Source: Pseudomonadota bacterium
GTDB lineage: Bacteria > Desulfobacterota > Desulfovibrionia > Desulfovibrionales > Desulfovibrionaceae
DNA: 57,738 nt
Direction: 5' to 3'
Assembly (NCBI GenBank): GCA_018816865.1
Contig: JAHIUW010000008.1
Coordinates: 1 to 57,738, forward strand
Part shown: in pieces, positions 1 to 57,738 of the stretch
Layout: each line of letters begins with the position of its first letter
How positions within the stretch are numbered: the stretch's first letter is position 1
Position numbers and translations under genes: made by a program
The notes under the pieces: generated by a model
What the model saw: only the letters and a program-made list of their open reading frames with translations
Databases searched by the model: none
Told to the model about the DNA's origin: nothing

Positions 1-19
1 CCTTCTTCCTCGTGGTCAT
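1..19 (-). CDS. 5' end of a gene leaving the window
   Basis: An ATG on the minus strand at 19 is preceded by AGGAG with a 6-base gap and begins MTTRKK before the window ends. It is the next gene downstream of the 116-1036 gene in the integrated element and is probably co-transcribed with it. The frame is open further upstream to another ATG at 88, but that one has a poorer ribosome-binding site. Nothing can be said about function. Confidence 0.4.
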
Positions 20-115
20 GACGTTCTCCTGTGTTGAGGTTCCGGTGAAGTTTTGCAACTCCAACCGTACCCCAGCCAAGGACGGCATGACCACTTTCAC
101 TTTTGTGGCCAACTG

Positions 116-1036
116 TCAGGTGATAACCATCTCACTACAATTAATGCAATCTGTACTCCTCCGAAACGCCACAACTTTTTCTTTTTTTTCACTATCATCG
201 ACAGACGACATCTTTACGATCTTTGCCACGTTACTGGACGCCTTCTTTCTCTCTCGAAGGTCCTCAAGGTCACTCTTATCGAGTTCGCCCCTAAGCGCGA
301 GGTTTTCTAATGTCCTTCTGTACCGTGCTTTGTTTTCGATATTTTCAGATTTATACTCCATGACCAAATCAGCATATTCTTTATCTTCTTCAGAAAGATT
401 AAAAAGATCACCACCACCTCGATAGTCCATCCCTTTGACTAGCCCTTGAAAATCAAACTTGCTCGGAGCGGAGCTGTGGTGGTGGTTCTCTTTATTTGAA
501 TCTCTTGAATGATCCTCTTTATACGACACAGGTGTCAGCTTCTTCCTGACACCTGTGTCACAATCAATCACGACAGAGTTGTCACCACCAGCACGGTTAA
601 CCCTGACACGCATGTCAGTACTCGTGCTAACCGTTTTAACAGGGGCGTCGGCCTTGCTCTCGCTCCCTACCCTTTCGCGATCTTCCCCCTGGACCTTCCA
701 ATCGTTATCAAAGCACTCATGATATAGAAGGTAATACCGATTCCGGTTCTGGTAGCCGGACATCTTCTCGATCTCAATAAACCGCTTCTCCATCAGCCTG
801 GCAATTCGACGGTGAATGGTTCGTTCCGTACACCCCATATCATCGGCTAGAGTCTTCACTGTTGGGAAACACTGACCGTTCTTCCCGGAGTACCGATAGA
901 AACGGCCCCAAAGCCACTTATCGCCAATTGTCAGGCCTTCATACTGGGCCAGACCATCCGGAATAAAGGAACCGTTCAGCTTTCGATAAAAATTGCATCT
1001 CTGTCCGACTGCTGGCTGCTTGCTTTTCTGAGACAC
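116..1036 (-). CDS. helix-turn-helix replication-type protein of the integrated element
   Basis: The 306-residue protein has a winged-helix/HTH region at about residues 55-110, containing a 'FPTVKTLADDMGCTERTIHRR' type recognition stretch and then a wing-like 'RNRYYLL'. This is the pattern of HTH_36-type domains found in plasmid RepA-like and phage replication-initiation proteins. The middle (about 120-190) is polar and low in structure. The C-terminal part, with many Glu/Lys/Arg, looks helical. It follows the excisionase-like gene by 12 bases, so the two are likely in one transcript. Base composition is AT-richer than the host genes. The role as replication initiator or regulator of the element is inferred from the domain and from the int-xis-rep order. 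It could instead be a plain transcription regulator. Confidence 0.6.
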   Translation of the reverse strand: MSQKSKQPAVGQRCNFYRKLNGSFIPDGLAQYEGLTIGDKWLWGRFYRYSGKNGQCFPTVKTLADDMGCTERTIHRRIARLMEKRFIEIEKMSGYQNRNRYYLLYHECFDNDWKVQGEDRERVGSESKADAPVKTVSTSTDMRVRVNRAGGDNSVVIDCDTGVRKKLTPVSYKEDHSRDSNKENHHHSSAPSKFDFQGLVKGMDYRGGGDLFNLSEEDKEYADLVMEYKSENIENKARYRRTLENLALRGELDKSDLEDLRERKKASSNVAKIVKMSSVDDSEKKEKVVAFRRSTDCINCSEMVIT

Positions 1037-1048
1037 GCCGCCCCGCTC

Positions 1049-1249
1049 CTAATCCAAACCAATGGAATCGACGGTTTCGACCACGTTGGCAGTCGCGAAC
1101 GACTCAAGGTCTTTCAGTCCATAGAAAACCCTTCGCCCGATCTTCATGTAACGCGGCCCCTTGCCCAAACACCTCCAGACTTCCAAGGTTCCAGCACTCA
1201 GGCCCAGGATCAAAGCCGCACCTTTTGTATCCACTCTCTGAATCTGCAT
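1049..1249 (-). CDS. AlpA/excisionase-like MerR-type HTH protein
   Basis: This 66-residue protein starts 'MQIQRVDTKGAALILGLSAGTLEVWRCLGKGPRYMKIGRRVFYGLKDLESF'. That is the usual layout of HTH_17 (AlpA/excisionase) proteins: a short HTH, then a 'GP.Y.KIGRRV.Y...DLE.F' wing. Such proteins bind element ends to direct excision or activate the integrase promoter. It lies between the integrase operon genes and the replication-type gene, as in many satellites and integrative elements. Its AAGGAG ribosome-binding site, 7 bases before the ATG, falls inside a 14-bp-arm inverted repeat (1256-1288), so its translation may be controlled. The family assignment is good. Excision as the exact role is inference. 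Confidence 0.75.
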   Translation of the reverse strand: MQIQRVDTKGAALILGLSAGTLEVWRCLGKGPRYMKIGRRVFYGLKDLESFATANVVETVDSIGLD

Positions 1250-1255
1250 AATAAA

Positions 1256-1288
1256 ACTCCTTCCAAGTTGATTGAACTTGAAAGGAGT
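1256..1288 (-). promoter_or_regulatory. inverted repeat covering the excisionase ribosome-binding site
   Basis: Arms 1256-1269 and 1275-1288 are 14 bases each with one mismatch and a 5-base spacer. In the minus-strand RNA the 5' arm begins ACTCCTT and the 3' arm ends AAGGAGT, which contains the Shine-Dalgarno sequence of the 1249 ATG. Folded, the hairpin would hide the ribosome-binding site. As DNA it could instead be an operator for an HTH protein of the element. Confidence 0.6.
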
Positions 1289-1331
1289 AGTTAAAGAGAA
1301 GCTAAGCCCCTTTGTATGGCCGTATCTCAGA

Positions 1332-2213
1332 TCAACTTACGGTCACATACCCCATAGAAGCTACACGGCCTTTTTTGATACAAATATCCGTCTTCTCAAG
1401 AAGGCGGTAAAACATTCTCTCTTCAGATTCAGCAAACCCCAACCGATCAAAGCCGGGAACTTCCATCACAGCCTTAATCGCTTTGATCTTCCCCCCATCA
1501 TCAGCTTCTTCAACCTGCCCACCCAAATAATCCCAAAGCCATAACCCAATAGCCCGCCCGCTCTCCTTGGATGGCTTAAAGGCTATCTCCTCGTCTTTTT
1601 GAATTCGGGTCACGCTTGCCTTTAGGTCGTAATCAACCTCTTTGCGCTCCAAACCTCGGTCCAGACGATCCGACCAGCGGTAGGCTTTGAACAGGTCTTT
1701 GACCTCCGCAAGAACCGCTTCAATCGGCATATCCAGACTTACCGAGAGCAACAGGTCACGACCATCTATGCGCTCAGAGCCAAAGGTCAGTACCTTCTTG
1801 CCGTCTACGACCTCCCGGAAGGCGTGAACCTCTGCCAAACGGGGTAGCGACATGGTTTCAAGGGGTCTTTCAGGTTCCTTACCCCCTATCAAGCACTCAA
1901 GAATGGCTTCAGACGTATATGGTTTTCCAAACGGACCTTGGGTATTGAACCCGTATCGACCAACCAAGTACCTCGAAAGCCGCTCAGTAGTGGACTCCAT
2001 GACCTCCATACCCAAAGGGGTAGGCGACCACTCCTCACCCTCTAGAAATTGTCCAATCCGTTTGTCGGCATCACCGGAAAGGACTTCTTGCTCAGCGAGC
2101 TTGCACAACTCGCACAACTCGCGGAATTGAAAATTTCGCTGAACATATTGCCATGCCCAAAAAGTATGGAAGGCAGTGTAGGCACGATCTTGCTCATAGG
2201 CTTTATTCAACAT
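1332..2213 (-). CDS. unrecognised 293-aa protein of the integrated element
   Basis: No catalytic motif is recognised. The N-terminal stretch 'AFHTFWAWQYVQRNFQFRELCELC' (residues about 14-37) resembles the short Trp/Arg/Asn-rich motif of small DNA-associated proteins carried by integrative elements (W.F..RN..YR). That likeness is weak and from memory. The middle is a mixed alpha/beta sequence without membrane segments or signal peptide. The C-terminal 60 residues contain a possible winged-helix pattern ('MFYRLLEKTDICIKKGRVASMGY'). It starts 6 bases after the integrase stop and is surely in the same transcript. It may be a regulator or an accessory to integration. Its function is unknown. Confidence 0.6.
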   Translation of the reverse strand: MLNKAYEQDRAYTAFHTFWAWQYVQRNFQFRELCELCKLAEQEVLSGDADKRIGQFLEGEEWSPTPLGMEVMESTTERLSRYLVGRYGFNTQGPFGKPYTSEAILECLIGGKEPERPLETMSLPRLAEVHAFREVVDGKKVLTFGSERIDGRDLLLSVSLDMPIEAVLAEVKDLFKAYRWSDRLDRGLERKEVDYDLKASVTRIQKDEEIAFKPSKESGRAIGLWLWDYLGGQVEEADDGGKIKAIKAVMEVPGFDRLGFAESEERMFYRLLEKTDICIKKGRVASMGYVTVS

Positions 2214-2219
2214 TCTGGA

Positions 2220-3404
2220 CTACCCCTGCACTTTCTTTTTGAGTACACCACGAGCCTTACCGCCTGCCAACAATTCAGACGCACGCTTGCTGGCATCCTT
2301 CAAGGTTCCCGGAAGGAATTGAGCATAGCGTTTAGTCATTTCACCGCTTTTGTGGGTCAGAAGTTGCCCAATCATATCGAGGGAAAATTCCCCCGAATTC
2401 GCAAGCGTTACTGCAAAATGGTGACGCAAACCGTGGAAAATCCGGAATGATTCCGGTAAATTTGCTGCTTTTTTTATCCTTTTAACAGCAGTACAGCCGG
2501 TCCTTTTCCCCCCTTTTGTGCCCGGAAAAACATATGGCGATTCCGCAAATTCGCGGTTTCGCCATTCTATTTGATCACGAAGCACCGACTCAGCGAGTGG
2601 GCTCATAGGGATTGATAACGTCTTCCCACCTTTTGGCTTGCGCAAGGTAATCAAACCTTGCCTAAAATCGAGGTCAGTCTCCTCAAGCTTGAATATTTCG
2701 CCACGCCGCATCCCTGTATACATGGCAAGACGGAGCATTCTCGTAACATCTGGGGAAGGCCATTCATCAAGAACTGAATTCAACATTTCAAGCTGATCCG
2801 GTTCCAAATACTCCACGACCTCATTATCCCGCTTCGGCATCTCAATCACAAAACCCAGCGGAGCACACATCCCGTTTTTAGCTCCAAAATTGACAACCCG
2901 GCGGATAATCTCCAACGCTCCCCATATCGAGGCCGCAGACATCCCTTTCATCCCCTTCTTGATGCGTTCCATATCGAGAGGGGCAAGGCTCCCCACCGCA
3001 CGCTTTCCAAGGCTGGGGGACACATGATTATAATATCGCCCGGAATCTATCTTTCCCCCGGCTTTGCTGCCTCCCCTATGCTTGAAATATTCGACAGCAA
3101 TCTGATCTAGAGTTTGATTCGTGACTTCCTGCTCTTTACGGATCTCTTTTTGGGTTTTGGCTTCCCCCGTATGCCGCGCCGCTCGAAGCCGCTTAGAGCG
3201 CAAGTCTGATGCAATAGGAGGGGTATAGCCCTCGGATATCCAACCGATTTTCTCCCAGCTGAGTTTTCCGTCCAAGCGATAGTTGATGTAATAGCAAAGG
3301 TCAGGCTTTCCCCTGTGCCGCCTGTCCTGACTCTCGTAATAATACACTCCTGGCCAACGCTTCTTATTGACCAGAAATTTTTGACCAGTATTTTTGTAGG
3401 CCAT
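2220..3404 (-). CDS. int: tyrosine recombinase (integrase)
   Basis: The 394-residue protein has the full C-terminal catalytic set: R233 in GMRRGEI, a candidate beta-hairpin Lys near 258-261, H324-x-x-R327 in HGLRHH, H351 in LLTHKS and the nucleophile Y360 in KRYAQF. The N-terminal 100 residues are basic and look like an arm-type DNA-binding domain, and a core-binding SAM-like domain spans about 95-190. It would integrate and excise the element by strand exchange in tRNA-Pro, whose 3' half lies about 570 bases from its start. The ATG is 3 bases after the stop of the upstream 124-aa gene, so translation may be coupled because its own ribosome-binding site is weak. Confidence 0.93.
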   Translation of the reverse strand: MAYKNTGQKFLVNKKRWPGVYYYESQDRRHRGKPDLCYYINYRLDGKLSWEKIGWISEGYTPPIASDLRSKRLRAARHTGEAKTQKEIRKEQEVTNQTLDQIAVEYFKHRGGSKAGGKIDSGRYYNHVSPSLGKRAVGSLAPLDMERIKKGMKGMSAASIWGALEIIRRVVNFGAKNGMCAPLGFVIEMPKRDNEVVEYLEPDQLEMLNSVLDEWPSPDVTRMLRLAMYTGMRRGEIFKLEETDLDFRQGLITLRKPKGGKTLSIPMSPLAESVLRDQIEWRNREFAESPYVFPGTKGGKRTGCTAVKRIKKAANLPESFRIFHGLRHHFAVTLANSGEFSLDMIGQLLTHKSGEMTKRYAQFLPGTLKDASKRASELLAGGKARGVLKKKVQG

Positions 3405-3406
3405 GG

Positions 3407-3781
3407 CTATTCATCCGTGAAAGGCATTTTTGAAATCAATGCCCAACCTTCAGCGTCTCCAGCCATCATGTATCCTCGCGCATCAATTGTAATCAGCAGT
3501 CGCCGACACTCTTCGGGAGTTGTCCCTGTTGCTATACACAAGTGTTTAAGTGACCGCCCCACCCATCGTTTATCGCCCAGTAATTTCTTAAGAAACTCTT
3601 TTCGCGGGCGGTCATACTTATCCTCTTGCCGCCTATCCTTCCATTTTTCAAACCCGATCGGACCAAACCATAATCCCAGAAAACCAAGAGCACTGCCCAG
3701 TAGCGCAGCGCAAAACGGAAACAACATTCTTCCCCATATGATTTCCTCAGCAGCTTTTGCCCACAATTCCGAATCTGACAT
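3407..3781 (-). CDS. small membrane protein, first gene of the element operon
   Basis: The 124-residue protein has one hydrophobic stretch at about residues 17-44 ('MLFPFCAALLGSALGFLGLWFGPIGF'). A basic linker follows ('KWKDRRQEDKYDRPRKEF'), then an approximately 60-residue domain with the look of a winged helix ('LGDKRWVGRSLKHLCIATGTTPEECRRLLITIDARGYMM'). It starts at an ATG with AAGGGG 5 bases upstream. It is the first gene transcribed from the att-proximal promoter and precedes the integrase by 2 bases. I do not recognise the family. A membrane-tethered regulator or an element maintenance protein are possibilities only. Confidence 0.6.
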   Translation of the reverse strand: MSDSELWAKAAEEIIWGRMLFPFCAALLGSALGFLGLWFGPIGFEKWKDRRQEDKYDRPRKEFLKKLLGDKRWVGRSLKHLCIATGTTPEECRRLLITIDARGYMMAGDAEGWALISKMPFTDE

Positions 3782-3791
3782 GCCGACCCCT

Positions 3792-3832
3792 TTGCTAACT
3801 TTTTGCTAACTCATTGCTAACCTATTGCTAAC
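3792..3832. repeat. four TTGCTAAC repeats at exact 11-bp spacing
   Basis: TTGCTAAC occurs at 3792, 3803, 3814 and 3825, with different 3-base spacers. The 11-bp period puts all copies on nearly the same helix face. The array lies between the first gene of the element (ATG at 3781) and the att site, where integrase arm sites, excisionase sites or repressor sites are usual. On the minus strand it reads GTTAGCAA and sits in the leader of the integrase operon. Confidence 0.8.
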
Positions 3833-3919
3833 AACTGGCGTAAATTTGAGCAAGTCAGAGCAAGCCAGGTTAAACTCGACTAGCCCAAATATCGCACAAT
3901 ATGTGAATAAAATAGGGCA

Positions 3920-3948
3920 ATTATAAGTTTAGATAAACTTGATTAAAC
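3920..3948 (-). promoter_or_regulatory. probable integrase-operon promoter with embedded palindrome
   Basis: On the minus strand a perfect TATAAT (3925-3920) lies 17 bases from a poor -35 (GTTTAA, 3948-3943). The spacer holds a 16-base perfect palindrome, AAGTTTA-TC-TAAACTT (3925-3940), in the place where a repressor would block polymerase. Transcription would start near 3912 and run through the TTGCTAAC repeats into the 3781 gene. Confidence 0.5.
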
Positions 3949-3969
3949 AGGAGTGTAAATCGCCTTTAA

Positions 3970-4018
3970 TGCGTTCGGGACGCAGAGATCGCTGGTTCGA
4001 ATCCAGTCATCCCGACCA
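3970..4018 (+). other. attachment site: 3' half of tRNA-Pro(CGG)
   Basis: The sequence from the anticodon stem onward is tRNA-like. It has an anticodon loop TTCGGGA (anticodon CGG at 3976-3978), a T-arm GCTGG-TTCGAAT-CCAGT, the acceptor strand CATCCCG, A, and CCA ending at 4018. No D-arm or 5' acceptor strand lies to the left, where AT-rich element DNA begins. This is the duplicated 3' fragment left by integration into a tRNA gene with crossover in the anticodon arm. The intact tRNA should be at the other end of the element, left of the window. Chromosome resumes to the right. Confidence 0.85.
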
Positions 4019-4026
4019 TAGAATTC

Positions 4027-4061
4027 AAGGCCTTGGAAGCAATTGCTTCCAAGGCCTTTTT
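4027..4061 (+). terminator. terminator of the interrupted tRNA-Pro gene
   Basis: A perfect 32-base palindrome (4027-4058) ends in a T5 run, 9 bases after the tRNA CCA end. It is the original tRNA terminator on the chromosomal side of the insertion. Confidence 0.85.
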
Positions 4062-4092
4062 CTGATTCCTACCCCATTCAGATGCAACCAAG

Positions 4093-4174
4093 CGTGTTGA
4101 TCCTCATTGCATCAACACGTGGCAGTCCACTTGCGTCAAATCCTTATACGATCGTCTCACCATTGCCAGCAGCC
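4093..4174 (+). ncRNA. possible small RNA upstream of a strong terminator
   Basis: Between two strong terminators lies a stretch without a gene. It has a 9-bp perfect stem, CGTGTTGAT (4093-4101) with ATCAACACG (4111-4119), and then the 16-bp terminator stem at 4175-4218. A hairpin followed by a free-standing terminator is how many small RNAs look, but no promoter is clear and no RNA family is recognised. Read-through trimming of the tRNA transcript is an alternative. Confidence 0.25.
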
Positions 4175-4218
4175 AAGAAAAAGGGCCTGGAGGTCATCAC
4201 CCCCAGGCCCTTTTTCTT
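4175..4218. terminator. bidirectional terminator
   Basis: Arms 4175-4190 and 4203-4218 pair perfectly over 16 bases and end in A5/T5 tracts, so it can work on both strands. On the minus strand it would stop the 4499-4678 gene. On the plus strand it would stop anything escaping the tRNA terminator. The bases from 4219 to 4498 hold nothing recognisable. Confidence 0.8.
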
Positions 4219-4498
4219 GCAATTGTGCCCCTAACGCCCAAGGCATCCACGCCCCCCGTCCCTTGTCTGTCTCAAAACTGGGCACAGGTCCTGTGGCTGG
4301 CGTTCAATGTGCCCAACGCAGATGAGGAGGCATTCCATCCATCCGGAGGCCCCCAATAATCATCCCATCAGCACTGGATTTCTTTGACGAATAGAAGATG
4401 AAACCGAATCAGGAGCGCATTGGCCATCAGGCCGGGACAAAAGACATGCGCACATCGCAGGAGCCCGCCTGCGGCTGGGGCCCATAAAAAGCCGGAGC

Positions 4499-4678
4499 CT
4501 ACTCAGCAGGCGGAGCAGCCTCTACGACAGCAGCTTCATCAGTCCCGTCGGTCGCGTCGACCGCATCAGGGTTTTCCAGCTTCTTCTCTTGCTTGCGTTG
4601 CATTTTTTCTTCTTTCTTCTTCAATTTCGCCAAGTCCTTCTGGCGCTTCTCGAATTTGTAGTTTCGTTTGGGCGGCAA
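4499..4678 (-). CDS. small Lys/Glu-rich conserved protein (TTG start)
   Basis: A 59-codon frame starts at TTG (4678) with AGGAGG 6 bases upstream and ends at TAG. The protein begins (M)PPKRNYKFEKRQKDLAKLKKKEEKM, a highly charged helix or coiled coil. It then has an acidic, Ala-rich tail (DAVDATDGTDEAAVVEAAPPAE). I recall very similar 'PPKRNY.[FY]EKRQ..[IL]AKKKKKE' small proteins in many proteobacteria, of unknown function. It lies downstream of the RRM gene on the same strand but beyond that gene's terminator. The strong Shine-Dalgarno and the conserved N-terminal motif argue that it is real despite its size. A ribosome or RNA association is only a guess from its charge. Confidence 0.75.
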   Translation of the reverse strand: MPPKRNYKFEKRQKDLAKLKKKEEKMQRKQEKKLENPDAVDATDGTDEAAVVEAAPPAE

Positions 4679-4719
4679 AGTCGGCCTCCTCAGGATAATC
4701 AGTATGGCCAGTGGGCCAG

Positions 4720-4754
4720 AAAAAAAGACCCGTCTCCCCTAAGAGAGACGGGTT
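4720..4754 (-). terminator. terminator of the RRM gene
   Basis: On the minus strand a 10-bp stem (4754-4745 with 4736-4727, one G-U pair) is followed by a run of T. It lies 33 bases after the RRM stop codon. Confidence 0.85.
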
Positions 4755-4786
4755 CCGCAAAACGGACTAAAGCTTAGAAGCGGAGA

Positions 4787-5050
4787 CTACCAACGGGGGC
4801 GTTCTTCGCGGGGCTTGGCTTCGTTAACCTTGATGTTACGTCCGCCAAAGTCCTTGCCGTCAAGGTTCTTGATGGCTTCCATGGCACCAGCGTCGTCCAT
4901 CTCCACAAAACCAAAGCCACGGGGGCGGCCGGTCTCACGGTCCTCGACCAGCTTGACGGAAGTCACCTGACCAAAGGCTTCAAAAGCAGAGCGGATTTCG
5001 CCTTCAGTGCAGGACCAAGCCAAGTTGCCGACATAAATGTTCTTAGACAT
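4787..5050 (-). CDS. RRM-domain RNA-binding protein
   Basis: The 87-residue protein is a single RNA recognition motif. RNP-2 is 'NIYVGNL' (residues 4-10) and RNP-1 is 'RGFGFVEM' (about 44-51), both with the aromatic residues that stack on RNA bases. The C-terminal tail 'KPREERPRW' is basic. Such short bacterial RRM proteins resemble the cyanobacterial Rbp cold-induced proteins and act in the cytoplasm on mRNA. Expression seems to come from a strong sigma-70 promoter about 160 bases upstream with a long, T-rich leader, as in cold-shock genes. It has its own terminator, so it is monocistronic. AGGAG lies 7 bases from the ATG. Confidence 0.93.
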   Translation of the reverse strand: MSKNIYVGNLAWSCTEGEIRSAFEAFGQVTSVKLVEDRETGRPRGFGFVEMDDAGAMEAIKNLDGKDFGGRNIKVNEAKPREERPRW

Positions 5051-5246
5051 TTCGAATCTCCTAGAAAAAAAAAGTGATTATGAATGGTGCCCGTGCACCA
5101 ACAAAAAAAACAGCGAACAAGATGCGTGCGCTGCTTCTCGATAGATCTTTCAATTCAAACCAGCGCCGGTCCAACATTCAGACCGCGCCTCCACGGGGGC
5201 CGCTGATGTAGAAAAGCAAAATAGGGCAACATCAGGGGTATGTCAA
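5051..5246 (-). promoter_or_regulatory. promoter and long leader of the RRM gene
   Basis: On the minus strand TTGACA (5246-5241), a 17-base spacer and TATTTT (5223-5218) form a near-consensus promoter. The start would be near 5211, giving a leader of about 160 bases. The leader contains GC-rich segments, a small GGTGC/GCACC hairpin near 5087-5100 and two T8-T9 tracts before the AGGAG. Long structured leaders are typical of cold-shock mRNAs. Confidence 0.65.
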
Positions 5247-5901
5247 GGGCTATTTTCGGAATTATCCAAAAAGATCTAACATAATGACCAATGGGGCAAT
5301 ATTATTCCAACAGGCCCTCTTTAAACAGTAATGTGGCTTATTATGACAATTTCAACAGTTCGGCTCAAATCAAAACAAACATAAGATTCATCATGTTATG
5401 TAAAACAGAAAAGATTGCAATTTATTTTCTTTCCGCCTGCAGCCACAACTCGGCATAAAACGAGACGTCCTCGCCCCCCCCCCAGAAGAACTCCTCCGAG
5501 CTTGTCCACCTAACGTTCTGTGAGGCGTCTCTTTTGTGTCTACACCCTTCAACCTTCGCTCCATGACCGCAAGCTCGCCACCTCCGCATATACATAATGA
5601 ATATGCATGGCGGTGGTCGAGGGCCGCGTGCATGGTGGGAAGGACGATCTAAGCCACGAACAGGAAAAGATCGCTTTCCGTGGATGATTAAGCGACTCAT
5701 GCCGCCTTCATCCCAGAGTGATGGTCGCCAGCCTTCTTCCTGAAACGCCGAAACCTCACTCAACAGGAACAACGCCGAGGTCTGGCCCTGGAGGGGAAAA
5801 CGTCACATTCGCCAGCAATGCCCGCTTAAAGCAGTTACACGGAATGGACCTGAAGGCTGAGCCAAAGGGAGAAATCACTCCCCCAACCCCGGCACTGCTC
5901 A
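5247..5901. other. 655-base stretch without a convincing gene
   Basis: The left part is AT-rich. The frames here are short, lack good ribosome-binding sites and have low-complexity translations. It contains a C10 tract at 5474-5483. I see no tRNA, CRISPR or known RNA. It may hold control sequence for the flanking genes or decayed coding sequence. Confidence 0.5.
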
Positions 5902-5911
5902 CCCCCCCCCC
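5902..5911. repeat. C10 tract next to a promoter
   Basis: Ten consecutive C lie directly before the -35 box (5913) of the next gene. A second C10 tract is at 5474-5483. Tracts this long can change length by replication slippage. Confidence 0.8.
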
Positions 5912-5912
5912 A

Positions 5913-5942
5913 TGGACAGTCAGGCCTTCTCACGGCTATAAT
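5913..5942 (+). promoter_or_regulatory. sigma-70 type promoter
   Basis: TGGACA (5913-5918), 18 bases, and TATAAT (5937-5942) are followed by a start codon about 20 bases after the expected transcription start. It drives the secreted-protein gene at 5969. Confidence 0.7.
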
Positions 5943-5968
5943 GATTGAAATGACAGCGAGGTATGTTC

Positions 5969-6523
5969 ATGCATAGACTTCTTCTTTTGCCCCTTGCCCT
6001 GGTGTTGATGCTGGCCGGATCCGCCTTCGCACTGGACGGCACCAAAGGGGTCTGTGGCATCCCTTGGGGCACCCAACCCACGGAATTGAGCGGCTTCACC
6101 AGGCTCAGCACCACCCCCCTGCTGGAATTCCACAAGGCCCCGCCTGAACTGGAACTGATCGAGGATGTGCGCGCCAGCGAAGCCCTCTTCGGTTTCAGCG
6201 AAAAAGGACTCTACGTGGTTTTCTTTCATCCAGAGACTGCGGATGGCTACAACACGGCCATGGATCAGATCATGGCGGACTACGGCAACCCCAGGATCAA
6301 AATCGAAGGCGATTACAAGGTCTATGCCTGGCTCGAAGGCGACCTCAAGATCAAAATCAAGAACAACACGGTCACGGGCGAGCGCAAGCTGGCGTTCTAC
6401 AACCAGCGCATGGTGCCCGAGGAGCGTCGCGCCATTTTCGAGGAGCATGCGGACACCGGCTCCGGGTTCTTCCCCAGCACAAAGGGCGGACAACCTGCCC
6501 AAGCACCGCTGCTGAAATTCTAG
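5969..6523 (+). CDS. secreted protein of unknown function
   Basis: The protein of about 184 residues starts with a signal peptide (MHRLLLLPLALVLMLAGSAFA, cleavage after AFA). The mature part opens 'LDGTKGVCGIPWGTQPTELSGF', a 'GIPWGT' pattern I associate with small periplasmic proteins of proteobacteria. It then has an alternating beta-strand-like sequence (VVFFHP, KIKIKNNTV). The ATG at 5969 is chosen over 5963 because GCGAGG is 7 bases before the former and only 1 base before the latter. It is monocistronic, with its own promoter and the terminator at 6557. A C10 tract abuts the -35 box, so expression could vary. A periplasmic binding or envelope role is inference. Confidence 0.75.
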   Translation: MHRLLLLPLALVLMLAGSAFALDGTKGVCGIPWGTQPTELSGFTRLSTTPLLEFHKAPPELELIEDVRASEALFGFSEKGLYVVFFHPETADGYNTAMDQIMADYGNPRIKIEGDYKVYAWLEGDLKIKIKNNTVTGERKLAFYNQRMVPEERRAIFEEHADTGSGFFPSTKGGQPAQAPLLKF

Positions 6524-6556
6524 CCGAACCGCTTTGAGTCGCCTCAAGACCTGCTG

Positions 6557-6592
6557 GACGGCCACCCTTCCCCGGGGATGGCCGTCTTTTCT
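6557..6592 (+). terminator. terminator of the secreted-protein gene
   Basis: GACGGCCA (6557-6564) pairs with TGGCCGTC (6579-6586), followed by TTTTCTT. Confidence 0.85.
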
Positions 6593-6666
6593 TAGACCGA
6601 GGCCGATTCATGCGCCCCTGCGCCTGGACTTCCCATATAACAACTCTGACCTAACATGGCAGTGCA

Positions 6667-6699
6667 AAGGCCTCGGCATCATTGTGATGCCAAGGCCTT
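6667..6699 (-). terminator. terminator of the histidine kinase gene
   Basis: AAGGCCT (6667-6673) pairs with AGGCCTT (6693-6699), and GGCATCA pairs with TGATGCC inside, around a 3-base loop. T-rich flanks on both sides are modest. It lies about 100 bases past the kinase stop and probably acts in both directions. Confidence 0.6.
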
Positions 6700-6803
6700 C
6701 TTGTACCTACTCATAGGGGAACTCAGAGAAAGAACCTCAGCGGATTGCCAAGGCTGCCCCCCGCAGCCACAGCGGCACCGCCCCCGACGGGCAAATCTTC
6801 TGG

Positions 6804-8732
6804 CTAATTCTCCCAGACAGGGAACTCGACCACGGCCCTGGTGTAACTGCCTTCCTCGCTGTGGATGGTCAGCCGACCATCAAGGTCAGCCATAATGCGG
6901 TGGCAGGTGGACAGGCCAAGCCCCGTGCCCTGTGGCTTGGGCTTGGTGGAGAAGAACGGGTTGAAGATCCGTTCCTTGTCCTTGGCCGCAATCCCGATGC
7001 CGAAGTCCGTGAAGGTAATGCGCACAAAGCGCCTGCCATCGCGCTCCACGGTCTTCAGGCTCACAGCCAGGCGCTTGGCGGAATGCCGCGCGGGATAGCG
7101 GGAGTTCAGCGCGTCACGGGCATTGCTCAGCAAATTCACAAAGACCTGCTGCACTTCCTGGTCGCGCCCCCTGACCCGAGGCACCGGGCTCTTGGCATAG
7201 ATCTCAAGAAGCACACCATCCTTTTCCATCCTGGCCTGGGTCAGGCCCAGCGAATCATCCAGGATCTCACGTACGTCCACAGGTCCGACCTCATCGTCGG
7301 GCTTGCGGGCAAAGGACAACAGGTTGCGCACGATGGCCGCAACCCGCTCACCCTGCTTAAGAATCCGCTCCGGGGCGTCCTTGGCGTCGCCCAGATCCGG
7401 AGCCTCCTCTTGCAAATACTCAGCCCAGAGCACGATGGCGTTGATGGGATTGTTGATTTCATGAGCCACGCCGGCGGCCAACTCGCCTAGGGAAGCCAGG
7501 TGCGCCGCACGGACGGCTTCTGCCTGAAGCTCCTTTTTTTCAGTCACGTCGCGGCAGGCATAGAGTCTTGTGCCTTCCCGAATATTCACGCGTTTGACCG
7601 TCACCAACAGCGACCGCCTGCATTCGCCCACCGAGACCTCAACCTCGACGTTGGGCACCTCGCCCCGCTCATCCAACTCCTTGGCCTCGACCAAAAGGCC
7701 GCCCAGCAACATCTGCACATTCCCCAGTTCGCCGACCTCATAAGGTGAAAGGCCGAACAACCGCTCGGTATTGGGCGTAATGTAGGTGAACCGCCCTACC
7801 TCATCGGTGATGCAGACCGCATCCGACAGGCTCATGAGCAACACGCGGTGCAAGTCCTCGGACTCGCGCAGGGCTGCCTCGGCCTCCTTACGCTCAGTGA
7901 TCTCGATGCAGAAGCCTTCGATAAAGGAATCCAGCGCCGTTTCACCGCGGACGAGCCTTGTGCTCAGGGAAACCCAGATATCACCGCCAGCTTTACGTAA
8001 AAAGCGTGTCTCGAAACGTTCGACCTTCCCGGACGAGCGCAGGATGTCCAAGTATCTCTCGCGGTCCTCGGGAATGGCATAGAGATCCGTGCTCATGTCT
8101 TTGATGCTCAACACGAGTTCTTCGGGCGAATCATAGTCCAGCATGTGCGCCATGGCTGGGTTGACCTTGATGAAACGGCCTTCGAGGGTGCTCTGAAACA
8201 CGCCCTGGACCGCCATGTCGAAGATGCGCTGATAGTTGAGACGGGCAGTCTGCAAGGCCTGCTCCACCATTCTGCGCCGCGAGAGATCGCGGTAGACAAC
8301 CAGCGCCGCAGGTCCGCCGCTCAGAGGCACAACGCGAGTATTTGCCTCCATGGACAACTCGCGACCCGAGGCCGTCAACAGCAGGGTCTCCACGGTGATG
8401 GTTCCCATGACATAGAGGTCATGAACGCCTTGTTCGAAAAAGGGATGGCGGCTCTCGTGATGCACAGCCACAGGAGGGGTCGTGGCCAGAGTCTCAGGAT
8501 CGTAGCCCATGCGCTCGATAAAGACCTGATTGGCGAAAACAATCTTTCCTGGAAGCCCGCCAGGAAGCAATTCAAACACCAGAACGGGGTCGGGAAGCAG
8601 GTCGTACAACGGCATATCCATCAACGGACCATGCCCATTGAACTCCTCATCCAACGTCGTGATCATGGAATCACCCCGGGTCTCCCGCATCTCTTCGGCA
8701 AGATCGAAGTCGATGCTTCCTGGTTTCTTCAT
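6804..8732 (-). CDS. soluble multi-PAS sensor histidine kinase
   Basis: The 642-residue protein has no signal peptide or membrane segment. Three PAS domains are seen at about residues 43-155, 162-285 ('QRIFDMAVQGVFQSTLEGRFIKVNPAMAHML', with a PAC ending 'EITERKEAE') and 290-402. The HisKA domain follows with the phospho-acceptor H424 in 'GELAAGVAHEINNPIN'. The HATPase domain shows the N box (FVNLLSNARDAL, 532-543), G1 (DFGIG, 576-580) and G2 (GTGLGL, 602-607). It would autophosphorylate in response to a cytoplasmic cue and pass phosphate to an unlinked regulator, since no response regulator or receiver domain is nearby. AAGGGGG precedes the ATG by about 4-9 bases. The signal is unknown. Confidence 0.95.
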   Translation of the reverse strand: MKKPGSIDFDLAEEMRETRGDSMITTLDEEFNGHGPLMDMPLYDLLPDPVLVFELLPGGLPGKIVFANQVFIERMGYDPETLATTPPVAVHHESRHPFFEQGVHDLYVMGTITVETLLLTASGRELSMEANTRVVPLSGGPAALVVYRDLSRRRMVEQALQTARLNYQRIFDMAVQGVFQSTLEGRFIKVNPAMAHMLDYDSPEELVLSIKDMSTDLYAIPEDRERYLDILRSSGKVERFETRFLRKAGGDIWVSLSTRLVRGETALDSFIEGFCIEITERKEAEAALRESEDLHRVLLMSLSDAVCITDEVGRFTYITPNTERLFGLSPYEVGELGNVQMLLGGLLVEAKELDERGEVPNVEVEVSVGECRRSLLVTVKRVNIREGTRLYACRDVTEKKELQAEAVRAAHLASLGELAAGVAHEINNPINAIVLWAEYLQEEAPDLGDAKDAPERILKQGERVAAIVRNLLSFARKPDDEVGPVDVREILDDSLGLTQARMEKDGVLLEIYAKSPVPRVRGRDQEVQQVFVNLLSNARDALNSRYPARHSAKRLAVSLKTVERDGRRFVRITFTDFGIGIAAKDKERIFNPFFSTKPKPQGTGLGLSTCHRIMADLDGRLTIHSEEGSYTRAVVEFPVWEN

Positions 8733-9032
8733 GCGCCCCCTTCATGTATTTTGAAAATCCATGACTGCACAGCAAGCCGAAAAAACATACTCCACGATCA
8801 AAACAAGCGCAAGCACACCCAATAATAACTCAAGATTTTTCAATAATGATACATTCAAAAATATGCATCAGCTTCCGAGCATATGAAATTATACAGAATA
8901 TTCATTGCGAATCACTACAAATAAGCGCCACAATAGAACAGCCGGCAAAACATACACGGCCCCAGCACACCACAAACACGAAAAATCGAATATCCCTCCG
9001 GATAGAGGGGCAGAAGAGGCGTTCCGAAAGGC
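8733..9032. other. 300-base intergenic stretch
   Basis: AT-rich DNA between two minus-strand genes. It must hold the kinase promoter, but no confident -35/-10 pair, RNA or repeat is seen. Confidence 0.4.
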
Positions 9033-9359
9033 TCAGTGCAGCTGTCCACCGAACATGGAATTGACAAACTGATTCTTATAGAAATCATTGACCCGCTCGG
9101 CCAGTCGAAGCCGGGCGGTTTCGGCCTCCTCCTCAGAGGAATAGAAGGCCGCAAGATCCCGGGCCACACCGTCGCTCATGTCGCCGATGGGTTGGCTCAG
9201 GTGCACCCGGAAGTACCACTGGTCGCCCTCATAGGGTTCCTCGGGATGTGGAAACGTCTTTTCCACCCAGCCGATGGCCTTGATATGGGCGATGGGCACA
9301 AGAAAGCCCTCAATACTGGCCAGGTAGGCAAACTCGGGATATTCGTCGAATTCCTGCAT
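9033..9359 (-). CDS. small soluble protein of unknown function
   Basis: From the ATG at 9359 the protein is 108 residues: 'MQEFDEYPEFAYLASIEGFLVPIAHIKAIGWVEK...'. This start has AAGGGA 8 bases upstream. Longer frames upstream run into low-quality sequence. The protein is acidic, with an N-terminal beta-like half and a helical C-terminal half ('SEEEAETARLRLAERVNDFYKNQF'). There is no signal peptide, membrane segment or known motif. A TTGACA at 9458-9453 with a weak -10 may be its promoter, so it is probably transcribed apart from cobD just upstream. Confidence 0.7.
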   Translation of the reverse strand: MQEFDEYPEFAYLASIEGFLVPIAHIKAIGWVEKTFPHPEEPYEGDQWYFRVHLSQPIGDMSDGVARDLAAFYSSEEEAETARLRLAERVNDFYKNQFVNSMFGGQLH

Positions 9360-9473
9360 GCTCAGTGTCCCTTGAACCCTTGTTGGATAGCGTTGAATGG
9401 AGACGGAAATCCCCGCCCGGGGCGTCTTGGATGTATTGCCCCTGTGCTCCGCTGTCAACCACGGGCCCCTCGA

Positions 9474-10412
9474 TCAGGACCAGAGCCAGGCCCCCAGCCA
9501 AAGCGCCAACGCACAGCAAACGCCCGAGACTGTCACCAGCCGCAGCAGCTGGCGCAGCTGCCGACACATCCAGGGACGGCCCTCGGGGCCAAGCACGGGC
9601 TTGTCCTTGGACACACCGAAATACACGGTCCGGCCGCCCATGGTCCCCTGAACGACCCAGGCCGCAGCCGCCATGGGCCAGCCCGCATTGGGACTCTCCA
9701 TGCGCCGGGCGTCATCCCGCACGACACGCAGGGATACCCTGCGGCCAAACAGCACCCGGCCGCAGAGCACGATGAACACGGCGGTCAACCGCGCCGGGAC
9801 AAAGGCCAGCACATCATCCGTACGGGCCGCGGCCCAGCCCAACTCGCGCCAAGGCTCAGTGCGATAGCCCCACATGGAATCCAGCGTACTCACGGCCTTG
9901 TAGCCCCAGAGCCCTGCGGGCCCCAGAAACGCGAGGTAAAAAAACGGAGCCACCAACCCGTCGCATAAGTTCTCGGACAGGGTCTCGGCCAGGGCCCGAC
10001 AGATCTCCTCCTCATTCATCCCGGAGGTATCGCGGCTGACCAGCATGGCCACGGCCTGGCGGGCCCCGGACAGATTCCCGGCCTCCACCAGTGCCAGAAC
10101 CTTGCGCCCCTCGGACAACAAGGAACCCAGGGCCAGCCCCGCATAGGCCAGGTACAGGGCCAACAGCCAGCCCACCAGCGGCAAGGACGCGGCTCCCCAG
10201 GCCAGGGTTCCGGCCCCCAGGGCCAATCCCCAGGCACACAACGCGCCGCGCCAGCGCAGACCGCCGCCGGAACGACGCGCCCAGGCCTCAAGCCCATGGG
10301 CCACGCGGCCAAGCCATCTCACGGGATGCGGCCAGCCCTGCGGGTCGCCCAGAACCAAGTCAGCCCCCAGGGCCAGCAGGGGCAGGGCAAATAAAGGGCC
10401 TTGCGGCATCAT
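9474..10412 (-). CDS. cobD: adenosylcobinamide-phosphate synthase CobD/CbiB
   Basis: The 312-residue integral membrane protein attaches aminopropanol (or its phosphate) to adenosylcobyric acid in cobalamin biosynthesis. It shows the family hallmarks: N-terminal 'ALGADLVLGDPQGWPHPVRWLGR', a middle 'SRDTSGMNEEEICRALAETLSENLCDGLVAPFFYLAFLGPAGLWGYKAVSTLDSMWGYR', and several hydrophobic segments, including the far C-terminus. The start at 10412 is supported by AAGGAG 6 bases upstream. The longer frame to 10514 is not. No other cobalamin gene and no cobalamin riboswitch is seen in the window, so it stands alone here. Confidence 0.95.
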   Translation of the reverse strand: MMPQGPLFALPLLALGADLVLGDPQGWPHPVRWLGRVAHGLEAWARRSGGGLRWRGALCAWGLALGAGTLAWGAASLPLVGWLLALYLAYAGLALGSLLSEGRKVLALVEAGNLSGARQAVAMLVSRDTSGMNEEEICRALAETLSENLCDGLVAPFFYLAFLGPAGLWGYKAVSTLDSMWGYRTEPWRELGWAAARTDDVLAFVPARLTAVFIVLCGRVLFGRRVSLRVVRDDARRMESPNAGWPMAAAAWVVQGTMGGRTVYFGVSKDKPVLGPEGRPWMCRQLRQLLRLVTVSGVCCALALWLGAWLWS

Positions 10413-10765
10413 GAACTTCTCCTTTTCGACGTCCTGAATGGCGTCGCCATCAGGCGTACCTCTACCCCGCCTTGCCGCCCCTCGCAACCGAGTCGCCTCT
10501 GCCCTCCCCTGCAACCAATCCCTTCAGCGCACCACCGTTCACGGATCAATCGGACCTCTGCCGGCATGAACGTGGACTCTCTTTCTTGATGACGGGGGCC
10601 AGCGACAGAGTGGAGATCCGGCGTGCATGCTGCTGCGTAAATCGACCCGCGACCATTGTGCTTGCAACTTTTTTCACAAACACGATCCTGCCTTGACAGT
10701 TATTGCAGGGATGTGGCTTGGTTGGATGCTAGGAGTGTACTAACGCGTTACAAGGAGAAGTTGGT
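10413..10765. other. divergent intergenic region cobD / TRAP
   Basis: This 353-base region separates the divergent cobD and TRAP genes. A TTGACA is at 10693-10698 but lacks a good -10 at the right distance. A 10-base perfect palindrome, TAACGCGTTA (10741-10750), sits next to the AAGGAG of the 10766 gene and could be an operator. No riboswitch is recognised. Confidence 0.4.
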
Positions 10766-11746
10766 ATGTTACGTGACTTGAATAAGAATCTTGTGATTGT
10801 CGCAGCGCTTGTCATGGCGCTTGCCTGTTCCGCTCCAGCCTTTGCCAAGAGCTACCTTGCTTACGGCGGCGGTCCTGTCGGCGGCACGTTCAACTACTTC
10901 GCCAACGCCATGGCGAGTTACATCACTAACACCTATGCCGACATCGAAGTCTCCTCAGAGGGTTCCGGCGGCTCCACCGCCAACCTGAAACGCCTGGACA
11001 AGGGCGAGGTGGACTTCGGCATCGTCTATTCGGGTGACGCCTTCCTCGGCCGCTTTGGCCGCCTGCCCCAGGATGCGAACAAATACGACAAAGTCCGCGC
11101 CATTGCCTTCCTCTACGGTGCCCCGGCGCACTTGGTCGTAAAGAAAAAAGACGGCATCACCACCGCCAGTCAGCTTGCGGGCAAGCGCGTGGCCGTGGGT
11201 AATGCAGGCTCCGGCGCCGCCGCAGCTGCCGAACGCTTCTTCACCCAGATGGGCCTGTGGGACAAGATCCAGCGCCAGAACATGGGTTACTCCGCCGCCG
11301 CCGCCGCTTTCAACGACGGCAAGCTGGACGCCTTCTGGGTCTTCGTGGGCTACCCCAACTCCTCGGTCATCGAGGCTGCCGCCCGTGACGAAATCGCCCT
11401 GATCGACGTCCATGCTGACGCCGAAAAATGCGGCTTCTACAAGGAATATCCCTTCTACGCGCCCATGGAAATCCCGGCAGGCACTTACAGTGGCCAGGAC
11501 AAGCCCGTGAAGAGCTTCCAGGACGCCGCCTATTGGTGCACCAATGCGGGCGTTGCCGACGACATGGTCTACAAGGCTGTCAAGGCCATCTATACGCCTG
11601 AAGGCCTGAAGCACATGGTCGCCTCCAAGAAGACCGCAGAATCCATGAGCATCGCAGACGGCCTGAAGGGCGTCTCCATCCCCGTGGCCTCCGGCGCAGC
11701 CAAATTCTGGAAGGAAAATAACCTGACCGTTCCTGATATCAAGTAA
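10766..11746 (+). CDS. TAXI-family TRAP transporter solute-binding protein
   Basis: The 326-residue protein has a signal peptide ending 'SAPAFAKS' at about residue 28. The mature N-terminus 'YLAYGGGPVGGTFNYFANAMASYIT' is typical of the TAXI (TRAP-associated extracytoplasmic immunogenic) binding proteins. So are 'GSGGSTANLKRLDKGEVDFGIV' and 'GNAGSGAAAAAERFFTQMG'. It would capture an organic acid or similar solute in the periplasm for the fused permease that follows at 11897. AAGGAG is 9 bases before the ATG. The 150-base gap to the permease holds two strong hairpins that could raise the level of this protein relative to the permease. The substrate is unknown. Confidence 0.95.
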   Translation: MLRDLNKNLVIVAALVMALACSAPAFAKSYLAYGGGPVGGTFNYFANAMASYITNTYADIEVSSEGSGGSTANLKRLDKGEVDFGIVYSGDAFLGRFGRLPQDANKYDKVRAIAFLYGAPAHLVVKKKDGITTASQLAGKRVAVGNAGSGAAAAAERFFTQMGLWDKIQRQNMGYSAAAAAFNDGKLDAFWVFVGYPNSSVIEAAARDEIALIDVHADAEKCGFYKEYPFYAPMEIPAGTYSGQDKPVKSFQDAAYWCTNAGVADDMVYKAVKAIYTPEGLKHMVASKKTAESMSIADGLKGVSIPVASGAAKFWKENNLTVPDIK

Positions 11747-11774
11747 CGACCTGATTCAAACACGCAATCGTTCC

Positions 11775-11846
11775 GGCAGGGCAATTGCCCTGCCAGGACG
11801 CTGCAGACGGTCCGGCGGGAGCGAAGGCAACTCCGCTCCCGCCGGA
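11775..11846 (+). promoter_or_regulatory. two tandem hairpins between binding protein and permease genes
   Basis: The first is a perfect 20-base palindrome (11775-11794). The second has 13-bp perfect arms, 11811-11823 and 11834-11846. Neither is followed by a T run, so they are more likely RNA-stabilising or processing stems than full terminators. Confidence 0.65.
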
Positions 11847-11896
11847 ATCATCCAAAAGGCACCTTTCAAACACCTCTGCCCGACCCCGGAGCCTCC

Positions 11897-13912
11897 ATGC
11901 CCGACAGCCTTGAACTGAATACCGATGAACTGGGCCTCAGTGAAGAGAAGAAAGCGGCCCTGCGCAAGGTCATGGCCAAGGAGGCCAGATCCGGCCGCAA
12001 GCTGACCGGAATCTGGCAACTGATCGTGTCTTTGCTCGGGGCCTTCATGGTCATCTTCTACTTCTTTTCCGTCGCAGGCCTGCCCATCGATACCCAGTAC
12101 AACCGCGGCGTCTATGTTCTGCTGACCTACATCATGATTTTTCTGTCATTCCCCATGACCAAACGGTCCAGCGGATCGCGCCCGACCCTGGTGGACATAG
12201 CGCTGTGTGTGGTGTCCATACTCTGCGTAGGCTACTTCATGCTGGAGTTCGAGGCCTTCAACTACCGCTCCGGAAACGAGTCCAATATGGACATCTACGT
12301 GTCGATGATCGGCATTCTGCTCTCGCTGGAGGTCTCCCGACGCGTGCTGGGCTGGTCCATGACCGTGGTGGGCCTCTTCTTTTTGGTCTATGGCCTCTAT
12401 GGCCGCTATTTTCCTGAGCTCTTCGCGCACCGGGGATTCACCCTGGACAGACTGTCCGTGACCCTGTTCATGGAACAGGACGGCGTGTTCGGCGTCATGG
12501 CCAGCGTGCTGGTGACCTACGTCATCCTGTTCATCTTCTTCGGGGCCTTCCTGCAGAAGTCGGGGGTGGGCAAGTTCTTCATCGACTGGCCCCTGGCCCT
12601 GGCCGGCAAGACCGTAGGCGGCCCGGCCAAGGTCGCGGTCATCGCCTCGGCGTTCTTCGGGTCCGTGTCGGGCTCGGCCATCGCCAACACGGTCTCCACC
12701 GGCGCGTTCACCATCCCGCTCATGAAACGGGCGGGCTTCAAACCGCATGTGGCCGGAGCCATCGAGCCCGCGGCCTCCATCGGTGGCATGTTCATGCCGC
12801 CGATCATGGGTGCAGGCGGCTTCCTGATGGCCGAACTGACCAACATCCCCTACGTGGAGATCATGAAGATGGCCGTGTTCCCGGCCCTGCTGTATTTCTT
12901 CAGCGTGCTCTCCATGATCCACTTCGAAGCCAAGAAACTCAACATCAAAGGGCTGGAGGACGAGGTCTTCGAACCGGCCATGGCCGTGTTCAAACGCCAC
13001 TGGTACAAGTCCCTGCCCCTGGTGGTCATCGTCGCACTGATGATCATGGGTTATTCCCCGGGCATGAGCGCCTTCTGGGCCACCCTGAGCTGCATCGCCA
13101 TCAGCTGGGTGGACCCCAAGTTCCGCATGGGACCCAAGGAGATTTGGGAGGCAACCACAGCCGGAGCCCAATCCACGCTGGTCATCGGAGCCACCGTGGG
13201 CGTCATCGGCATCATCGTGGGCACCATCGGCCTGACGGGCATCGGCCTGAAGTTCTCGAACATCATCATCCAGATGGCGCAATTGGCCCCGGCATGGGCG
13301 CATCTGCCGATGACCATCCTGCTCATCGGCCTGGCGTCCCTGGTGCTGGGCATGGGCGTCCCGGTCACAGCCAGCTATCTGATCACCGCATCCCTGGCGG
13401 TCTCGGCGTTGACCGGCATCATCACCGAAGCGGGCATCGCTGGACACACTGCGGCCTCCATGCTCATCGCCTCGCACATGATCGTCTATTGGTTCAGCCA
13501 GGACTCGAACATCACTCCACCCGTCTGCGTGGCGGCCTATGCGGGCGCGGCCATCGCCGGAGCCGACCCCTGGAAGACCGGCTGGACGGCGTTCAAGTTC
13601 GCCAAGCTGCTGTACGTGGTGCCATTCCTGTTCGCCTATGAACCGGGCACGTTGCTCTTCGGCAGCACCATGGACATCGTCATGGCCTTCGGCAGCGCCA
13701 TCGTGGGCACCCTGGCCTTCTCGGCGCTGACCATGGGCTATCTGATACGCAGGACAACCCTGTTCGAATGGCTGATCTTCGCGGTGGGCACCTTCCTCTG
13801 CTACCACTCCCACCACGTCTACAACTTCATCGGCATGGGCATAGTTCTGCTGGTCTACTTCATGCAAAAGGCCAAGAACGTGCGCGACGCAAAAATCGCC
13901 GCGGCGGCCTAA
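11897..13912 (+). CDS. TRAP transporter fused permease (DctQ-DctM type)
   Basis: The 671-residue protein has many hydrophobic segments. A short N-terminal cytoplasmic region (about 40 residues) is followed by the 4-TM DctQ-like part (about 45-200) and the 12-TM DctM-like part. The latter has the conserved 'FFGSVSGSAIANTVSTGAFTIPLMKRAGFKPHVAGAIEPAASIGGMFMPPIMGAGGFLMAE' region near 245-310. Fused permeases of this kind pair with TAXI binding proteins, here the upstream 10766 gene, and use an ion gradient for uptake. GGAG lies 5 bases before the ATG. The strong terminator at 13931 ends the operon. Confidence 0.95.
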   Translation: MPDSLELNTDELGLSEEKKAALRKVMAKEARSGRKLTGIWQLIVSLLGAFMVIFYFFSVAGLPIDTQYNRGVYVLLTYIMIFLSFPMTKRSSGSRPTLVDIALCVVSILCVGYFMLEFEAFNYRSGNESNMDIYVSMIGILLSLEVSRRVLGWSMTVVGLFFLVYGLYGRYFPELFAHRGFTLDRLSVTLFMEQDGVFGVMASVLVTYVILFIFFGAFLQKSGVGKFFIDWPLALAGKTVGGPAKVAVIASAFFGSVSGSAIANTVSTGAFTIPLMKRAGFKPHVAGAIEPAASIGGMFMPPIMGAGGFLMAELTNIPYVEIMKMAVFPALLYFFSVLSMIHFEAKKLNIKGLEDEVFEPAMAVFKRHWYKSLPLVVIVALMIMGYSPGMSAFWATLSCIAISWVDPKFRMGPKEIWEATTAGAQSTLVIGATVGVIGIIVGTIGLTGIGLKFSNIIIQMAQLAPAWAHLPMTILLIGLASLVLGMGVPVTASYLITASLAVSALTGIITEAGIAGHTAASMLIASHMIVYWFSQDSNITPPVCVAAYAGAAIAGADPWKTGWTAFKFAKLLYVVPFLFAYEPGTLLFGSTMDIVMAFGSAIVGTLAFSALTMGYLIRRTTLFEWLIFAVGTFLCYHSHHVYNFIGMGIVLLVYFMQKAKNVRDAKIAAAA

Positions 13913-13930
13913 ATCCTTAGAAAAAGCATC

Positions 13931-13966
13931 AAGCCCCCCGGTCCCATCAGGAACCGGGGGGCTTTT
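13931..13966 (+). terminator. terminator shared by the TRAP operon and catalase
   Basis: The arms 13931-13942 and 13953-13964 form a perfect GC-rich 12-bp stem with TT continuing. It sits between convergent genes and may serve both. Confidence 0.85.
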
Positions 13967-14009
13967 CATTGCGCTCAAGAGCCATGGCCACGCGAGAATT
14001 GTCAGGCAA

Positions 14010-15524
14010 TCACTCCTTGGCGGTGGCCCTGACCCGATCGTCCTGACCCATCGCGGCCAGCTTCCGGACCTTGCCCAGGTCAAGACCCAGCCCCTGGGCC
14101 ACACCGCGCCCATACTCGGGATCAGCCTTGAAGAACAGTGCGGTCTGGCGAAGTTGCAGACGTTGTTGCGCCCCACCCAGATGGGCGACAATGTTTCCGA
14201 TCAGATGCTCGCGATCCTGAGCGGTCATGACCTCGCGGAACAGATTGCCCGGCTGCACGAAATCATCGTTGGGATGCGCGAATTCATGACGCCCACCGTC
14301 CCCTTCCAGGACCATGGGAGGCTCGTTGAACCCGGCATCCGGACCGGGCCCACCCATACTGTTGGGCCAGTAATTGGGGCCCGACCCACCGCCGTCATCG
14401 GTGCGCATGGCCCCGTCACGCTGATAGCTGGCCTCGGACGCATGCTTGGCCTGATTGACGGGGATCAGATGGTAGTTCGGACCCAGACGGTGCAGATGGG
14501 TGTCGTGATAAGAGAACAACCGCCCCTGGAGCATCTTGTCCGGGGACGCGGCGATACCCGGCACGAAGTTGCTGGGATTGAAGGCGGCCTGTTCCACCTC
14601 GGCGAAGTAGTTCACCGGATTGCGATTGAGCGTCAACTTGCCCACCTTGATGGCCGGCACGTCCGCATGGGGCCAGACCTTGGTGATGTCGAAGATGTCG
14701 TAGCGGTAGTCCCTGGCTTGCTCGGGGGTCATGATCTGCATCTCCAGGGTCCAGGACGGATGGTCGCCGCGTGCGATGGCTTCGAAAAGGTCCCGGGTGG
14801 CGTGGTCGGGGTCCTTGGCGCACATGGCCGCGGCCTCCTGGCGGGTCAGGTTCCTGATGCCCTGGTCCGTCTTGAAATGGTACTGCACCCAGAAGTATTC
14901 ACCCTTGTCGTTGTACCACTTGTAGGTGTGGCTGCTGTAGCCGTTCATATGGCGATAGGTGGCCGGAATGCCCCGGTCCGAGAAGAGCACCGTCACCTGA
15001 TGGATGGACTCCGGCGTCAGGGACAAAAAGTCCCAGAACATATCCGGGTCCTTGCAGTTGGTGGCCGGGTTGCGCTTCTGGGTATGGATGAAGTCCGGGA
15101 ACTTCAGGGGATCGCGGATGAAAAACACCGGCGTGTTGTTGCCGGTCATGTCGTAGTTGCCTTCCTCGGTGTAGAACTTGAGGGCGAACCCGCGCGGGTC
15201 ACGCTCGGCATCGGCCGAGCCCTTTTCGCCGCCCACCGTGGAAAAGCGCGCAAAGACATCAGTCTTCTTGCCCACCTTGGAGAGGAATTTGGCCCGGGTA
15301 TACTTGGTCACGTCCGCTGTGACCTCGAACACGCCATAGGCACCGGCTCCCTTGGCATGAACAACACGTTCGGGGATGCGCTCCCGGTCAAAATGAGACA
15401 GCTTTTCCAAAAGATGCACATCTTCCATGAGCACCGGCCCCCTTGGGCCTGCGGTCTTGCTGTTCAGATCGTTGCCCACTGGAGCACCGAAAGCGCCCGT
15501 CAAAACACTCTTTTTCTTTGTCAT
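14010..15524 (-). CDS. katA: monofunctional heme catalase
   Basis: The 504-residue enzyme converts hydrogen peroxide to water and oxygen. The distal His56 (in RVVHAKGAGA), distal Asn129 (GNNTPVFFIRDP) and proximal heme-ligand Tyr339 (RLFSYHDTHLHRLG) are all present. The length fits small-subunit catalases. There is no signal peptide, so it is cytoplasmic. It is transcribed alone, convergent with the TRAP operon, and would serve oxygen defence in an anaerobe. No clear PerR or OxyR box was found in its upstream region. Confidence 0.97.
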   Translation of the reverse strand: MTKKKSVLTGAFGAPVGNDLNSKTAGPRGPVLMEDVHLLEKLSHFDRERIPERVVHAKGAGAYGVFEVTADVTKYTRAKFLSKVGKKTDVFARFSTVGGEKGSADAERDPRGFALKFYTEEGNYDMTGNNTPVFFIRDPLKFPDFIHTQKRNPATNCKDPDMFWDFLSLTPESIHQVTVLFSDRGIPATYRHMNGYSSHTYKWYNDKGEYFWVQYHFKTDQGIRNLTRQEAAAMCAKDPDHATRDLFEAIARGDHPSWTLEMQIMTPEQARDYRYDIFDITKVWPHADVPAIKVGKLTLNRNPVNYFAEVEQAAFNPSNFVPGIAASPDKMLQGRLFSYHDTHLHRLGPNYHLIPVNQAKHASEASYQRDGAMRTDDGGGSGPNYWPNSMGGPGPDAGFNEPPMVLEGDGGRHEFAHPNDDFVQPGNLFREVMTAQDREHLIGNIVAHLGGAQQRLQLRQTALFFKADPEYGRGVAQGLGLDLGKVRKLAAMGQDDRVRATAKE

Positions 15525-15894
15525 GGCATTTGTCTCCTATTATTTGAGACTCCAGCCGATCGAACCAGAAGATGGACGTTGCTGTGTGTTGATGCCTGTA
15601 GCTTAAGCCCTCTTCCTTGGTTCCTTTGTCGGCCTCGCAAACAATACAACTTCAGACCGTCATTCAATACCACATATTACCTTTCGTCTCCAGACTAGTC
15701 CGGCAAAAAAAGGGGGCGCGTGGGCTGATCTTCATGACCGCCAACAGATTATTGCTCGTTATTATTGAACCGATGGAATTGTTTCAATAAGTGGCGCGGG
15801 AGGGACCCGCTTCAAGGTGGGTGCAATGGTCACGCGTCACGCGCGGCCCCATACCTATCAATGCAACAATCAACAAGGCATCGGGCCATCCACG
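15525..15894. other. intergenic region upstream of katA
   Basis: This 370-base region contains the katA promoter and the 3' end of trmL. An inverted repeat TTATTGAA/TTCAATAA with a 13-base loop is at 15762-15790. It has no GC-rich stem or T run, so it looks more like an operator than a terminator. No gene is supported. Confidence 0.4.
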
Positions 15895-16347
15895 CTACTC
15901 GGGCAATTCGCCAGAAATCCTGAGGGCCTCGAACAGCAAGATACCCGCAGCCGTGGACATGTTCAGGCTGCGCAGTCCGTCACGCAGGGGAATACGCACA
16001 TGATCGGAGTGGGCCTCGAACAGCTCCCGGGGCAGGCCGCGCGTCTCCGGCCCAAGCACCAGCAGATCGTCCGCCCTGAATTCAAAGCGCCCGCAGCTTT
16101 CGCCCTGCCGGGCGCTGGAAAGCACCAGCCGCCGCTCACCCGCATGACTGAGCAAGGCCTGCCAATCGGGATGCACCAGCACATCCACATGCTGCCAATA
16201 ATCCAACCCGGCGCGCTTCAGATACTTGTCCTCCAGGCTGAACCCCAGGGGTTCCACGAGGTTCAGGCGCACCCCCATGGCCGCGCACAACCGCGCGACG
16301 TTTCCGGTGTTCGGCGGTATCTCCGGCTCGTAGAGGACGATCTCCAT
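15895..16347 (-). CDS. trmL: tRNA (cytidine/uridine-34 2'-O)-methyltransferase TrmL
   Basis: The 150-residue SPOUT enzyme methylates the wobble ribose of tRNA-Leu isoacceptors using SAM. The deep-knot motifs are visible: 'EIVLYEPEIPPNTGNVARLCAAMG' (N-terminal), 'LVLGPETRGLP' (motif 2) and 'IPLRDGLRSLNMSTAAGILLFEALR' (motif 3). The start at 16347 has AGGAG 7 bases upstream and gives the normal family length. A longer frame upstream is not coding-like. A perfect 16-base palindrome lies 40 bases before the start codon. Confidence 0.95.
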   Translation of the reverse strand: MEIVLYEPEIPPNTGNVARLCAAMGVRLNLVEPLGFSLEDKYLKRAGLDYWQHVDVLVHPDWQALLSHAGERRLVLSSARQGESCGRFEFRADDLLVLGPETRGLPRELFEAHSDHVRIPLRDGLRSLNMSTAAGILLFEALRISGELPE

Positions 16348-16387
16348 GACGTTGCTCCTGATTCCTTGGCGTTGGGTCCCTGGCGCG

Positions 16388-16403
16388 CCCGGTGTACACC
16401 GGG
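16388..16403. promoter_or_regulatory. perfect 16-base palindrome upstream of trmL
   Basis: CCCGGTGTACACCGGG has no spacer, which is typical of a dimeric regulator site. It lies between the trmL start and the lipoprotein gene's 3' hairpin. The bound protein is unknown. Confidence 0.5.
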
Positions 16404-16451
16404 ACCAACGCCCCGGCAAGCTCCGGCCCAGTTGCCGAGCCTTTCAATGGC

Positions 16452-16484
16452 GAACGGGGCGCACTCCCTGAGGACGCCCCGTTC
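16452..16484 (-). terminator. hairpin after the lipoprotein gene
   Basis: Ten-bp perfect GC-rich arms (16452-16461 and 16475-16484) lie 26 bases past the stop of the 16510 gene. There is no T run on the minus strand, so termination may be partial or Rho-assisted. Confidence 0.5.
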
Positions 16485-16509
16485 ATTTCGCAGCATCCGC
16501 CCACGACGT

Positions 16510-17109
16510 CTACAACTGCAATTTCACGACCTGGCGGGCGTTGGTCTCCATATCCTCGACCTCAATGGACAAGGTCTTGCCTTCCGGGGTCGAGCCCTCG
16601 GGCAGCTTCAGATAGACGAAGCCGCTGTTGACCCGCCCGGCGTTGACGATCATTTCTTCAGAAAATTCCTTGTCGCTCCAGTCAGCCTTCATTTTGGTAT
16701 TTGCGTCCTCGGCGGACATGTAGCTGAAGATGCCAAAACCCAGCAAGGCATAAGCCATCTTGTTGTGCGCAAACTCCTCGCACATGGCGGCGGAGGAGAC
16801 ATGCTTGTATTCGGACCCCACCGTGTCGCTAAGGGCAATCCCGCTACGCAGGATGAGCACACGGCCATCGGTGTCGTTCTTCACGATCACATGGACGGGA
16901 AAAAACTGGGCCTTGTTCAAATCCGCGCTAAAAACCTCTTTGGTCTTTTGGGTCTCGGCGTACAGGTCGGCCGCGATTTCGACGTCGTCGATCTTCGTGT
17001 AACAACCATAGCCTTCCAGTTGATTGACGGGGACGTCCTTGATTTTGTGGGAGGCACAGCCGGACGTCAGTGCAAGCAGCAACACGAGCGGCAAGGTCAA
17101 TCTCTTCAT
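16510..17109 (-). CDS. lipoprotein of unknown function
   Basis: The 199-residue protein begins MKRLTLPLVLLLALTSGCASHK, a signal peptide with a lipobox LTSG|C at Cys18. It should be lipid-anchored. Asp is not at +2, so outer-membrane sorting is possible. The mature part holds a beta-rich domain with 'FFPVHVIVKNDTDGRVLI', which resembles immunoglobulin-like folds, and a Gly/Phe hydrophobic stretch ('AYALLGFGIFSYM'). The ATG at 17109 has AAAGGAG 9 bases upstream. A GTG one codon earlier is less likely. I do not recognise a specific family. Confidence 0.8.
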   Translation of the reverse strand: MKRLTLPLVLLLALTSGCASHKIKDVPVNQLEGYGCYTKIDDVEIAADLYAETQKTKEVFSADLNKAQFFPVHVIVKNDTDGRVLILRSGIALSDTVGSEYKHVSSAAMCEEFAHNKMAYALLGFGIFSYMSAEDANTKMKADWSDKEFSEEMIVNAGRVNSGFVYLKLPEGSTPEGKTLSIEVEDMETNARQVVKLQL

Positions 17110-17225
17110 CACATCAATCTCCTTTAATCCTTAATCACTTAACAAGATTAGATTTCCGTGCCGGAGGCTTGCCACTTTCGTCAACATTTATCAATGAATT
17201 TATATATACTGGGTCGATCATATGA

Positions 17226-17762
17226 TTAACAAAAACCATTGCCGCCCTGGAGGGGGCTCCCGACCCTCACCTCCCACACCTTTCCCGAGTCATGGTGCAT
17301 GCGCAGCACATCCAGGCGCGGGGCGCGGGCCCAACCCGAACCGTCGCGATACGGGATGAGTGTGAAGCCCATGGATTGGTAGAAGGCGTTGCGCAGTGGA
17401 GAATTCTGCTGCTTAATGAGATGCAGGCCATGCACGGGCACGTCCCCGAAGCCCAACCCGACGGCCCGGCGGATCAGTCCGGTCAGCAGGTAGGTGCCCA
17501 GCCCCCGACCACGCAATTCGGCGGGCAATGAAAAGGAACGACCAAACCGGGCCTTGCCGCCTCGAATCTCCAGAACAAATCCGGGGCAATGCGTTCCGAT
17601 GGGCTCGGACAACCCCGGCTCGTTGAGCAACACGACCCGTGGAGCGTAGGACAGCACACATCCCTGTGGGCCGACATCCATCCGCCGCTCCAGGACGAGC
17701 CAACTGCCGTCCGATTGGCCATCGAGGCTGAAACAAACCAGCTCCGGATAATACTCGCGCAT
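17226..17762 (-). CDS. GNAT-family N-acetyltransferase
   Basis: The 178-residue protein carries the acetyl-CoA-binding motif A, 'LPAELRGRGLGTYLLTGLIRRAVGLG' (about 80-105, R-G-R-G-L-G). It has a motif B-like 'NSPLRNAFYQSMGFTLIPY' near residues 124-142. It would transfer an acetyl group to an unknown amine, amino acid or protein. GGAGG is 5 bases before the ATG. It lies downstream of the tRNA-Val terminators on the same strand and so needs its own promoter between 17763 and 17822. Confidence 0.88.
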   Translation of the reverse strand: MREYYPELVCFSLDGQSDGSWLVLERRMDVGPQGCVLSYAPRVVLLNEPGLSEPIGTHCPGFVLEIRGGKARFGRSFSLPAELRGRGLGTYLLTGLIRRAVGLGFGDVPVHGLHLIKQQNSPLRNAFYQSMGFTLIPYRDGSGWARAPRLDVLRMHHDSGKVWEVRVGSPLQGGNGFC

Positions 17763-17822
17763 CTCTCCCTCCTCCGCCGCTTAAAGCAGAAGGAACTGCA
17801 CGCATCCTACATCCGGCACCAC

Positions 17823-17853
17823 AAAAAAACCAGCGCACCGCAAGGTACGCTGG
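17823..17853 (-). terminator. second terminator downstream of tRNA-Val
   Basis: On the minus strand CCAGCG/CGCTGG arms (17853-17848 and 17835-17830) with inner pairs are followed by T7. It is a strong stop upstream of the GNAT gene. Confidence 0.8.
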
Positions 17854-17912
17854 CTCTTATCGATCCGGCGCTGAAAAAACCAATCCATTTTTCCACTACC
17901 CCAAACACGAAG

Positions 17913-17938
17913 AAAGCCGGTCCTTTCGGACCGGCTTT
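17913..17938 (-). terminator. first terminator of tRNA-Val
   Basis: Eleven-bp perfect arms (17913-17923 and 17928-17938) enclose a 4-base loop, 8 bases after the CCA end of the tRNA. Confidence 0.8.
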
Positions 17939-17946
17939 AAATTCGG

Positions 17947-18023
<77 letters not shown>

Positions 18024-18189
18024 ACTAGTGATGTGACTTAGCACATCTTCCCGCCCGGAGGCAACGTCTTGAAGGCAGACCCTGCGGCATTGCTTCCGTG
18101 TTGCGGGAGGAGATAGATAGCTGCCTTCGAAACTGGAATCAAGCATTTTTTATCAATCCGCACGTTTTTTTGCTCCCGATTCCCGGGCT

Positions 18190-18217
18190 TTGACTCGAGC
18201 CGAAATTGGGCTAACGT
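18190..18217 (+). promoter_or_regulatory. possible promoter of rfbB
   Basis: TTGACT (18190-18195), 16 bases, and TAACGT (18212-18217) lie 65 bases before the rfbB start. The match is moderate. Confidence 0.4.
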
Positions 18218-18282
18218 AGCTGCGTTGCTGCGAGGGCACCTCTGCCCCCAAAACCAACCGCAACAACTCGGAAGGATTCACC

Positions 18283-19305
18283 ATGAAACTGCTCGTCACG
18301 GGCGGGTGCGGATTCATCGGCACCAATTTCATCTATCATATGCTGGCCAAGTACCCGGACCTGTCCATCGTCAATCTGGACAAGCTGACCTACGCGGGCA
18401 ACCGGGCCAACCTTGCCCCCCTGGAAAAAAAGAACGATGGCCGCTACAGCTTCGTGCGCGCCGACATCACCGATGCCGAAGCCATGGCGCGCATCCTGAA
18501 GCAGCACGCCATCGAGGCGGTGGTCAACTTCGCGGCCGAGTCCCATGTGGACCGTTCCATCTCGGACCCCGCACCGTTCATCACCACCAATGTCAATGGC
18601 GCACAAGTCCTGCTGCACGCGGCCATGGAGGCCGGCATCCAGCGCTACGTCCACGTCTCCACGGACGAGGTCTACGGCTCCCTGTCCCAGGACGACCCCG
18701 CCTTTCGCGAGGACACCCCCCTGGCCCCCAACAGCCCGTATTCGGCGTCCAAGGCCTCGGCGGACCTCATCGTGCGCTCCTATTACAAGACCTTTGGCTA
18801 TCCCGCAGTCATCACCCGCTGCTCCAACAACTACGGCCCCTGGCAGTTCCCTGAGAAGCTGATCCCGCTGATGTTCAAGCTCGCCAGCGAGGACAAGCCC
18901 TTGCCCGTGTACGGCGACGGGCTGAACGTCCGCGACTGGATATTCGTGACCGACCACTGCCTGGGCGTGGAACTGGCGCTCTTGAAGGGCCGCCCCGGCG
19001 GAATCTACAATTTCGGCGGCAACGCGGAAAAGACCAACCTGGACGTGGTGCAGACCATCCTGCGCGCCCTGGGCAAACCCGATGACCTGCTGACCTTCGT
19101 CAGCGACCGCCCCGGGCACGACAAGCGCTACGCCATGGACTACACCCTGGCCGCCGACGAACTGGGCTTCGCCCCCCAATACGATTTCGAGACCGGCCTG
19201 GCCGAGACCCTGGCCTGGTATCAGAGCCACCGGGACTGGATCAGCAGCATCGAAAGCGGCGATTATCGCCAATTCATGAACGATTGGTACGGAGAGCGGA
19301 AATGA
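18283..19305 (+). CDS. rfbB: dTDP-glucose 4,6-dehydratase
   Basis: The 340-residue extended short-chain dehydrogenase converts dTDP-glucose to dTDP-4-keto-6-deoxyglucose in deoxysugar synthesis. It has the NAD-binding GGCGFIGTN (residues 7-15), 'VVNFAAESHVDRSI', 'VSTDEVYGSL' with the catalytic Asp/Glu pair, and the YSASK Tyr-Lys pair, followed by 'RCSNNYGPWQFPEKLIP'. AAGGA lies 6 bases upstream of the ATG. Its stop overlaps the rfbD start (ATGA). The other two dTDP-rhamnose genes, rfbA and rfbC, are not in the window. Confidence 0.97.
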   Translation: MKLLVTGGCGFIGTNFIYHMLAKYPDLSIVNLDKLTYAGNRANLAPLEKKNDGRYSFVRADITDAEAMARILKQHAIEAVVNFAAESHVDRSISDPAPFITTNVNGAQVLLHAAMEAGIQRYVHVSTDEVYGSLSQDDPAFREDTPLAPNSPYSASKASADLIVRSYYKTFGYPAVITRCSNNYGPWQFPEKLIPLMFKLASEDKPLPVYGDGLNVRDWIFVTDHCLGVELALLKGRPGGIYNFGGNAEKTNLDVVQTILRALGKPDDLLTFVSDRPGHDKRYAMDYTLAADELGFAPQYDFETGLAETLAWYQSHRDWISSIESGDYRQFMNDWYGERK

Positions 19306-20171
19306 GCGGCACCAAGGCCCTGATCCTGGGCGGCGAGACCGGCCTGTTGGGCATGTCCCTGGCGGCGGTCCTAGATGACGCAGGCTGGGAAGTGACCAGC
19401 ACCCCGCGCCCGGACAAAGACGCCTGGAACCCCGTGGTGCTGGCTGAATTGCTCGACAGCCACGCCCCCGACGTGGTCTTCAACACCTGGGCCTACACCC
19501 AGGTGGATCTGGCCGAAGACGAACCCGACCAGGCGCAGCGCGTCAACGCCGTGCTGCCCGAGATCCTCGGACGTCTGGCCGCGGACCGCCCGTTCAAGCT
19601 GGTCCACTACTCCACGGACTTCGTCTTTGGGGGCAAGGCCGACGCCCCCCGCAAGGAAGAAGATACACCCGCGCCCGAATGCGTTTACGGACGCACCAAA
19701 CTCCAGGGAGAGCGTGCGCTGCTGGCCTTGAACCTCCCCGATCTGCTCATCATCCGCACGGCCTGGCTCTTCGGCCCGGGCAAGAAAAATTTCGTGCGCA
19801 CCATGCTCGACCTCTGCCGCAAGAGCAACTGCATCAGCGTTGTGCATGACCAAAAGGGTTCTCCCACCTACACCCCGGACCTGGCCGAATACAGCCTGAA
19901 CCTCGTACGCGCCGACGCCAAGGGGATCTACCACGTGGCCAACGCGGGCCGCGCCAGCTGGTGCGAACTGGCTAGCGAGGCCTTGCACTCGGCGGGCGTA
20001 CCCTGCGAGGTCACGGCCATCCCCTCGGCAGACTACCCCCAAAAGGCCAAGCGCCCGGCCTACTCGGTGCTGGACACCTCCCGGTTCACCGAAACCACCG
20101 GCATCACCCCGCGCTCCTGGGTCCAGGCCGTGCGCGATTATGTCTACCGCGAGACCACCCAGCAGGGCTGA
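19302..20171 (+). CDS. rfbD: dTDP-4-dehydrorhamnose reductase
   Basis: The 289-residue enzyme makes dTDP-L-rhamnose from its 4-keto precursor. The nucleotide motif is 'LILGGETGLLG', followed by 'NTWAYTQVDLAEDEPDQAQRVN', 'YSTDFVFGG' and 'ECVYGRTKLQGE', which carries the Tyr-Lys pair. The ATG at 19302 overlaps the rfbB stop by 4 bases, and GGAGAG precedes it. A TTG 18 bases upstream is less likely. Coupled translation with rfbB is implied. Confidence 0.94.
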   Translation: MSGTKALILGGETGLLGMSLAAVLDDAGWEVTSTPRPDKDAWNPVVLAELLDSHAPDVVFNTWAYTQVDLAEDEPDQAQRVNAVLPEILGRLAADRPFKLVHYSTDFVFGGKADAPRKEEDTPAPECVYGRTKLQGERALLALNLPDLLIIRTAWLFGPGKKNFVRTMLDLCRKSNCISVVHDQKGSPTYTPDLAEYSLNLVRADAKGIYHVANAGRASWCELASEALHSAGVPCEVTAIPSADYPQKAKRPAYSVLDTSRFTETTGITPRSWVQAVRDYVYRETTQQG

Positions 20172-20273
20172 ACCGCCTGCCTGGGGCCTCTGCCCGGCAG
20201 CTGCTTATTGACACCCCCATCCACGGTGATTAGTCACAAAAGCTAGACCGGATAATCCCGGACGGGGAACGCC

Positions 20274-21308
20274 ATGCAGTTGACAGCCAGAGAACAGCAG
20301 GTCCTGACGACCATCATTGAACAGTACATTCTGAATGCCCACCCCGTGGGCTCGCGCATTGTGTCGCGCGAAAGCGCCCTGGCCCTGTCCCCGGCCAGCA
20401 TGCGCAACACCATGGCCGATCTCACGGACAAGGGCTATCTGGAACAACCGCACACCTCGGCGGGCCGCGTGCCCACGCCGCGCGCCTTCCGCCACTACCT
20501 GGCCACGGTGCTAGCCCCCCGCGATCTGCCCGACGAAGCCCGCCAAGCCATCCGCACGAGCATGGACAGGGCCGGAATGGAACTGCCCGACATGCTGCGC
20601 CAAGCCTCACAGGCCTTGTCCTCATGCGCCAAACAGGTGGCCATGACCATGGCCCCCAGTGGCTTTGATGTGCGCTGGAGAAGCATCGATTTCGTGTCCG
20701 TCCGCTCCGGGCTGGTCATGGCCGTGCTGGTCCTGGACGGTGGCGTGGTCCAAAACCGCATGCTGGCCGTGGCCGAAGACTTCACGCGCGACAACCTGAT
20801 CCGGTTCAGCAACTACCTGAACCACCATTTTGCGGGGCTGACCCTGTCCGGCGCACGGACCCAGATCCTGCGCGAACTGGACGGGGCAGGCCAACACATG
20901 GACCGGCTCTATCGCCAGGCCTTGACCCTGGCCAGCGCCACCGTGGACAGTGGCGAAGAACGCGATCTGTTCGTGGGCGGGGCGGGACACCTGTTGGACC
21001 ACCCCGAATTCAAGGAAGCCGGGACCGTACGCGAATTGCTCGACCTGTTCGACGAACGCTCACGCCTGCTGGAACTGCTGGACCGGACCATCGAAGCCGG
21101 AGAGATGAAGATCACCTTTTCCGGCGAAACCGGCGAAGGGGGCTCCCCCAGCGCGTACAGCGTTGTCTCCTCGCCCTACGGCGAAGGCGGCGGGCCACGA
21201 GGCGTGGTCGGCGTCATCGGTCCCCTGCGCATGGACTACGCCAAGGTCGTTCCGGCGGTTGACTTCACAGCCCAAGTCCTGACAGAACTCATCCGCAACC
21301 GATATTGA
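20274..21308 (+). CDS. hrcA: heat-inducible transcription repressor HrcA
   Basis: The 344-residue protein has the N-terminal winged helix of HrcA: 'LTAREQQVLTTIIEQYILNAHPVGSRIVSRESALALSPASMRNTMADLTDKGYLEQPHTSAGRVPT', residues 3-68. A GAF-like middle and the dimerisation region follow. HrcA binds CIRCE operators to repress chaperone genes. GGGGA is 5 bases before the ATG. No CIRCE sequence (TTAGCACTC-N9-GAGTGCTAA) is found before hrcA or dnaK, so its targets are probably elsewhere, for example groESL. It heads the hrcA-grpE pair. Confidence 0.96.
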   Translation: MQLTAREQQVLTTIIEQYILNAHPVGSRIVSRESALALSPASMRNTMADLTDKGYLEQPHTSAGRVPTPRAFRHYLATVLAPRDLPDEARQAIRTSMDRAGMELPDMLRQASQALSSCAKQVAMTMAPSGFDVRWRSIDFVSVRSGLVMAVLVLDGGVVQNRMLAVAEDFTRDNLIRFSNYLNHHFAGLTLSGARTQILRELDGAGQHMDRLYRQALTLASATVDSGEERDLFVGGAGHLLDHPEFKEAGTVRELLDLFDERSRLLELLDRTIEAGEMKITFSGETGEGGSPSAYSVVSSPYGEGGGPRGVVGVIGPLRMDYAKVVPAVDFTAQVLTELIRNRY

Positions 21309-21327
21309 CCCCTGCACGGAGAATTGC

Positions 21328-21918
21328 ATGACTGACGAATTGAACAAAGCCGCCGCGACAGTTCGGACTGCCGAGGCCGTGGAAGCCGAGGCCGAAGCCG
21401 TGTCGACCGACGGCCCCACTGAGATTGAGCTCACCGAGGACGAACTCCAGGCCCTGTGCCGCGACCGTATCTGTCCCCAGTGCCCGGTGGGTGCCGAGGC
21501 CGCCGACATACGCTTGCGCGCCTTGGCAGATCTGGACAACACCCGCAAACGCATGGAAAAAGAGAAAATCGAATTCCGCAAGTTCGCCGCCGAAAAAATC
21601 CTGGCAGACCTGCTGCCCGTGGTCGATAATCTTGACCTGGCCCTGAGGTATGTCCCCGAGGGCGAGGTCTGCAAAAACTTCGTCATGGGTGTCGAAATGA
21701 CCCACAAGGCCTTTTTGGAGGTGCTGGCCAACAACGGGCTGGTGCCCGTGGGCGAACGGGGCGAGGCCTTCAGCCCCGAATGCCACGAGGCCGTGGGCCA
21801 GGATGAATGCCATGACATGGATGAAGGCCTGGTAACCCAGGTCGTGCAGCGCGGCTACATGCTCAACGGCAGGCTTCTGCGCCCGGCCAAGACCATGGTT
21901 TCCAAGAAGCCCGAATAG
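21328..21918 (+). CDS. grpE: nucleotide exchange factor GrpE
   Basis: The 196-residue GrpE releases ADP from DnaK. An acidic, low-complexity N-terminus (about 1-45) precedes the long coiled-coil helix ('ALADLDNTRKRMEKEKIEFRKFAAEKILADLLPVVDNLDLAL'). The C-terminal beta domain ends in 'VVQRGYMLNGRLLRPAKTMV', the family signature. An unusual Cys pair, 'CRDRICPQC', lies near residues 46-54, before the helix. It follows hrcA by 19 bases and is closed by a terminator. Confidence 0.96.
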   Translation: MTDELNKAAATVRTAEAVEAEAEAVSTDGPTEIELTEDELQALCRDRICPQCPVGAEAADIRLRALADLDNTRKRMEKEKIEFRKFAAEKILADLLPVVDNLDLALRYVPEGEVCKNFVMGVEMTHKAFLEVLANNGLVPVGERGEAFSPECHEAVGQDECHDMDEGLVTQVVQRGYMLNGRLLRPAKTMVSKKPE

Positions 21919-21945
21919 TCCTTCCCCCACAGCACTGATTTCCCG

Positions 21946-21968
21946 GCGCGCCTCTGGCGCGCTTTTTT
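21946..21968 (+). terminator. terminator after grpE
   Basis: GCGCGCC (21946-21952) pairs with GGCGCGC (21956-21962), followed by T6. It separates hrcA-grpE from the next gene. Confidence 0.9.
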
Positions 21969-22079
21969 ATTCCCAAAGGCCCACACCCGACCGTCGTCCC
22001 TGCCCTGTTTTACAGGACTCCCCAGAATGCGCTATGACATCATTGACGCTTGTCGCTCACCTCCACCGGAAAGGGTCAC

Positions 22080-22817
22080 ATGAAAGTATTCTTCTACCTC
22101 CTGCTGACTCTGGCCCTGACCCTCCCCTGCGCTCAGGCTGCGGACCTGACCATGGTCACCGAGCAGTGGCCCCCCTTCAACTACACCGATGGAAAAGGCA
22201 CTCTGACCGGCCTGTCCAGTGACATCGTGACCCTGGCCCTCGACAATGCGGGGCTGAAAGCCGAGTTCAAGGTCCTGCCTTGGGCCCGGGCCTACGACAT
22301 GGCCCAACACGATCCCGAGGTGTTCATCTTCTCCATCCTGAAGACCCCCGCACGGGAACCGCTGTTCCAGTGGGCAGGCCCCCTCATTCCCAGCCTGTCC
22401 GTCAACCTCTACAAACTCAAGAGCCGGACGGACATCGCCATCTCGACCCTTGAGGACGCCAAGAAGTATGTCACTGCGGTCATGAAGGCCGGCTCGACCC
22501 AGCTTTACCTGCAAGGCCAGGGGTTCACCATCGGCCGGAGTCTGGAGGTCGCCTCCTCCAACGAGCTTGGCATCAAGAAACTCTTCTGGAAACGCGTGGA
22601 CCTCATTTCAGGCAATGCCCCGGCCATGGCGCAACTGGCACGCGCCACAGGACACAGCTTCTCCGAACTGGAGGAGGTTCTGGCGCTTTACGACTGCGGC
22701 CTCTACGCGGCCACGAGTCTCAAAACACCACCCGTTCTGGTGCAGCGGCTCCAGGCAGGATTCGACGCCATCCCTCCCGAACGCATTGAGGCCCTGATCC
22801 AATCCTACCTGAACTAA
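22080..22817 (+). CDS. periplasmic amino-acid-binding-type protein
   Basis: The 245-residue protein has a signal peptide (MKVFFYLLLTLALTLPCAQA) and then 'ADLTMVTEQWPPFNYTDGKGTLTGLSSDIVTLALDNAGL'. That is the opening of SBP_bac_3 (HisJ/GlnH-like) periplasmic binding proteins. 'LPWARAYDMAQHDPEVFIFSILKTPAREPLFQWAGPL' continues the type seen in stand-alone proteins without a linked ABC transporter. GGAAAGGG precedes the ATG at 22080; the TTG-like start at 22050 is rejected. It stands between grpE and dnaK, separated from both by hairpins. No permease or ATPase gene is near. The ligand is unknown. Confidence 0.88.
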   Translation: MKVFFYLLLTLALTLPCAQAADLTMVTEQWPPFNYTDGKGTLTGLSSDIVTLALDNAGLKAEFKVLPWARAYDMAQHDPEVFIFSILKTPAREPLFQWAGPLIPSLSVNLYKLKSRTDIAISTLEDAKKYVTAVMKAGSTQLYLQGQGFTIGRSLEVASSNELGIKKLFWKRVDLISGNAPAMAQLARATGHSFSELEEVLALYDCGLYAATSLKTPPVLVQRLQAGFDAIPPERIEALIQSYLN

Positions 22818-22838
22818 CAGCGCGAACCCCGGCAACTC

Positions 22839-22883
22839 CCTGAGCCCACTGCATCCACCACTTCGTGCGGGTGACTGCTCAGG
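22839..22883 (+). terminator. possible terminator of the binding-protein gene
   Basis: CCTGAGC and GCTCAGG (about 22839-22845 and 22877-22883) can close a long loop containing a smaller CCAC/GGTG pairing. The following bases are only moderately T-rich. This is a weak call. Confidence 0.35.
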
Positions 22884-22957
22884 TCTTTGCGCCGTTTTCT
22901 GTTTACTGACAGGCTTATTCAGCGATCCAGGGCCCAGGATGTGTAAAATTTTTCACC

Positions 22958-23029
22958 GGGCCCCTTTACAGCCGTTTATTCAGTCTTAAATTCTCACCGA
23001 ACGCCTATTTCGCGCGGCTTAAGGCCGCG
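22958..23029 (+). promoter_or_regulatory. dnaK upstream region
   Basis: A sigma-70-like pair, TTTACA and TAAATT with 16 bases between, lies around 22966-22993. A CGCGGC/GCCGCG hairpin follows (23013-23029). Neither a CIRCE element nor a convincing sigma-32 promoter (CTTGAA...CCCCAT) is seen. Confidence 0.35.
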
Positions 23030-23093
23030 ATTTCAGTTATTAATCGGGCATTGGTAAACAGACATATTCAGCATCGCTTTTGGAGGAATAATT

Positions 23094-24986
<1,893 letters not shown>

Positions 24987-25058
24987 CCACCTTGCGGGAC
25001 GGGCCGCGGCAAAGTGCGCGCAGCGCACTTGCCATCCCGGCTGAACATAGATAGTTTT

Positions 25059-25095
25059 GCCTGTCCGCGCTGATTGAGCGCGGACAGGCTTTTTT
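25059..25095 (+). terminator. terminator of dnaK
   Basis: The arms 25059-25070 and 25078-25089 pair perfectly over 12 bases, followed by T6. A further small hairpin (AAGTGCGC/GCGCACTT) lies just upstream near 25011-25030. Confidence 0.92.
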
Positions 25096-25134
25096 GTTCC
25101 CAACACGGCCCCCGCCGCAACCACACAGCAGGTC

Positions 25135-27246
25135 ATGAGACAGCACCCGATTCTTTCAGCCAACGTTATCGCCTGGGCACTCGTCATCCTGATGGTCCCG
25201 GCCCTGACAGGCTGCGTCAAACCGCCCTTGCCAACCACCCCGGACGCGACCCGTGGCCGGGCCGCTGGCAACACCTCCACCCAGGCCGATCAGGCGTGGG
25301 AAGCCGAGGACCACGCCGCCAGCGAGGTCCTGAACCGACGACTGCTGGACAGGGGCCAACTGACCAAGACCGACCAGGCCAAGGCCTGGGAGCGTCTGGC
25401 CGTGTCCGCCGCAAACAACGGCCACGGGCACGTGGCCCTGGAGGCCCTGCACAATTTGGCGACCCTGCGCCCCGGAGCGTCGGACACCTGGCAGTGGAAC
25501 GAGGTCTACCTGCGTTCGCTGATCCTCGTCGGCCGCCCCGACCAGGCCAGACTCCATATGGACTCCCTGCTCAGGGACCGGCAACGCCCATGGGACCTAC
25601 GCTTCCGTGCCGGATTATCCCTGGCCCGCGACCAGTGGAACGAACGCGGCTATGAGCAATCCATGCAGAGCCTGGAGCGTCTGTACGAAGCCTCTCCAGC
25701 CCCGGCCCCGGTCTCCCGGGCCAGCCTGGAGCAAGCCTTCCTTGAGGAACTGAAGATCACGGACCAGGGCACACTGGACGATCTGGCAGCCATCATCCCG
25801 CCGGATTCACAGTGGAATTTCCCCTACACCATCGTCCGGCTGGAGCAGGCCCGACGCTTCGGCCAGAACAAGGACACCTGGCCCCAGGCCTGGCAACTGC
25901 TGAACAATCTCGCTCGTTTGGGGAACATCGCCGATCCGTCGCTGGTGCCCCTGGTGGCGACCCCGCTGCAACAAGAGCAAGGGGTTCCCACCGGCGGCGT
26001 GGCCCTGGCCCTGCCCTTGTCCGGTCCCTATGCCGAAATCGGCTGGAAGGTCCTGCGCGGCGTTGGTGCGGCCCAATGGGAGGCCCTGACCGGCGGCGCA
26101 CAGCTGAACATCCGCGTGATCAACACCGAGGCCCCGGACTGGATCGAACGCATCGAGTCACTGCCCCCCGGCTTCGCCGTCATGGGCGGCCCACTGCGCC
26201 AGGACAGGTTCGAGACCCTTGTCAACCGGGGCCTGACGGCCAAACGACCCTGCTTTGCCTTCCTGCCGCGGCTGAGCAACGCGGTGGAGGGCAGGAACGC
26301 CTGGCGCTTCTTCTCCAGCTCCCGCGACGAGGTCCGCGCCCTGGTGGCCCTGGCCTCGGAGGTGACGGAGATCAAGCAATTCGCCGTGCTCTACCCCCAG
26401 GAGCCCTACGGCAACAGATTTCATGAGGTGTTCGTGTCCGAGGTGCAGCAGTCGCTGGGCGAGGTCACGGCCACTGGCAGTTACCCACCCGCCGAACCCA
26501 CGCAGTGGTCCAAAAGCGTTGCACCCCTGCTGGGGGTCAACCCCTCCGTGCGTGAAGAAGAACGCGAGCCCGTGGAACCACCCTTCCAGGCTGTATTCGT
26601 GCCCGACGGCTGGTCCCAGGCCAAGATCCTGGTGCCGCAGTTCTTCTTCTACAACGAGGATCGGCTGCTGGTGCTGGGTCCCGCCCTGTGGGGCCAGGGG
26701 CTGGCCAAGGACGAGAACGTGGAGATGAACTACTTCCACACGGCGGTCTTCCCCGGCCCCTGGTGGCAGGACAACCCCGCCCCCGGTGCCGTCACCCTGC
26801 GCAGCGCCCTGGCGGCGGACGGGCTGGGCGCTCCCGACTTCTGGGTGGCCCTGGGTTACGACTTCATGCGCTTTGCCGGGATCATGCCCCCGTTGCCCTC
26901 GCGCTTCGACGCGGACAGCGTCAACCTGGCCCTGCAGATCGCAGCGGGCTTCGACTGGAGCATGGCCCCGCTGGTCTGGGACGGGTCCGGGCGCGTCCGC
27001 CAAGAGCTGTTCCTATTCCGCCCGACCAGCAAAGGCATCGCCCTTGTGGACAGGGAACAGCTGGTCAACCGCCTGCAAAGAACGCGCGAGCGCCACGAGC
27101 AGCGCGTCCAGACCATGCTTGAGAAACGCGAGCTGGACGGCTTGCGCAAGAGCCAGAAGGCCGAACCCGACAACGAGATCATCAACAAGCGCCTGAGGCT
27201 GTTGCAGGACACCATCGAGCAGCGCAAGCTCGACGAAGGACAATAG
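25135..27246 (+). CDS. LppC/LpoA-like lipoprotein (penicillin-binding-protein activator type)
   Basis: The 703-residue lipoprotein has a signal peptide with lipobox LTG|C near Cys26. The N-terminal third is helical and TPR-like (about 45-230, 'AWERLAVSAANNGHGHVALEALHNLATLRPG'). The rest is a type-I periplasmic binding fold ('GVALALPLSGPYAEIGWKVLRGVGAAQWE', 'FAVLYPQEPYGNRFHEVF'). This is the LpoA/LppC layout, whose enterobacterial member activates PBP1a in peptidoglycan synthesis. A highly charged C-terminal helix (last 65 residues) is extra. It is the first gene before gatCA, 11 bases away. A true substrate-binding role is the alternative. Confidence 0.8.
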   Translation: MRQHPILSANVIAWALVILMVPALTGCVKPPLPTTPDATRGRAAGNTSTQADQAWEAEDHAASEVLNRRLLDRGQLTKTDQAKAWERLAVSAANNGHGHVALEALHNLATLRPGASDTWQWNEVYLRSLILVGRPDQARLHMDSLLRDRQRPWDLRFRAGLSLARDQWNERGYEQSMQSLERLYEASPAPAPVSRASLEQAFLEELKITDQGTLDDLAAIIPPDSQWNFPYTIVRLEQARRFGQNKDTWPQAWQLLNNLARLGNIADPSLVPLVATPLQQEQGVPTGGVALALPLSGPYAEIGWKVLRGVGAAQWEALTGGAQLNIRVINTEAPDWIERIESLPPGFAVMGGPLRQDRFETLVNRGLTAKRPCFAFLPRLSNAVEGRNAWRFFSSSRDEVRALVALASEVTEIKQFAVLYPQEPYGNRFHEVFVSEVQQSLGEVTATGSYPPAEPTQWSKSVAPLLGVNPSVREEEREPVEPPFQAVFVPDGWSQAKILVPQFFFYNEDRLLVLGPALWGQGLAKDENVEMNYFHTAVFPGPWWQDNPAPGAVTLRSALAADGLGAPDFWVALGYDFMRFAGIMPPLPSRFDADSVNLALQIAAGFDWSMAPLVWDGSGRVRQELFLFRPTSKGIALVDREQLVNRLQRTRERHEQRVQTMLEKRELDGLRKSQKAEPDNEIINKRLRLLQDTIEQRKLDEGQ

Positions 27247-27257
27247 GCGAGACCACC

Positions 27258-27542
27258 ATGAGTATCACACGCGACGACGTAACGAAGATCGCAAAGCTGG
27301 CCAGACTGGACCTGCCCGAAGATAAACAGGACCTCTTTGCCTCACAGATGGGCGATATCCTGGCCTACATGGACGAACTGGCCCAGGCCGACACCGACGG
27401 GGTCGAGCCCCTGTACACCCCGGTGGAGCATCTGACCCGGATGCGCGCCGACGAGGTCCGCAAGGACTGCCAGCGCGACGAGATCCTTGCCAATGCCCCG
27501 GCGAGCGACGGCAGCCACTTCATCGTCCCCAAAATCGTTTAG
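27258..27542 (+). CDS. gatC: Asp-tRNA(Asn)/Glu-tRNA(Gln) amidotransferase subunit C
   Basis: The 94-residue subunit is needed for folding and stability of GatA in the GatCAB complex. It shows the family pattern 'ITRDDVTKIAKLARLDL', 'MGDILAYMDELAQADTDGVEPLYTP' and 'RADEVRKD'. It is 11 bases after the upstream lipoprotein gene and 30 bases before gatA. gatB is not in the window, as often happens when gatB lies elsewhere. Confidence 0.96.
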   Translation: MSITRDDVTKIAKLARLDLPEDKQDLFASQMGDILAYMDELAQADTDGVEPLYTPVEHLTRMRADEVRKDCQRDEILANAPASDGSHFIVPKIV

Positions 27543-27572
27543 CCGACCTTCGATCCCAAGCGAGAATACGCA

Positions 27573-29039
27573 ATGCCTGATCTGATCCACAAATCACTCC
27601 TCGAACTACGCGACGCCCTGGCCGTGGGCGAGGTCTCGGCAGAGGACGCCGTGTCCGCCTGTCTGACGCACATCGCAGCCACGGAGCCCCAGCTGAACGC
27701 CCTGATCAGCGTGCAGGGCGAGCAGGCCCTGGCCCAGGCCAGAGCCATGGACGCCCAAGGCCCCGATGCCTCCCAGCCCCTGTGGGGCGTGCCCCTGACG
27801 GTGAAGGATATCCTGTGCACCAAGGGCGTGACCACCACCTGCGCCTCGAAGATCCTCGAAGATTTCGTACCCTTCTACGACGCCACCGCCGTCCAGGGCC
27901 TCAAAAAGGCCGGGGCCATCATCATCGCCAAGGCCAACATGGATGAATTCGCCATGGGCTCCAGCACCGAGAACTCGGCCTTCAAGACCACGGCCAACCC
28001 CTGGGACCTCAGCAAGGTGCCCGGAGGGTCCAGCGGCGGTTCCGCCGCCTCCGTGGCAGCGCGCCAGTGCTTCGGCACCCTGGGCACGGACACCGGCGGC
28101 TCCATCCGCCAGCCCGCCTCGTTCTGCGGCTGCGTGGGCCTCAAACCCACTTATGGCCGGGTCTCGCGCTATGGCTGCGTGGCCTATGCCTCCAGCCTGG
28201 ACCAAATCAGCCCCCTGGGCCGCAGCGTGCGCGACGTGGCCGCCCTGTTGCAGGCCATCGCCGGGTTCGACCCCAAGGATTCCACCAGCGTGGACCGGCC
28301 CGTGCCCGACTATGCCGCAGCCATTGAGGCCAAAAGCGACCTCACCGGGCTGCGCATCGGCCTGCCCGAGGAATACTGGGGCGAAGGGCTGGACACGGAA
28401 GTCGCATCCGCCTGCCGCCTCGCAGTGGACAAGGCCGCCGGGCTGGGGGCCACCATTGTGCCCGTGACCCTGCCCAACACCAAATACGCCATCGCCACCT
28501 ACTATATCGTGGCCATGGCCGAGGCCAGTTCCAACCTGGCGCGGTTCGACGGCGTACGCTACGGCTTGCGCGACAAGGATGCCGACGAATTGATCGAGAT
28601 GTACACCTCCTCACGCAGCAAGGGCTTCGGAGACGAGGTGCAGCGGCGCATCATGCTTGGCACCTACGTGCTTTCCGCCGGCTACTACGACGCTTACTAC
28701 CGCAAGGCCGCTCAGGTGCGCCGCTTGGTGCGCCAGGATTTTCTGGATGCCTTTGCCAAGTGCGACGTGATCGCCGGTCCGGCCTCGCCAATCACGGCCT
28801 GGGGCATCGGCGAGATCAGCAACGATCCGCTGAAGATGTATCTTCTGGACATCTTCACCATCAGCCTGAACCTGGCGGGGCTGCCCGGCATGAGCCTGCC
28901 CGTGGGCCTGGGCGCCGACAGCGGCATGCCCGTGGGCCTGCAACTGCTCGGCCCCGCGTTTGCCGAGGCCGAACTGCTGGCCACGGCCGGCGTGCTTGAA
29001 GCCGCGTGCCCCCCGTTGCCCGAACCCACAGGGCTGTAG
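27573..29039 (+). CDS. gatA: Asp-tRNA(Asn)/Glu-tRNA(Gln) amidotransferase subunit A
   Basis: The 488-residue amidase hydrolyses glutamine to supply ammonia for transamidation of Glu-tRNA(Gln) and/or Asp-tRNA(Asn). The Ser-cisSer-Lys triad is K78 (GVPLTVKDI), S153 (GGSSGGS) and S177 ([14 protein letters not shown]), at the canonical numbers. The presence of GatCA implies the indirect route to Gln-tRNA and/or Asn-tRNA. It is closed by a terminator at 29061. Confidence 0.98.
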
Positions 29040-29060
29040 CGAGCAATCAGAAACAACCCA

Positions 29061-29087
29061 GCCCCGCTCAGGCGGGGCTTCCTTTTT
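29061..29087 (+). terminator. terminator after gatA
   Basis: GCCCCGC/GCGGGGC with a 4-base loop is followed by TTCCTTTTT. It lies only 27 bases before the mnmA start. Confidence 0.85.
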
Positions 29088-29113
29088 CACCACCATTGGG
29101 GCATGAGACAAAG

Positions 29114-30145
29114 ATGCGTATTGGAGTAGCGGTCAGCGGCGGCACGGACAGCCTGTTCACGGCGGTCCTTCTGCGCGAGGCGGGGCACGAGGTCCTGGCC
29201 CTGCACGCCTTTTTTCTGCCACCCACCCAGGAGTTACGGGCCAAGGCCGAGGAATTGGGTCACGCGCTACGCACCTTGGGTTGCGAGTTCGCGGCCGTGG
29301 ACCTCTCGCTCCAGTTCGAGGAGCAGGTCATCGCGCCCTTTGAACGCGCCTATATCCAGGGCCTGACGCCCAACCCCTGCGCGGTCTGTAATCCCACCAT
29401 GAAATTCGGCCTGCTCAGTGACGAAGCCACAAATCTGGGGACTGAACGCATCGCCACCGGCCACTATGCGCGCCTTTGGGGCGAAGGCGATGCCACCCGG
29501 CTGATGCGCGGCCTGGATCCCATCAAGGACCAGAGCTATTTCCTGTCGCTGGTGCCGCGAGAACGTCTGGCCCGGGCCGTACTGCCGCTCGGCGACTGGA
29601 CCAAGGAACAGGTCAGGGCCGAGCTGGCCCGGCGCAACCTGACACCCACCCTGCCCTCGGAGAGCCAGGAAATCTGCTTCGTGCCCGACGACGACTACTG
29701 CGCCTTTCTCTGCGCACGTCGGGCCGACCTGCCGGGCCCCGGCCCCGTTGCCCTGACCGACGGCACCGTGCTGGGCCGCCACCAGGGCCTGTGGCGCTAC
29801 ACCCAGGGCCAACGCCGGGGCATCGGCGTGGCCTGGTCCGAACCGTTGTATGTGCTGGGCAAGGACACGGCCGCCAACGCCCTGATCGTCGGCCCCCGCG
29901 AAGGGATCCTGACCAACGGTTGTGTGGCCCGCGACGTGAACCTGCTGGTTCCCCCAGCCCTGTGGCCCGAAGAGATCCTGGCCCAGACCCGCTACCGGCA
30001 ACGGGCCGAGCCCGCACACGTGCACCTGGAAGGCGACAGGCTGCACCTGGACTTCAGCACTCCCCAAACCCTGCCAGCCCCCGGGCAGGTGGCCGCATGC
30101 TACGCCCCTGACGGGACCGTGCTCGCGGGCGGCGTGATCATCTAG
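29114..30145 (+). CDS. mnmA: tRNA-specific 2-thiouridylase MnmA
   Basis: The 343-residue enzyme puts the 2-thio group on the wobble uridine of tRNA-Lys, -Glu and -Gln. The PP-loop SGGTDS is at residues 8-13. The catalytic Cys92 is in 'NPCAVCNPTMKFG' and the second redox Cys188 in 'SQEICFVPDDDY'. 'KDQSYFL' follows the family. The start was set at 29114 so the protein begins MRIGVAVSGG; the 36 upstream codons belong to the gatA 3' region and terminator. Its ribosome-binding site is weak. It is somewhat shorter than the E. coli protein. mtaB follows after 3 bases. Confidence 0.94.
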   Translation: MRIGVAVSGGTDSLFTAVLLREAGHEVLALHAFFLPPTQELRAKAEELGHALRTLGCEFAAVDLSLQFEEQVIAPFERAYIQGLTPNPCAVCNPTMKFGLLSDEATNLGTERIATGHYARLWGEGDATRLMRGLDPIKDQSYFLSLVPRERLARAVLPLGDWTKEQVRAELARRNLTPTLPSESQEICFVPDDDYCAFLCARRADLPGPGPVALTDGTVLGRHQGLWRYTQGQRRGIGVAWSEPLYVLGKDTAANALIVGPREGILTNGCVARDVNLLVPPALWPEEILAQTRYRQRAEPAHVHLEGDRLHLDFSTPQTLPAPGQVAACYAPDGTVLAGGVII

Positions 30146-30148
30146 CCC

Positions 30149-31525
30149 ATGAATCAGCCATCCCTTTTCCACATCGTCACCCTCGGCTGCAAGATCAACC
30201 AATACGAAAGCCAAGCCATCAGCGAGGCTTGGACCGCGCGCGGTTGCGTCGAGACCTCCGACCCCGCTGAGGCCGACGTCATCCTGGTCAATTCCTGCGC
30301 CGTGACGGCCAAGGCCGTTGCCGAACTGCGCGCCGCCGTACGTCGCCTGAGTCGCCAAAACCCGGACGCCGAGGTGATCATCACCGGCTGCGCCGCCCAG
30401 GTCCTGGGCAACGAACTTTCCACAGCCTTCCCGGACACAGCCATCGTCCCGCAGTCCCAAAAGGAATCCCTGCTCACCCGCCCGCTGCCCTTGGCCCATC
30501 TGGAGGCGCAGGGGTGGCCCTCCGGGCATGACCAGGATCACAGGCCCATGGCCGACGAACTGGGGCAGACCCCGAACCACGAACCGGAAGCCCCTTGTTT
30601 CCCGGGATTCTCCATCACCAGCTTCAGCCGCATGCGGGCGGTGGTCAAGGTGCAGGACGGGTGTACGCACCACTGCACCTACTGCATCATCCCCAGCACC
30701 CGGGGCAAGGCCGTCAGCCGCCTCCCCGGGGCCACCGTGGCCGAGATCCGCCGTCTGTTCGAATCCGGTCGGCGCGAAGTCATCCTTTCGGGCATCAACC
30801 TGCGCCAGTTCGGGCGCGACCTGAATCCGGCCATGGATTTCTGGGACCTGCTGCGGCAACTGGACTCCGAACTGGGCCCGGAATGGTCCGGTCGGGGACG
30901 GCTGCGCATCAGTTCCTTGGACCCGGGCCAGCTCGGCTCCAAGGCTCTGGATGTCCTTGGGGCTTCCCGCTTGATCTGCCCGCAGCTGCATCTGTCCCTG
31001 CAAAGCCTGGCCCCGGCCGTGCTGCGGCGCATGGGGCGCGGCCACTACGGGCCCGAGGACATCCTCGATTTCGCAACCAGACTCCGGGACATCTGGCCTG
31101 TTTTCGGCCTTGGAGCGGACCTGCTGGTCGGTTTTCCCGGGGAAACGGATGAAGATTTCGAAATCACGCGCCAAAACTGCGAAAAACTCCCTCTTTCCTA
31201 CGCACACGTTTTCCCGTATTCTCGCAGACCAGGAACCCCGGCAGCCGAATTTAGCGGTCAGGTCCCCGCCCCGCTCATGAAGCAGCGGGCCAAGATTCTG
31301 CGGGACCTGATTACGAACAAGAAGGTCGCATTCATGCAGCGGCTGGCAGAGATGGACCGCCTGGATGTCGTCGTGGAAAGAGGGACTCCGGTTCATGGTG
31401 TCTGCGAATATTACGCCGAGTGCCGCTTTACGGACGGAACGACACCGACACCGGGCATCCTGACCGCCACCAGGCCCGTGGGCTGCGGCAAGGATTCCGT
31501 GGACGTCACGACGCTGGTGGGATAA
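30149..31525 (+). CDS. mtaB: tRNA t6A37 methylthiotransferase MtaB
   Basis: The 458-residue radical-SAM methylthiotransferase converts t6A37 of tRNA to ms2t6A. The N-terminal UPF0004 domain carries three cluster Cys (C14 in TLGCKINQYE, C50 in VNSCAV, C81 in TGCAAQ). The radical-SAM motif C172-x3-C176-x2-C179 lies in 'DGCTHHCTYCIIPSTRGK'. A linker of about 40 residues between the domains (about 112-150, rich in His, Pro and Gly) is longer than usual. A TRAM-like C-terminus follows. It starts 3 bases after the mnmA stop, so two tRNA thiolation enzymes are co-expressed. Confidence 0.93.
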   Translation: MNQPSLFHIVTLGCKINQYESQAISEAWTARGCVETSDPAEADVILVNSCAVTAKAVAELRAAVRRLSRQNPDAEVIITGCAAQVLGNELSTAFPDTAIVPQSQKESLLTRPLPLAHLEAQGWPSGHDQDHRPMADELGQTPNHEPEAPCFPGFSITSFSRMRAVVKVQDGCTHHCTYCIIPSTRGKAVSRLPGATVAEIRRLFESGRREVILSGINLRQFGRDLNPAMDFWDLLRQLDSELGPEWSGRGRLRISSLDPGQLGSKALDVLGASRLICPQLHLSLQSLAPAVLRRMGRGHYGPEDILDFATRLRDIWPVFGLGADLLVGFPGETDEDFEITRQNCEKLPLSYAHVFPYSRRPGTPAAEFSGQVPAPLMKQRAKILRDLITNKKVAFMQRLAEMDRLDVVVERGTPVHGVCEYYAECRFTDGTTPTPGILTATRPVGCGKDSVDVTTLVG

Positions 31526-31602
31526 AGGCGCACAACGGGCGCACCAGGGCCCGATACATGGACGTACAGCCTCCGCCGCGCGGAGTCGATGAGGATACAA
31601 AG

Positions 31603-32484
31603 ATGATCAAGAGCATGACCGGCTTTGGCCGTTTCATCCTACAAGAAAAGGACTGGGCCCAGGAATGGGAAGTCCGCAGCGTCAACGGCCGCCACCTGGA
31701 CATCAAATGGCATCTGCCCGCCAACGTCCGCAGTCTGGAAACCCGCCTCGAGAAACTGGCTCGCAACCATGCCTCCCGAGGCCGGGTCACCATCCAGTTG
31801 AACCTGCAGGTCACACGCGCCGAAATCCTTGGCATGCGCCTGAACGAACCCCTGGCCGAGGCCATGGTCCGGCAGATGGAGAAGTTCGCCTCACGCATGG
31901 AGTATTCCTTCAAGCCCGATTTCTCGCGCATGCTGGGTATGTCCTTCCTCTGGAACGACGACAACGGCGAACCAGATTCAGGTCTGGTGCAGAGCCTGGA
32001 AAAAGGCCTGCTTGCCGCCCTGGATGACTGGAACGAGGCCCGCGCGACCGAAGGACGAGACCTGCACCAGGATCTGTCGCGCAGACTGATCAGCCTTCAG
32101 GAATGGCTGGAGCAACTCAAGGAACGGACCCCGCAGGTCAAGGAAGAACGCTTCGCGGCTGTGGAGGCCCGTATCCAGCAAGTGCTGGACCGTTACTCCA
32201 TCGACCTGGACCAGGACAGGCTGTTGCAGGAAGTGGCCATGCTCTCCGACAAGCTGGATGTCTCCGAGGAGATGACCCGGCTCACCGCCCACCTGGAGCG
32301 CATCGACGAGGTCATCGCCAACGGCGGGGATTCGGGCAAGCGCCTGGACTTCCTGCTCCAGGAATGCTTCCGCGAAATCAGCACCTGCGGCAACAAGGCC
32401 CAGGACACGGATATTTCAAGAATCGTGGTGGACTTCAAGGGCGAGCTTGAAAAATGCCGCGAGCAAGTTCAAAATATTGAATAA
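31603..32484 (+). CDS. yicC: YicC family protein (endoribonuclease-type)
   Basis: The 293-residue protein opens 'MIKSMTGFGRFILQEKDWAQEWEVRSVNGRHLDIKWHLP' and ends 'KRLDFLLQECFREISTCGNKAQDTDISRIVVDFKGELEKCREQVQNIE', both signatures of the YicC/YloC family. E. coli YicC has been linked to RNA decay and small-RNA turnover. The middle is a long coiled coil. The start at 31603 (GAGG upstream) matches family N-termini; the longer frame upstream overlaps mtaB and is rejected. yicC next to remA and gmk is a widely conserved order. Confidence 0.94.
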   Translation: MIKSMTGFGRFILQEKDWAQEWEVRSVNGRHLDIKWHLPANVRSLETRLEKLARNHASRGRVTIQLNLQVTRAEILGMRLNEPLAEAMVRQMEKFASRMEYSFKPDFSRMLGMSFLWNDDNGEPDSGLVQSLEKGLLAALDDWNEARATEGRDLHQDLSRRLISLQEWLEQLKERTPQVKEERFAAVEARIQQVLDRYSIDLDQDRLLQEVAMLSDKLDVSEEMTRLTAHLERIDEVIANGGDSGKRLDFLLQECFREISTCGNKAQDTDISRIVVDFKGELEKCREQVQNIE

Positions 32485-32511
32485 TCCAGGCACACTGTAA
32501 AAAGGACCGTC

Positions 32512-32769
32512 ATGAGCAAATCCGGCCTTCTGAACATTGGCTTTGGTAATTTCGTGGTCTCCAACCGAGTCATCGCCATCGTCAACCCGACGTCGTCGCC
32601 CATGCGCAGGCTGCGTGAAGACGCGCGCCAGAGCGCCCGACTGATCGACGCCACCCAGGGACGCAAGACCCGTTCGATCATCGTTTCGGACTCCAACCAC
32701 GTCATCCTCTCCGCAATCCAGGCCGAGACCATCGGCCAGCGGTTCAGCGACGAGGGCGACGATGAATAA
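32512..32769 (+). CDS. remA: RemA-like DNA-binding protein (DUF370)
   Basis: The 85-residue protein reads '[69 protein letters not shown]', a clear DUF370/RemA match. In Bacillus RemA activates matrix and osmoprotection genes by binding DNA as a ring-shaped oligomer. Here the role is unknown, but the position between yicC and gmk is the usual one. Its last 8 bases overlap the gmk start, so the two are translationally coupled. Confidence 0.93.
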
Positions 32770-33397
32770 GCGCCGCGGCCTGATGCTGGTGATCTGCGCC
32801 CCCTCGGGCACCGGCAAGAGCACCCTGACCAACCGCTTGCGCAAGGAATTCACGCGGTTGGCCTTCTCCGTGTCCTGCACCACCCGCGCCCCGCGCACGG
32901 GAGAAAGCGACGGCGTGGACTACCATTTCTTGAGCCGCGACGAGTTCATTGCGCAGCGTGACGCAGGCCACTTCGCCGAATGGGCCAAGGTGCATGACAA
33001 CTTCTACGGCACCCCCAAGCAAGCCCTGACGGAGATGCTCGATGAAGGCCGGGACGTGCTGTTTGATATCGATGTCCAGGGAGCGGCCCAACTGCGCCAG
33101 TCCATGGGCGAAGGCGGCCACGTCTTCCTGTTCCCCCCGTCCTTCGCAACCCTTAAGGACCGACTGCTGGGGCGCGGCACCGATCCCGGCGAGGTGGTCA
33201 ACCGCCGCCTGGATAACGCCCCCGGCGAAATCAACCAGGCCATCCATTTCGATTACTGGATCGTCAACGACGATCTGGAGTCCGCCTACGACCAGCTGCG
33301 AGCCGTGTATCTTGCCGAGGGCCTGCGCCCGGTCTATCGTCCCAACCTGCCAGCCGAGATCCTCGGCAACGCCGCACAGGAGGACAGTGATGGCTGA
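32762..33397 (+). CDS. gmk: guanylate kinase
   Basis: The 211-residue enzyme phosphorylates GMP to GDP. The P-loop APSGTGKST is at residues 13-21. The GMP-binding '[23 protein letters not shown]' and 'FYGTPKQAL', and '[15 protein letters not shown]', follow the family. It overlaps remA by 8 bases upstream and pyrF by 8 bases downstream. rpoZ, often next to gmk, is absent here. Confidence 0.97.
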
Positions 33398-34091
33398 GTT
33401 GGTCGTTGCCCTGGACTTTCCCGACCGGGCCCAGGCCCTGGACATGGCCCGCGCCCTTGCCGGAACCGTCTCCTGGGTCAAGGTCGGCCTGGAACTGTAC
33501 ACGGCAGAAGGCCCGTCCATCCTCGCCGAACTTAAGGCCCTGGGCTTCAAGGTCTTCGTGGACCTCAAATTCCTGGACATCCCCAACACCGTGCGCGGAG
33601 CGGTGCGAAGCGCCGTCCTGGCGGGTGCGGACATGGTGAATATCCACATCACCGGCGGGACGCGCATGATGGCTGCGGCCCGGCAGGGATTGGATGAGGC
33701 CGCAATTCCCGGCGAACAACCTCTGCTGTTGGGAGTGACCGTACTGACCAGCATGGACGAGCGTGACCTGCCTCTGGCCCCGGGCCAAACCGTGGCCGAC
33801 CTGGTCCTGTCCCTGGCCAGGGCCGGACACGACACCGGTCTGGATGGCGTGGTCTGCTCCGGACATGAGGCCGCAGCTATCAAGGAATACTGCGGAAATG
33901 ATTTTCTATGCCTGACCCCCGGCATCAGGCTGACCGCCGGGGCTGACGACCAGCGCCGGGTCATGACTCCCGCCGAAGCCATTGCCGCAGGGGCCGACTT
34001 CCTGGTTGCCGGCCGCCCAGTGACGCGCGCCGGGGACCCAAAGTCTGCGGCCCTGTCTTTTCTTGAACAAATGACTGATTCCGGGCTATAA
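33390..34091 (+). CDS. pyrF: orotidine 5'-phosphate decarboxylase
   Basis: The 233-residue TIM barrel decarboxylates OMP to UMP, the last step of pyrimidine synthesis. The catalytic motif D58-x-K60-x2-D63 is in '[12 protein letters not shown]'. The phosphate-binding 'TPGIRL' and '[12 protein letters not shown]' are present near the end. The ATG at 33390 lies inside the gmk end, with AGGAGG 6 bases upstream. The frame continues far upstream but only as an antisense-like shadow of gmk. Confidence 0.97.
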
Positions 34092-34099
34092 GAACAATC

Positions 34100-34975
34100 A
34101 TGAGCGACGAACAACCCATCCAGAAAAAAAGCGAAGATCGCCACATCGACCATGGCGCTGATCAAAAGATCAAAGGTGTCTTTTCCACGCAGACCATCCA
34201 GACTGTCGGCACGGGCACAACGACCCGTAAAACCGTCAAGAAAACCTTCTGGATGGTCGAGGAGCTGGAAGAATGCATTGAGATTCAGCCGCTGAACGTC
34301 AATTACGTCCCTTCCGGCCCCAAGCGCATGATTCCCAAGGAAGACTTCCTGGAAAAGTTCTCGCCCGAGCCCGAGTTCTACGTCTCCACTGTGTTCCCAA
34401 AGATGAACGAGCTCAAGGAGTCGATCAAAAAGGGCGACAAACATCGCACCAAAGGCGAGACCTTCAGCGCCGAAGTGGAATACGAGCACGCCGTCAACCT
34501 GGACGAGGACAATGTCCGGGCCAACTTCGGCCTGGGGTTGACCTATCTGGAACGCGGAGATGACACCAAGGCCAACGACATCTTCGAGCGGCTGGTCAAA
34601 CTCGATGCGGCCTTCGAACTCGAACACAAGCACCTGTTCAACGAGTTCGGCATCAACCTGCGCAAGAACAAGATGTACGAACAGTCCGTGGACTACTACG
34701 AACGGGCCATCGAACTGGCCTCATCCGACGAGAACCTGCACTACAACATCGCCCGGGCCTATTACGAACGGGAGCAGTTCGGCGAGTGTGCCAAGCATCT
34801 GAAGATGGCCATGAATATGAACAATGACTTTGCCGAAGCCGCCCAATTCATGAAATTCCTCCAGGATAACAACCTCGTGGACGATGAAGGGAACACCAAA
34901 AATGGCGTGACCAAGCCGGCGGACAAGAAAAAGCCCAAAAAAAACGACAACACGAACTACTCCATGGATCTCTAG
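34100..34975 (+). CDS. tetratricopeptide-repeat protein
   Basis: The 291-residue soluble protein has a charged N-terminus (about 1-110, including 'TRKTVKKTFWMVEELEECIEIQPLN'). Four or so TPR units follow from about 115 to 260 ('RTKGETFSAEVEYEHAVNLDEDNVRANFGLGLTYLERGDDTKANDIFERLVKLD', 'YYERAIELASSDENLHYNIARAYYEREQFGECAKHLKMAM'). The tail is Lys-rich. TPR arrays hold protein partners. The HDOD gene starts on the very next base after its stop, so the two are likely to be made together and may interact. The exact role is unknown. Confidence 0.88.
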   Translation: MSDEQPIQKKSEDRHIDHGADQKIKGVFSTQTIQTVGTGTTTRKTVKKTFWMVEELEECIEIQPLNVNYVPSGPKRMIPKEDFLEKFSPEPEFYVSTVFPKMNELKESIKKGDKHRTKGETFSAEVEYEHAVNLDEDNVRANFGLGLTYLERGDDTKANDIFERLVKLDAAFELEHKHLFNEFGINLRKNKMYEQSVDYYERAIELASSDENLHYNIARAYYEREQFGECAKHLKMAMNMNNDFAEAAQFMKFLQDNNLVDDEGNTKNGVTKPADKKKPKKNDNTNYSMDL

Positions 34976-35872
34976 ATGAGTTCCGAGCGCGGCCAGCGAT
35001 TTCTAAAAGAACTCCCTGAGTTGAATCAAAATTTGCCATGTGCGCCCACAGTCCTGGCCCGCCTGTTCGCGCAGACCATCCCCTTATCCAAGAATTCCAC
35101 CGAAGAGATCGCCGAGACCATCGCCCATGACCAGGGACTGACGGCACGCGTCCTGATCCTGACCAACTCGGCCCACTACGGCCTGAAGGACTCCATCACC
35201 ACAATCCCCCGGGCGGTCTCGTTGCTGGGCCTGGATGAAGTCCGTTCCATGGTGCTCATGGTGGCCGCGCTGGGTGTTGCCACCAGCCTGAAGGGCAGGA
35301 AGGATTTCGAGCTGGGACCTTACTGGCGGCACCAGATCCTGACAGGCATCGCCGCCGAGACGTTGGCCAAAGCACTCACCATTTCGAACTCCGATCCCGG
35401 CATTCCCCAAACCATTGATCCCGGGGAATGCTACACGATTGGCATCCTTCATGACATCGGCAAGGCCCTGACTGCCATCCATCGGCCCGACTGCTGGCAG
35501 TCCATTCTCCATCTGGCCCAGAGCCGGGGCCTGTCCCACTCAGAGGCGGAGATCCGCTACTGGGGGTTGGACCATGGTCAGATCGGCGCCGCCGCCCTGT
35601 CGGCCTGGAACCTTCCCGCTGCGCTCACAAAGCCTCTGATGTGGCACCACGCCCCCCAGGACGCCCCCGCAGACCATCGCCTCGGCGCACAGTTGCTGCA
35701 CGCGGCTGACGCCCTGGCCATCCTCACGGATAATCCCCTGGCCTCCATCCCCGGCCCCTGGCCCGAATTCCTCGAATCCTGGACAATCGACCGGGAACAA
35801 ACCCTGGCGGACATCGCCACCTTGGCCCAAGAGCCCCGGGCCAGCACCCTCATCTCCCAGCTCTACGACTGA
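34976..35872 (+). CDS. HDOD-domain signalling protein
   Basis: The 298-residue protein is mainly one HDOD domain, a helical relative of HD hydrolases. 'LPCAPTVLARLFAQ' opens it, 'DQGLTARVLILTNSAHYGLKDSITTIPRAVSLLGLDEVRSMVLM' is the core, and 'YTIGILHDIGKALTAIH' retains an HD-GK pattern. HDOD proteins act as non-enzymatic adaptors in motility, c-di-GMP and stress signalling. Whether metal-dependent phosphodiesterase residues are complete cannot be judged by eye. It abuts the TPR gene with no gap. Confidence 0.9.
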   Translation: MSSERGQRFLKELPELNQNLPCAPTVLARLFAQTIPLSKNSTEEIAETIAHDQGLTARVLILTNSAHYGLKDSITTIPRAVSLLGLDEVRSMVLMVAALGVATSLKGRKDFELGPYWRHQILTGIAAETLAKALTISNSDPGIPQTIDPGECYTIGILHDIGKALTAIHRPDCWQSILHLAQSRGLSHSEAEIRYWGLDHGQIGAAALSAWNLPAALTKPLMWHHAPQDAPADHRLGAQLLHAADALAILTDNPLASIPGPWPEFLESWTIDREQTLADIATLAQEPRASTLISQLYD

Positions 35873-35929
35873 GCGCATTGACGCCCCTGTTCCCCCCGGC
35901 TATTGATCGTGCCGGAGGACAGGCTAATC

Positions 35930-37633
35930 ATGAACCGCATCTGGACAGAACGCCCGGGCCACGACGCCCCGGCCGATATCGACGCCTGGGCCCAGCGCCT
36001 GGAGATCTCCCCGCTCATCGCCCGGCTGCTATGGCGGCGCGGTCTGGTGACCCCCTCGGAGATGGATATCTACCTTTCACCTGGCCTGCGGCATCTGGCT
36101 GACCCCACCTCCCTGCCGGGGCTGGATGAGGCGGCCCGGGTCCTGGCCCAGGGCCTCAGCGAGGGCAAGCCCTTCTGCGTCTGGGGGGACTACGATGTGG
36201 ACGGCGTGACCTCCACGGCCCTGGTCAAGGAATTTCTGAAGCACCGCGGCATCGAGGCCGCCCACTACATCCCCAACCGGCTGGAACACGGCTACGGCAT
36301 GAACGTGCAGGGCATCGAAGAACTGGCCGCGCAAGGCGTGAAGCTGCTGCTCACGGTGGACTGCGGCATCACCAGCCATACGGAGATTGCCAGGGCCAAA
36401 GAGCTGGGCATAACGGTGGTGGTCTCGGACCATCATCTGCCCGGGAGCGATGGCCCGCCCCCCGCCGCTGCCGTGACCAATCCCCGCATCGGGGACTGCC
36501 CCTGCCCGGACCTGGCTGGGGTGGGAGTGGCCTTCCTGCTCATGGCTGCTGTCAACCGGCTGCTGCCAGGACAAGCCGTGGACATGCGCCACTATCTGGA
36601 TCTGGTGGCCCTGGGAACCATTGCGGACGTGGTGCGCCTCACGGGCCAGAACCGAGTCCTGGTCAAGAACGGCCTGCTCCTGGTGACCGCGGGCACGCGC
36701 CCTGGGATCGCCGCCCTCAAGGAGGCCAGCGGATTCACCCCCTCCGCCGCGCTGGGGGCCGGACAGGTAGGCTTTGGACTTGCCCCGCGCATCAATGCCT
36801 CGGGACGGCTGGGCGACGCCGAGACGGCCCTGCAATTGCTGCTGGCCCCCGACTACGAAACGGCCAGGCCATTGGCCCAGAAGCTCGACGCACTCAACTC
36901 GGACCGTCGTAGCCAGGAGGACACGATCCTCAAGGAAGCCAAGCTCCAGGCCGATACACAACTGGATCGCCTGGGGCTGGTGCTGCACTCGCCGGGCTGG
37001 CACCCCGGAGTCATCGGCATCGTGGCCTCGCGCATCGTGGAGGCCTACTATCGCCCCACCCTGATCCTGAGCGAGGAAAACGGCCTGCTCAAAGGCTCCG
37101 GGCGCAGTACCCGCGAGTTCGACCTGCACGCCGGGCTCACGGCCTGTGCGGACGTGCTGGCTGGTTTCGGCGGGCACAAGCAAGCCGCCGGGATGTCCCT
37201 GGAAACAAAGAACCTTGAGGCCCTGTGCGAGGCTTTTCATCAGGCCGTGGCCGCGCAGTGCGGGGACAGGCCCCTGTCCCCCACGTTGTTCATCGATAGC
37301 GAACTGCCCTTTGCCAGCATTGATTTCGACCTGCTCAAGGAGCTGGAGATGCTGCAACCCTTCGGGCCGGGCAATGCGGAACCGGTGTTTTCCTCTCCGC
37401 TGCTGCGAGTCACGGACCGGCGGACCTTCGGCAAGGACCACGTCAAGCTGACACTCACCGATGAGCTCAGCGGGGTGAACCTCAGCGCCAAGGCCTGGCG
37501 TCAGGCCGAGGCCATCGGCCCGAACATGCGCGGCAAGCAAATGCGCATCGCTTACACCCCCAAGATCGACCGCTACCAGGGTATGGCCAGCATCGATCTG
37601 CAGATCAAGGACTGGAAGCTCTCCGACCGCTAA
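35930..37633 (+). CDS. recJ: single-stranded-DNA exonuclease RecJ
   Basis: The 567-residue DHH-family nuclease degrades single-stranded DNA 5' to 3' in recombination, mismatch and excision repair. Metal-binding motifs are DYDVD (residues 87-91, in 'WGDYDVDGVTST') and DHH (167-169, in 'VVVSDHHLPG'). 'DLVALGTIADVVRL', 'RINASGRLGDAETAL', the DHHA1 region 'GVIGIVASRIVEAYYRPTLIL' with 'GSGRSTREFDLH', and a C-terminal OB-like domain follow. The ATG at 35930 is preceded by GGAGG 11 bases away. It is the last gene of the run, ending at the 37696 terminator. Confidence 0.96.
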   Translation: MNRIWTERPGHDAPADIDAWAQRLEISPLIARLLWRRGLVTPSEMDIYLSPGLRHLADPTSLPGLDEAARVLAQGLSEGKPFCVWGDYDVDGVTSTALVKEFLKHRGIEAAHYIPNRLEHGYGMNVQGIEELAAQGVKLLLTVDCGITSHTEIARAKELGITVVVSDHHLPGSDGPPPAAAVTNPRIGDCPCPDLAGVGVAFLLMAAVNRLLPGQAVDMRHYLDLVALGTIADVVRLTGQNRVLVKNGLLLVTAGTRPGIAALKEASGFTPSAALGAGQVGFGLAPRINASGRLGDAETALQLLLAPDYETARPLAQKLDALNSDRRSQEDTILKEAKLQADTQLDRLGLVLHSPGWHPGVIGIVASRIVEAYYRPTLILSEENGLLKGSGRSTREFDLHAGLTACADVLAGFGGHKQAAGMSLETKNLEALCEAFHQAVAAQCGDRPLSPTLFIDSELPFASIDFDLLKELEMLQPFGPGNAEPVFSSPLLRVTDRRTFGKDHVKLTLTDELSGVNLSAKAWRQAEAIGPNMRGKQMRIAYTPKIDRYQGMASIDLQIKDWKLSDR

Positions 37634-37695
37634 TCATCCCGCGCTGGCGGCGTGGTCGCTACCTGCGCGATCACAGCCCGCCTCTCCCAAACGAT

Positions 37696-37734
37696 AAAAG
37701 GCCCGCTGATCGAATCAGCGGGCCTTTTCTTTTG
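37696..37734 (+). terminator. terminator of the yicC-recJ run
   Basis: The arms 37696-37709 and 37715-37728 pair perfectly over 14 bases, with a T-rich 3' side (TTTTCTTTT). Confidence 0.92.
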
Positions 37735-37780
37735 ATAGAAAATCGGTCTCCCACAACCCTCGTCATGGCATTAAGGGCAA

Positions 37781-38113
37781 GACGCGAGAGGTGCGCCTGA
37801 CCGAGGAGGATCAGGACATCCCCGAGGGTCGGCGCAGGCAAAAGCAGTACTCAGTGTTTGTGGGCGTTCGGAATCAAGGCGAGGTCAAGGCGCAAGGACG
37901 GCGAAGCCTGAAGCAACGACATCTCAAGCAGGCTCCCGCTCCCCCTCAAAGCGATCAGAACGCGCGCTGGCTAGGCGCGAGAGACGCTCAAGACCGAGGA
38001 ATAGCAGACATATAAGGTTGTTGGAGCAGTTCGAAGCAACGCCACCAAAAAACAAACCAATCAGAGCAAGTGGCCGCCCGGAATCGAGGCGAGGTCAAGG
38101 CGCAAGGACGGCG
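37781..38113. repeat. diverged tandem duplication with two repeat modules
   Basis: Module A (37781-37819, around 'GACGCGAGAG...GACCGAGGA') recurs imperfectly at 37974-38011. Module B (37870-37903, core 'GGCGAGGTCAAGGCGCAAGG') recurs at 38080-38113 with about one mismatch in 34 bases. The order A-B-A'-B' and the offsets of 193 and 210 bases suggest duplication of a unit of about 200 bases. No reading frame explains it. Copy B' is the left arm of the palindrome at 38072-38193. Confidence 0.65.
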
Positions 38114-38193
38114 CTAGGCCCGACGTGTACAAAAACGTACACAAGGGATTGCGCCGGACGAGTAACGCCGAGATCGGCCGGTTCCGGGCGGCC
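38072..38193. repeat. about 120-bp palindromic element at the lipA 3' end
   Basis: The outer arms GGCCGCCCGGAA (38072-38083) and TTCCGGGCGGCC (38182-38193) pair perfectly. Inside, GGCG/CGCC and CGGCGC/GCGCCG pair with bulges. The tip is GTGTAC-AAAAAC-GTACAC (38125-38142). The whole folds as one long branched or bulged hairpin on either strand. Its right end touches the first base of the lipA stop codon, so it forms the 3' end of that mRNA. Confidence 0.7.
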
Positions 38194-39059
38194 TACTCCA
38201 CAAAGTCGGCGGCGTTATACGAGCTGCGCACCCGAGGCGCGGAAAAGACGTGGGGAAGGCCCAGGCTCTCGCCATGGGCGGCATAGCCATCAAAGACCTG
38301 GGGCTCTACATAGCGCTGCACTTCGGGATGGGACGTGGACGGACGCATGTACTGGCCGATGGTCACGATGCCCACCCTGGCGTCCGCCAGACGGCCCAAC
38401 AGAGCCTGCACTTGCTCATCGGTCTCGCCTAGACCGACCATCAGACCACTTTTCGAAACGACTCCCGCCGCCTTAACCCGCTCCAGCAGCTGGATGCTCT
38501 GCTCGAAATCCGCCTGGGGCCGGATCTGCGGATACAGGTCCGGCACGGTCTCCACGTTGTGGTTGATGATCTCTGGCCCGGCCTCGATGACGGTGCGCAG
38601 GGCCGCTTCGTCGCCCTGGAAATCCGGGATCAGCACCTCGATGGTGCAGCCGGGCATGGCCCCGCGCACGGCCTGGATCGTGGCCGCGAAATGTCCGGCA
38701 CCGCCGTCGGGAAGATCGTCTCGGGTGACGGAGGTGATGACCACATGCTTGAGCTCCAGTCGCCGGGCGGCCTCGGCCACGCGGGCCGGTTCGTCCGGGT
38801 CTAGGGCTTCCACGGTCCCAAGCCCGATATTACAGAACGCGCAGCCGCGGGTGCAGGTCCGGCCCATGATCAGGAAAGTTGCCACATGCTTTGAAAAACA
38901 CTCATAAATATTAGGGCATTTGGCCCCCTGGCAAACGGTGTTCAGGCCCAGATCCTTCAACAGATCTCCGGTCTGCACGAAGGCCGGATCGCTGGGCAGT
39001 TTGACCCTAAGCCATTTTGGAATCCGCGAAGACTTCGCGGAACTCTTGCACGAGGACAT
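38193..39059 (-). CDS. lipA: lipoyl synthase
   Basis: The 288-residue radical-SAM enzyme inserts two sulfurs into octanoyl groups to make lipoate. The auxiliary cluster Cys are C43, C48 and C54 (CQGAKCPNIYECF). The radical-SAM Cys are C69, C73 and C76 (CTRGCAFC). The last residues, 'VRSSYNAADFVE', contain the C-terminal Ser-bearing RSSY motif that ligates the auxiliary cluster. The ATG at 39059 has AGGAG 7 bases upstream and lies 53 bases inside lipB. An ATG at 39089 has no such site. It ends directly at the palindromic element. Confidence 0.95.
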   Translation of the reverse strand: MSSCKSSAKSSRIPKWLRVKLPSDPAFVQTGDLLKDLGLNTVCQGAKCPNIYECFSKHVATFLIMGRTCTRGCAFCNIGLGTVEALDPDEPARVAEAARRLELKHVVITSVTRDDLPDGGAGHFAATIQAVRGAMPGCTIEVLIPDFQGDEAALRTVIEAGPEIINHNVETVPDLYPQIRPQADFEQSIQLLERVKAAGVVSKSGLMVGLGETDEQVQALLGRLADARVGIVTIGQYMRPSTSHPEVQRYVEPQVFDGYAAHGESLGLPHVFSAPRVRSSYNAADFVE

Positions 39060-39657
39060 CCTTGATCTCCTGCATCCCGGGGCGTTCAACCCGCCCCAGG
39101 GCCTTTAGTTCTCCATGCACGGAAGCGGCCTTGGTGTCCGCCAGTCCGCACAGCGTAATCATGTCAAAAAGCGAGGTATTCTCGCCCACGTTCAGCGCGA
39201 GGCCGTGATAGGTGACCCACTTCTTGACCGCAATGCCCATGGAACAGACCTTGCCGCTCGCAGTCCAGACCCCGGCGCGGCCTTCCCAACGGCGGGCGCT
39301 GAGCCCAAACCAGCTCAGGCTACGAATCACGGTCTCCTCCATGTCATGAAAAAAACGCTTCACTCCGCCGGGGCGTCTGTCCACCCGGAAGATGGGATAG
39401 CCCACGAGCTGGCCGGGGAAATGGCAAGTGATGTTGCCGCCGCGGGTGACGTGCACCAGATCGATCCCCTGGCTCGCCAGAAACTCCGGCCGGACATGCA
39501 GATGCTCAAGGCCGCCCCCCTTGCCCACCGTGATCACCCGGGGGTGCTCCAGCAGGAATAGGGTGTCCTCTGCGCCATCCAGCACCTTGGTGTGGCGGTC
39601 CAGTTGAGTCTGCTGGGCCTCGCGGTACGGACACAGGCCAAGGTCGATGATCTTCAC
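39007..39657 (-). CDS. lipB: octanoyl-[acyl-carrier protein] transferase
   Basis: The 216-residue enzyme moves octanoate from ACP to lipoyl domains. It shows 'LGLCPYREAQQTQ', 'LEHPRVITVGKGG', 'VTRGGNITCHFPGQLVGYPIF' and 'GRAGVWTASGKVCSMGIAVKKWVTYHGLALNV'. The last contains the catalytic Lys, and the acyl-carrying Cys is in 'ITLCGLAD'. GTG at 39657 is preferred because upstream codons overlap the ASKHA gene and do not fit the family. lipA starts inside its 3' end. It is 28 bases after the ferredoxin-ASKHA gene. Confidence 0.93.
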   Translation of the reverse strand: MKIIDLGLCPYREAQQTQLDRHTKVLDGAEDTLFLLEHPRVITVGKGGGLEHLHVRPEFLASQGIDLVHVTRGGNITCHFPGQLVGYPIFRVDRRPGGVKRFFHDMEETVIRSLSWFGLSARRWEGRAGVWTASGKVCSMGIAVKKWVTYHGLALNVGENTSLFDMITLCGLADTKAASVHGELKALGRVERPGMQEIKDVLVQEFREVFADSKMA

Positions 39658-39685
39658 GGCGTAGCCATATCCTTCAAGAAATGCG

Positions 39686-41242
39686 TCATGAAACGCGCTG
39701 ATTCCCAAAATGAAAATGCATGCGGCGCACAAACTCCTGCCCGAAGGCGGGGTCGCCCGTCAAGTCGATGTTACTGGTCCGCCCCGGCATGGCCTCGGCC
39801 ATTTCCCGGGCCTCGGGGACGGTCAGCATCAAGCGCGCTCCGGCCAGAGAGGTATTGCCCACGGTGCGCACGCGCGCACCCAGCCCGGGCGGCAAAAAGC
39901 CAAGGGTCTCCAAATCCAACGGGGCGACATGAGCCCCCAGGGCACCGGCCAGACAAAGGCAACTCAGGGCTCCGGGGAGCAGGCCAGAGCGATCCAGCAG
40001 CGCTCCCACGGCCAGATCAAAGGCCGCCTTGACCTTGAGCACCTCTTCCACATCCGACGCGGTCAGGAACAATCCCCCAGGAAGATTCAAGCATGGCTCA
40101 CCAGCAATGGTTCCGAAGTCCACAGCCATCCTGGCCGCCAAGGGGGTCGTTCCCGGAGCGAAACCACCCCCATCATCCAGCAGCCCCTGCTCTTTCAGAA
40201 TTGCCAGCAGGGACAGATAGCCTGCCCCGGTGATCCCGGCCTCGCGCGAGGGTGCTCCGCCGCCGATGCAGCGAGCCTCCAGACCTGAGGGTGAAAGACG
40301 ATAGGAAGACACGGCCCCGTTCCCGGCCACATTGCCGCAAGCCAAGCCCGCCCCCTCCAGGGCCGGCCCCAGGGGGACGGAAGCCGAGAGGTACTCGGAA
40401 TCCGAAAGGGCCAAAAGAAATTCGCCGTTGGTCCCCATGTCCGAAAGCAGGAACGGAGTCTGCGGCGGCTCGGTCGCCATGAGCAGCGCGACCATTCCGG
40501 CACTGAGATCTCCGCCCACGAACGGGGCCAGTTGCGGTAGGACGTAGGTTTCGGGAAGGTTGTTGGCCAGAGTGAGCATGCGCCCGCCAGGCTCATCCAG
40601 TCGATACGGGGCCGAGGACAGGCCGTCCACCGAGACTCCGAGCAGGAGCAGGGTCATGGCCGGGTTCCCGGCCACGGCCAAACGCACGACCTGGCCAGGC
40701 AGTAAAGCAATGATCCCGCGCAGCAGATGCAGTACGGCGTGACGCAGGAGTTGTGCCCCCTGCGCAGTTGCCGCAAAAGCCAGCCGGGACATGACCTCGC
40801 TGCCGGCCCCCAGCTGAGGATTCAACGCCGCGCCCGAGGCCACGACAGTTCCTGATGCGTCCAGGGCCTCCCACTGTACGCTGGTCGTGCCCAGGTCCAC
40901 GGCCAACCGCAGTTCCCGAGTGGCCTGGACAGCGGCTACAGGGGCCTCCAACGCAAGCTCTGCGGGCAGGAAGACCCGGGTCCCCGCCAGGGCCATGTGA
41001 CGGCATCCCAGCCGCCAGCCCTGAGCCAACTCGGCCTCGGAAAGGACCCGCAACTCATCGGCCTGCGGGGTAGGCGCAGTGGAAAGAAATCGCATTCTGC
41101 AGCGCCCACAACGCCCAAGGCCCGAACACAAGGCCGTCGCCTGCCAATGTCCGGATAAAAAAGCGGTCTGGGCCAAGGTGCGACCGACATCGGCCGCAAA
41201 GTCCACGGTGTGACCAGCAGTATCGGTAATGGAAATCGTCAT
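39686..41242 (-). CDS. ferredoxin-ASKHA protein (RACo-like, DUF4445)
   Basis: The 518-residue fusion has an N-terminal 2Fe-2S ferredoxin domain with cluster Cys at C39, C45, C48 and C80 (CSGLGRCGRC...C). A C-terminal actin-like ATPase domain follows ('LAVDLGTTSVQW', residues 113-124; 'LSDMGTNGEFLLALS'; 'GNGAVSSYRLS'; 'LAGALGAHV'). This is the layout of RACo proteins, which use ATP to reduce and reactivate corrinoid proteins. No corrinoid methyltransferase gene is near. Instead it lies between selD (35 bases away) and lipB (28 bases away). An electron-delivery or reactivation role for another cofactor enzyme is open. Confidence 0.88.
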   Translation of the reverse strand: MTISITDTAGHTVDFAADVGRTLAQTAFLSGHWQATALCSGLGRCGRCRMRFLSTAPTPQADELRVLSEAELAQGWRLGCRHMALAGTRVFLPAELALEAPVAAVQATRELRLAVDLGTTSVQWEALDASGTVVASGAALNPQLGAGSEVMSRLAFAATAQGAQLLRHAVLHLLRGIIALLPGQVVRLAVAGNPAMTLLLLGVSVDGLSSAPYRLDEPGGRMLTLANNLPETYVLPQLAPFVGGDLSAGMVALLMATEPPQTPFLLSDMGTNGEFLLALSDSEYLSASVPLGPALEGAGLACGNVAGNGAVSSYRLSPSGLEARCIGGGAPSREAGITGAGYLSLLAILKEQGLLDDGGGFAPGTTPLAARMAVDFGTIAGEPCLNLPGGLFLTASDVEEVLKVKAAFDLAVGALLDRSGLLPGALSCLCLAGALGAHVAPLDLETLGFLPPGLGARVRTVGNTSLAGARLMLTVPEAREMAEAMPGRTSNIDLTGDPAFGQEFVRRMHFHFGNQRVS

Positions 41243-41277
41243 CGCTGATAACCGGTCCGCCTGGGGACCGCTCCTTG

Positions 41278-42327
41278 CTAACGGATCAACAGCCTGCCCT
41301 TGCCATCAGCGGCGGGCAGCACTCGGCCAATGCGCGCCGCGATATCGCCCGCGTCTTCGAGCATGCGGCAAGCCTCATCCAAATGCCGATCTGGAACGGC
41401 GAGCACCAGCCCCCCGGAAGTCTGGGCGTCGAACACGAGATCCACCCGCGTGCTGTTCAGTCCCGGGGCAAGGTCCACCCGGTTCTCGCAAAAATGCTTG
41501 TTGGCGTAACTGCCCGCCGGGACGAGGCCCACTGCGGCCAATTCCTCGGCCCGGGGCAGCAAGGGGACGGCGTCCAGCCAGAGTTCGACATTCAACTCCG
41601 AGGCACGGGCCATCTCCAGCAGATGCCCGCCCAAGCCGAACCCTGTCACGTCGGTGGCACCCTTGAGCCCAAAACGCCGAATGACTTCGGCACCGACCTT
41701 GTTCAGACGTGCGGCCACGGTGTAAAGCAGTTCTTCCAGTTCGTCCGCGCCGTCCCACTTGGCCTTGACCGCCGTGGCCAGCACTCCGGTGCCCAGAGGC
41801 TTGGTCAGCAGCAGCGTATCTCCGGGAACAAGGCCCGCGTTAGTGGCGTAGCCATCGGGGTCCACGACGCCGGACACGGCCAGCCCGAACTTGATCTCCT
41901 GGTCAACGACACTGTGCCCACCCGCAAGAACGGCCCCGGCCTCGCGGACCTTGTCATATCCGCCACGCAGGATTTCTTTCAGGATGTCCTCATCCATGTC
42001 CTTGATGGGGAAACAGACGATATTCATGGCAGCGTAGGGTTCGCCCCCCATGGCATAGACGTCGGACAGGGCGTTGGCCGCAGCGATTTGTCCAAAGCGG
42101 TATGGGTCGTTCACGATGGGCGTGAAAAAGTCCACCGTCTGCACCAGAGCCTTGCCCTGCGGGAAGATGAGAACGGCAGCGTCCTCGCCAACGGCTTCGC
42201 CGGCAAGGATGCGGGGATCAGTCTGCCTGGGCAGAACCGACAGTACTCTCTCCAGGTCCCCTGGAGCGATCTTGGCGGCTCAACCAGCGGCTTTGACGGT
42301 ATCGACAAGAACGATCTTCTCGGACAT
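41278..42327 (-). CDS. selD: selenide, water dikinase (selenophosphate synthase), itself a selenoprotein
   Basis: The 349-residue enzyme makes selenophosphate from selenide and ATP. The start at 42327 has AAGGAG 6 bases upstream. Codon 16 is TGA (42282-42280), in the context KAAG-U-AAKIAPGDL, exactly where SelD proteins carry catalytic Cys/Sec. Reading through it joins the N-terminus to the rest in frame ('RILAGEAVGEDAAVL...VQTVDFFTPIVNDPYRFGQIAAANALSDVYAMGG'). A SECIS-like hairpin follows 13 bases later. Standard gene callers will start it wrongly at 42144. It follows lysR by 63 bases on the same strand. Confidence 0.95.
42250..42266 (-). promoter_or_regulatory. SECIS-like hairpin in selD
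   Basis: In the mRNA CTCCAGG-GGA-CCTGGAG forms a perfect 7-bp stem with a G-containing 3-base loop, starting 14 bases after the UGA. Bacterial SECIS elements sit at this place with G in the loop, bound by SelB. Confidence 0.75.
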
Positions 42328-42390
42328 CGCGCGCTCCTTGGGGCTGAAGGTTAGTGGGAGGTTCGTCTGGGACGCCGAACACCGCCGGCG

Positions 42391-43287
42391 CTACGCGCCG
42401 AGTCGGCACTCCTGACGGATGAAATCAATGAAATACCGGGCCGCCGGGAACAGATGGCGGCGGGAATGATAGGCAAGATAAAAATCCCGCTGCATGTCCA
42501 GGCCCGTGACTTTGAGTTCCACCAACTCACCAGTCTTGAGTAATGGACCAGCGGCAAGGCGGGAAGTCACTGTCACGCCGATCCCGGCCCGTACGGTCTG
42601 CAAAGCAGCCTGGGTGCTTTCGACCTTGAGCGTGGCTTGTGGACGCGGTGCGCCCAGTGCATCCAGAGCCAGCTCGAAAGCCCGTCGGGTTCCGCTGCCC
42701 TCCTCGCGCATCACCCATGGCAGGGTTGCCAGGTCTGCGGGAGCCAGCGGCTGACTGAATTTCGCGGCCATGGTTGCCGTGCTGACGATGACCAGTTCAT
42801 CCATCAGCACATTCTCAAAAGTCAGGTCAGGATGCTCGGCCTGGGAGCCAACCATGGCCACCATGCCCTCGCCATTGATCAGGCGCTGAATGATCTTGCT
42901 GGAGTCAGCCACCTTGAGATCCATCCGCACCTCGGGATAACGGGCCGAAAAACGTGCCAGCAGCGAGGGCAGCACGTAATGGGCCGGAATCGTGCTGCCG
43001 CCGATGATCAGGTCGCCTGCCACGCGTTCCTGAAGCAGCTGGATCTCCGCCGTGGCGGCGGCCAGGGAGTTGAAGACGTCCAGTGCATAGCGATACAGGA
43101 CTTCAGCGGCCTGAGTCGGCAGAATGGTCCGACCCAAGCGGTCGAACAGGCGCACATCCAGTTCGGTTTCCAAAGCGGAAACGTGCGCGGAGATCGTGGG
43201 CTGTGAGAGATATAATTGCTCACCGGCCTTGGAAAAACTCCGCAGTTCATAAACCTTGGAAAATGCTTCCAGACGTCTGATGTCCAT
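42391..43287 (-). CDS. LysR-type regulator next to selD
   Basis: The 298-residue protein has an N-terminal winged HTH ('MDIRRLEAFSKVYELRSFSKAGEQLYLSQPTISAHVSALETELDVRLFDRLGRTILPT', 1-60) and a periplasmic-binding-like effector domain ('GDLIIGGSTIPAHYVLPSLLARF...'). LysR regulators associated with selenium metabolism are known next to selD in several anaerobes, and this fits. The true start is 43287 (AAGGA upstream); the frame continues upstream through the ribosomal terminator but is not coding. It may sense a sulfur, selenium or oxyanion compound and control the genes downstream or itself. Confidence 0.92.
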   Translation of the reverse strand: MDIRRLEAFSKVYELRSFSKAGEQLYLSQPTISAHVSALETELDVRLFDRLGRTILPTQAAEVLYRYALDVFNSLAAATAEIQLLQERVAGDLIIGGSTIPAHYVLPSLLARFSARYPEVRMDLKVADSSKIIQRLINGEGMVAMVGSQAEHPDLTFENVLMDELVIVSTATMAAKFSQPLAPADLATLPWVMREEGSGTRRAFELALDALGAPRPQATLKVESTQAALQTVRAGIGVTVTSRLAAGPLLKTGELVELKVTGLDMQRDFYLAYHSRRHLFPAARYFIDFIRQECRLGA

Positions 43288-43326
43288 AGCCCCATCCTTG
43301 CATGCGTTGTAACCAGAAAAGAGACC

Positions 43327-43357
43327 AAAAAAAAGCAGGCTGTTAGGCCTGCTTTTT
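43327..43357 (-). terminator. terminator of the ribosomal protein cluster
   Basis: On the minus strand GCAGGC/GCCTGC, extended by A-T pairs, is followed by T8. On the plus strand it ends in T5. It lies about 50 bases past the rplQ stop and isolates the cluster from lysR. Confidence 0.92.
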
Positions 43358-43408
43358 AGTATTATTCGAGTGGAAAAGCCATAGCTATTCCAAGGAATAC
43401 TCCTCGAG

Positions 43409-43897
43409 CTACTTGGACTCTTCCTCTGCGCCCTTGGCTTCGGAAGCAGCTTCAACGGGAGCTTCCTCGGTCTTGGGGGCAGCCTTTTTGGGAGCAGCCT
43501 TTTTGACGGGCGCCTCCACGGGCTGAGCCGTTTCAATGGCCTTTTTGGTGAATTCGATAATGGCCATGGGAGCGGCGTCGCCGGTACGGGGGTCACCCAG
43601 CTTGATCACTCGTGTATAGCCACCACCACCGCCAGCAAAGCGGGGGCCGATCTCATCGAACAATCTCTTGATCATGGTATGGCTGCCCAGGACCTTGTAA
43701 GCCTGACGGCGGGCGGCCACGTCATTCTTCAGGGCGAAGGTCACCAAACGCTCAACAACCTTGCGCAGCTCCATGGCCCGAATCTCCGTGGTACGGATGG
43801 ATTCGTGCGTGATCAGCGACTTGGCCATGTTGCGAAACATAGCCTTGCGCAGGGGGCTGGACATATTGAGTCTTTTACCAGATTTCTTATGCCTCAT
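43409..43897 (-). CDS. rplQ: 50S ribosomal protein L17 with C-terminal extension
   Basis: The 162-residue protein has a normal L17 core (residues 1-115, '[34 protein letters not shown]'). A low-complexity tail of about 45 residues rich in Lys, Ala, Pro and Glu follows ('[21 protein letters not shown]'). Its start overlaps the rpoA end by 11 bases, so it is coupled to rpoA. It is the last gene of the cluster. Confidence 0.97.
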
Positions 43898-44930
43898 CGC
43901 TTTCTTTCCTCTTCAGCCATTCCTCGTAGTGTTCCTGGAAGTTCTCAACGGGGATGCCGAATCCCAGTCCCATGTCGGACAGGATGCGGCGAATCTCGTC
44001 GAGAGACTTGCGACCGAAGTTCTTGGTCTTGAGCATCTCGCCCTCACTACGCTGCACAAGCTCGCCAACGGTGCGAATGTTGGCGCTCTTCAGGCAGTTG
44101 GTAGCGCGAACGGACAGCTCCAACTCGTCGATCCCCTTGAACAGACTAGGATTCACATCCTCACCAGAGGCGGAGTTGGCCTGCTCCTCGTCAGAGGACT
44201 GCTCGTCGAAGTTGATGAACACGGTCAGCTGGTCTTTCAGAATCTTGGCGCTATAGGCCACGGCGTCCTCAGGGGTCACCGAACCGTCAGTCCAGACTTC
44301 AAGGATCAGCTTGTCATAGTTGGTCATCTGACCAACGCGCGCCTGCTCAACAGTGTAGGCTACCTTCTTGACGGGCGAGAAGCTCGCATCCAGACGGATC
44401 AAACCGATCTCGTCGGACAGACCTTCACCCATCTCGGCAGGCACGTAGCTCTTGCCCATCCGGACCTCAAGATTCATGCGAAGCTTGATGTCCTCAGACA
44501 GGGTGGCAATGTGTTGGTCCTTATTGAGCACCGTCACACGCTGGTTTTCCTTGATGGATGCGGCGGTGACAACACCCTTTTTGTTCGCCTCAAGCGTCAG
44601 GTGCTGAGGCTCCTCTGAAGTCATGGCGAAACGCACCTGCTTCAGATTGAGCACGATGTCGGTCACATCTTCGATAACGCCGTCCAGCGTGGTGAACTCG
44701 TGCTGAATGCCCTCGATATTCGCCGACACGATGACAGCGCCCTGCAAAGAGGACAACAGCACGCGTCTGAGCGCGTTGCCGATGGTGGTCCCGAAGCCGC
44801 GTTCCAGCGGTTCGCACACGAACCGGGCGTACTGCGAATTGCTGGAAGCATCGCGTACGACCTGCTCGGGTTTGACCAGTTCGGACCAATTGCGCGTATT
44901 GATCAGTTTGTTGCCGTCTTGGATGATCAT
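43887..44930 (-). CDS. rpoA: RNA polymerase alpha subunit
   Basis: The 347-residue subunit has the N-terminal dimerisation/assembly domain ('[26 protein letters not shown]') and the C-terminal domain that contacts UP elements and activators ('[47 protein letters not shown]'). Two ATG codons are adjacent. The second (44930) is 5 bases from GGGAG and the first only 2, so the second is chosen. Confidence 0.98.
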
Positions 44931-44942
44931 CATTGCTCCCTG

Positions 44943-45569
44943 TTATTTGGAGTACAACTCGACGATCAGCTGCTCGTTGATGGGGAACTGGATGTCCTCG
45001 CGAACGGGGCAGGACTTAACCACACCCTTCAGTGCCGTACCGTCAATCTCAAGCCAATCGGGACAACCGCGACGGGCGATCACCTGCTGAGCTTCCTGGA
45101 TCACAGGAATCTTTTTGGATTCCTCGCGGACAGTGATCACATCGCCTTCACTGACCTGCATGGAAGGAACGTTCACCCGGTGGTCATTGAGCATGAAGAT
45201 GCCATGACGAACCAACTGACGTGCCTGGTCGCGAGAGTTGGCGAAACCAAGACGGTAAATCACGTTGTCCAGACGCATCTCAAGAAGAGCAAGCAGGTTG
45301 TGACCAGTCACACCCTTCTTCAAGTCAGCCTGTTCGTAGTAACCGCGGAACTGCTTCTCAAGGATGCCGTACATACGGCGAACCTTCTGCTTCTCGCGCA
45401 ACTGAACAGCGTAATCGGTGATCTTGCTACGGCGACGGCCATGTTGACCGGGCACATAAGGACGGCGCTCGTAGGCGCACTTGTCCGTGTAGCAGCGATC
45501 GCCCTTCAAAAACAGCTTCTGCGCTTCACGACGGCAGAGGCGGCATTTCGCTCCAGTATATCTTGCCAC
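44943..45569 (-). CDS. rpsD: 30S ribosomal protein S4 (zinc form)
   Basis: The 208-residue S4 nucleates 30S assembly. Cys at 9, 12, 26 and 31 form the zinc-binding C+ version. The S4 RNA-binding domain '[32 protein letters not shown]' is complete. It lies between rpsK and rpoA. Confidence 0.98.
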
Positions 45570-45595
45570 ATTATCCTCCTGGATACCCTGCCGGG

Positions 45596-45985
45596 TTAGA
45601 CCCTGCGACGTTTGGGCGGACGACAGCCGTTATGGGGAATCGGCGTGATGTCGCGCATGAAAGTGACCTTGAAACCGGCGCTGTTGATGGCACGCATAGC
45701 GGCCTCACGTCCGGAACCAGGACCCTTGACGAGTACGCCCACAGAACGCATCCCGTGCTCCTGTGCGGTACGGGCGGCGCGTTCTGCGGCGACCTGTGCG
45801 GCGAACGGAGTGCTCTTGCGAGAACCCTTGAATCCGCTGCCACCGCAAGTGGCCCAGCTGATCACATTACCCTTCAAATCGGTGAAGGTGATGATCGTAT
45901 TGTTGAAGGACGCCTTGATGTGGGCAATACCCACAGGAACGTTCTTCTTTTCCTTCTTTTTCCCGGTGCGGCGGGGCTTGGCCAT
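45596..45985 (-). CDS. rpsK: 30S ribosomal protein S11
   Basis: The protein of about 129 residues has the S11 signature ('[37 protein letters not shown]' and C-terminal '[18 protein letters not shown]'). The ATG at 45985 gives the usual MAKPRR start with GGAG 9 bases upstream. An ATG two codons earlier is only 3 bases from it. Confidence 0.97.
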
Positions 45986-46046
45986 TGTCATAATCTCCGT
46001 ATTCGAAAGTTCTCGAGCCGATCAACAGACCGGTCCGCGGTTTTCG

Positions 46047-46418
46047 TTACTTCTTTTTCCGACCCACGACCGAACGCCTGGGGCCCTTGCGGGTACGTGC
46101 GTTGGTGTGAGTGCGTTGTCCACGGCAAGGAAGGCCGCGACGATGACGCAGGCCGCGGTAACAACCTGTGTCCATCAAACGCTTGATGTTGGCCTGCACT
46201 TCACGGCGCAGGTCACCTTCCACTTTGTAGTTTTCTTCGATTTCCTTACGGATATCGTTGGTCTCATCGGCGCTCAGATCATCGGTGGTCTTAGTCCACT
46301 CAACACCTGCGGTGTCAAGAATCCTAAGAGCCGTAGTGCGGCCAATGCCATAAATGTACGTCAGGGCAATGTCCAGACGCTTACTCTTTGGTAAGTTGAT
46401 TCCAGCAATACGTGCCAC
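46047..46418 (-). CDS. rpsM: 30S ribosomal protein S13
   Basis: The 123-residue protein is S13 ('[26 protein letters not shown]', helix-hairpin-helix, and the basic tail '[17 protein letters not shown]' that reaches the P-site tRNA). It is the first gene of the alpha-type group after rpmJ. Confidence 0.98.
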
Positions 46419-46435
46419 TTGAATATCCCCTTAAC

Positions 46436-46549
46436 CTAGCCCTGGCGCTGCTTATGCCTGGGGTTTTCGCAGATAACCCGGAGAACGCCCCTGCGGCGGA
46501 TGATCTTGCACTTCGAGCACATCTTTTTGACAGAAGGTCTGACTTTCAT
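46436..46549 (-). CDS. rpmJ: 50S ribosomal protein L36 (zinc form)
   Basis: The 37-residue protein reads [19 protein letters not shown]..., with zinc ligands C11, C14, C27 and H32. It is missed by usual length cut-offs. It lies between map and rpsM, where infA is often also found; infA is absent here. Confidence 0.97.
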
Positions 46550-46626
46550 GACCTAGCTCCATTTTCCGCGGCAGCCGGTCACAACCATGACCTGCCGCAT
46601 TTTTTTGTTCTCAGAATACCGGCTAC

Positions 46627-47394
46627 TTAGCTGGCACTCAGTATCACCGGCCCCTCGGGGGAAACGGCAATTGTATGTTCAAAGTGGGCGGACAGTTTAC
46701 GATCTTTCGTCACAGCTGTCCACTTATCTTCGAGGATTTCCACATCATAGGTCCCGATGCAAACCATGGGCTCGATGGCGATGACCATCCCCGCCTTGAG
46801 CGGCGGCCCCACGGTTCCTTGAGGAACGAAGTTGGGAACCTCGGGCTTCTCGTGAAGTTTCCGCCCAATCCCGTGACCCACGAACCGTCGAACCACGGAG
46901 AACCCGCGAGCTTCGACATAATCCTGAACGGTTCGTGAGACGTCGTACAGGTTATTTCCGACAACGGCCTGCTCGATACCGAGCATCAGGGACTCGCGGG
47001 TCACCTTCATCAGGTCGGTAGCCTCTTGAGAGACCTTGCCGACGCCGAAGGTGCGCGCGGAGTCACCGTAGAACCGGTTGTAGATCACACCCATGTCGAA
47101 GCTGACGATGTCCCCTTCTTCAAGGAAGCGATCTGCCGACGGAAATCCGTGGACAATCTCCTCATTCACAGAACAACACAGCGCGAATGGAAAACCCCCG
47201 TACCCTTGGAACGCTGGCTTCACGCCGAAATCTTGGCACATTTTCTGGGCAATTTCCTCGAACCTCATGGTGGGAACACCAGGTTCGACCGCTTCGCCCA
47301 GCGCATCAAGGATCACCGAAACTATCCGGTTGGCCTCGCGCATGATTGAGATCTCACCACTATTCTTGAGATAAATTCCACGAACCTTTCTCAA
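46627..47394 (-). CDS. map: methionine aminopeptidase type I
   Basis: The 255-residue enzyme removes the initiator Met. Metal ligands are in the expected blocks ('CCSVNEEIVHGFP', 'DIVSFDMGVIYNRFYGDSARTF', 'GHGIGRKLHEKPEVPNF', 'FEHTIAVSPEGP'). The start is TTG at 47394, 2 bases after the secY stop, giving the family N-terminus 'RGIYLKNSGEISIMREANRIV'. adk, often between secY and map, is absent. Confidence 0.95.
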   Translation of the reverse strand: MRKVRGIYLKNSGEISIMREANRIVSVILDALGEAVEPGVPTMRFEEIAQKMCQDFGVKPAFQGYGGFPFALCCSVNEEIVHGFPSADRFLEEGDIVSFDMGVIYNRFYGDSARTFGVGKVSQEATDLMKVTRESLMLGIEQAVVGNNLYDVSRTVQDYVEARGFSVVRRFVGHGIGRKLHEKPEVPNFVPQGTVGPPLKAGMVIAIEPMVCIGTYDVEILEDKWTAVTKDRKLSAHFEHTIAVSPEGPVILSAS

Positions 47395-47396
47395 AC

Positions 47397-48713
47397 CTAG
47401 CGCCGACCTTTAATTTTCTGTCCCTTACCCATCAGTCCCTCATATTGACGAGAGATGAGGTAGGACTCTATTTGAGACATGAAGTCCATGGATACACCGA
47501 CCACAATCAGCAGGCTCGTGCCGCCGAAGTAGAACGGTACGCCCACCTTGGAGATCAACATCATCGGCAACACGCAGATGACGGCGATGTACAAGGATCC
47601 CCACAGAGTGATTCGGACCAGGACCTTGTCGATGTACTCCCGGGTCTTTTGCCCGGGGCGAATGCCAGGAATGAATCCACCCTGCTTCTTGATATTCTCG
47701 GCAATATCGGCCGGATCAAAGATGATCGCGGTGTAGAAGAAGCAGAAGAAGACCACGAGCCCGACGAATAAGATGTTATACAGCACCGTGCTGGGAGCCA
47801 GCCAGGCCGAAAGGTTGGACAACCATTCGTACTGGGAGAACTGCCCGAGCGTTGCAGGAAACATCAGGATGGACGAGGCAAAGATCGGAGGAATAACTCC
47901 TGCGGTATTGACCCGAAGGGGCAGATGCGTGCTCTGCCCGCCGTACATCCTGCGGCCCACCATACGCTTGGCGTACTGGATGGGAATCCTGCGCTGCGCG
48001 CGCTCCATGTAGACGATGAAAGCCAATACACAGGCCATGACCGCCAACAGGAGCAAGACAATGAACAGGGTCAGTTCGCCTGCGCTCATCAAGCGGATGG
48101 TATTGGTCACCGCTCCGGGAAGCCCGGCCACGATACCCGCGAAGATGATCATCGAAATGCCATTGCCAACGCCGCGCTCCGTCATCTGCTCACCGATCCA
48201 CATAATGAAGACGGTGCCTGCAGTCAGGGTGATGATGGTCACCAACCGGAAACCCCAACCAGGGAAGAGAACCACGGAGGATCCTCCAGGACTGGTCATG
48301 CTTTCCAAGCCGATGGCGATAGCAAATCCCTGGACAACGGTGATCAGCACCGTGCCATAGCGGGTGTACTGGGTGATCTTCTTGCGTCCGGCTGCGCCCT
48401 CTTCCTTCTGCATCCGCTTCAGCTCGGGGCTGACGACGGTAAGCAGCTGGATGATGATCGACGCAGAGATGTACGGCATGATTCCCAGGGCGAAGATGGA
48501 GAGGTTTCTCAACCCTCCGCCTGAGAACATGTCGAAAAGTCCGAACAGGGTGTTGGACATGCTGTCGAAAAAGTCCTGCAATGCAGCGGTATCAACGCCC
48601 GGTGTAGGGACGTGGATGCCGATGCGGTAGACGGCCAAAAGCAGGAACGTCCACAAGAGCTTCTTCTTCAGCTCCGGCAATTTAGCGAGATTCTCAACTC
48701 CAGCGAGTGACAC
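47397..48713 (-). CDS. secY: protein translocase subunit SecY
   Basis: The 438-residue channel protein has ten hydrophobic segments, starting 'LLWTFLLLAVYRIGIHVPTPGVD'. It contains the plug and 'MPYISASIIIQLL' and the ribosome-contact loop 'ERAQRRIPIQYAKRMVG'. It is the Sec61alpha homologue of the inner membrane. It lies 5 bases after rplO and is followed by map. Confidence 0.98.
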   Translation of the reverse strand: MSLAGVENLAKLPELKKKLLWTFLLLAVYRIGIHVPTPGVDTAALQDFFDSMSNTLFGLFDMFSGGGLRNLSIFALGIMPYISASIIIQLLTVVSPELKRMQKEEGAAGRKKITQYTRYGTVLITVVQGFAIAIGLESMTSPGGSSVVLFPGWGFRLVTIITLTAGTVFIMWIGEQMTERGVGNGISMIIFAGIVAGLPGAVTNTIRLMSAGELTLFIVLLLLAVMACVLAFIVYMERAQRRIPIQYAKRMVGRRMYGGQSTHLPLRVNTAGVIPPIFASSILMFPATLGQFSQYEWLSNLSAWLAPSTVLYNILFVGLVVFFCFFYTAIIFDPADIAENIKKQGGFIPGIRPGQKTREYIDKVLVRITLWGSLYIAVICVLPMMLISKVGVPFYFGGTSLLIVVGVSMDFMSQIESYLISRQYEGLMGKGQKIKGRR

Positions 48714-48718
48714 TCTGA

Positions 48719-49165
48719 TTAACCTTCCAAAGCCTTGGTAGTTCCGCCGGCAGCGGCGATTTTCTCGGCTGCGGACTTGCTGAAGCGGTGAGCCTCAACA
48801 GTCACGGCAGTGCCCACGTCACCATCACCGAGAATCTTGACCGGTGCGTTCTTGGAAGCCAAGCCACGCTGGTAGATATCGTCGACAGAGATATCAGTCT
48901 TGCCTTCGAAAGCGGACAGCAGAACACCGATATTCACGGTCTCGTAGGTCACCTTGAAAGCATTCTTGAAGCCACGCTTGGGCAGCCGACGAGCCAGAGG
49001 CATCTGGCCGCCTTCAAACCAAGCGGGGACGCCGCCACCGGAACGGGCATTCTGGCCCTTGTGGCCCTTGCCCGAAGTGGAGCCCTGGCCGGAACCGGGA
49101 CCACGACCGATGCGCTTACGGTTCTTGCGTTCCTCAGGGAACGGATACAGCTCATGCAGTCTCAT
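48719..49165 (-). CDS. rplO: 50S ribosomal protein L15
   Basis: The 148-residue L15 has the Gly-rich N-terminus ('RKRIGRGPGSGQGSTSGKGHKGQNARSGGG') and 'GQMPLARRLPKRGF'. Its ATG overlaps the rpmD stop (TAATG), implying coupled translation. Confidence 0.98.
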   Translation of the reverse strand: MRLHELYPFPEERKNRKRIGRGPGSGQGSTSGKGHKGQNARSGGGVPAWFEGGQMPLARRLPKRGFKNAFKVTYETVNIGVLLSAFEGKTDISVDDIYQRGLASKNAPVKILGDGDVGTAVTVEAHRFSKSAAEKIAAAGGTTKALEG

Positions 49166-49335
49166 TATTCAATCACCTCAACGAGATGGTTCACCTTGTA
49201 GATCATACCGAGAACGGCGGCGTTCTTGGGAAGCTCCTTTTCTTGGCGGATCTTCCGAAGACCGAGGGCCATCACGGTTTTCCTTTGTTGCGGAGTACAA
49301 GCGATTGTACTCTTCACAAGACGGATCTTAATCAT
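49165..49335 (-). CDS. rpmD: 50S ribosomal protein L30
   Basis: The 56-residue protein starts MIKIRLVKSTIACTPQQRKTV and contains 'LGLRKIRQEKELP', the L30 signature. The ATG at 49335 (AGGA 9 bases upstream) is preferred over an ATG two codons earlier. It is too short for many gene callers. Confidence 0.95.
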   Translation of the reverse strand: MIKIRLVKSTIACTPQQRKTVMALGLRKIRQEKELPKNAAVLGMIYKVNHLVEVIE

Positions 49336-49353
49336 TTCCATTGGTCCTAACCC

Positions 49354-49887
49354 CTACTTTCTGGGAGTTTCCAGCTTTTTACCGCGCAGCTCAGAAACTT
49401 CCTTGGCGCTACGCAGGGAGATCAGGCCCTCCATGGCGGCTTTCAGGACGTTGTGCGGGTTGTTGGTACCGATGGTCTTGGTCAGGATATCCTTGACGCC
49501 AACGGCTTCCATGATCGCACGCACCGGTCCACCAGCGATGATGCCGGTACCCTTGGATGCGGGCTTCAAAACAACACGCGCAGCACCGAAGCGGCCCAGA
49601 GTCTCGTAAGGAAGAGTCCCATCCAGCAGAGAAATCGGCTGCATGGTCTTCTTGGCTTTTTCACTGGCCTTGCGGATAGCTTCGGGAACTTCCACAGCCT
49701 TGCCCAGACCCCACCCAACAGAACCTTTACCGTCGCCGACCACGACAAGCGCGCTGAAATTGAAGCGGCGCCCGCCCTTAACAACCTTGGCCACGCGGTT
49801 GAGGTAAACGATCTTTTCGATCAGGCCTAACTCTTCCGGTTGCTCCCGTCGGGAGTCTTTACGAGGGCCCTTACCTTCCATTGCCAT
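49354..49887 (-). CDS. rpsE: 30S ribosomal protein S5
   Basis: The 177-residue S5 has the double-stranded-RNA-binding N-domain ('[41 protein letters not shown]') and the C-domain ('[32 protein letters not shown]'). It takes part in decoding accuracy. An in-frame second ATG two codons in is an alternative start. Confidence 0.97.
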
Positions 49888-49905
49888 GTGTTACCTTCCG
49901 CAGTC

Positions 49906-50256
49906 TTAGAATTTCAGACCGCCCTCGCGGGCGCCGTCTGCCAGGGCCTGAACCCTGCCATGGTAAAGATAGCCGTTGCGGTCAAACACCACGGACTCGA
50001 CGTTCTTTTCCTTTGCCAGCTTCGCTATCTCGCGGCCAACTTCGGTTGCTCTCTCCTTGGTCAGACCCTTGCCCTTGGACAGGACCTGAGTGGAGGTGGA
50101 GGCAACAGTCTCGCCAATCTCGTCGTTGACGAGTTGCGCATAGATGTGAACGTTGGAGCGGAACACGCACAGACGTGGGCATTCAGCAGTTCCGTTCACT
50201 TTTTTGCGAATGCGGACCTTCCTACGAAGGCGCTTACCATTTTTCGAGAGTTTCAT
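49906..50256 (-). CDS. rplR: 50S ribosomal protein L18
   Basis: The 116-residue L18 binds 5S rRNA. It shows '[29 protein letters not shown]' and ends '[19 protein letters not shown]'. It lies in normal spc order between rplF and rpsE. Confidence 0.98.
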
Positions 50257-50265
50257 AGTGAATCC

Positions 50266-50805
50266 CTACTTTTTCGCACCGGACTTGCCGGCCTTGCGGC
50301 GGATGATCTCACCCGCGTACTTGATGCCCTTACCCTTGAACGGTTCAGGCGGACGAACGCGACGGATCTGAGCGGCCACCTCACCGACAAGTTGCTTGTC
50401 GATGCCAGTGATGGTCAGCTTGGTGCCCTCGGCCTTGGCTTCAATCCCCTGGGGCAGATTATACTCCACGGGATGGGAGAAGCCGACGTTCAACACCACG
50501 TTCTTGCCCTGGACCTGCACCTTGTAGCCGACGCCAACGACTTCGAGCATTTTCTCGTAGCCCTTGGTGACGCCTTCGATGCAATTGGCGATCAGGGTGC
50601 GCCTGAGACCGTGTTGGGCGCGGGCGATACGGGACTCGTCGGCACGCTTGACGACGACATCCGCTCCCTCCATCTCCACCACGATTTTGGCATGCTGAGG
50701 AGTGGAGAGGGTGCCCTTGGGCCCCTTCACATCTATCTTGTCTTTCCCGATCGCCACTTCAACCCCAGAGGGTATGACGATGGGTTTCTTACCAATCCTG
50801 GACAT
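50266..50805 (-). CDS. rplF: 50S ribosomal protein L6
   Basis: The 179-residue L6 has two related domains, 'MSRIGKKPIVIPSGVEV' at the start and the signature 'PEPFKGKGIKYAGEIIRRKAGK' at the end. It sits near the factor-binding site of the 50S subunit. Confidence 0.98.
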   Translation of the reverse strand: MSRIGKKPIVIPSGVEVAIGKDKIDVKGPKGTLSTPQHAKIVVEMEGADVVVKRADESRIARAQHGLRRTLIANCIEGVTKGYEKMLEVVGVGYKVQVQGKNVVLNVGFSHPVEYNLPQGIEAKAEGTKLTITGIDKQLVGEVAAQIRRVRPPEPFKGKGIKYAGEIIRRKAGKSGAKK

Positions 50806-50817
50806 GACTCTTCCTCT

Positions 50818-51201
50818 TTACCAGAGTTCAAACAGCACTTCGCCGCCGACGTTCTGTGTCTTGGCCACAGAGCCTTCCAGGACACCCTGAGAGGTCGACA
50901 GCACGCAGATGCCAAGCCCGTTCTGCACCCTGGGGATGTCTTGTGCGCCGACGTAGACACGACGACCAGGCTTGCTGATCTTCTTCATGCCTTTAATCAG
51001 TGCTCGCCCTTTGGCATATTTAAGCGTCAGAGTAATCTCACGCTCTTCCTCTTTAAAATCGGTGATATAGCCCTCTTCTTTGAGGATACCAGCGATGGCA
51101 CCCTTCACGTTGGAGAGCGGGATCGCGACATCCTTGTGCAATGCCTGATGGGCATTACGAATGCGGGCAAGCATATCCGCGATGGGATCAATCACTGCCA
51201 T
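50818..51201 (-). CDS. rpsH: 30S ribosomal protein S8
   Basis: The 127-residue S8 starts 'MAVIDPIADMLARIRNA' and ends with the family pattern 'GLGICVLSTSQGVLEGSVAKTQNVGGEVLFELW'. In E. coli S8 represses the spc operon. No such site was identified here. Confidence 0.98.
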   Translation of the reverse strand: MAVIDPIADMLARIRNAHQALHKDVAIPLSNVKGAIAGILKEEGYITDFKEEEREITLTLKYAKGRALIKGMKKISKPGRRVYVGAQDIPRVQNGLGICVLSTSQGVLEGSVAKTQNVGGEVLFELW

Positions 51202-51216
51202 GACAGACTCCTTGAC

Positions 51217-51402
51217 TTACCAGCTCGATTTACGGACGCCCGGCAGTACACCGGACAGCGCCTTGTTCCGGAAGCAGATACGGCAAATGCCGAACTTCCT
51301 CATGAAGGCGCGGGGCCGACCGCAAATGGGGCATCTGTTGTAGCCGCGGCTGGAAAACTTGGGCTTTTCCTGCGACTTATTCAGCAAAGCTTTGCGAGAC
51401 AC
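51217..51402 (-). CDS. rpsN: 30S ribosomal protein S14 type Z
   Basis: The 61-residue short form has zinc ligands C24, C27, C40 and C43 (CPIC...CRIC) and the tail 'LPGVRKSSW'. It is the zinc-dependent version of S14. Confidence 0.98.
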
Positions 51403-51415
51403 TTATGTATCCTCC

Positions 51416-51955
51416 CTACTTCTTGAAAGGCATGCCCAAGAGATCAAGCAAGACCTTCCCTTCCTTGTCCGTGGGGGCAGAGGTGACGATGGTCACGTTC
51501 ATGCCCTTCACACGCTCAACGCGGTCCACGTTGAGCTCGGGGAAGATGGTATGCTCGCGGATGCCCATGGTAAAGTTTCCGCGGCCGTCGAAACCACGAT
51601 CCGGGACACCCCGGAAGTCGCGGACACGGGGCAACGCAAAATTCACGAGCTTGTCCAGAAACTCCCACATTCTCGTGCCACGAAGAGTGACACGGCAGCC
51701 CACCGGCATATCCTCGCGCAGCTTGAAGTTCGCAATGGACTTCTTGGCGCGGGTGATGACGGCTTTCTGGCCTGCAATGGAGGTGAGCTCCAAGACTGCG
51801 TCCTCGATCAACTTATTGTTGGTACTCGCCTCACCCAAGCCGATATTCAAGCTTACGCTCTTAATTCTCGGCAATTCCATGGGGCTCGTGTAACCGAACT
51901 CCTTCTGGAGAGCGGGAGCAACCTTCTCTTTATAGATTCCTTCGAGACGTGTCAT
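51416..51955 (-). CDS. rplE: 50S ribosomal protein L5
   Basis: The 179-residue L5 binds 5S rRNA and P-site tRNA. It starts [22 protein letters not shown] and carries '[15 protein letters not shown]'. The ATG at 51955 has AGGGTG 7 bases upstream. The 11 extra upstream codons overlap rplX and are rejected. Confidence 0.97.
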
Positions 51956-51966
51956 TGTCTTACACC

Positions 51967-52290
51967 CTAGTCGATGACTTCGTTGCACTTCTTGCAGAAG
52001 CGGACCTTCTTACCGTCGGTCGCTTCCTTGAACCCTACACGGGTCGGCTTGGTGCACGCGTCGCACAAAAGCGCCACGTTCGAGATGTGGATCGGAGCTT
52101 CCTTCTCCACAATGCCGCCCGACTGCTGGGTATAGGGGTTGGCTTTGGTGTGGCGCTTGACCATATTCACCTTTTCAATCAGGACCCGATCCGTCTTCTT
52201 ATGGATCTTCAGGACCTTGCCAACTTTTCCCTTGTCCTTACCGGAGATGACCATGACTTTGTCATCTTTGCGAATCTTAAACTTCTTCAT
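51967..52290 (-). CDS. rplX: 50S ribosomal protein L24 with zinc-ribbon tail
   Basis: The 107-residue L24 has the KOW motif ('[22 protein letters not shown]') and a C-terminal CDAC...CKKC four-Cys ribbon, probably binding zinc. It acts early in 50S assembly. Confidence 0.97.
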
Positions 52291-52301
52291 AACCGTATCC
52301 T

Positions 52302-52670
52302 CTACAGCACTTCAGGAGCCAGCGAGACGATTTTCATAAAATTCTTCGCCCGCAGCTCACGTGCCACAGGTCCGAAGATACGAGTCCCGATGGGATCCAT
52401 GGTCTTTGTGAGAAGCACCGCGGAGTTTGTATCGAATTTAATGTACGAACCGTCGGGACGGCCTACTTCTTTCCTAGTACGAACCACGACTGCCTGGAGC
52501 ACCTCGCCCTTCTTCACCTTGGAATGGGGCATGGCTTCCTTCACAGACACCACAATGATATCTCCCACACTGGCGTAGCGGCGTTTACTGCCGCCGAGCA
52601 CCTTAATGCAGAGTACCTGCTTGGCGCCGGAATTGTCGGCTACATCGAGTCGGCTTTCCACCTGAATCAT
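52302..52670 (-). CDS. rplN: 50S ribosomal protein L14
   Basis: The 122-residue L14 ('[28 protein letters not shown]', '[28 protein letters not shown]') contacts 16S rRNA at a subunit bridge. It is of standard length and in standard order. Confidence 0.98.
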
Positions 52671-52679
52671 GACGAGCTC

Positions 52680-52946
52680 CTAGACGGCTTTTTCAAGAAT
52701 AGACTTCAAGGTCCACCGCTTGCGTCGGCTCAGAGGACGATGTTCCACGATCTGGACTTTATCGCCCATACCGCAAGCGTTCTCGGGATCATGAGCCATG
52801 AACTTATTCCGGCGGCGGATGTACTTCTTCAACAAAGGATGCTTAACCAGGGTCTCAACGCGAACAACAATCGTCTTGTCGTTCTTGTCGCTGACCACGA
52901 TACCGGTCATCACTCGCTTGTTGGCCTTACGTGCGCTTTCTGCCAT
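52680..52946 (-). CDS. rpsQ: 30S ribosomal protein S17
   Basis: The 88-residue S17 has the OB-fold sequence 'RVMTGIVVSDKNDKTIVVRVETLVKHPLLKKYIRRRNKFMAHD' and 'VQIVEHRPLSRRKRW'. It is 3 bases after rpmC. Confidence 0.98.
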   Translation of the reverse strand: MAESARKANKRVMTGIVVSDKNDKTIVVRVETLVKHPLLKKYIRRRNKFMAHDPENACGMGDKVQIVEHRPLSRRKRWTLKSILEKAV

Positions 52947-52949
52947 GGC

Positions 52950-53144
52950 TTACGCTCCAACTTCCTTATCCCGGAGAACCGTAAAGATCCGGGCAATGGT
53001 CTTCTTCACCTCAGGGAGGCGTTGGGTGTTTTCAAGTTGAGCCGTGGCGTGCTTGAAGCGCAGGTTGAACAGTTCCTGACGGAACTCTGCCAACTTGGTC
53101 CTCAGATCGGCGACGGACAGCTCTTTGATTTCTTTCAGTTTCAT
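52950..53144 (-). CDS. rpmC: 50S ribosomal protein L29
   Basis: The 64-residue two-helix protein is '[39 protein letters not shown]...'. The frame is open upstream into rplP, but the family start and the 1-base gap after the rplP stop fix the ATG at 53144. It lines the tunnel exit. Confidence 0.97.
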
Positions 53145-53145
53145 C

Positions 53146-53559
53146 TTACAGACCCTCTCTAAGCACGATCTTAGTCTTGATGGGCAGCTTATGCTGCGCA
53201 CGGACCAGCGCTTCGCGGGCGAGAGCCAGGTCCACACCCTTGATTTCGTAGAGCACATGGCCGGGCTTGACCGGAGCATAGAAGCCCGCGGGAGCGCCCT
53301 TACCCTTGCCCTGACGAACTTCAGCGGGCTTGGAGGTATAGACTTGGTCCGGGAAGATCCGGATCCAAACCTTACCACCACGCTTGATGTGGCGCATCAT
53401 GGCCACACGAGCGGACTCGATCTGCTGGCTGGTGAGCTTACCGTGATCAAGCGATTTGATACCGATATCACCGAAGGCGACGGTCGTGCCTCGGCTGGCC
53501 TTACCACGCAGACGCCCTTTCATGCGCTTGCGGTACTTCGTTCTCTTCGGTGTAAGCAT
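53146..53559 (-). CDS. rplP: 50S ribosomal protein L16
   Basis: The 137-residue L16 ('[24 protein letters not shown]', '[37 protein letters not shown]') helps place A-site tRNA. It shares one base with the end of rpsC. Confidence 0.98.
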
Positions 53560-54203
53560 TACTGTTGCACCTCATGATCCAGAATTTCACCCTTGAAGAT
53601 CCAGACCTTGACGCCAATGACGCCGTAGGTCGTACGAGCTTCAGCGAAACCGTAGTCCATGTCGGCCCGCAGGGTGTGCAGGGGCACACGACCTTCGCGG
53701 TACCACTCGGAACGAGCGATCTCGGCACCGGCCAGACGACCGGCACAGGCGATCTTGATGCCTTCGGCACCGAACTTGCGAGCCATGCCCACGGTGCGCT
53801 TCATGGCGCGACGGAAGGCAATACGGCGCTCAAGCTGAACAGCGATGTTCTCGGCAACCAGCTGGGCATCGGTTTCAGGCCGACGGATCTCGTTCACTTC
53901 GATGGCGAACTCACGGCTGAACATTTGTTTCAGGTCCCCGCGCAGCTTCTCGATCTCCACACCCTTGCGTCCAATGACGATGCCCGGGCGGGCGGTAAAG
54001 ATCAGCAGACGGACTTTGCCGCCGGCGCGTTCTATTTCAAGCCGGGAAATTCCAGCGTGAAAGAGTTTCTTCTTAACGAACTTACGGATCTTATCGTCTT
54101 CGAAGACATTGGCTGCATAATCCTGCTTGTTCGCAAACCAGCGGGAAAGCCAATTCTTGTTGTAACCAAGACGGAATCCGTACGGATGTACTTTGTGTCC
54201 CAC
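53559..54203 (-). CDS. rpsC: 30S ribosomal protein S3 (GTG start)
   Basis: The 214-residue S3 has the KH domain ('[24 protein letters not shown]') and the C-domain ('[40 protein letters not shown]'). GTG at 54203 gives '[18 protein letters not shown]' with AGGGAGG 5 bases upstream. The longer frame overlaps rplV and lacks family support. Confidence 0.97.
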
Positions 54204-54213
54204 AACAGCCTCC

Positions 54214-54546
54214 CTACGACTCGGCGACAACCACAGTGATATGGCTGGTACGTTTGAGGATTCGGTTGGCGCGACCCATAGCTCTGGGTTTGATGCGCTT
54301 CAGGGTCGGGCCCTCGTCGACCAGCACCTGTTTAACCACGAGGTTGTCCACATCGACACCGGGGAGCTGCTCTGCGTTGGCCACTGCGGAGTGCAGGACC
54401 TTGCCGATCAGCTTCGCGGCTTTCTTCGGTGTGAACCGCAAGACATTGATTGCGTCTTCGACGGGCATGCCTAAAACATTCCGGGCCACCAGTCGAGCTT
54501 TTTGAGCCGAGAGACGCTGGTATTTGGCAACTGCTTTCGTTTCCAT
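54214..54546 (-). CDS. rplV: 50S ribosomal protein L22
   Basis: The 110-residue L22 ('[36 protein letters not shown]', '[20 protein letters not shown]') has a long loop lining the exit tunnel. The ATG at 54546 has AGGTGG 5 bases upstream. A GTG three codons earlier lies inside that site and is rejected. Confidence 0.97.
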
Positions 54547-54561
54547 ATCAGCCACCTATCC

Positions 54562-54843
54562 TTAGCGTTTAGCCTTGCTCTTCTTATCCGCAACGTGCCC
54601 GAAGTAGGTCCGGGTCGGAGCGAATTCGCCGAGCTTGTGGCCGACCATGTTCTCGGTGACGAACACGGGGATGAATTTGCGGCCGTTGTGTACTGCAAAG
54701 GTCATTCCCACCATTTCAGGAATGATGGTGGAACGGCGAGACCAAGTCTTGATGACTCTGCGGTCACCGCTCTCGGTGGCCTTCTCCACTTTTTTCATGA
54801 GGTGTCCGTCAATGAACGGACCCTTTTTCAGCGACCTGGGCAT
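54562..54843 (-). CDS. rpsS: 30S ribosomal protein S19
   Basis: The 93-residue S19 ('[22 protein letters not shown]', '[46 protein letters not shown]') sits in the 30S head. It is standard in length and place. Confidence 0.98.
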
Positions 54844-54851
54844 GACAACTC

Positions 54852-55682
54852 CTATTTCTGGCCGCGACGCTTAACAATAAGCTTGGACGACGGCTTCTTC
54901 TTGTTACGAGTCTTGTACCCCTTCGTGGGCATGCCCCACGGAGAGACCGGATGACGGCCACCGGAGCTGCGGCCTTCACCGCCACCCAGGGGGTGATCCA
55001 CCGGGTTCATGGCGACACCGCGAACTTCAGGGCGCTTGCCCATCCAGCGTGCGCGGCCAGCCTTACCGATACAGATCTTCTCGTGATGGATGTTGCCCAC
55101 CTGGCCGACAGTGGCCATGCAGGACGCCAGCACATTGCGAACTTCACCGGAGGGCATACGCAACAAGGCGTATTTGCCTTCCTTGGCGACGAGCTGCGCG
55201 TAGGTTCCTGCAGCGCGGCAGAACTGACCACCCTTACCGGGGTGCAGCTCCACGTTGTGCACGATGGTACCCACGGGGATCTTCACCAGAACCAGGGCGT
55301 TGCCGGGCTTAATATCGGCAGCGTCACCAGCAAGGATGGAATCTCCCACATTGATCCCCACCGGGGCGAGGATGTAGCGCTTCTCACCGTCGGCATAATT
55401 CAGCAACGCAATGCGGGCGCTGCGGTTAGGATCGTACTCAATGGTCGCGACTTTCGCAGGAATGTCGAATTTGTCGCGTTTGAAGTCGATAATGCGGTAC
55501 AGGCGCTTATGCCCACCGCCACGGCGTCTGGAGGTCACCCGGCCCAGGTTGTTGCGGCCGCTGCTTTTGGTCAATCCGATGGTCAGAGACTTCTCGGGAA
55601 CCGTGGTGGTGATCTCCTCAAACGTGGAGATGGTTTGATGGCGCCGGCCCGGCGAAGTAGGTTTCAGCTTGCGCGTGGCCAT
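54852..55682 (-). CDS. rplB: 50S ribosomal protein L2
   Basis: The 276-residue L2 lies near the peptidyl-transferase centre. The C-terminal signature '[38 protein letters not shown]' contains the conserved His. The N-terminus '[17 protein letters not shown]' is typical. Confidence 0.98.
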
Positions 55683-55685
55683 AGC

Positions 55686-55976
55686 TTAGACTCCTTCAAA
55701 CAATTCGATCTTTTCGCCTTCGGCCAGAGTCACGTAGGCTTTTTTATAGCCCGACTGCTGACCGGTCACGCGACCGAATTTTTTACGTGGACAAGGGCGA
55801 TACCGAATGACGTTGACGCCCAAAACTTTTACTTCAAAAGCCTTTTCAACAGCCTTGCCGATCTCGATCTTGTTGGCGTCGGGATGGACCAGGAAGGTGA
55901 CCTGATTGGCCCGCTCCTTGGCTTGCGTCGCCTTCTCGGAAACCAGCGGCTTGAGAAGAATCTGAGTATAATCCAT
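55686..55976 (-). CDS. rplW: 50S ribosomal protein L23
   Basis: The 96-residue L23 ('DYTQILLKPLVSEKATQAKERANQVTFLVHPDANKIEIGKAVEKAFEVKV') is the docking site for SRP and trigger factor at the tunnel exit. Its ATG overlaps the rplD stop (TAATG). Confidence 0.98.
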   Translation of the reverse strand: MDYTQILLKPLVSEKATQAKERANQVTFLVHPDANKIEIGKAVEKAFEVKVLGVNVIRYRPCPRKKFGRVTGQQSGYKKAYVTLAEGEKIELFEGV

Positions 55977-56596
55977 TACTTCAACCTCTCTTCCACCGCT
56001 TTCGCGGCATCCTGGAACATCACGAGCTGCGAATGGCGCAGTACGTCATAGACGTTCAACATGTCCTGCGAGAGGATGGTAATACCCGGAATATTCCTGG
56101 CAGAAAGACGGAGGACCATATCGTCGCCAGGAAGAACAATCAAGGCTTTTCTCAGGCCGAGACCCTTGAGGATCTCCACCACAGACTTGGTTTTGACTTC
56201 CTGCAGCTTGATGCTGTCGAGCACCAGCATGGAGTTGTCGGCAACTCTCGAGGACAGAGCCATACGCAGGGCCAGCTTGCGGATCTTCTTGTTCACCTTG
56301 AACTCGTAAGACCGAACCTGGGGCCCGAAGATGACACCTCCACCGCGCCACAAGGGGCTACGGATCGTACCGGCGCGTGCGCGACCGGTGCCTTTCTGAC
56401 GCCAAGGTTTGGCGCCACCGCCGCGGACGGCGGAGCGGTTCTTGACGGAGTGGGTGCCTGCACGCACCTTGGCGCGTTGGGCACGGACCACGAGGTTCAG
56501 AATCTCGGGCTTGACCGTCACCTCAAAGACCTCGGGAGCCAGCGTCAGCTCGCCCACCTCTTTCTTGGTCTGATCATATACTTTGACGACTGCCAT
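55976..56596 (-). CDS. rplD: 50S ribosomal protein L4
   Basis: The 206-residue L4 has the tunnel-loop sequence 'RGGGAKPWRQKGTGRARAGTIRSPLWRGGGVIFGP'. In E. coli L4 represses the S10 operon through the leader RNA. That leader is not here because tuf runs directly into rpsJ. Confidence 0.98.
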   Translation of the reverse strand: MAVVKVYDQTKKEVGELTLAPEVFEVTVKPEILNLVVRAQRAKVRAGTHSVKNRSAVRGGGAKPWRQKGTGRARAGTIRSPLWRGGGVIFGPQVRSYEFKVNKKIRKLALRMALSSRVADNSMLVLDSIKLQEVKTKSVVEILKGLGLRKALIVLPGDDMVLRLSARNIPGITILSQDMLNVYDVLRHSQLVMFQDAAKAVEERLK

Positions 56597-56600
56597 GTAC

Positions 56601-57248
56601 CTACCCTCGATTCTGCTTGCGGACCATGATGATCCCGTTCTTCGGGCCAGGAACCTGGCCCTTGAGGATCAGCAGGTTGTCATCCAGACGAACGTCCAGA
56701 ATCTCCACGTTAATGCAGGTCACTTTCTTATTACCCATCTGGCCGGCCATCTTCTTGCCCTTGAAGACCTTGGAAGGCCAAGCGCACTGACCAATACCAC
56801 CAGTGGAACGGTGAACCTTTTCGTGACCATGGGACGCGGGTGCTCCGCGGAAGTTCCAGCGCTTCATGGGGCCTTGAAAGCCTTTGCCCTTGGAAGTGCC
56901 GGTAACTTTGACCTTTTCGCCGGGGGTGAACATGGCAACAGTAAGGTCCTGTCCCAATTCGAAGCCCTCGACGTTTTCCAAACGCAGCTCGGTCAGATGG
57001 CGGTAGTAGTCCCGGCCAGCCTTGGCCTGATGGCCTTTGGCGGGCTTGGTGAGCTTGCGCTCCTCTATTTCCTGAAAACCAATCTGAACAGCCGTGTATT
57101 TATCTTTCGTGGTCGCGGCATCCTTCAGTTGAAGGATGGGGCAGGGACCCGCTGAAACTACGGTGCATGGGATGGCAGAGCCATCAGCACCGAAGATGCG
57201 AGTCATGCCCAATTTGCGTCCCATGATGCCAAGCGCGTTAGCCATCAT
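56601..57248 (-). CDS. rplC: 50S ribosomal protein L3
   Basis: The 215-residue L3 has '[13 protein letters not shown]', '[63 protein letters not shown]'. Two ATGs are adjacent; the first (57248) has GAGG 5 bases upstream. Confidence 0.98.
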
Positions 57249-57260
57249 GCTTACCTCGTT

Positions 57261-57578
57261 CTAGAGTTTAATCTCAACGTCTACACCAGCGGGCAGACTA
57301 AGCTTGCCCAGGGCATCGACGGTTTGCTGAGTCGGCTCCAGGATGTCGAGCAGGCGCTTATGAACGCGCATCTCGAACTGCTCCCGGGACTTCTTATCCA
57401 CGTGCACCGACTTTTGGACGGTGTACTTATGGATGTTGGTGGGCAGCGGGATAGGACCCGCAATGCTTGCACCGGTATTCCGGGCGGTGTCGACGATCTC
57501 GGCGACGGCCTTGTCCAGAATGCGGTAGTCATAAGCTTTCATTTTGATGCGAATACGATCGCTTTGCATAGCAACCAT
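57261..57578 (-). CDS. rpsJ: 30S ribosomal protein S10
   Basis: The 105-residue S10 ('[40 protein letters not shown]') is also NusE in antitermination. ATG 57578 has GGAG 6 bases upstream. An internal ATG at 57569 would give the shorter form MQSDRIRIK. It begins 3 bases after the tuf stop. Confidence 0.97.
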
Positions 57579-57581
57579 GAC

Positions 57582-57738
57582 TTACTCCACGATTTCGGAG
57601 ACAACACCTGCGCCCACGGTACGGCCGCCTTCGCGAATGGCGAAGCGCAGACCCTTTTCCATGGCCACGGGGTGAATCATCTCAACGATAAAGACAGCGT
57701 TGTCACCGGGCATAACCATCTCGACGCCTTCTTCCAGA
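57582..57738 (-). CDS. tuf: elongation factor Tu, C-terminal part
   Basis: The last 51 codons are in the window: '[49 protein letters not shown]' and a stop. This is the domain-3 end of EF-Tu. The 3-base gap to rpsJ shows that tuf and the S10 cluster share a transcript. The rest lies right of the window. Confidence 0.95.

Follow-up and report, generated by a model that had tools for sequence, protein, structure and literature searches.

An in-frame TGA at the active-site codon of selD predicts a selenocysteine-containing selenophosphate synthetase in a member of the Desulfovibrionaceae

Background

Selenophosphate synthetase (SelD) has been counted among the selenoproteins of Desulfovibrio; a 2006 survey names it among the eight selenoproteins of Desulfovibrio vulgaris and the seven of D. 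desulfuricans (PMC1794560). In a second study, selenocysteine (Sec) is found in 19% of the SelD genes of 223 reference prokaryotes, always at the same position, and the remainder carry cysteine (PMC4561486). Because the first of these sources lists Desulfovibrio SelD and the second reports Sec-containing SelD, the Sec type of the enzyme is already known, and it is a common arrangement in this bacterial family. The gene described here belongs to the same enzyme family as the reported selenoproteins of D. vulgaris and D. desulfuricans, and no difference from them was found in a comparison with the listing in that survey (PMC1794560).

In this paper we examine the selD gene in a window of 57,738 nucleotides, the whole stretch of DNA that was analysed (contig JAHIUW010000008.1 of assembly GCA_018816865.1), in which a sequence-only reading had proposed a selenoprotein hidden by an in-frame UGA. 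We compare the gene with its relatives in the family, measure the constraint on the stem-loop that follows the UGA, and describe the Sec machinery encoded in the genome.

Methods

The genome is estimated to be 99.97% complete. SelD was sought in 199 genomes of the same family, and 176 of these gave a match at E <= 0.001. For the alignment of selD we took the 30 best loci (own gene included) and 18 picked lower down, including the four without an inner stop; two further loci, L069 and L070, duplicate L019 and L020 in their genes, and leaving them out reduced the original 50 to 48 aligned genes. Because the stretch that would form the stem also codes for protein, the stem was assessed against a protein-preserving control, in which 11 codons were swapped synonymously, 2000 times, using each gene's own codon pool. 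As a side check, ten near-complete family members with no, weak or partial SelD match in the family search were inspected for SelD and for the remaining Sec machinery.

Results and discussion

The selD frame and its in-frame TGA

The features of the locus are collected in Table 1. A full-length SelD is obtained only if the TGA at codon 16 is read through. With this TGA read as one residue, the 349-residue product matches the SelD profile TIGR00476 at 351.3 bits (cut-off 125) over residues 9-314 in the profile search, and a second SelD profile, NF002098, at 303.6 bits against a cut-off of 299; the Pfam domains AIRS and AIRS_C are both present. A scan of named genomes returned three distant loci as relatives, with 54, 50 and 45% identity.

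Table 1. Features of the selD locus (positions in the window; all on the minus strand).
Feature	Position	Strand	Basis or detail
selD coding region, selenide, water dikinase; 349 codons with codon 16 TGA read as predicted Sec	41281..42327	-	profile match, alignment
selD start codon, ATG	42327-42325	-	
TGA, codon 16, predicted Sec codon at the active-site position	42280..42282	-	alignment
Stem-loop CUCCAGG-GGA-CCUGGAG of bacterial SECIS type, inside the selD coding region	42250..42266	-	
selD stop codon	41278-41280	-	
Shine-Dalgarno-like AAGGAG, 6-nt spacer before the selD ATG	42334..42339	-	
LysR-type regulator directly upstream of selD	42394..43287	-	NCBIfam NF040786 'selenium metabolism-associated LysR', 270.5 bits, cut-off 250
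RACo-like protein directly downstream of selD; 2Fe-2S domain, RACo middle and C-terminal ASKHA domains	39689-41242	-	

The product aligns to the solved SelD protein 3u0o, which we take to come from E. coli, across residues 6-348, so that the two are homologous over this length and share the active-site region; 3u0o has Cys where Sec is predicted here. Codon 16, in the context VKAAG-U-AAKIAPGDLE, falls opposite Cys 17 of chain 3u0o and opposite a Cys of 2yye, and the residues U16-A-A-K stand against C-G-C-K and C-A-A-K, respectively, with the Lys at +3 conserved. We assume that the aligned Cys is the catalytic one and that the Lys at +3 likewise has a catalytic role. The sequence-only reading had placed the UGA in the AAG-U-AAK active-site motif of SelD and had held that the sequence 5' of it continues the family, behind a ribosome-binding site; the position on the Cys/Sec column, the alignment from residue 6 and the AAGGAG before the ATG bear out all three statements.

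Exactly one TGA is present in 146 of the 150 SelD matches listed (own gene included), and none in the other four. The TGA lies at the same codon in 44 of the 48 aligned genes (that of the window plus 43 in other genomes), which had been chosen for having one inner TGA and not for its position, and which share ancestry and so are not 44 independent cases; the remaining four have Cys, encoded by TGC or TGT. A conserved in-frame UGA at a Sec/Cys position, one of the marks by which bacterial selenoproteins are recognised, is therefore found in selD.

The Cys-containing genes are L051-L054, from the relatives G008, G110, G182 and G179. SelB scores over the cut-off in G110, G182 and G179 and has no match over the cut-off in G008, which means that Cys-SelD occurs both with and without a recognised SelB.

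The stem-loop downstream of the TGA

Bacterial SECIS elements have a G among the first two bases of the loop. In selD a stem of seven pairs with the three-nucleotide loop GGA lies directly downstream of the UGA, the loop starting 20 nt after it. Counted from the TGA, the first 53 nt have a folding energy of -23.3 kcal/mol (z = -2.41); because 5 of 200 shuffled sequences fold equally well, the fold of the single sequence is only modestly unusual.

All five tested pairs, which were chosen after the fold had been viewed, can form in 38 of the 44 TGA genes; under the 2000 recodings the mean was 0.91 of 44 genes and no recoding exceeded 5. A final T is found in the fifth codon downstream of the TGA in 43/44 genes, against 561 of 3242 Ala, Pro and Ser codons elsewhere in those genes. 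The fifth pair is C-T in 4/44, the first pair is broken in one gene and the second in another. Outside the five-pair test, the sixth pair is G-C in 44/44, and the seventh is standard in 39/44 and non-standard in 5/44. Two-sided changes at the five tested pairs number 0 among the 44 genes, so the support for the stem is one of sequence constraint and not of covariation. With only four Cys genes for comparison, one forms all five pairs, and the mean is 3.25 pairs against 2.33 expected by recoding. The comparison indicates that the stem after the selD TGA is kept by synonymous codon choice, beyond what protein coding demands, and the 7-bp SECIS-like stem of the earlier reading has survived the protein-preserving control.

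An Rfam scan of positions 41000-43400 gave six matches, none of them at the gathering score, and the stem matched no Rfam family at that level. A search with RF00031, presumably the eukaryotic SECIS family, gave zero matches in this genome and zero also in all 14 control genomes.

Sec machinery and other genes with an in-frame TGA

The absence of selA, selB and selC had been named in advance as evidence against a selenoprotein; all three were found. The tRNA-Sec scores 76.3 bits (gathering score 47) and is called tRNA-SeC, anticodon tca, by ARAGORN. SelA (606.3 bits, cut-off 267.9) and SelB (391.9 bits, cut-off 242.25) have no inner stops, and their genes share a contig, on which 2.4 kb separate them. 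Another 11 tRNA-Sec and 10 SelB matches, all below the cut-off, are attributed to other tRNAs and to translation GTPases.

Two genes for the formate dehydrogenase alpha subunit (FdhA; L071 and L072) score over the cut-off, each with one in-frame TGA, which in both stands in the context ARI-U-HSATVAAL and is followed by a stem-loop. In the one FdhA that was compared with solved structures, the TGA residue falls opposite an X of 1h0h, and 11 of the 19 PDB sequences matching that FdhA are titled selenocysteine-containing. The FdhA match, with 1h0h and 6sdr, suggests kinship with Desulfovibrio-like sulfate reducers. The 50 bases from the TGA onward are identical between L071 and L072. One minus-strand frame containing a TGA at each FdhA locus was set aside as a chance frame.

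Interpretation and alternatives

We conclude that this SelD is very probably (about 0.97) a Sec-containing selenophosphate synthetase, with Sec inserted at codon 16 by way of SelB, tRNA-Sec and the stem-loop. The basis is a frame that is open through a single TGA, the conservation of that TGA, the constrained stem, and the presence of selA, selB and tRNA-Sec in the genome; on these grounds the earlier view of SelD as a selenoprotein stands.

If the TGA were a true stop, a shortened SelD would begin at the GTG of codon 62, the first ATG, GTG or TTG downstream of it. This is the longest selD frame under the standard code (ORF 41278-42144), but such a protein would be missing both its N-terminal part and the residue of the active site, even though the alignment to the solved SelD starts at residue 6. 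Compared with a same-genus relative, moreover, codons 1-15 show four synonymous and no amino-acid changes, and among codons 16-62 there are 15 differences, of which 12 are synonymous; the relative has GTT, which is no start codon, at codon 62, and no clear ribosome-binding site was seen upstream of the GTG. We regard a start at codon 62 as extremely improbable.

There is just as slight a chance that a TGC or TGT was misread as TGA in sequencing: Cys is indeed the alternative residue at codon 16 in the alignment, but this codon is TGA also in 43 genes of other genomes, and the stem is present. Nor do we give more credit to readthrough of the UGA as an amino acid other than Sec. Such a mechanism is proposed for insect SPS1 in one study (PMC4561486), but the genome considered here has tRNA-Sec, SelA and SelB, and the stem is constrained.

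Under the preferred reading, in which codon 16 encodes Sec, catalysis, the binding of SelB to the selD stem and the insertion of Sec itself would follow the known pathway. SelD would make selenophosphate from selenide and ATP, and SelA would use the selenophosphate to convert Ser-tRNA-Sec to Sec-tRNA-Sec. Attached to the stem-loop that directly follows codon 16, SelB would then deliver this tRNA to the UGA, and the outcome would be Sec in the active-site loop of SelD itself. The gene would thus give a clear example of an enzyme whose synthesis requires its own product.

A Sec-containing SelD matters chiefly for annotation, in that a plain gene caller loses 61 residues together with the active-site residue. 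The sequence-only reading had made this loss a general expectation of automatic annotation, which holds for a plain stop-to-stop caller but not as a rule, as pipelines vary. Selenoprotein genes are described as usually misannotated in one study (PMC4561486). According to another, DFAST detects selenocysteine exceptions, and its table for a single E. coli genome has three selenoproteins in INSDC and DFAST and one in RefSeq, with a dash entered under Prokka and MiGAP (PMC5860143).

Relatives without a recognised SelD

SelD scored over the cut-off of the family profile in 0 of the ten near-complete family members of the side check, and SelA did so in seven. Among these seven, tRNA-Sec and FdhA are each over the cut-off in five; four of the FdhA have one TGA, and the fifth is split over two contigs with its TGA in the other piece. 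In G014 the stretch cuts SelD short and the match comes from its tail, so assembly gaps account for at least this genome. Four near-complete genomes, G046, G010, G175 and G145, have SelA and tRNA-Sec over the cut-off and no SelD over the cut-off; SelB is additionally present in G046, and an FdhA with one TGA in each of the other three. G046 is assembled in 4 contigs, and its best SelD match looks like ThiL. In these four, either assembly gaps or stretches absent from the data are responsible, or selenocysteine is decoded without a recognisable SelD. The finding of a Sec-containing SelD in the window is not affected by these relatives.

Neighbouring genes

It is conceivable, though we think it unlikely, that the LysR-type regulator, the Sec-dependent SelD and the RACo-like protein form one selenium-responsive unit, in which the need of SelD for Sec would serve as a selenium sensor and the RACo-like protein would act in selenium metabolism or keep SelD reduced. 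A literature search for a LysR-type regulator of selenium or selenoproteins in Desulfovibrio found no paper. The RACo-like protein scores far below the AcsV cut-off. Within flanks that extend no further than about 1.5 kb, the 18 further loci have a LysR gene in two cases (in one of them truncated where the contig ends) and a RACo-like gene in none. Among the 30 best loci (own included), counted within the same flanks, a RACo-like gene lies downstream of selD in five, that is, in 4 of the 29 best relatives, and selD is immediately preceded by a LysR gene running in the same direction in 17, or 16 of the 29 best relatives. In the window itself, 63 bases separate the stop codon of the LysR gene from the ATG of selD, both genes running in the same direction.
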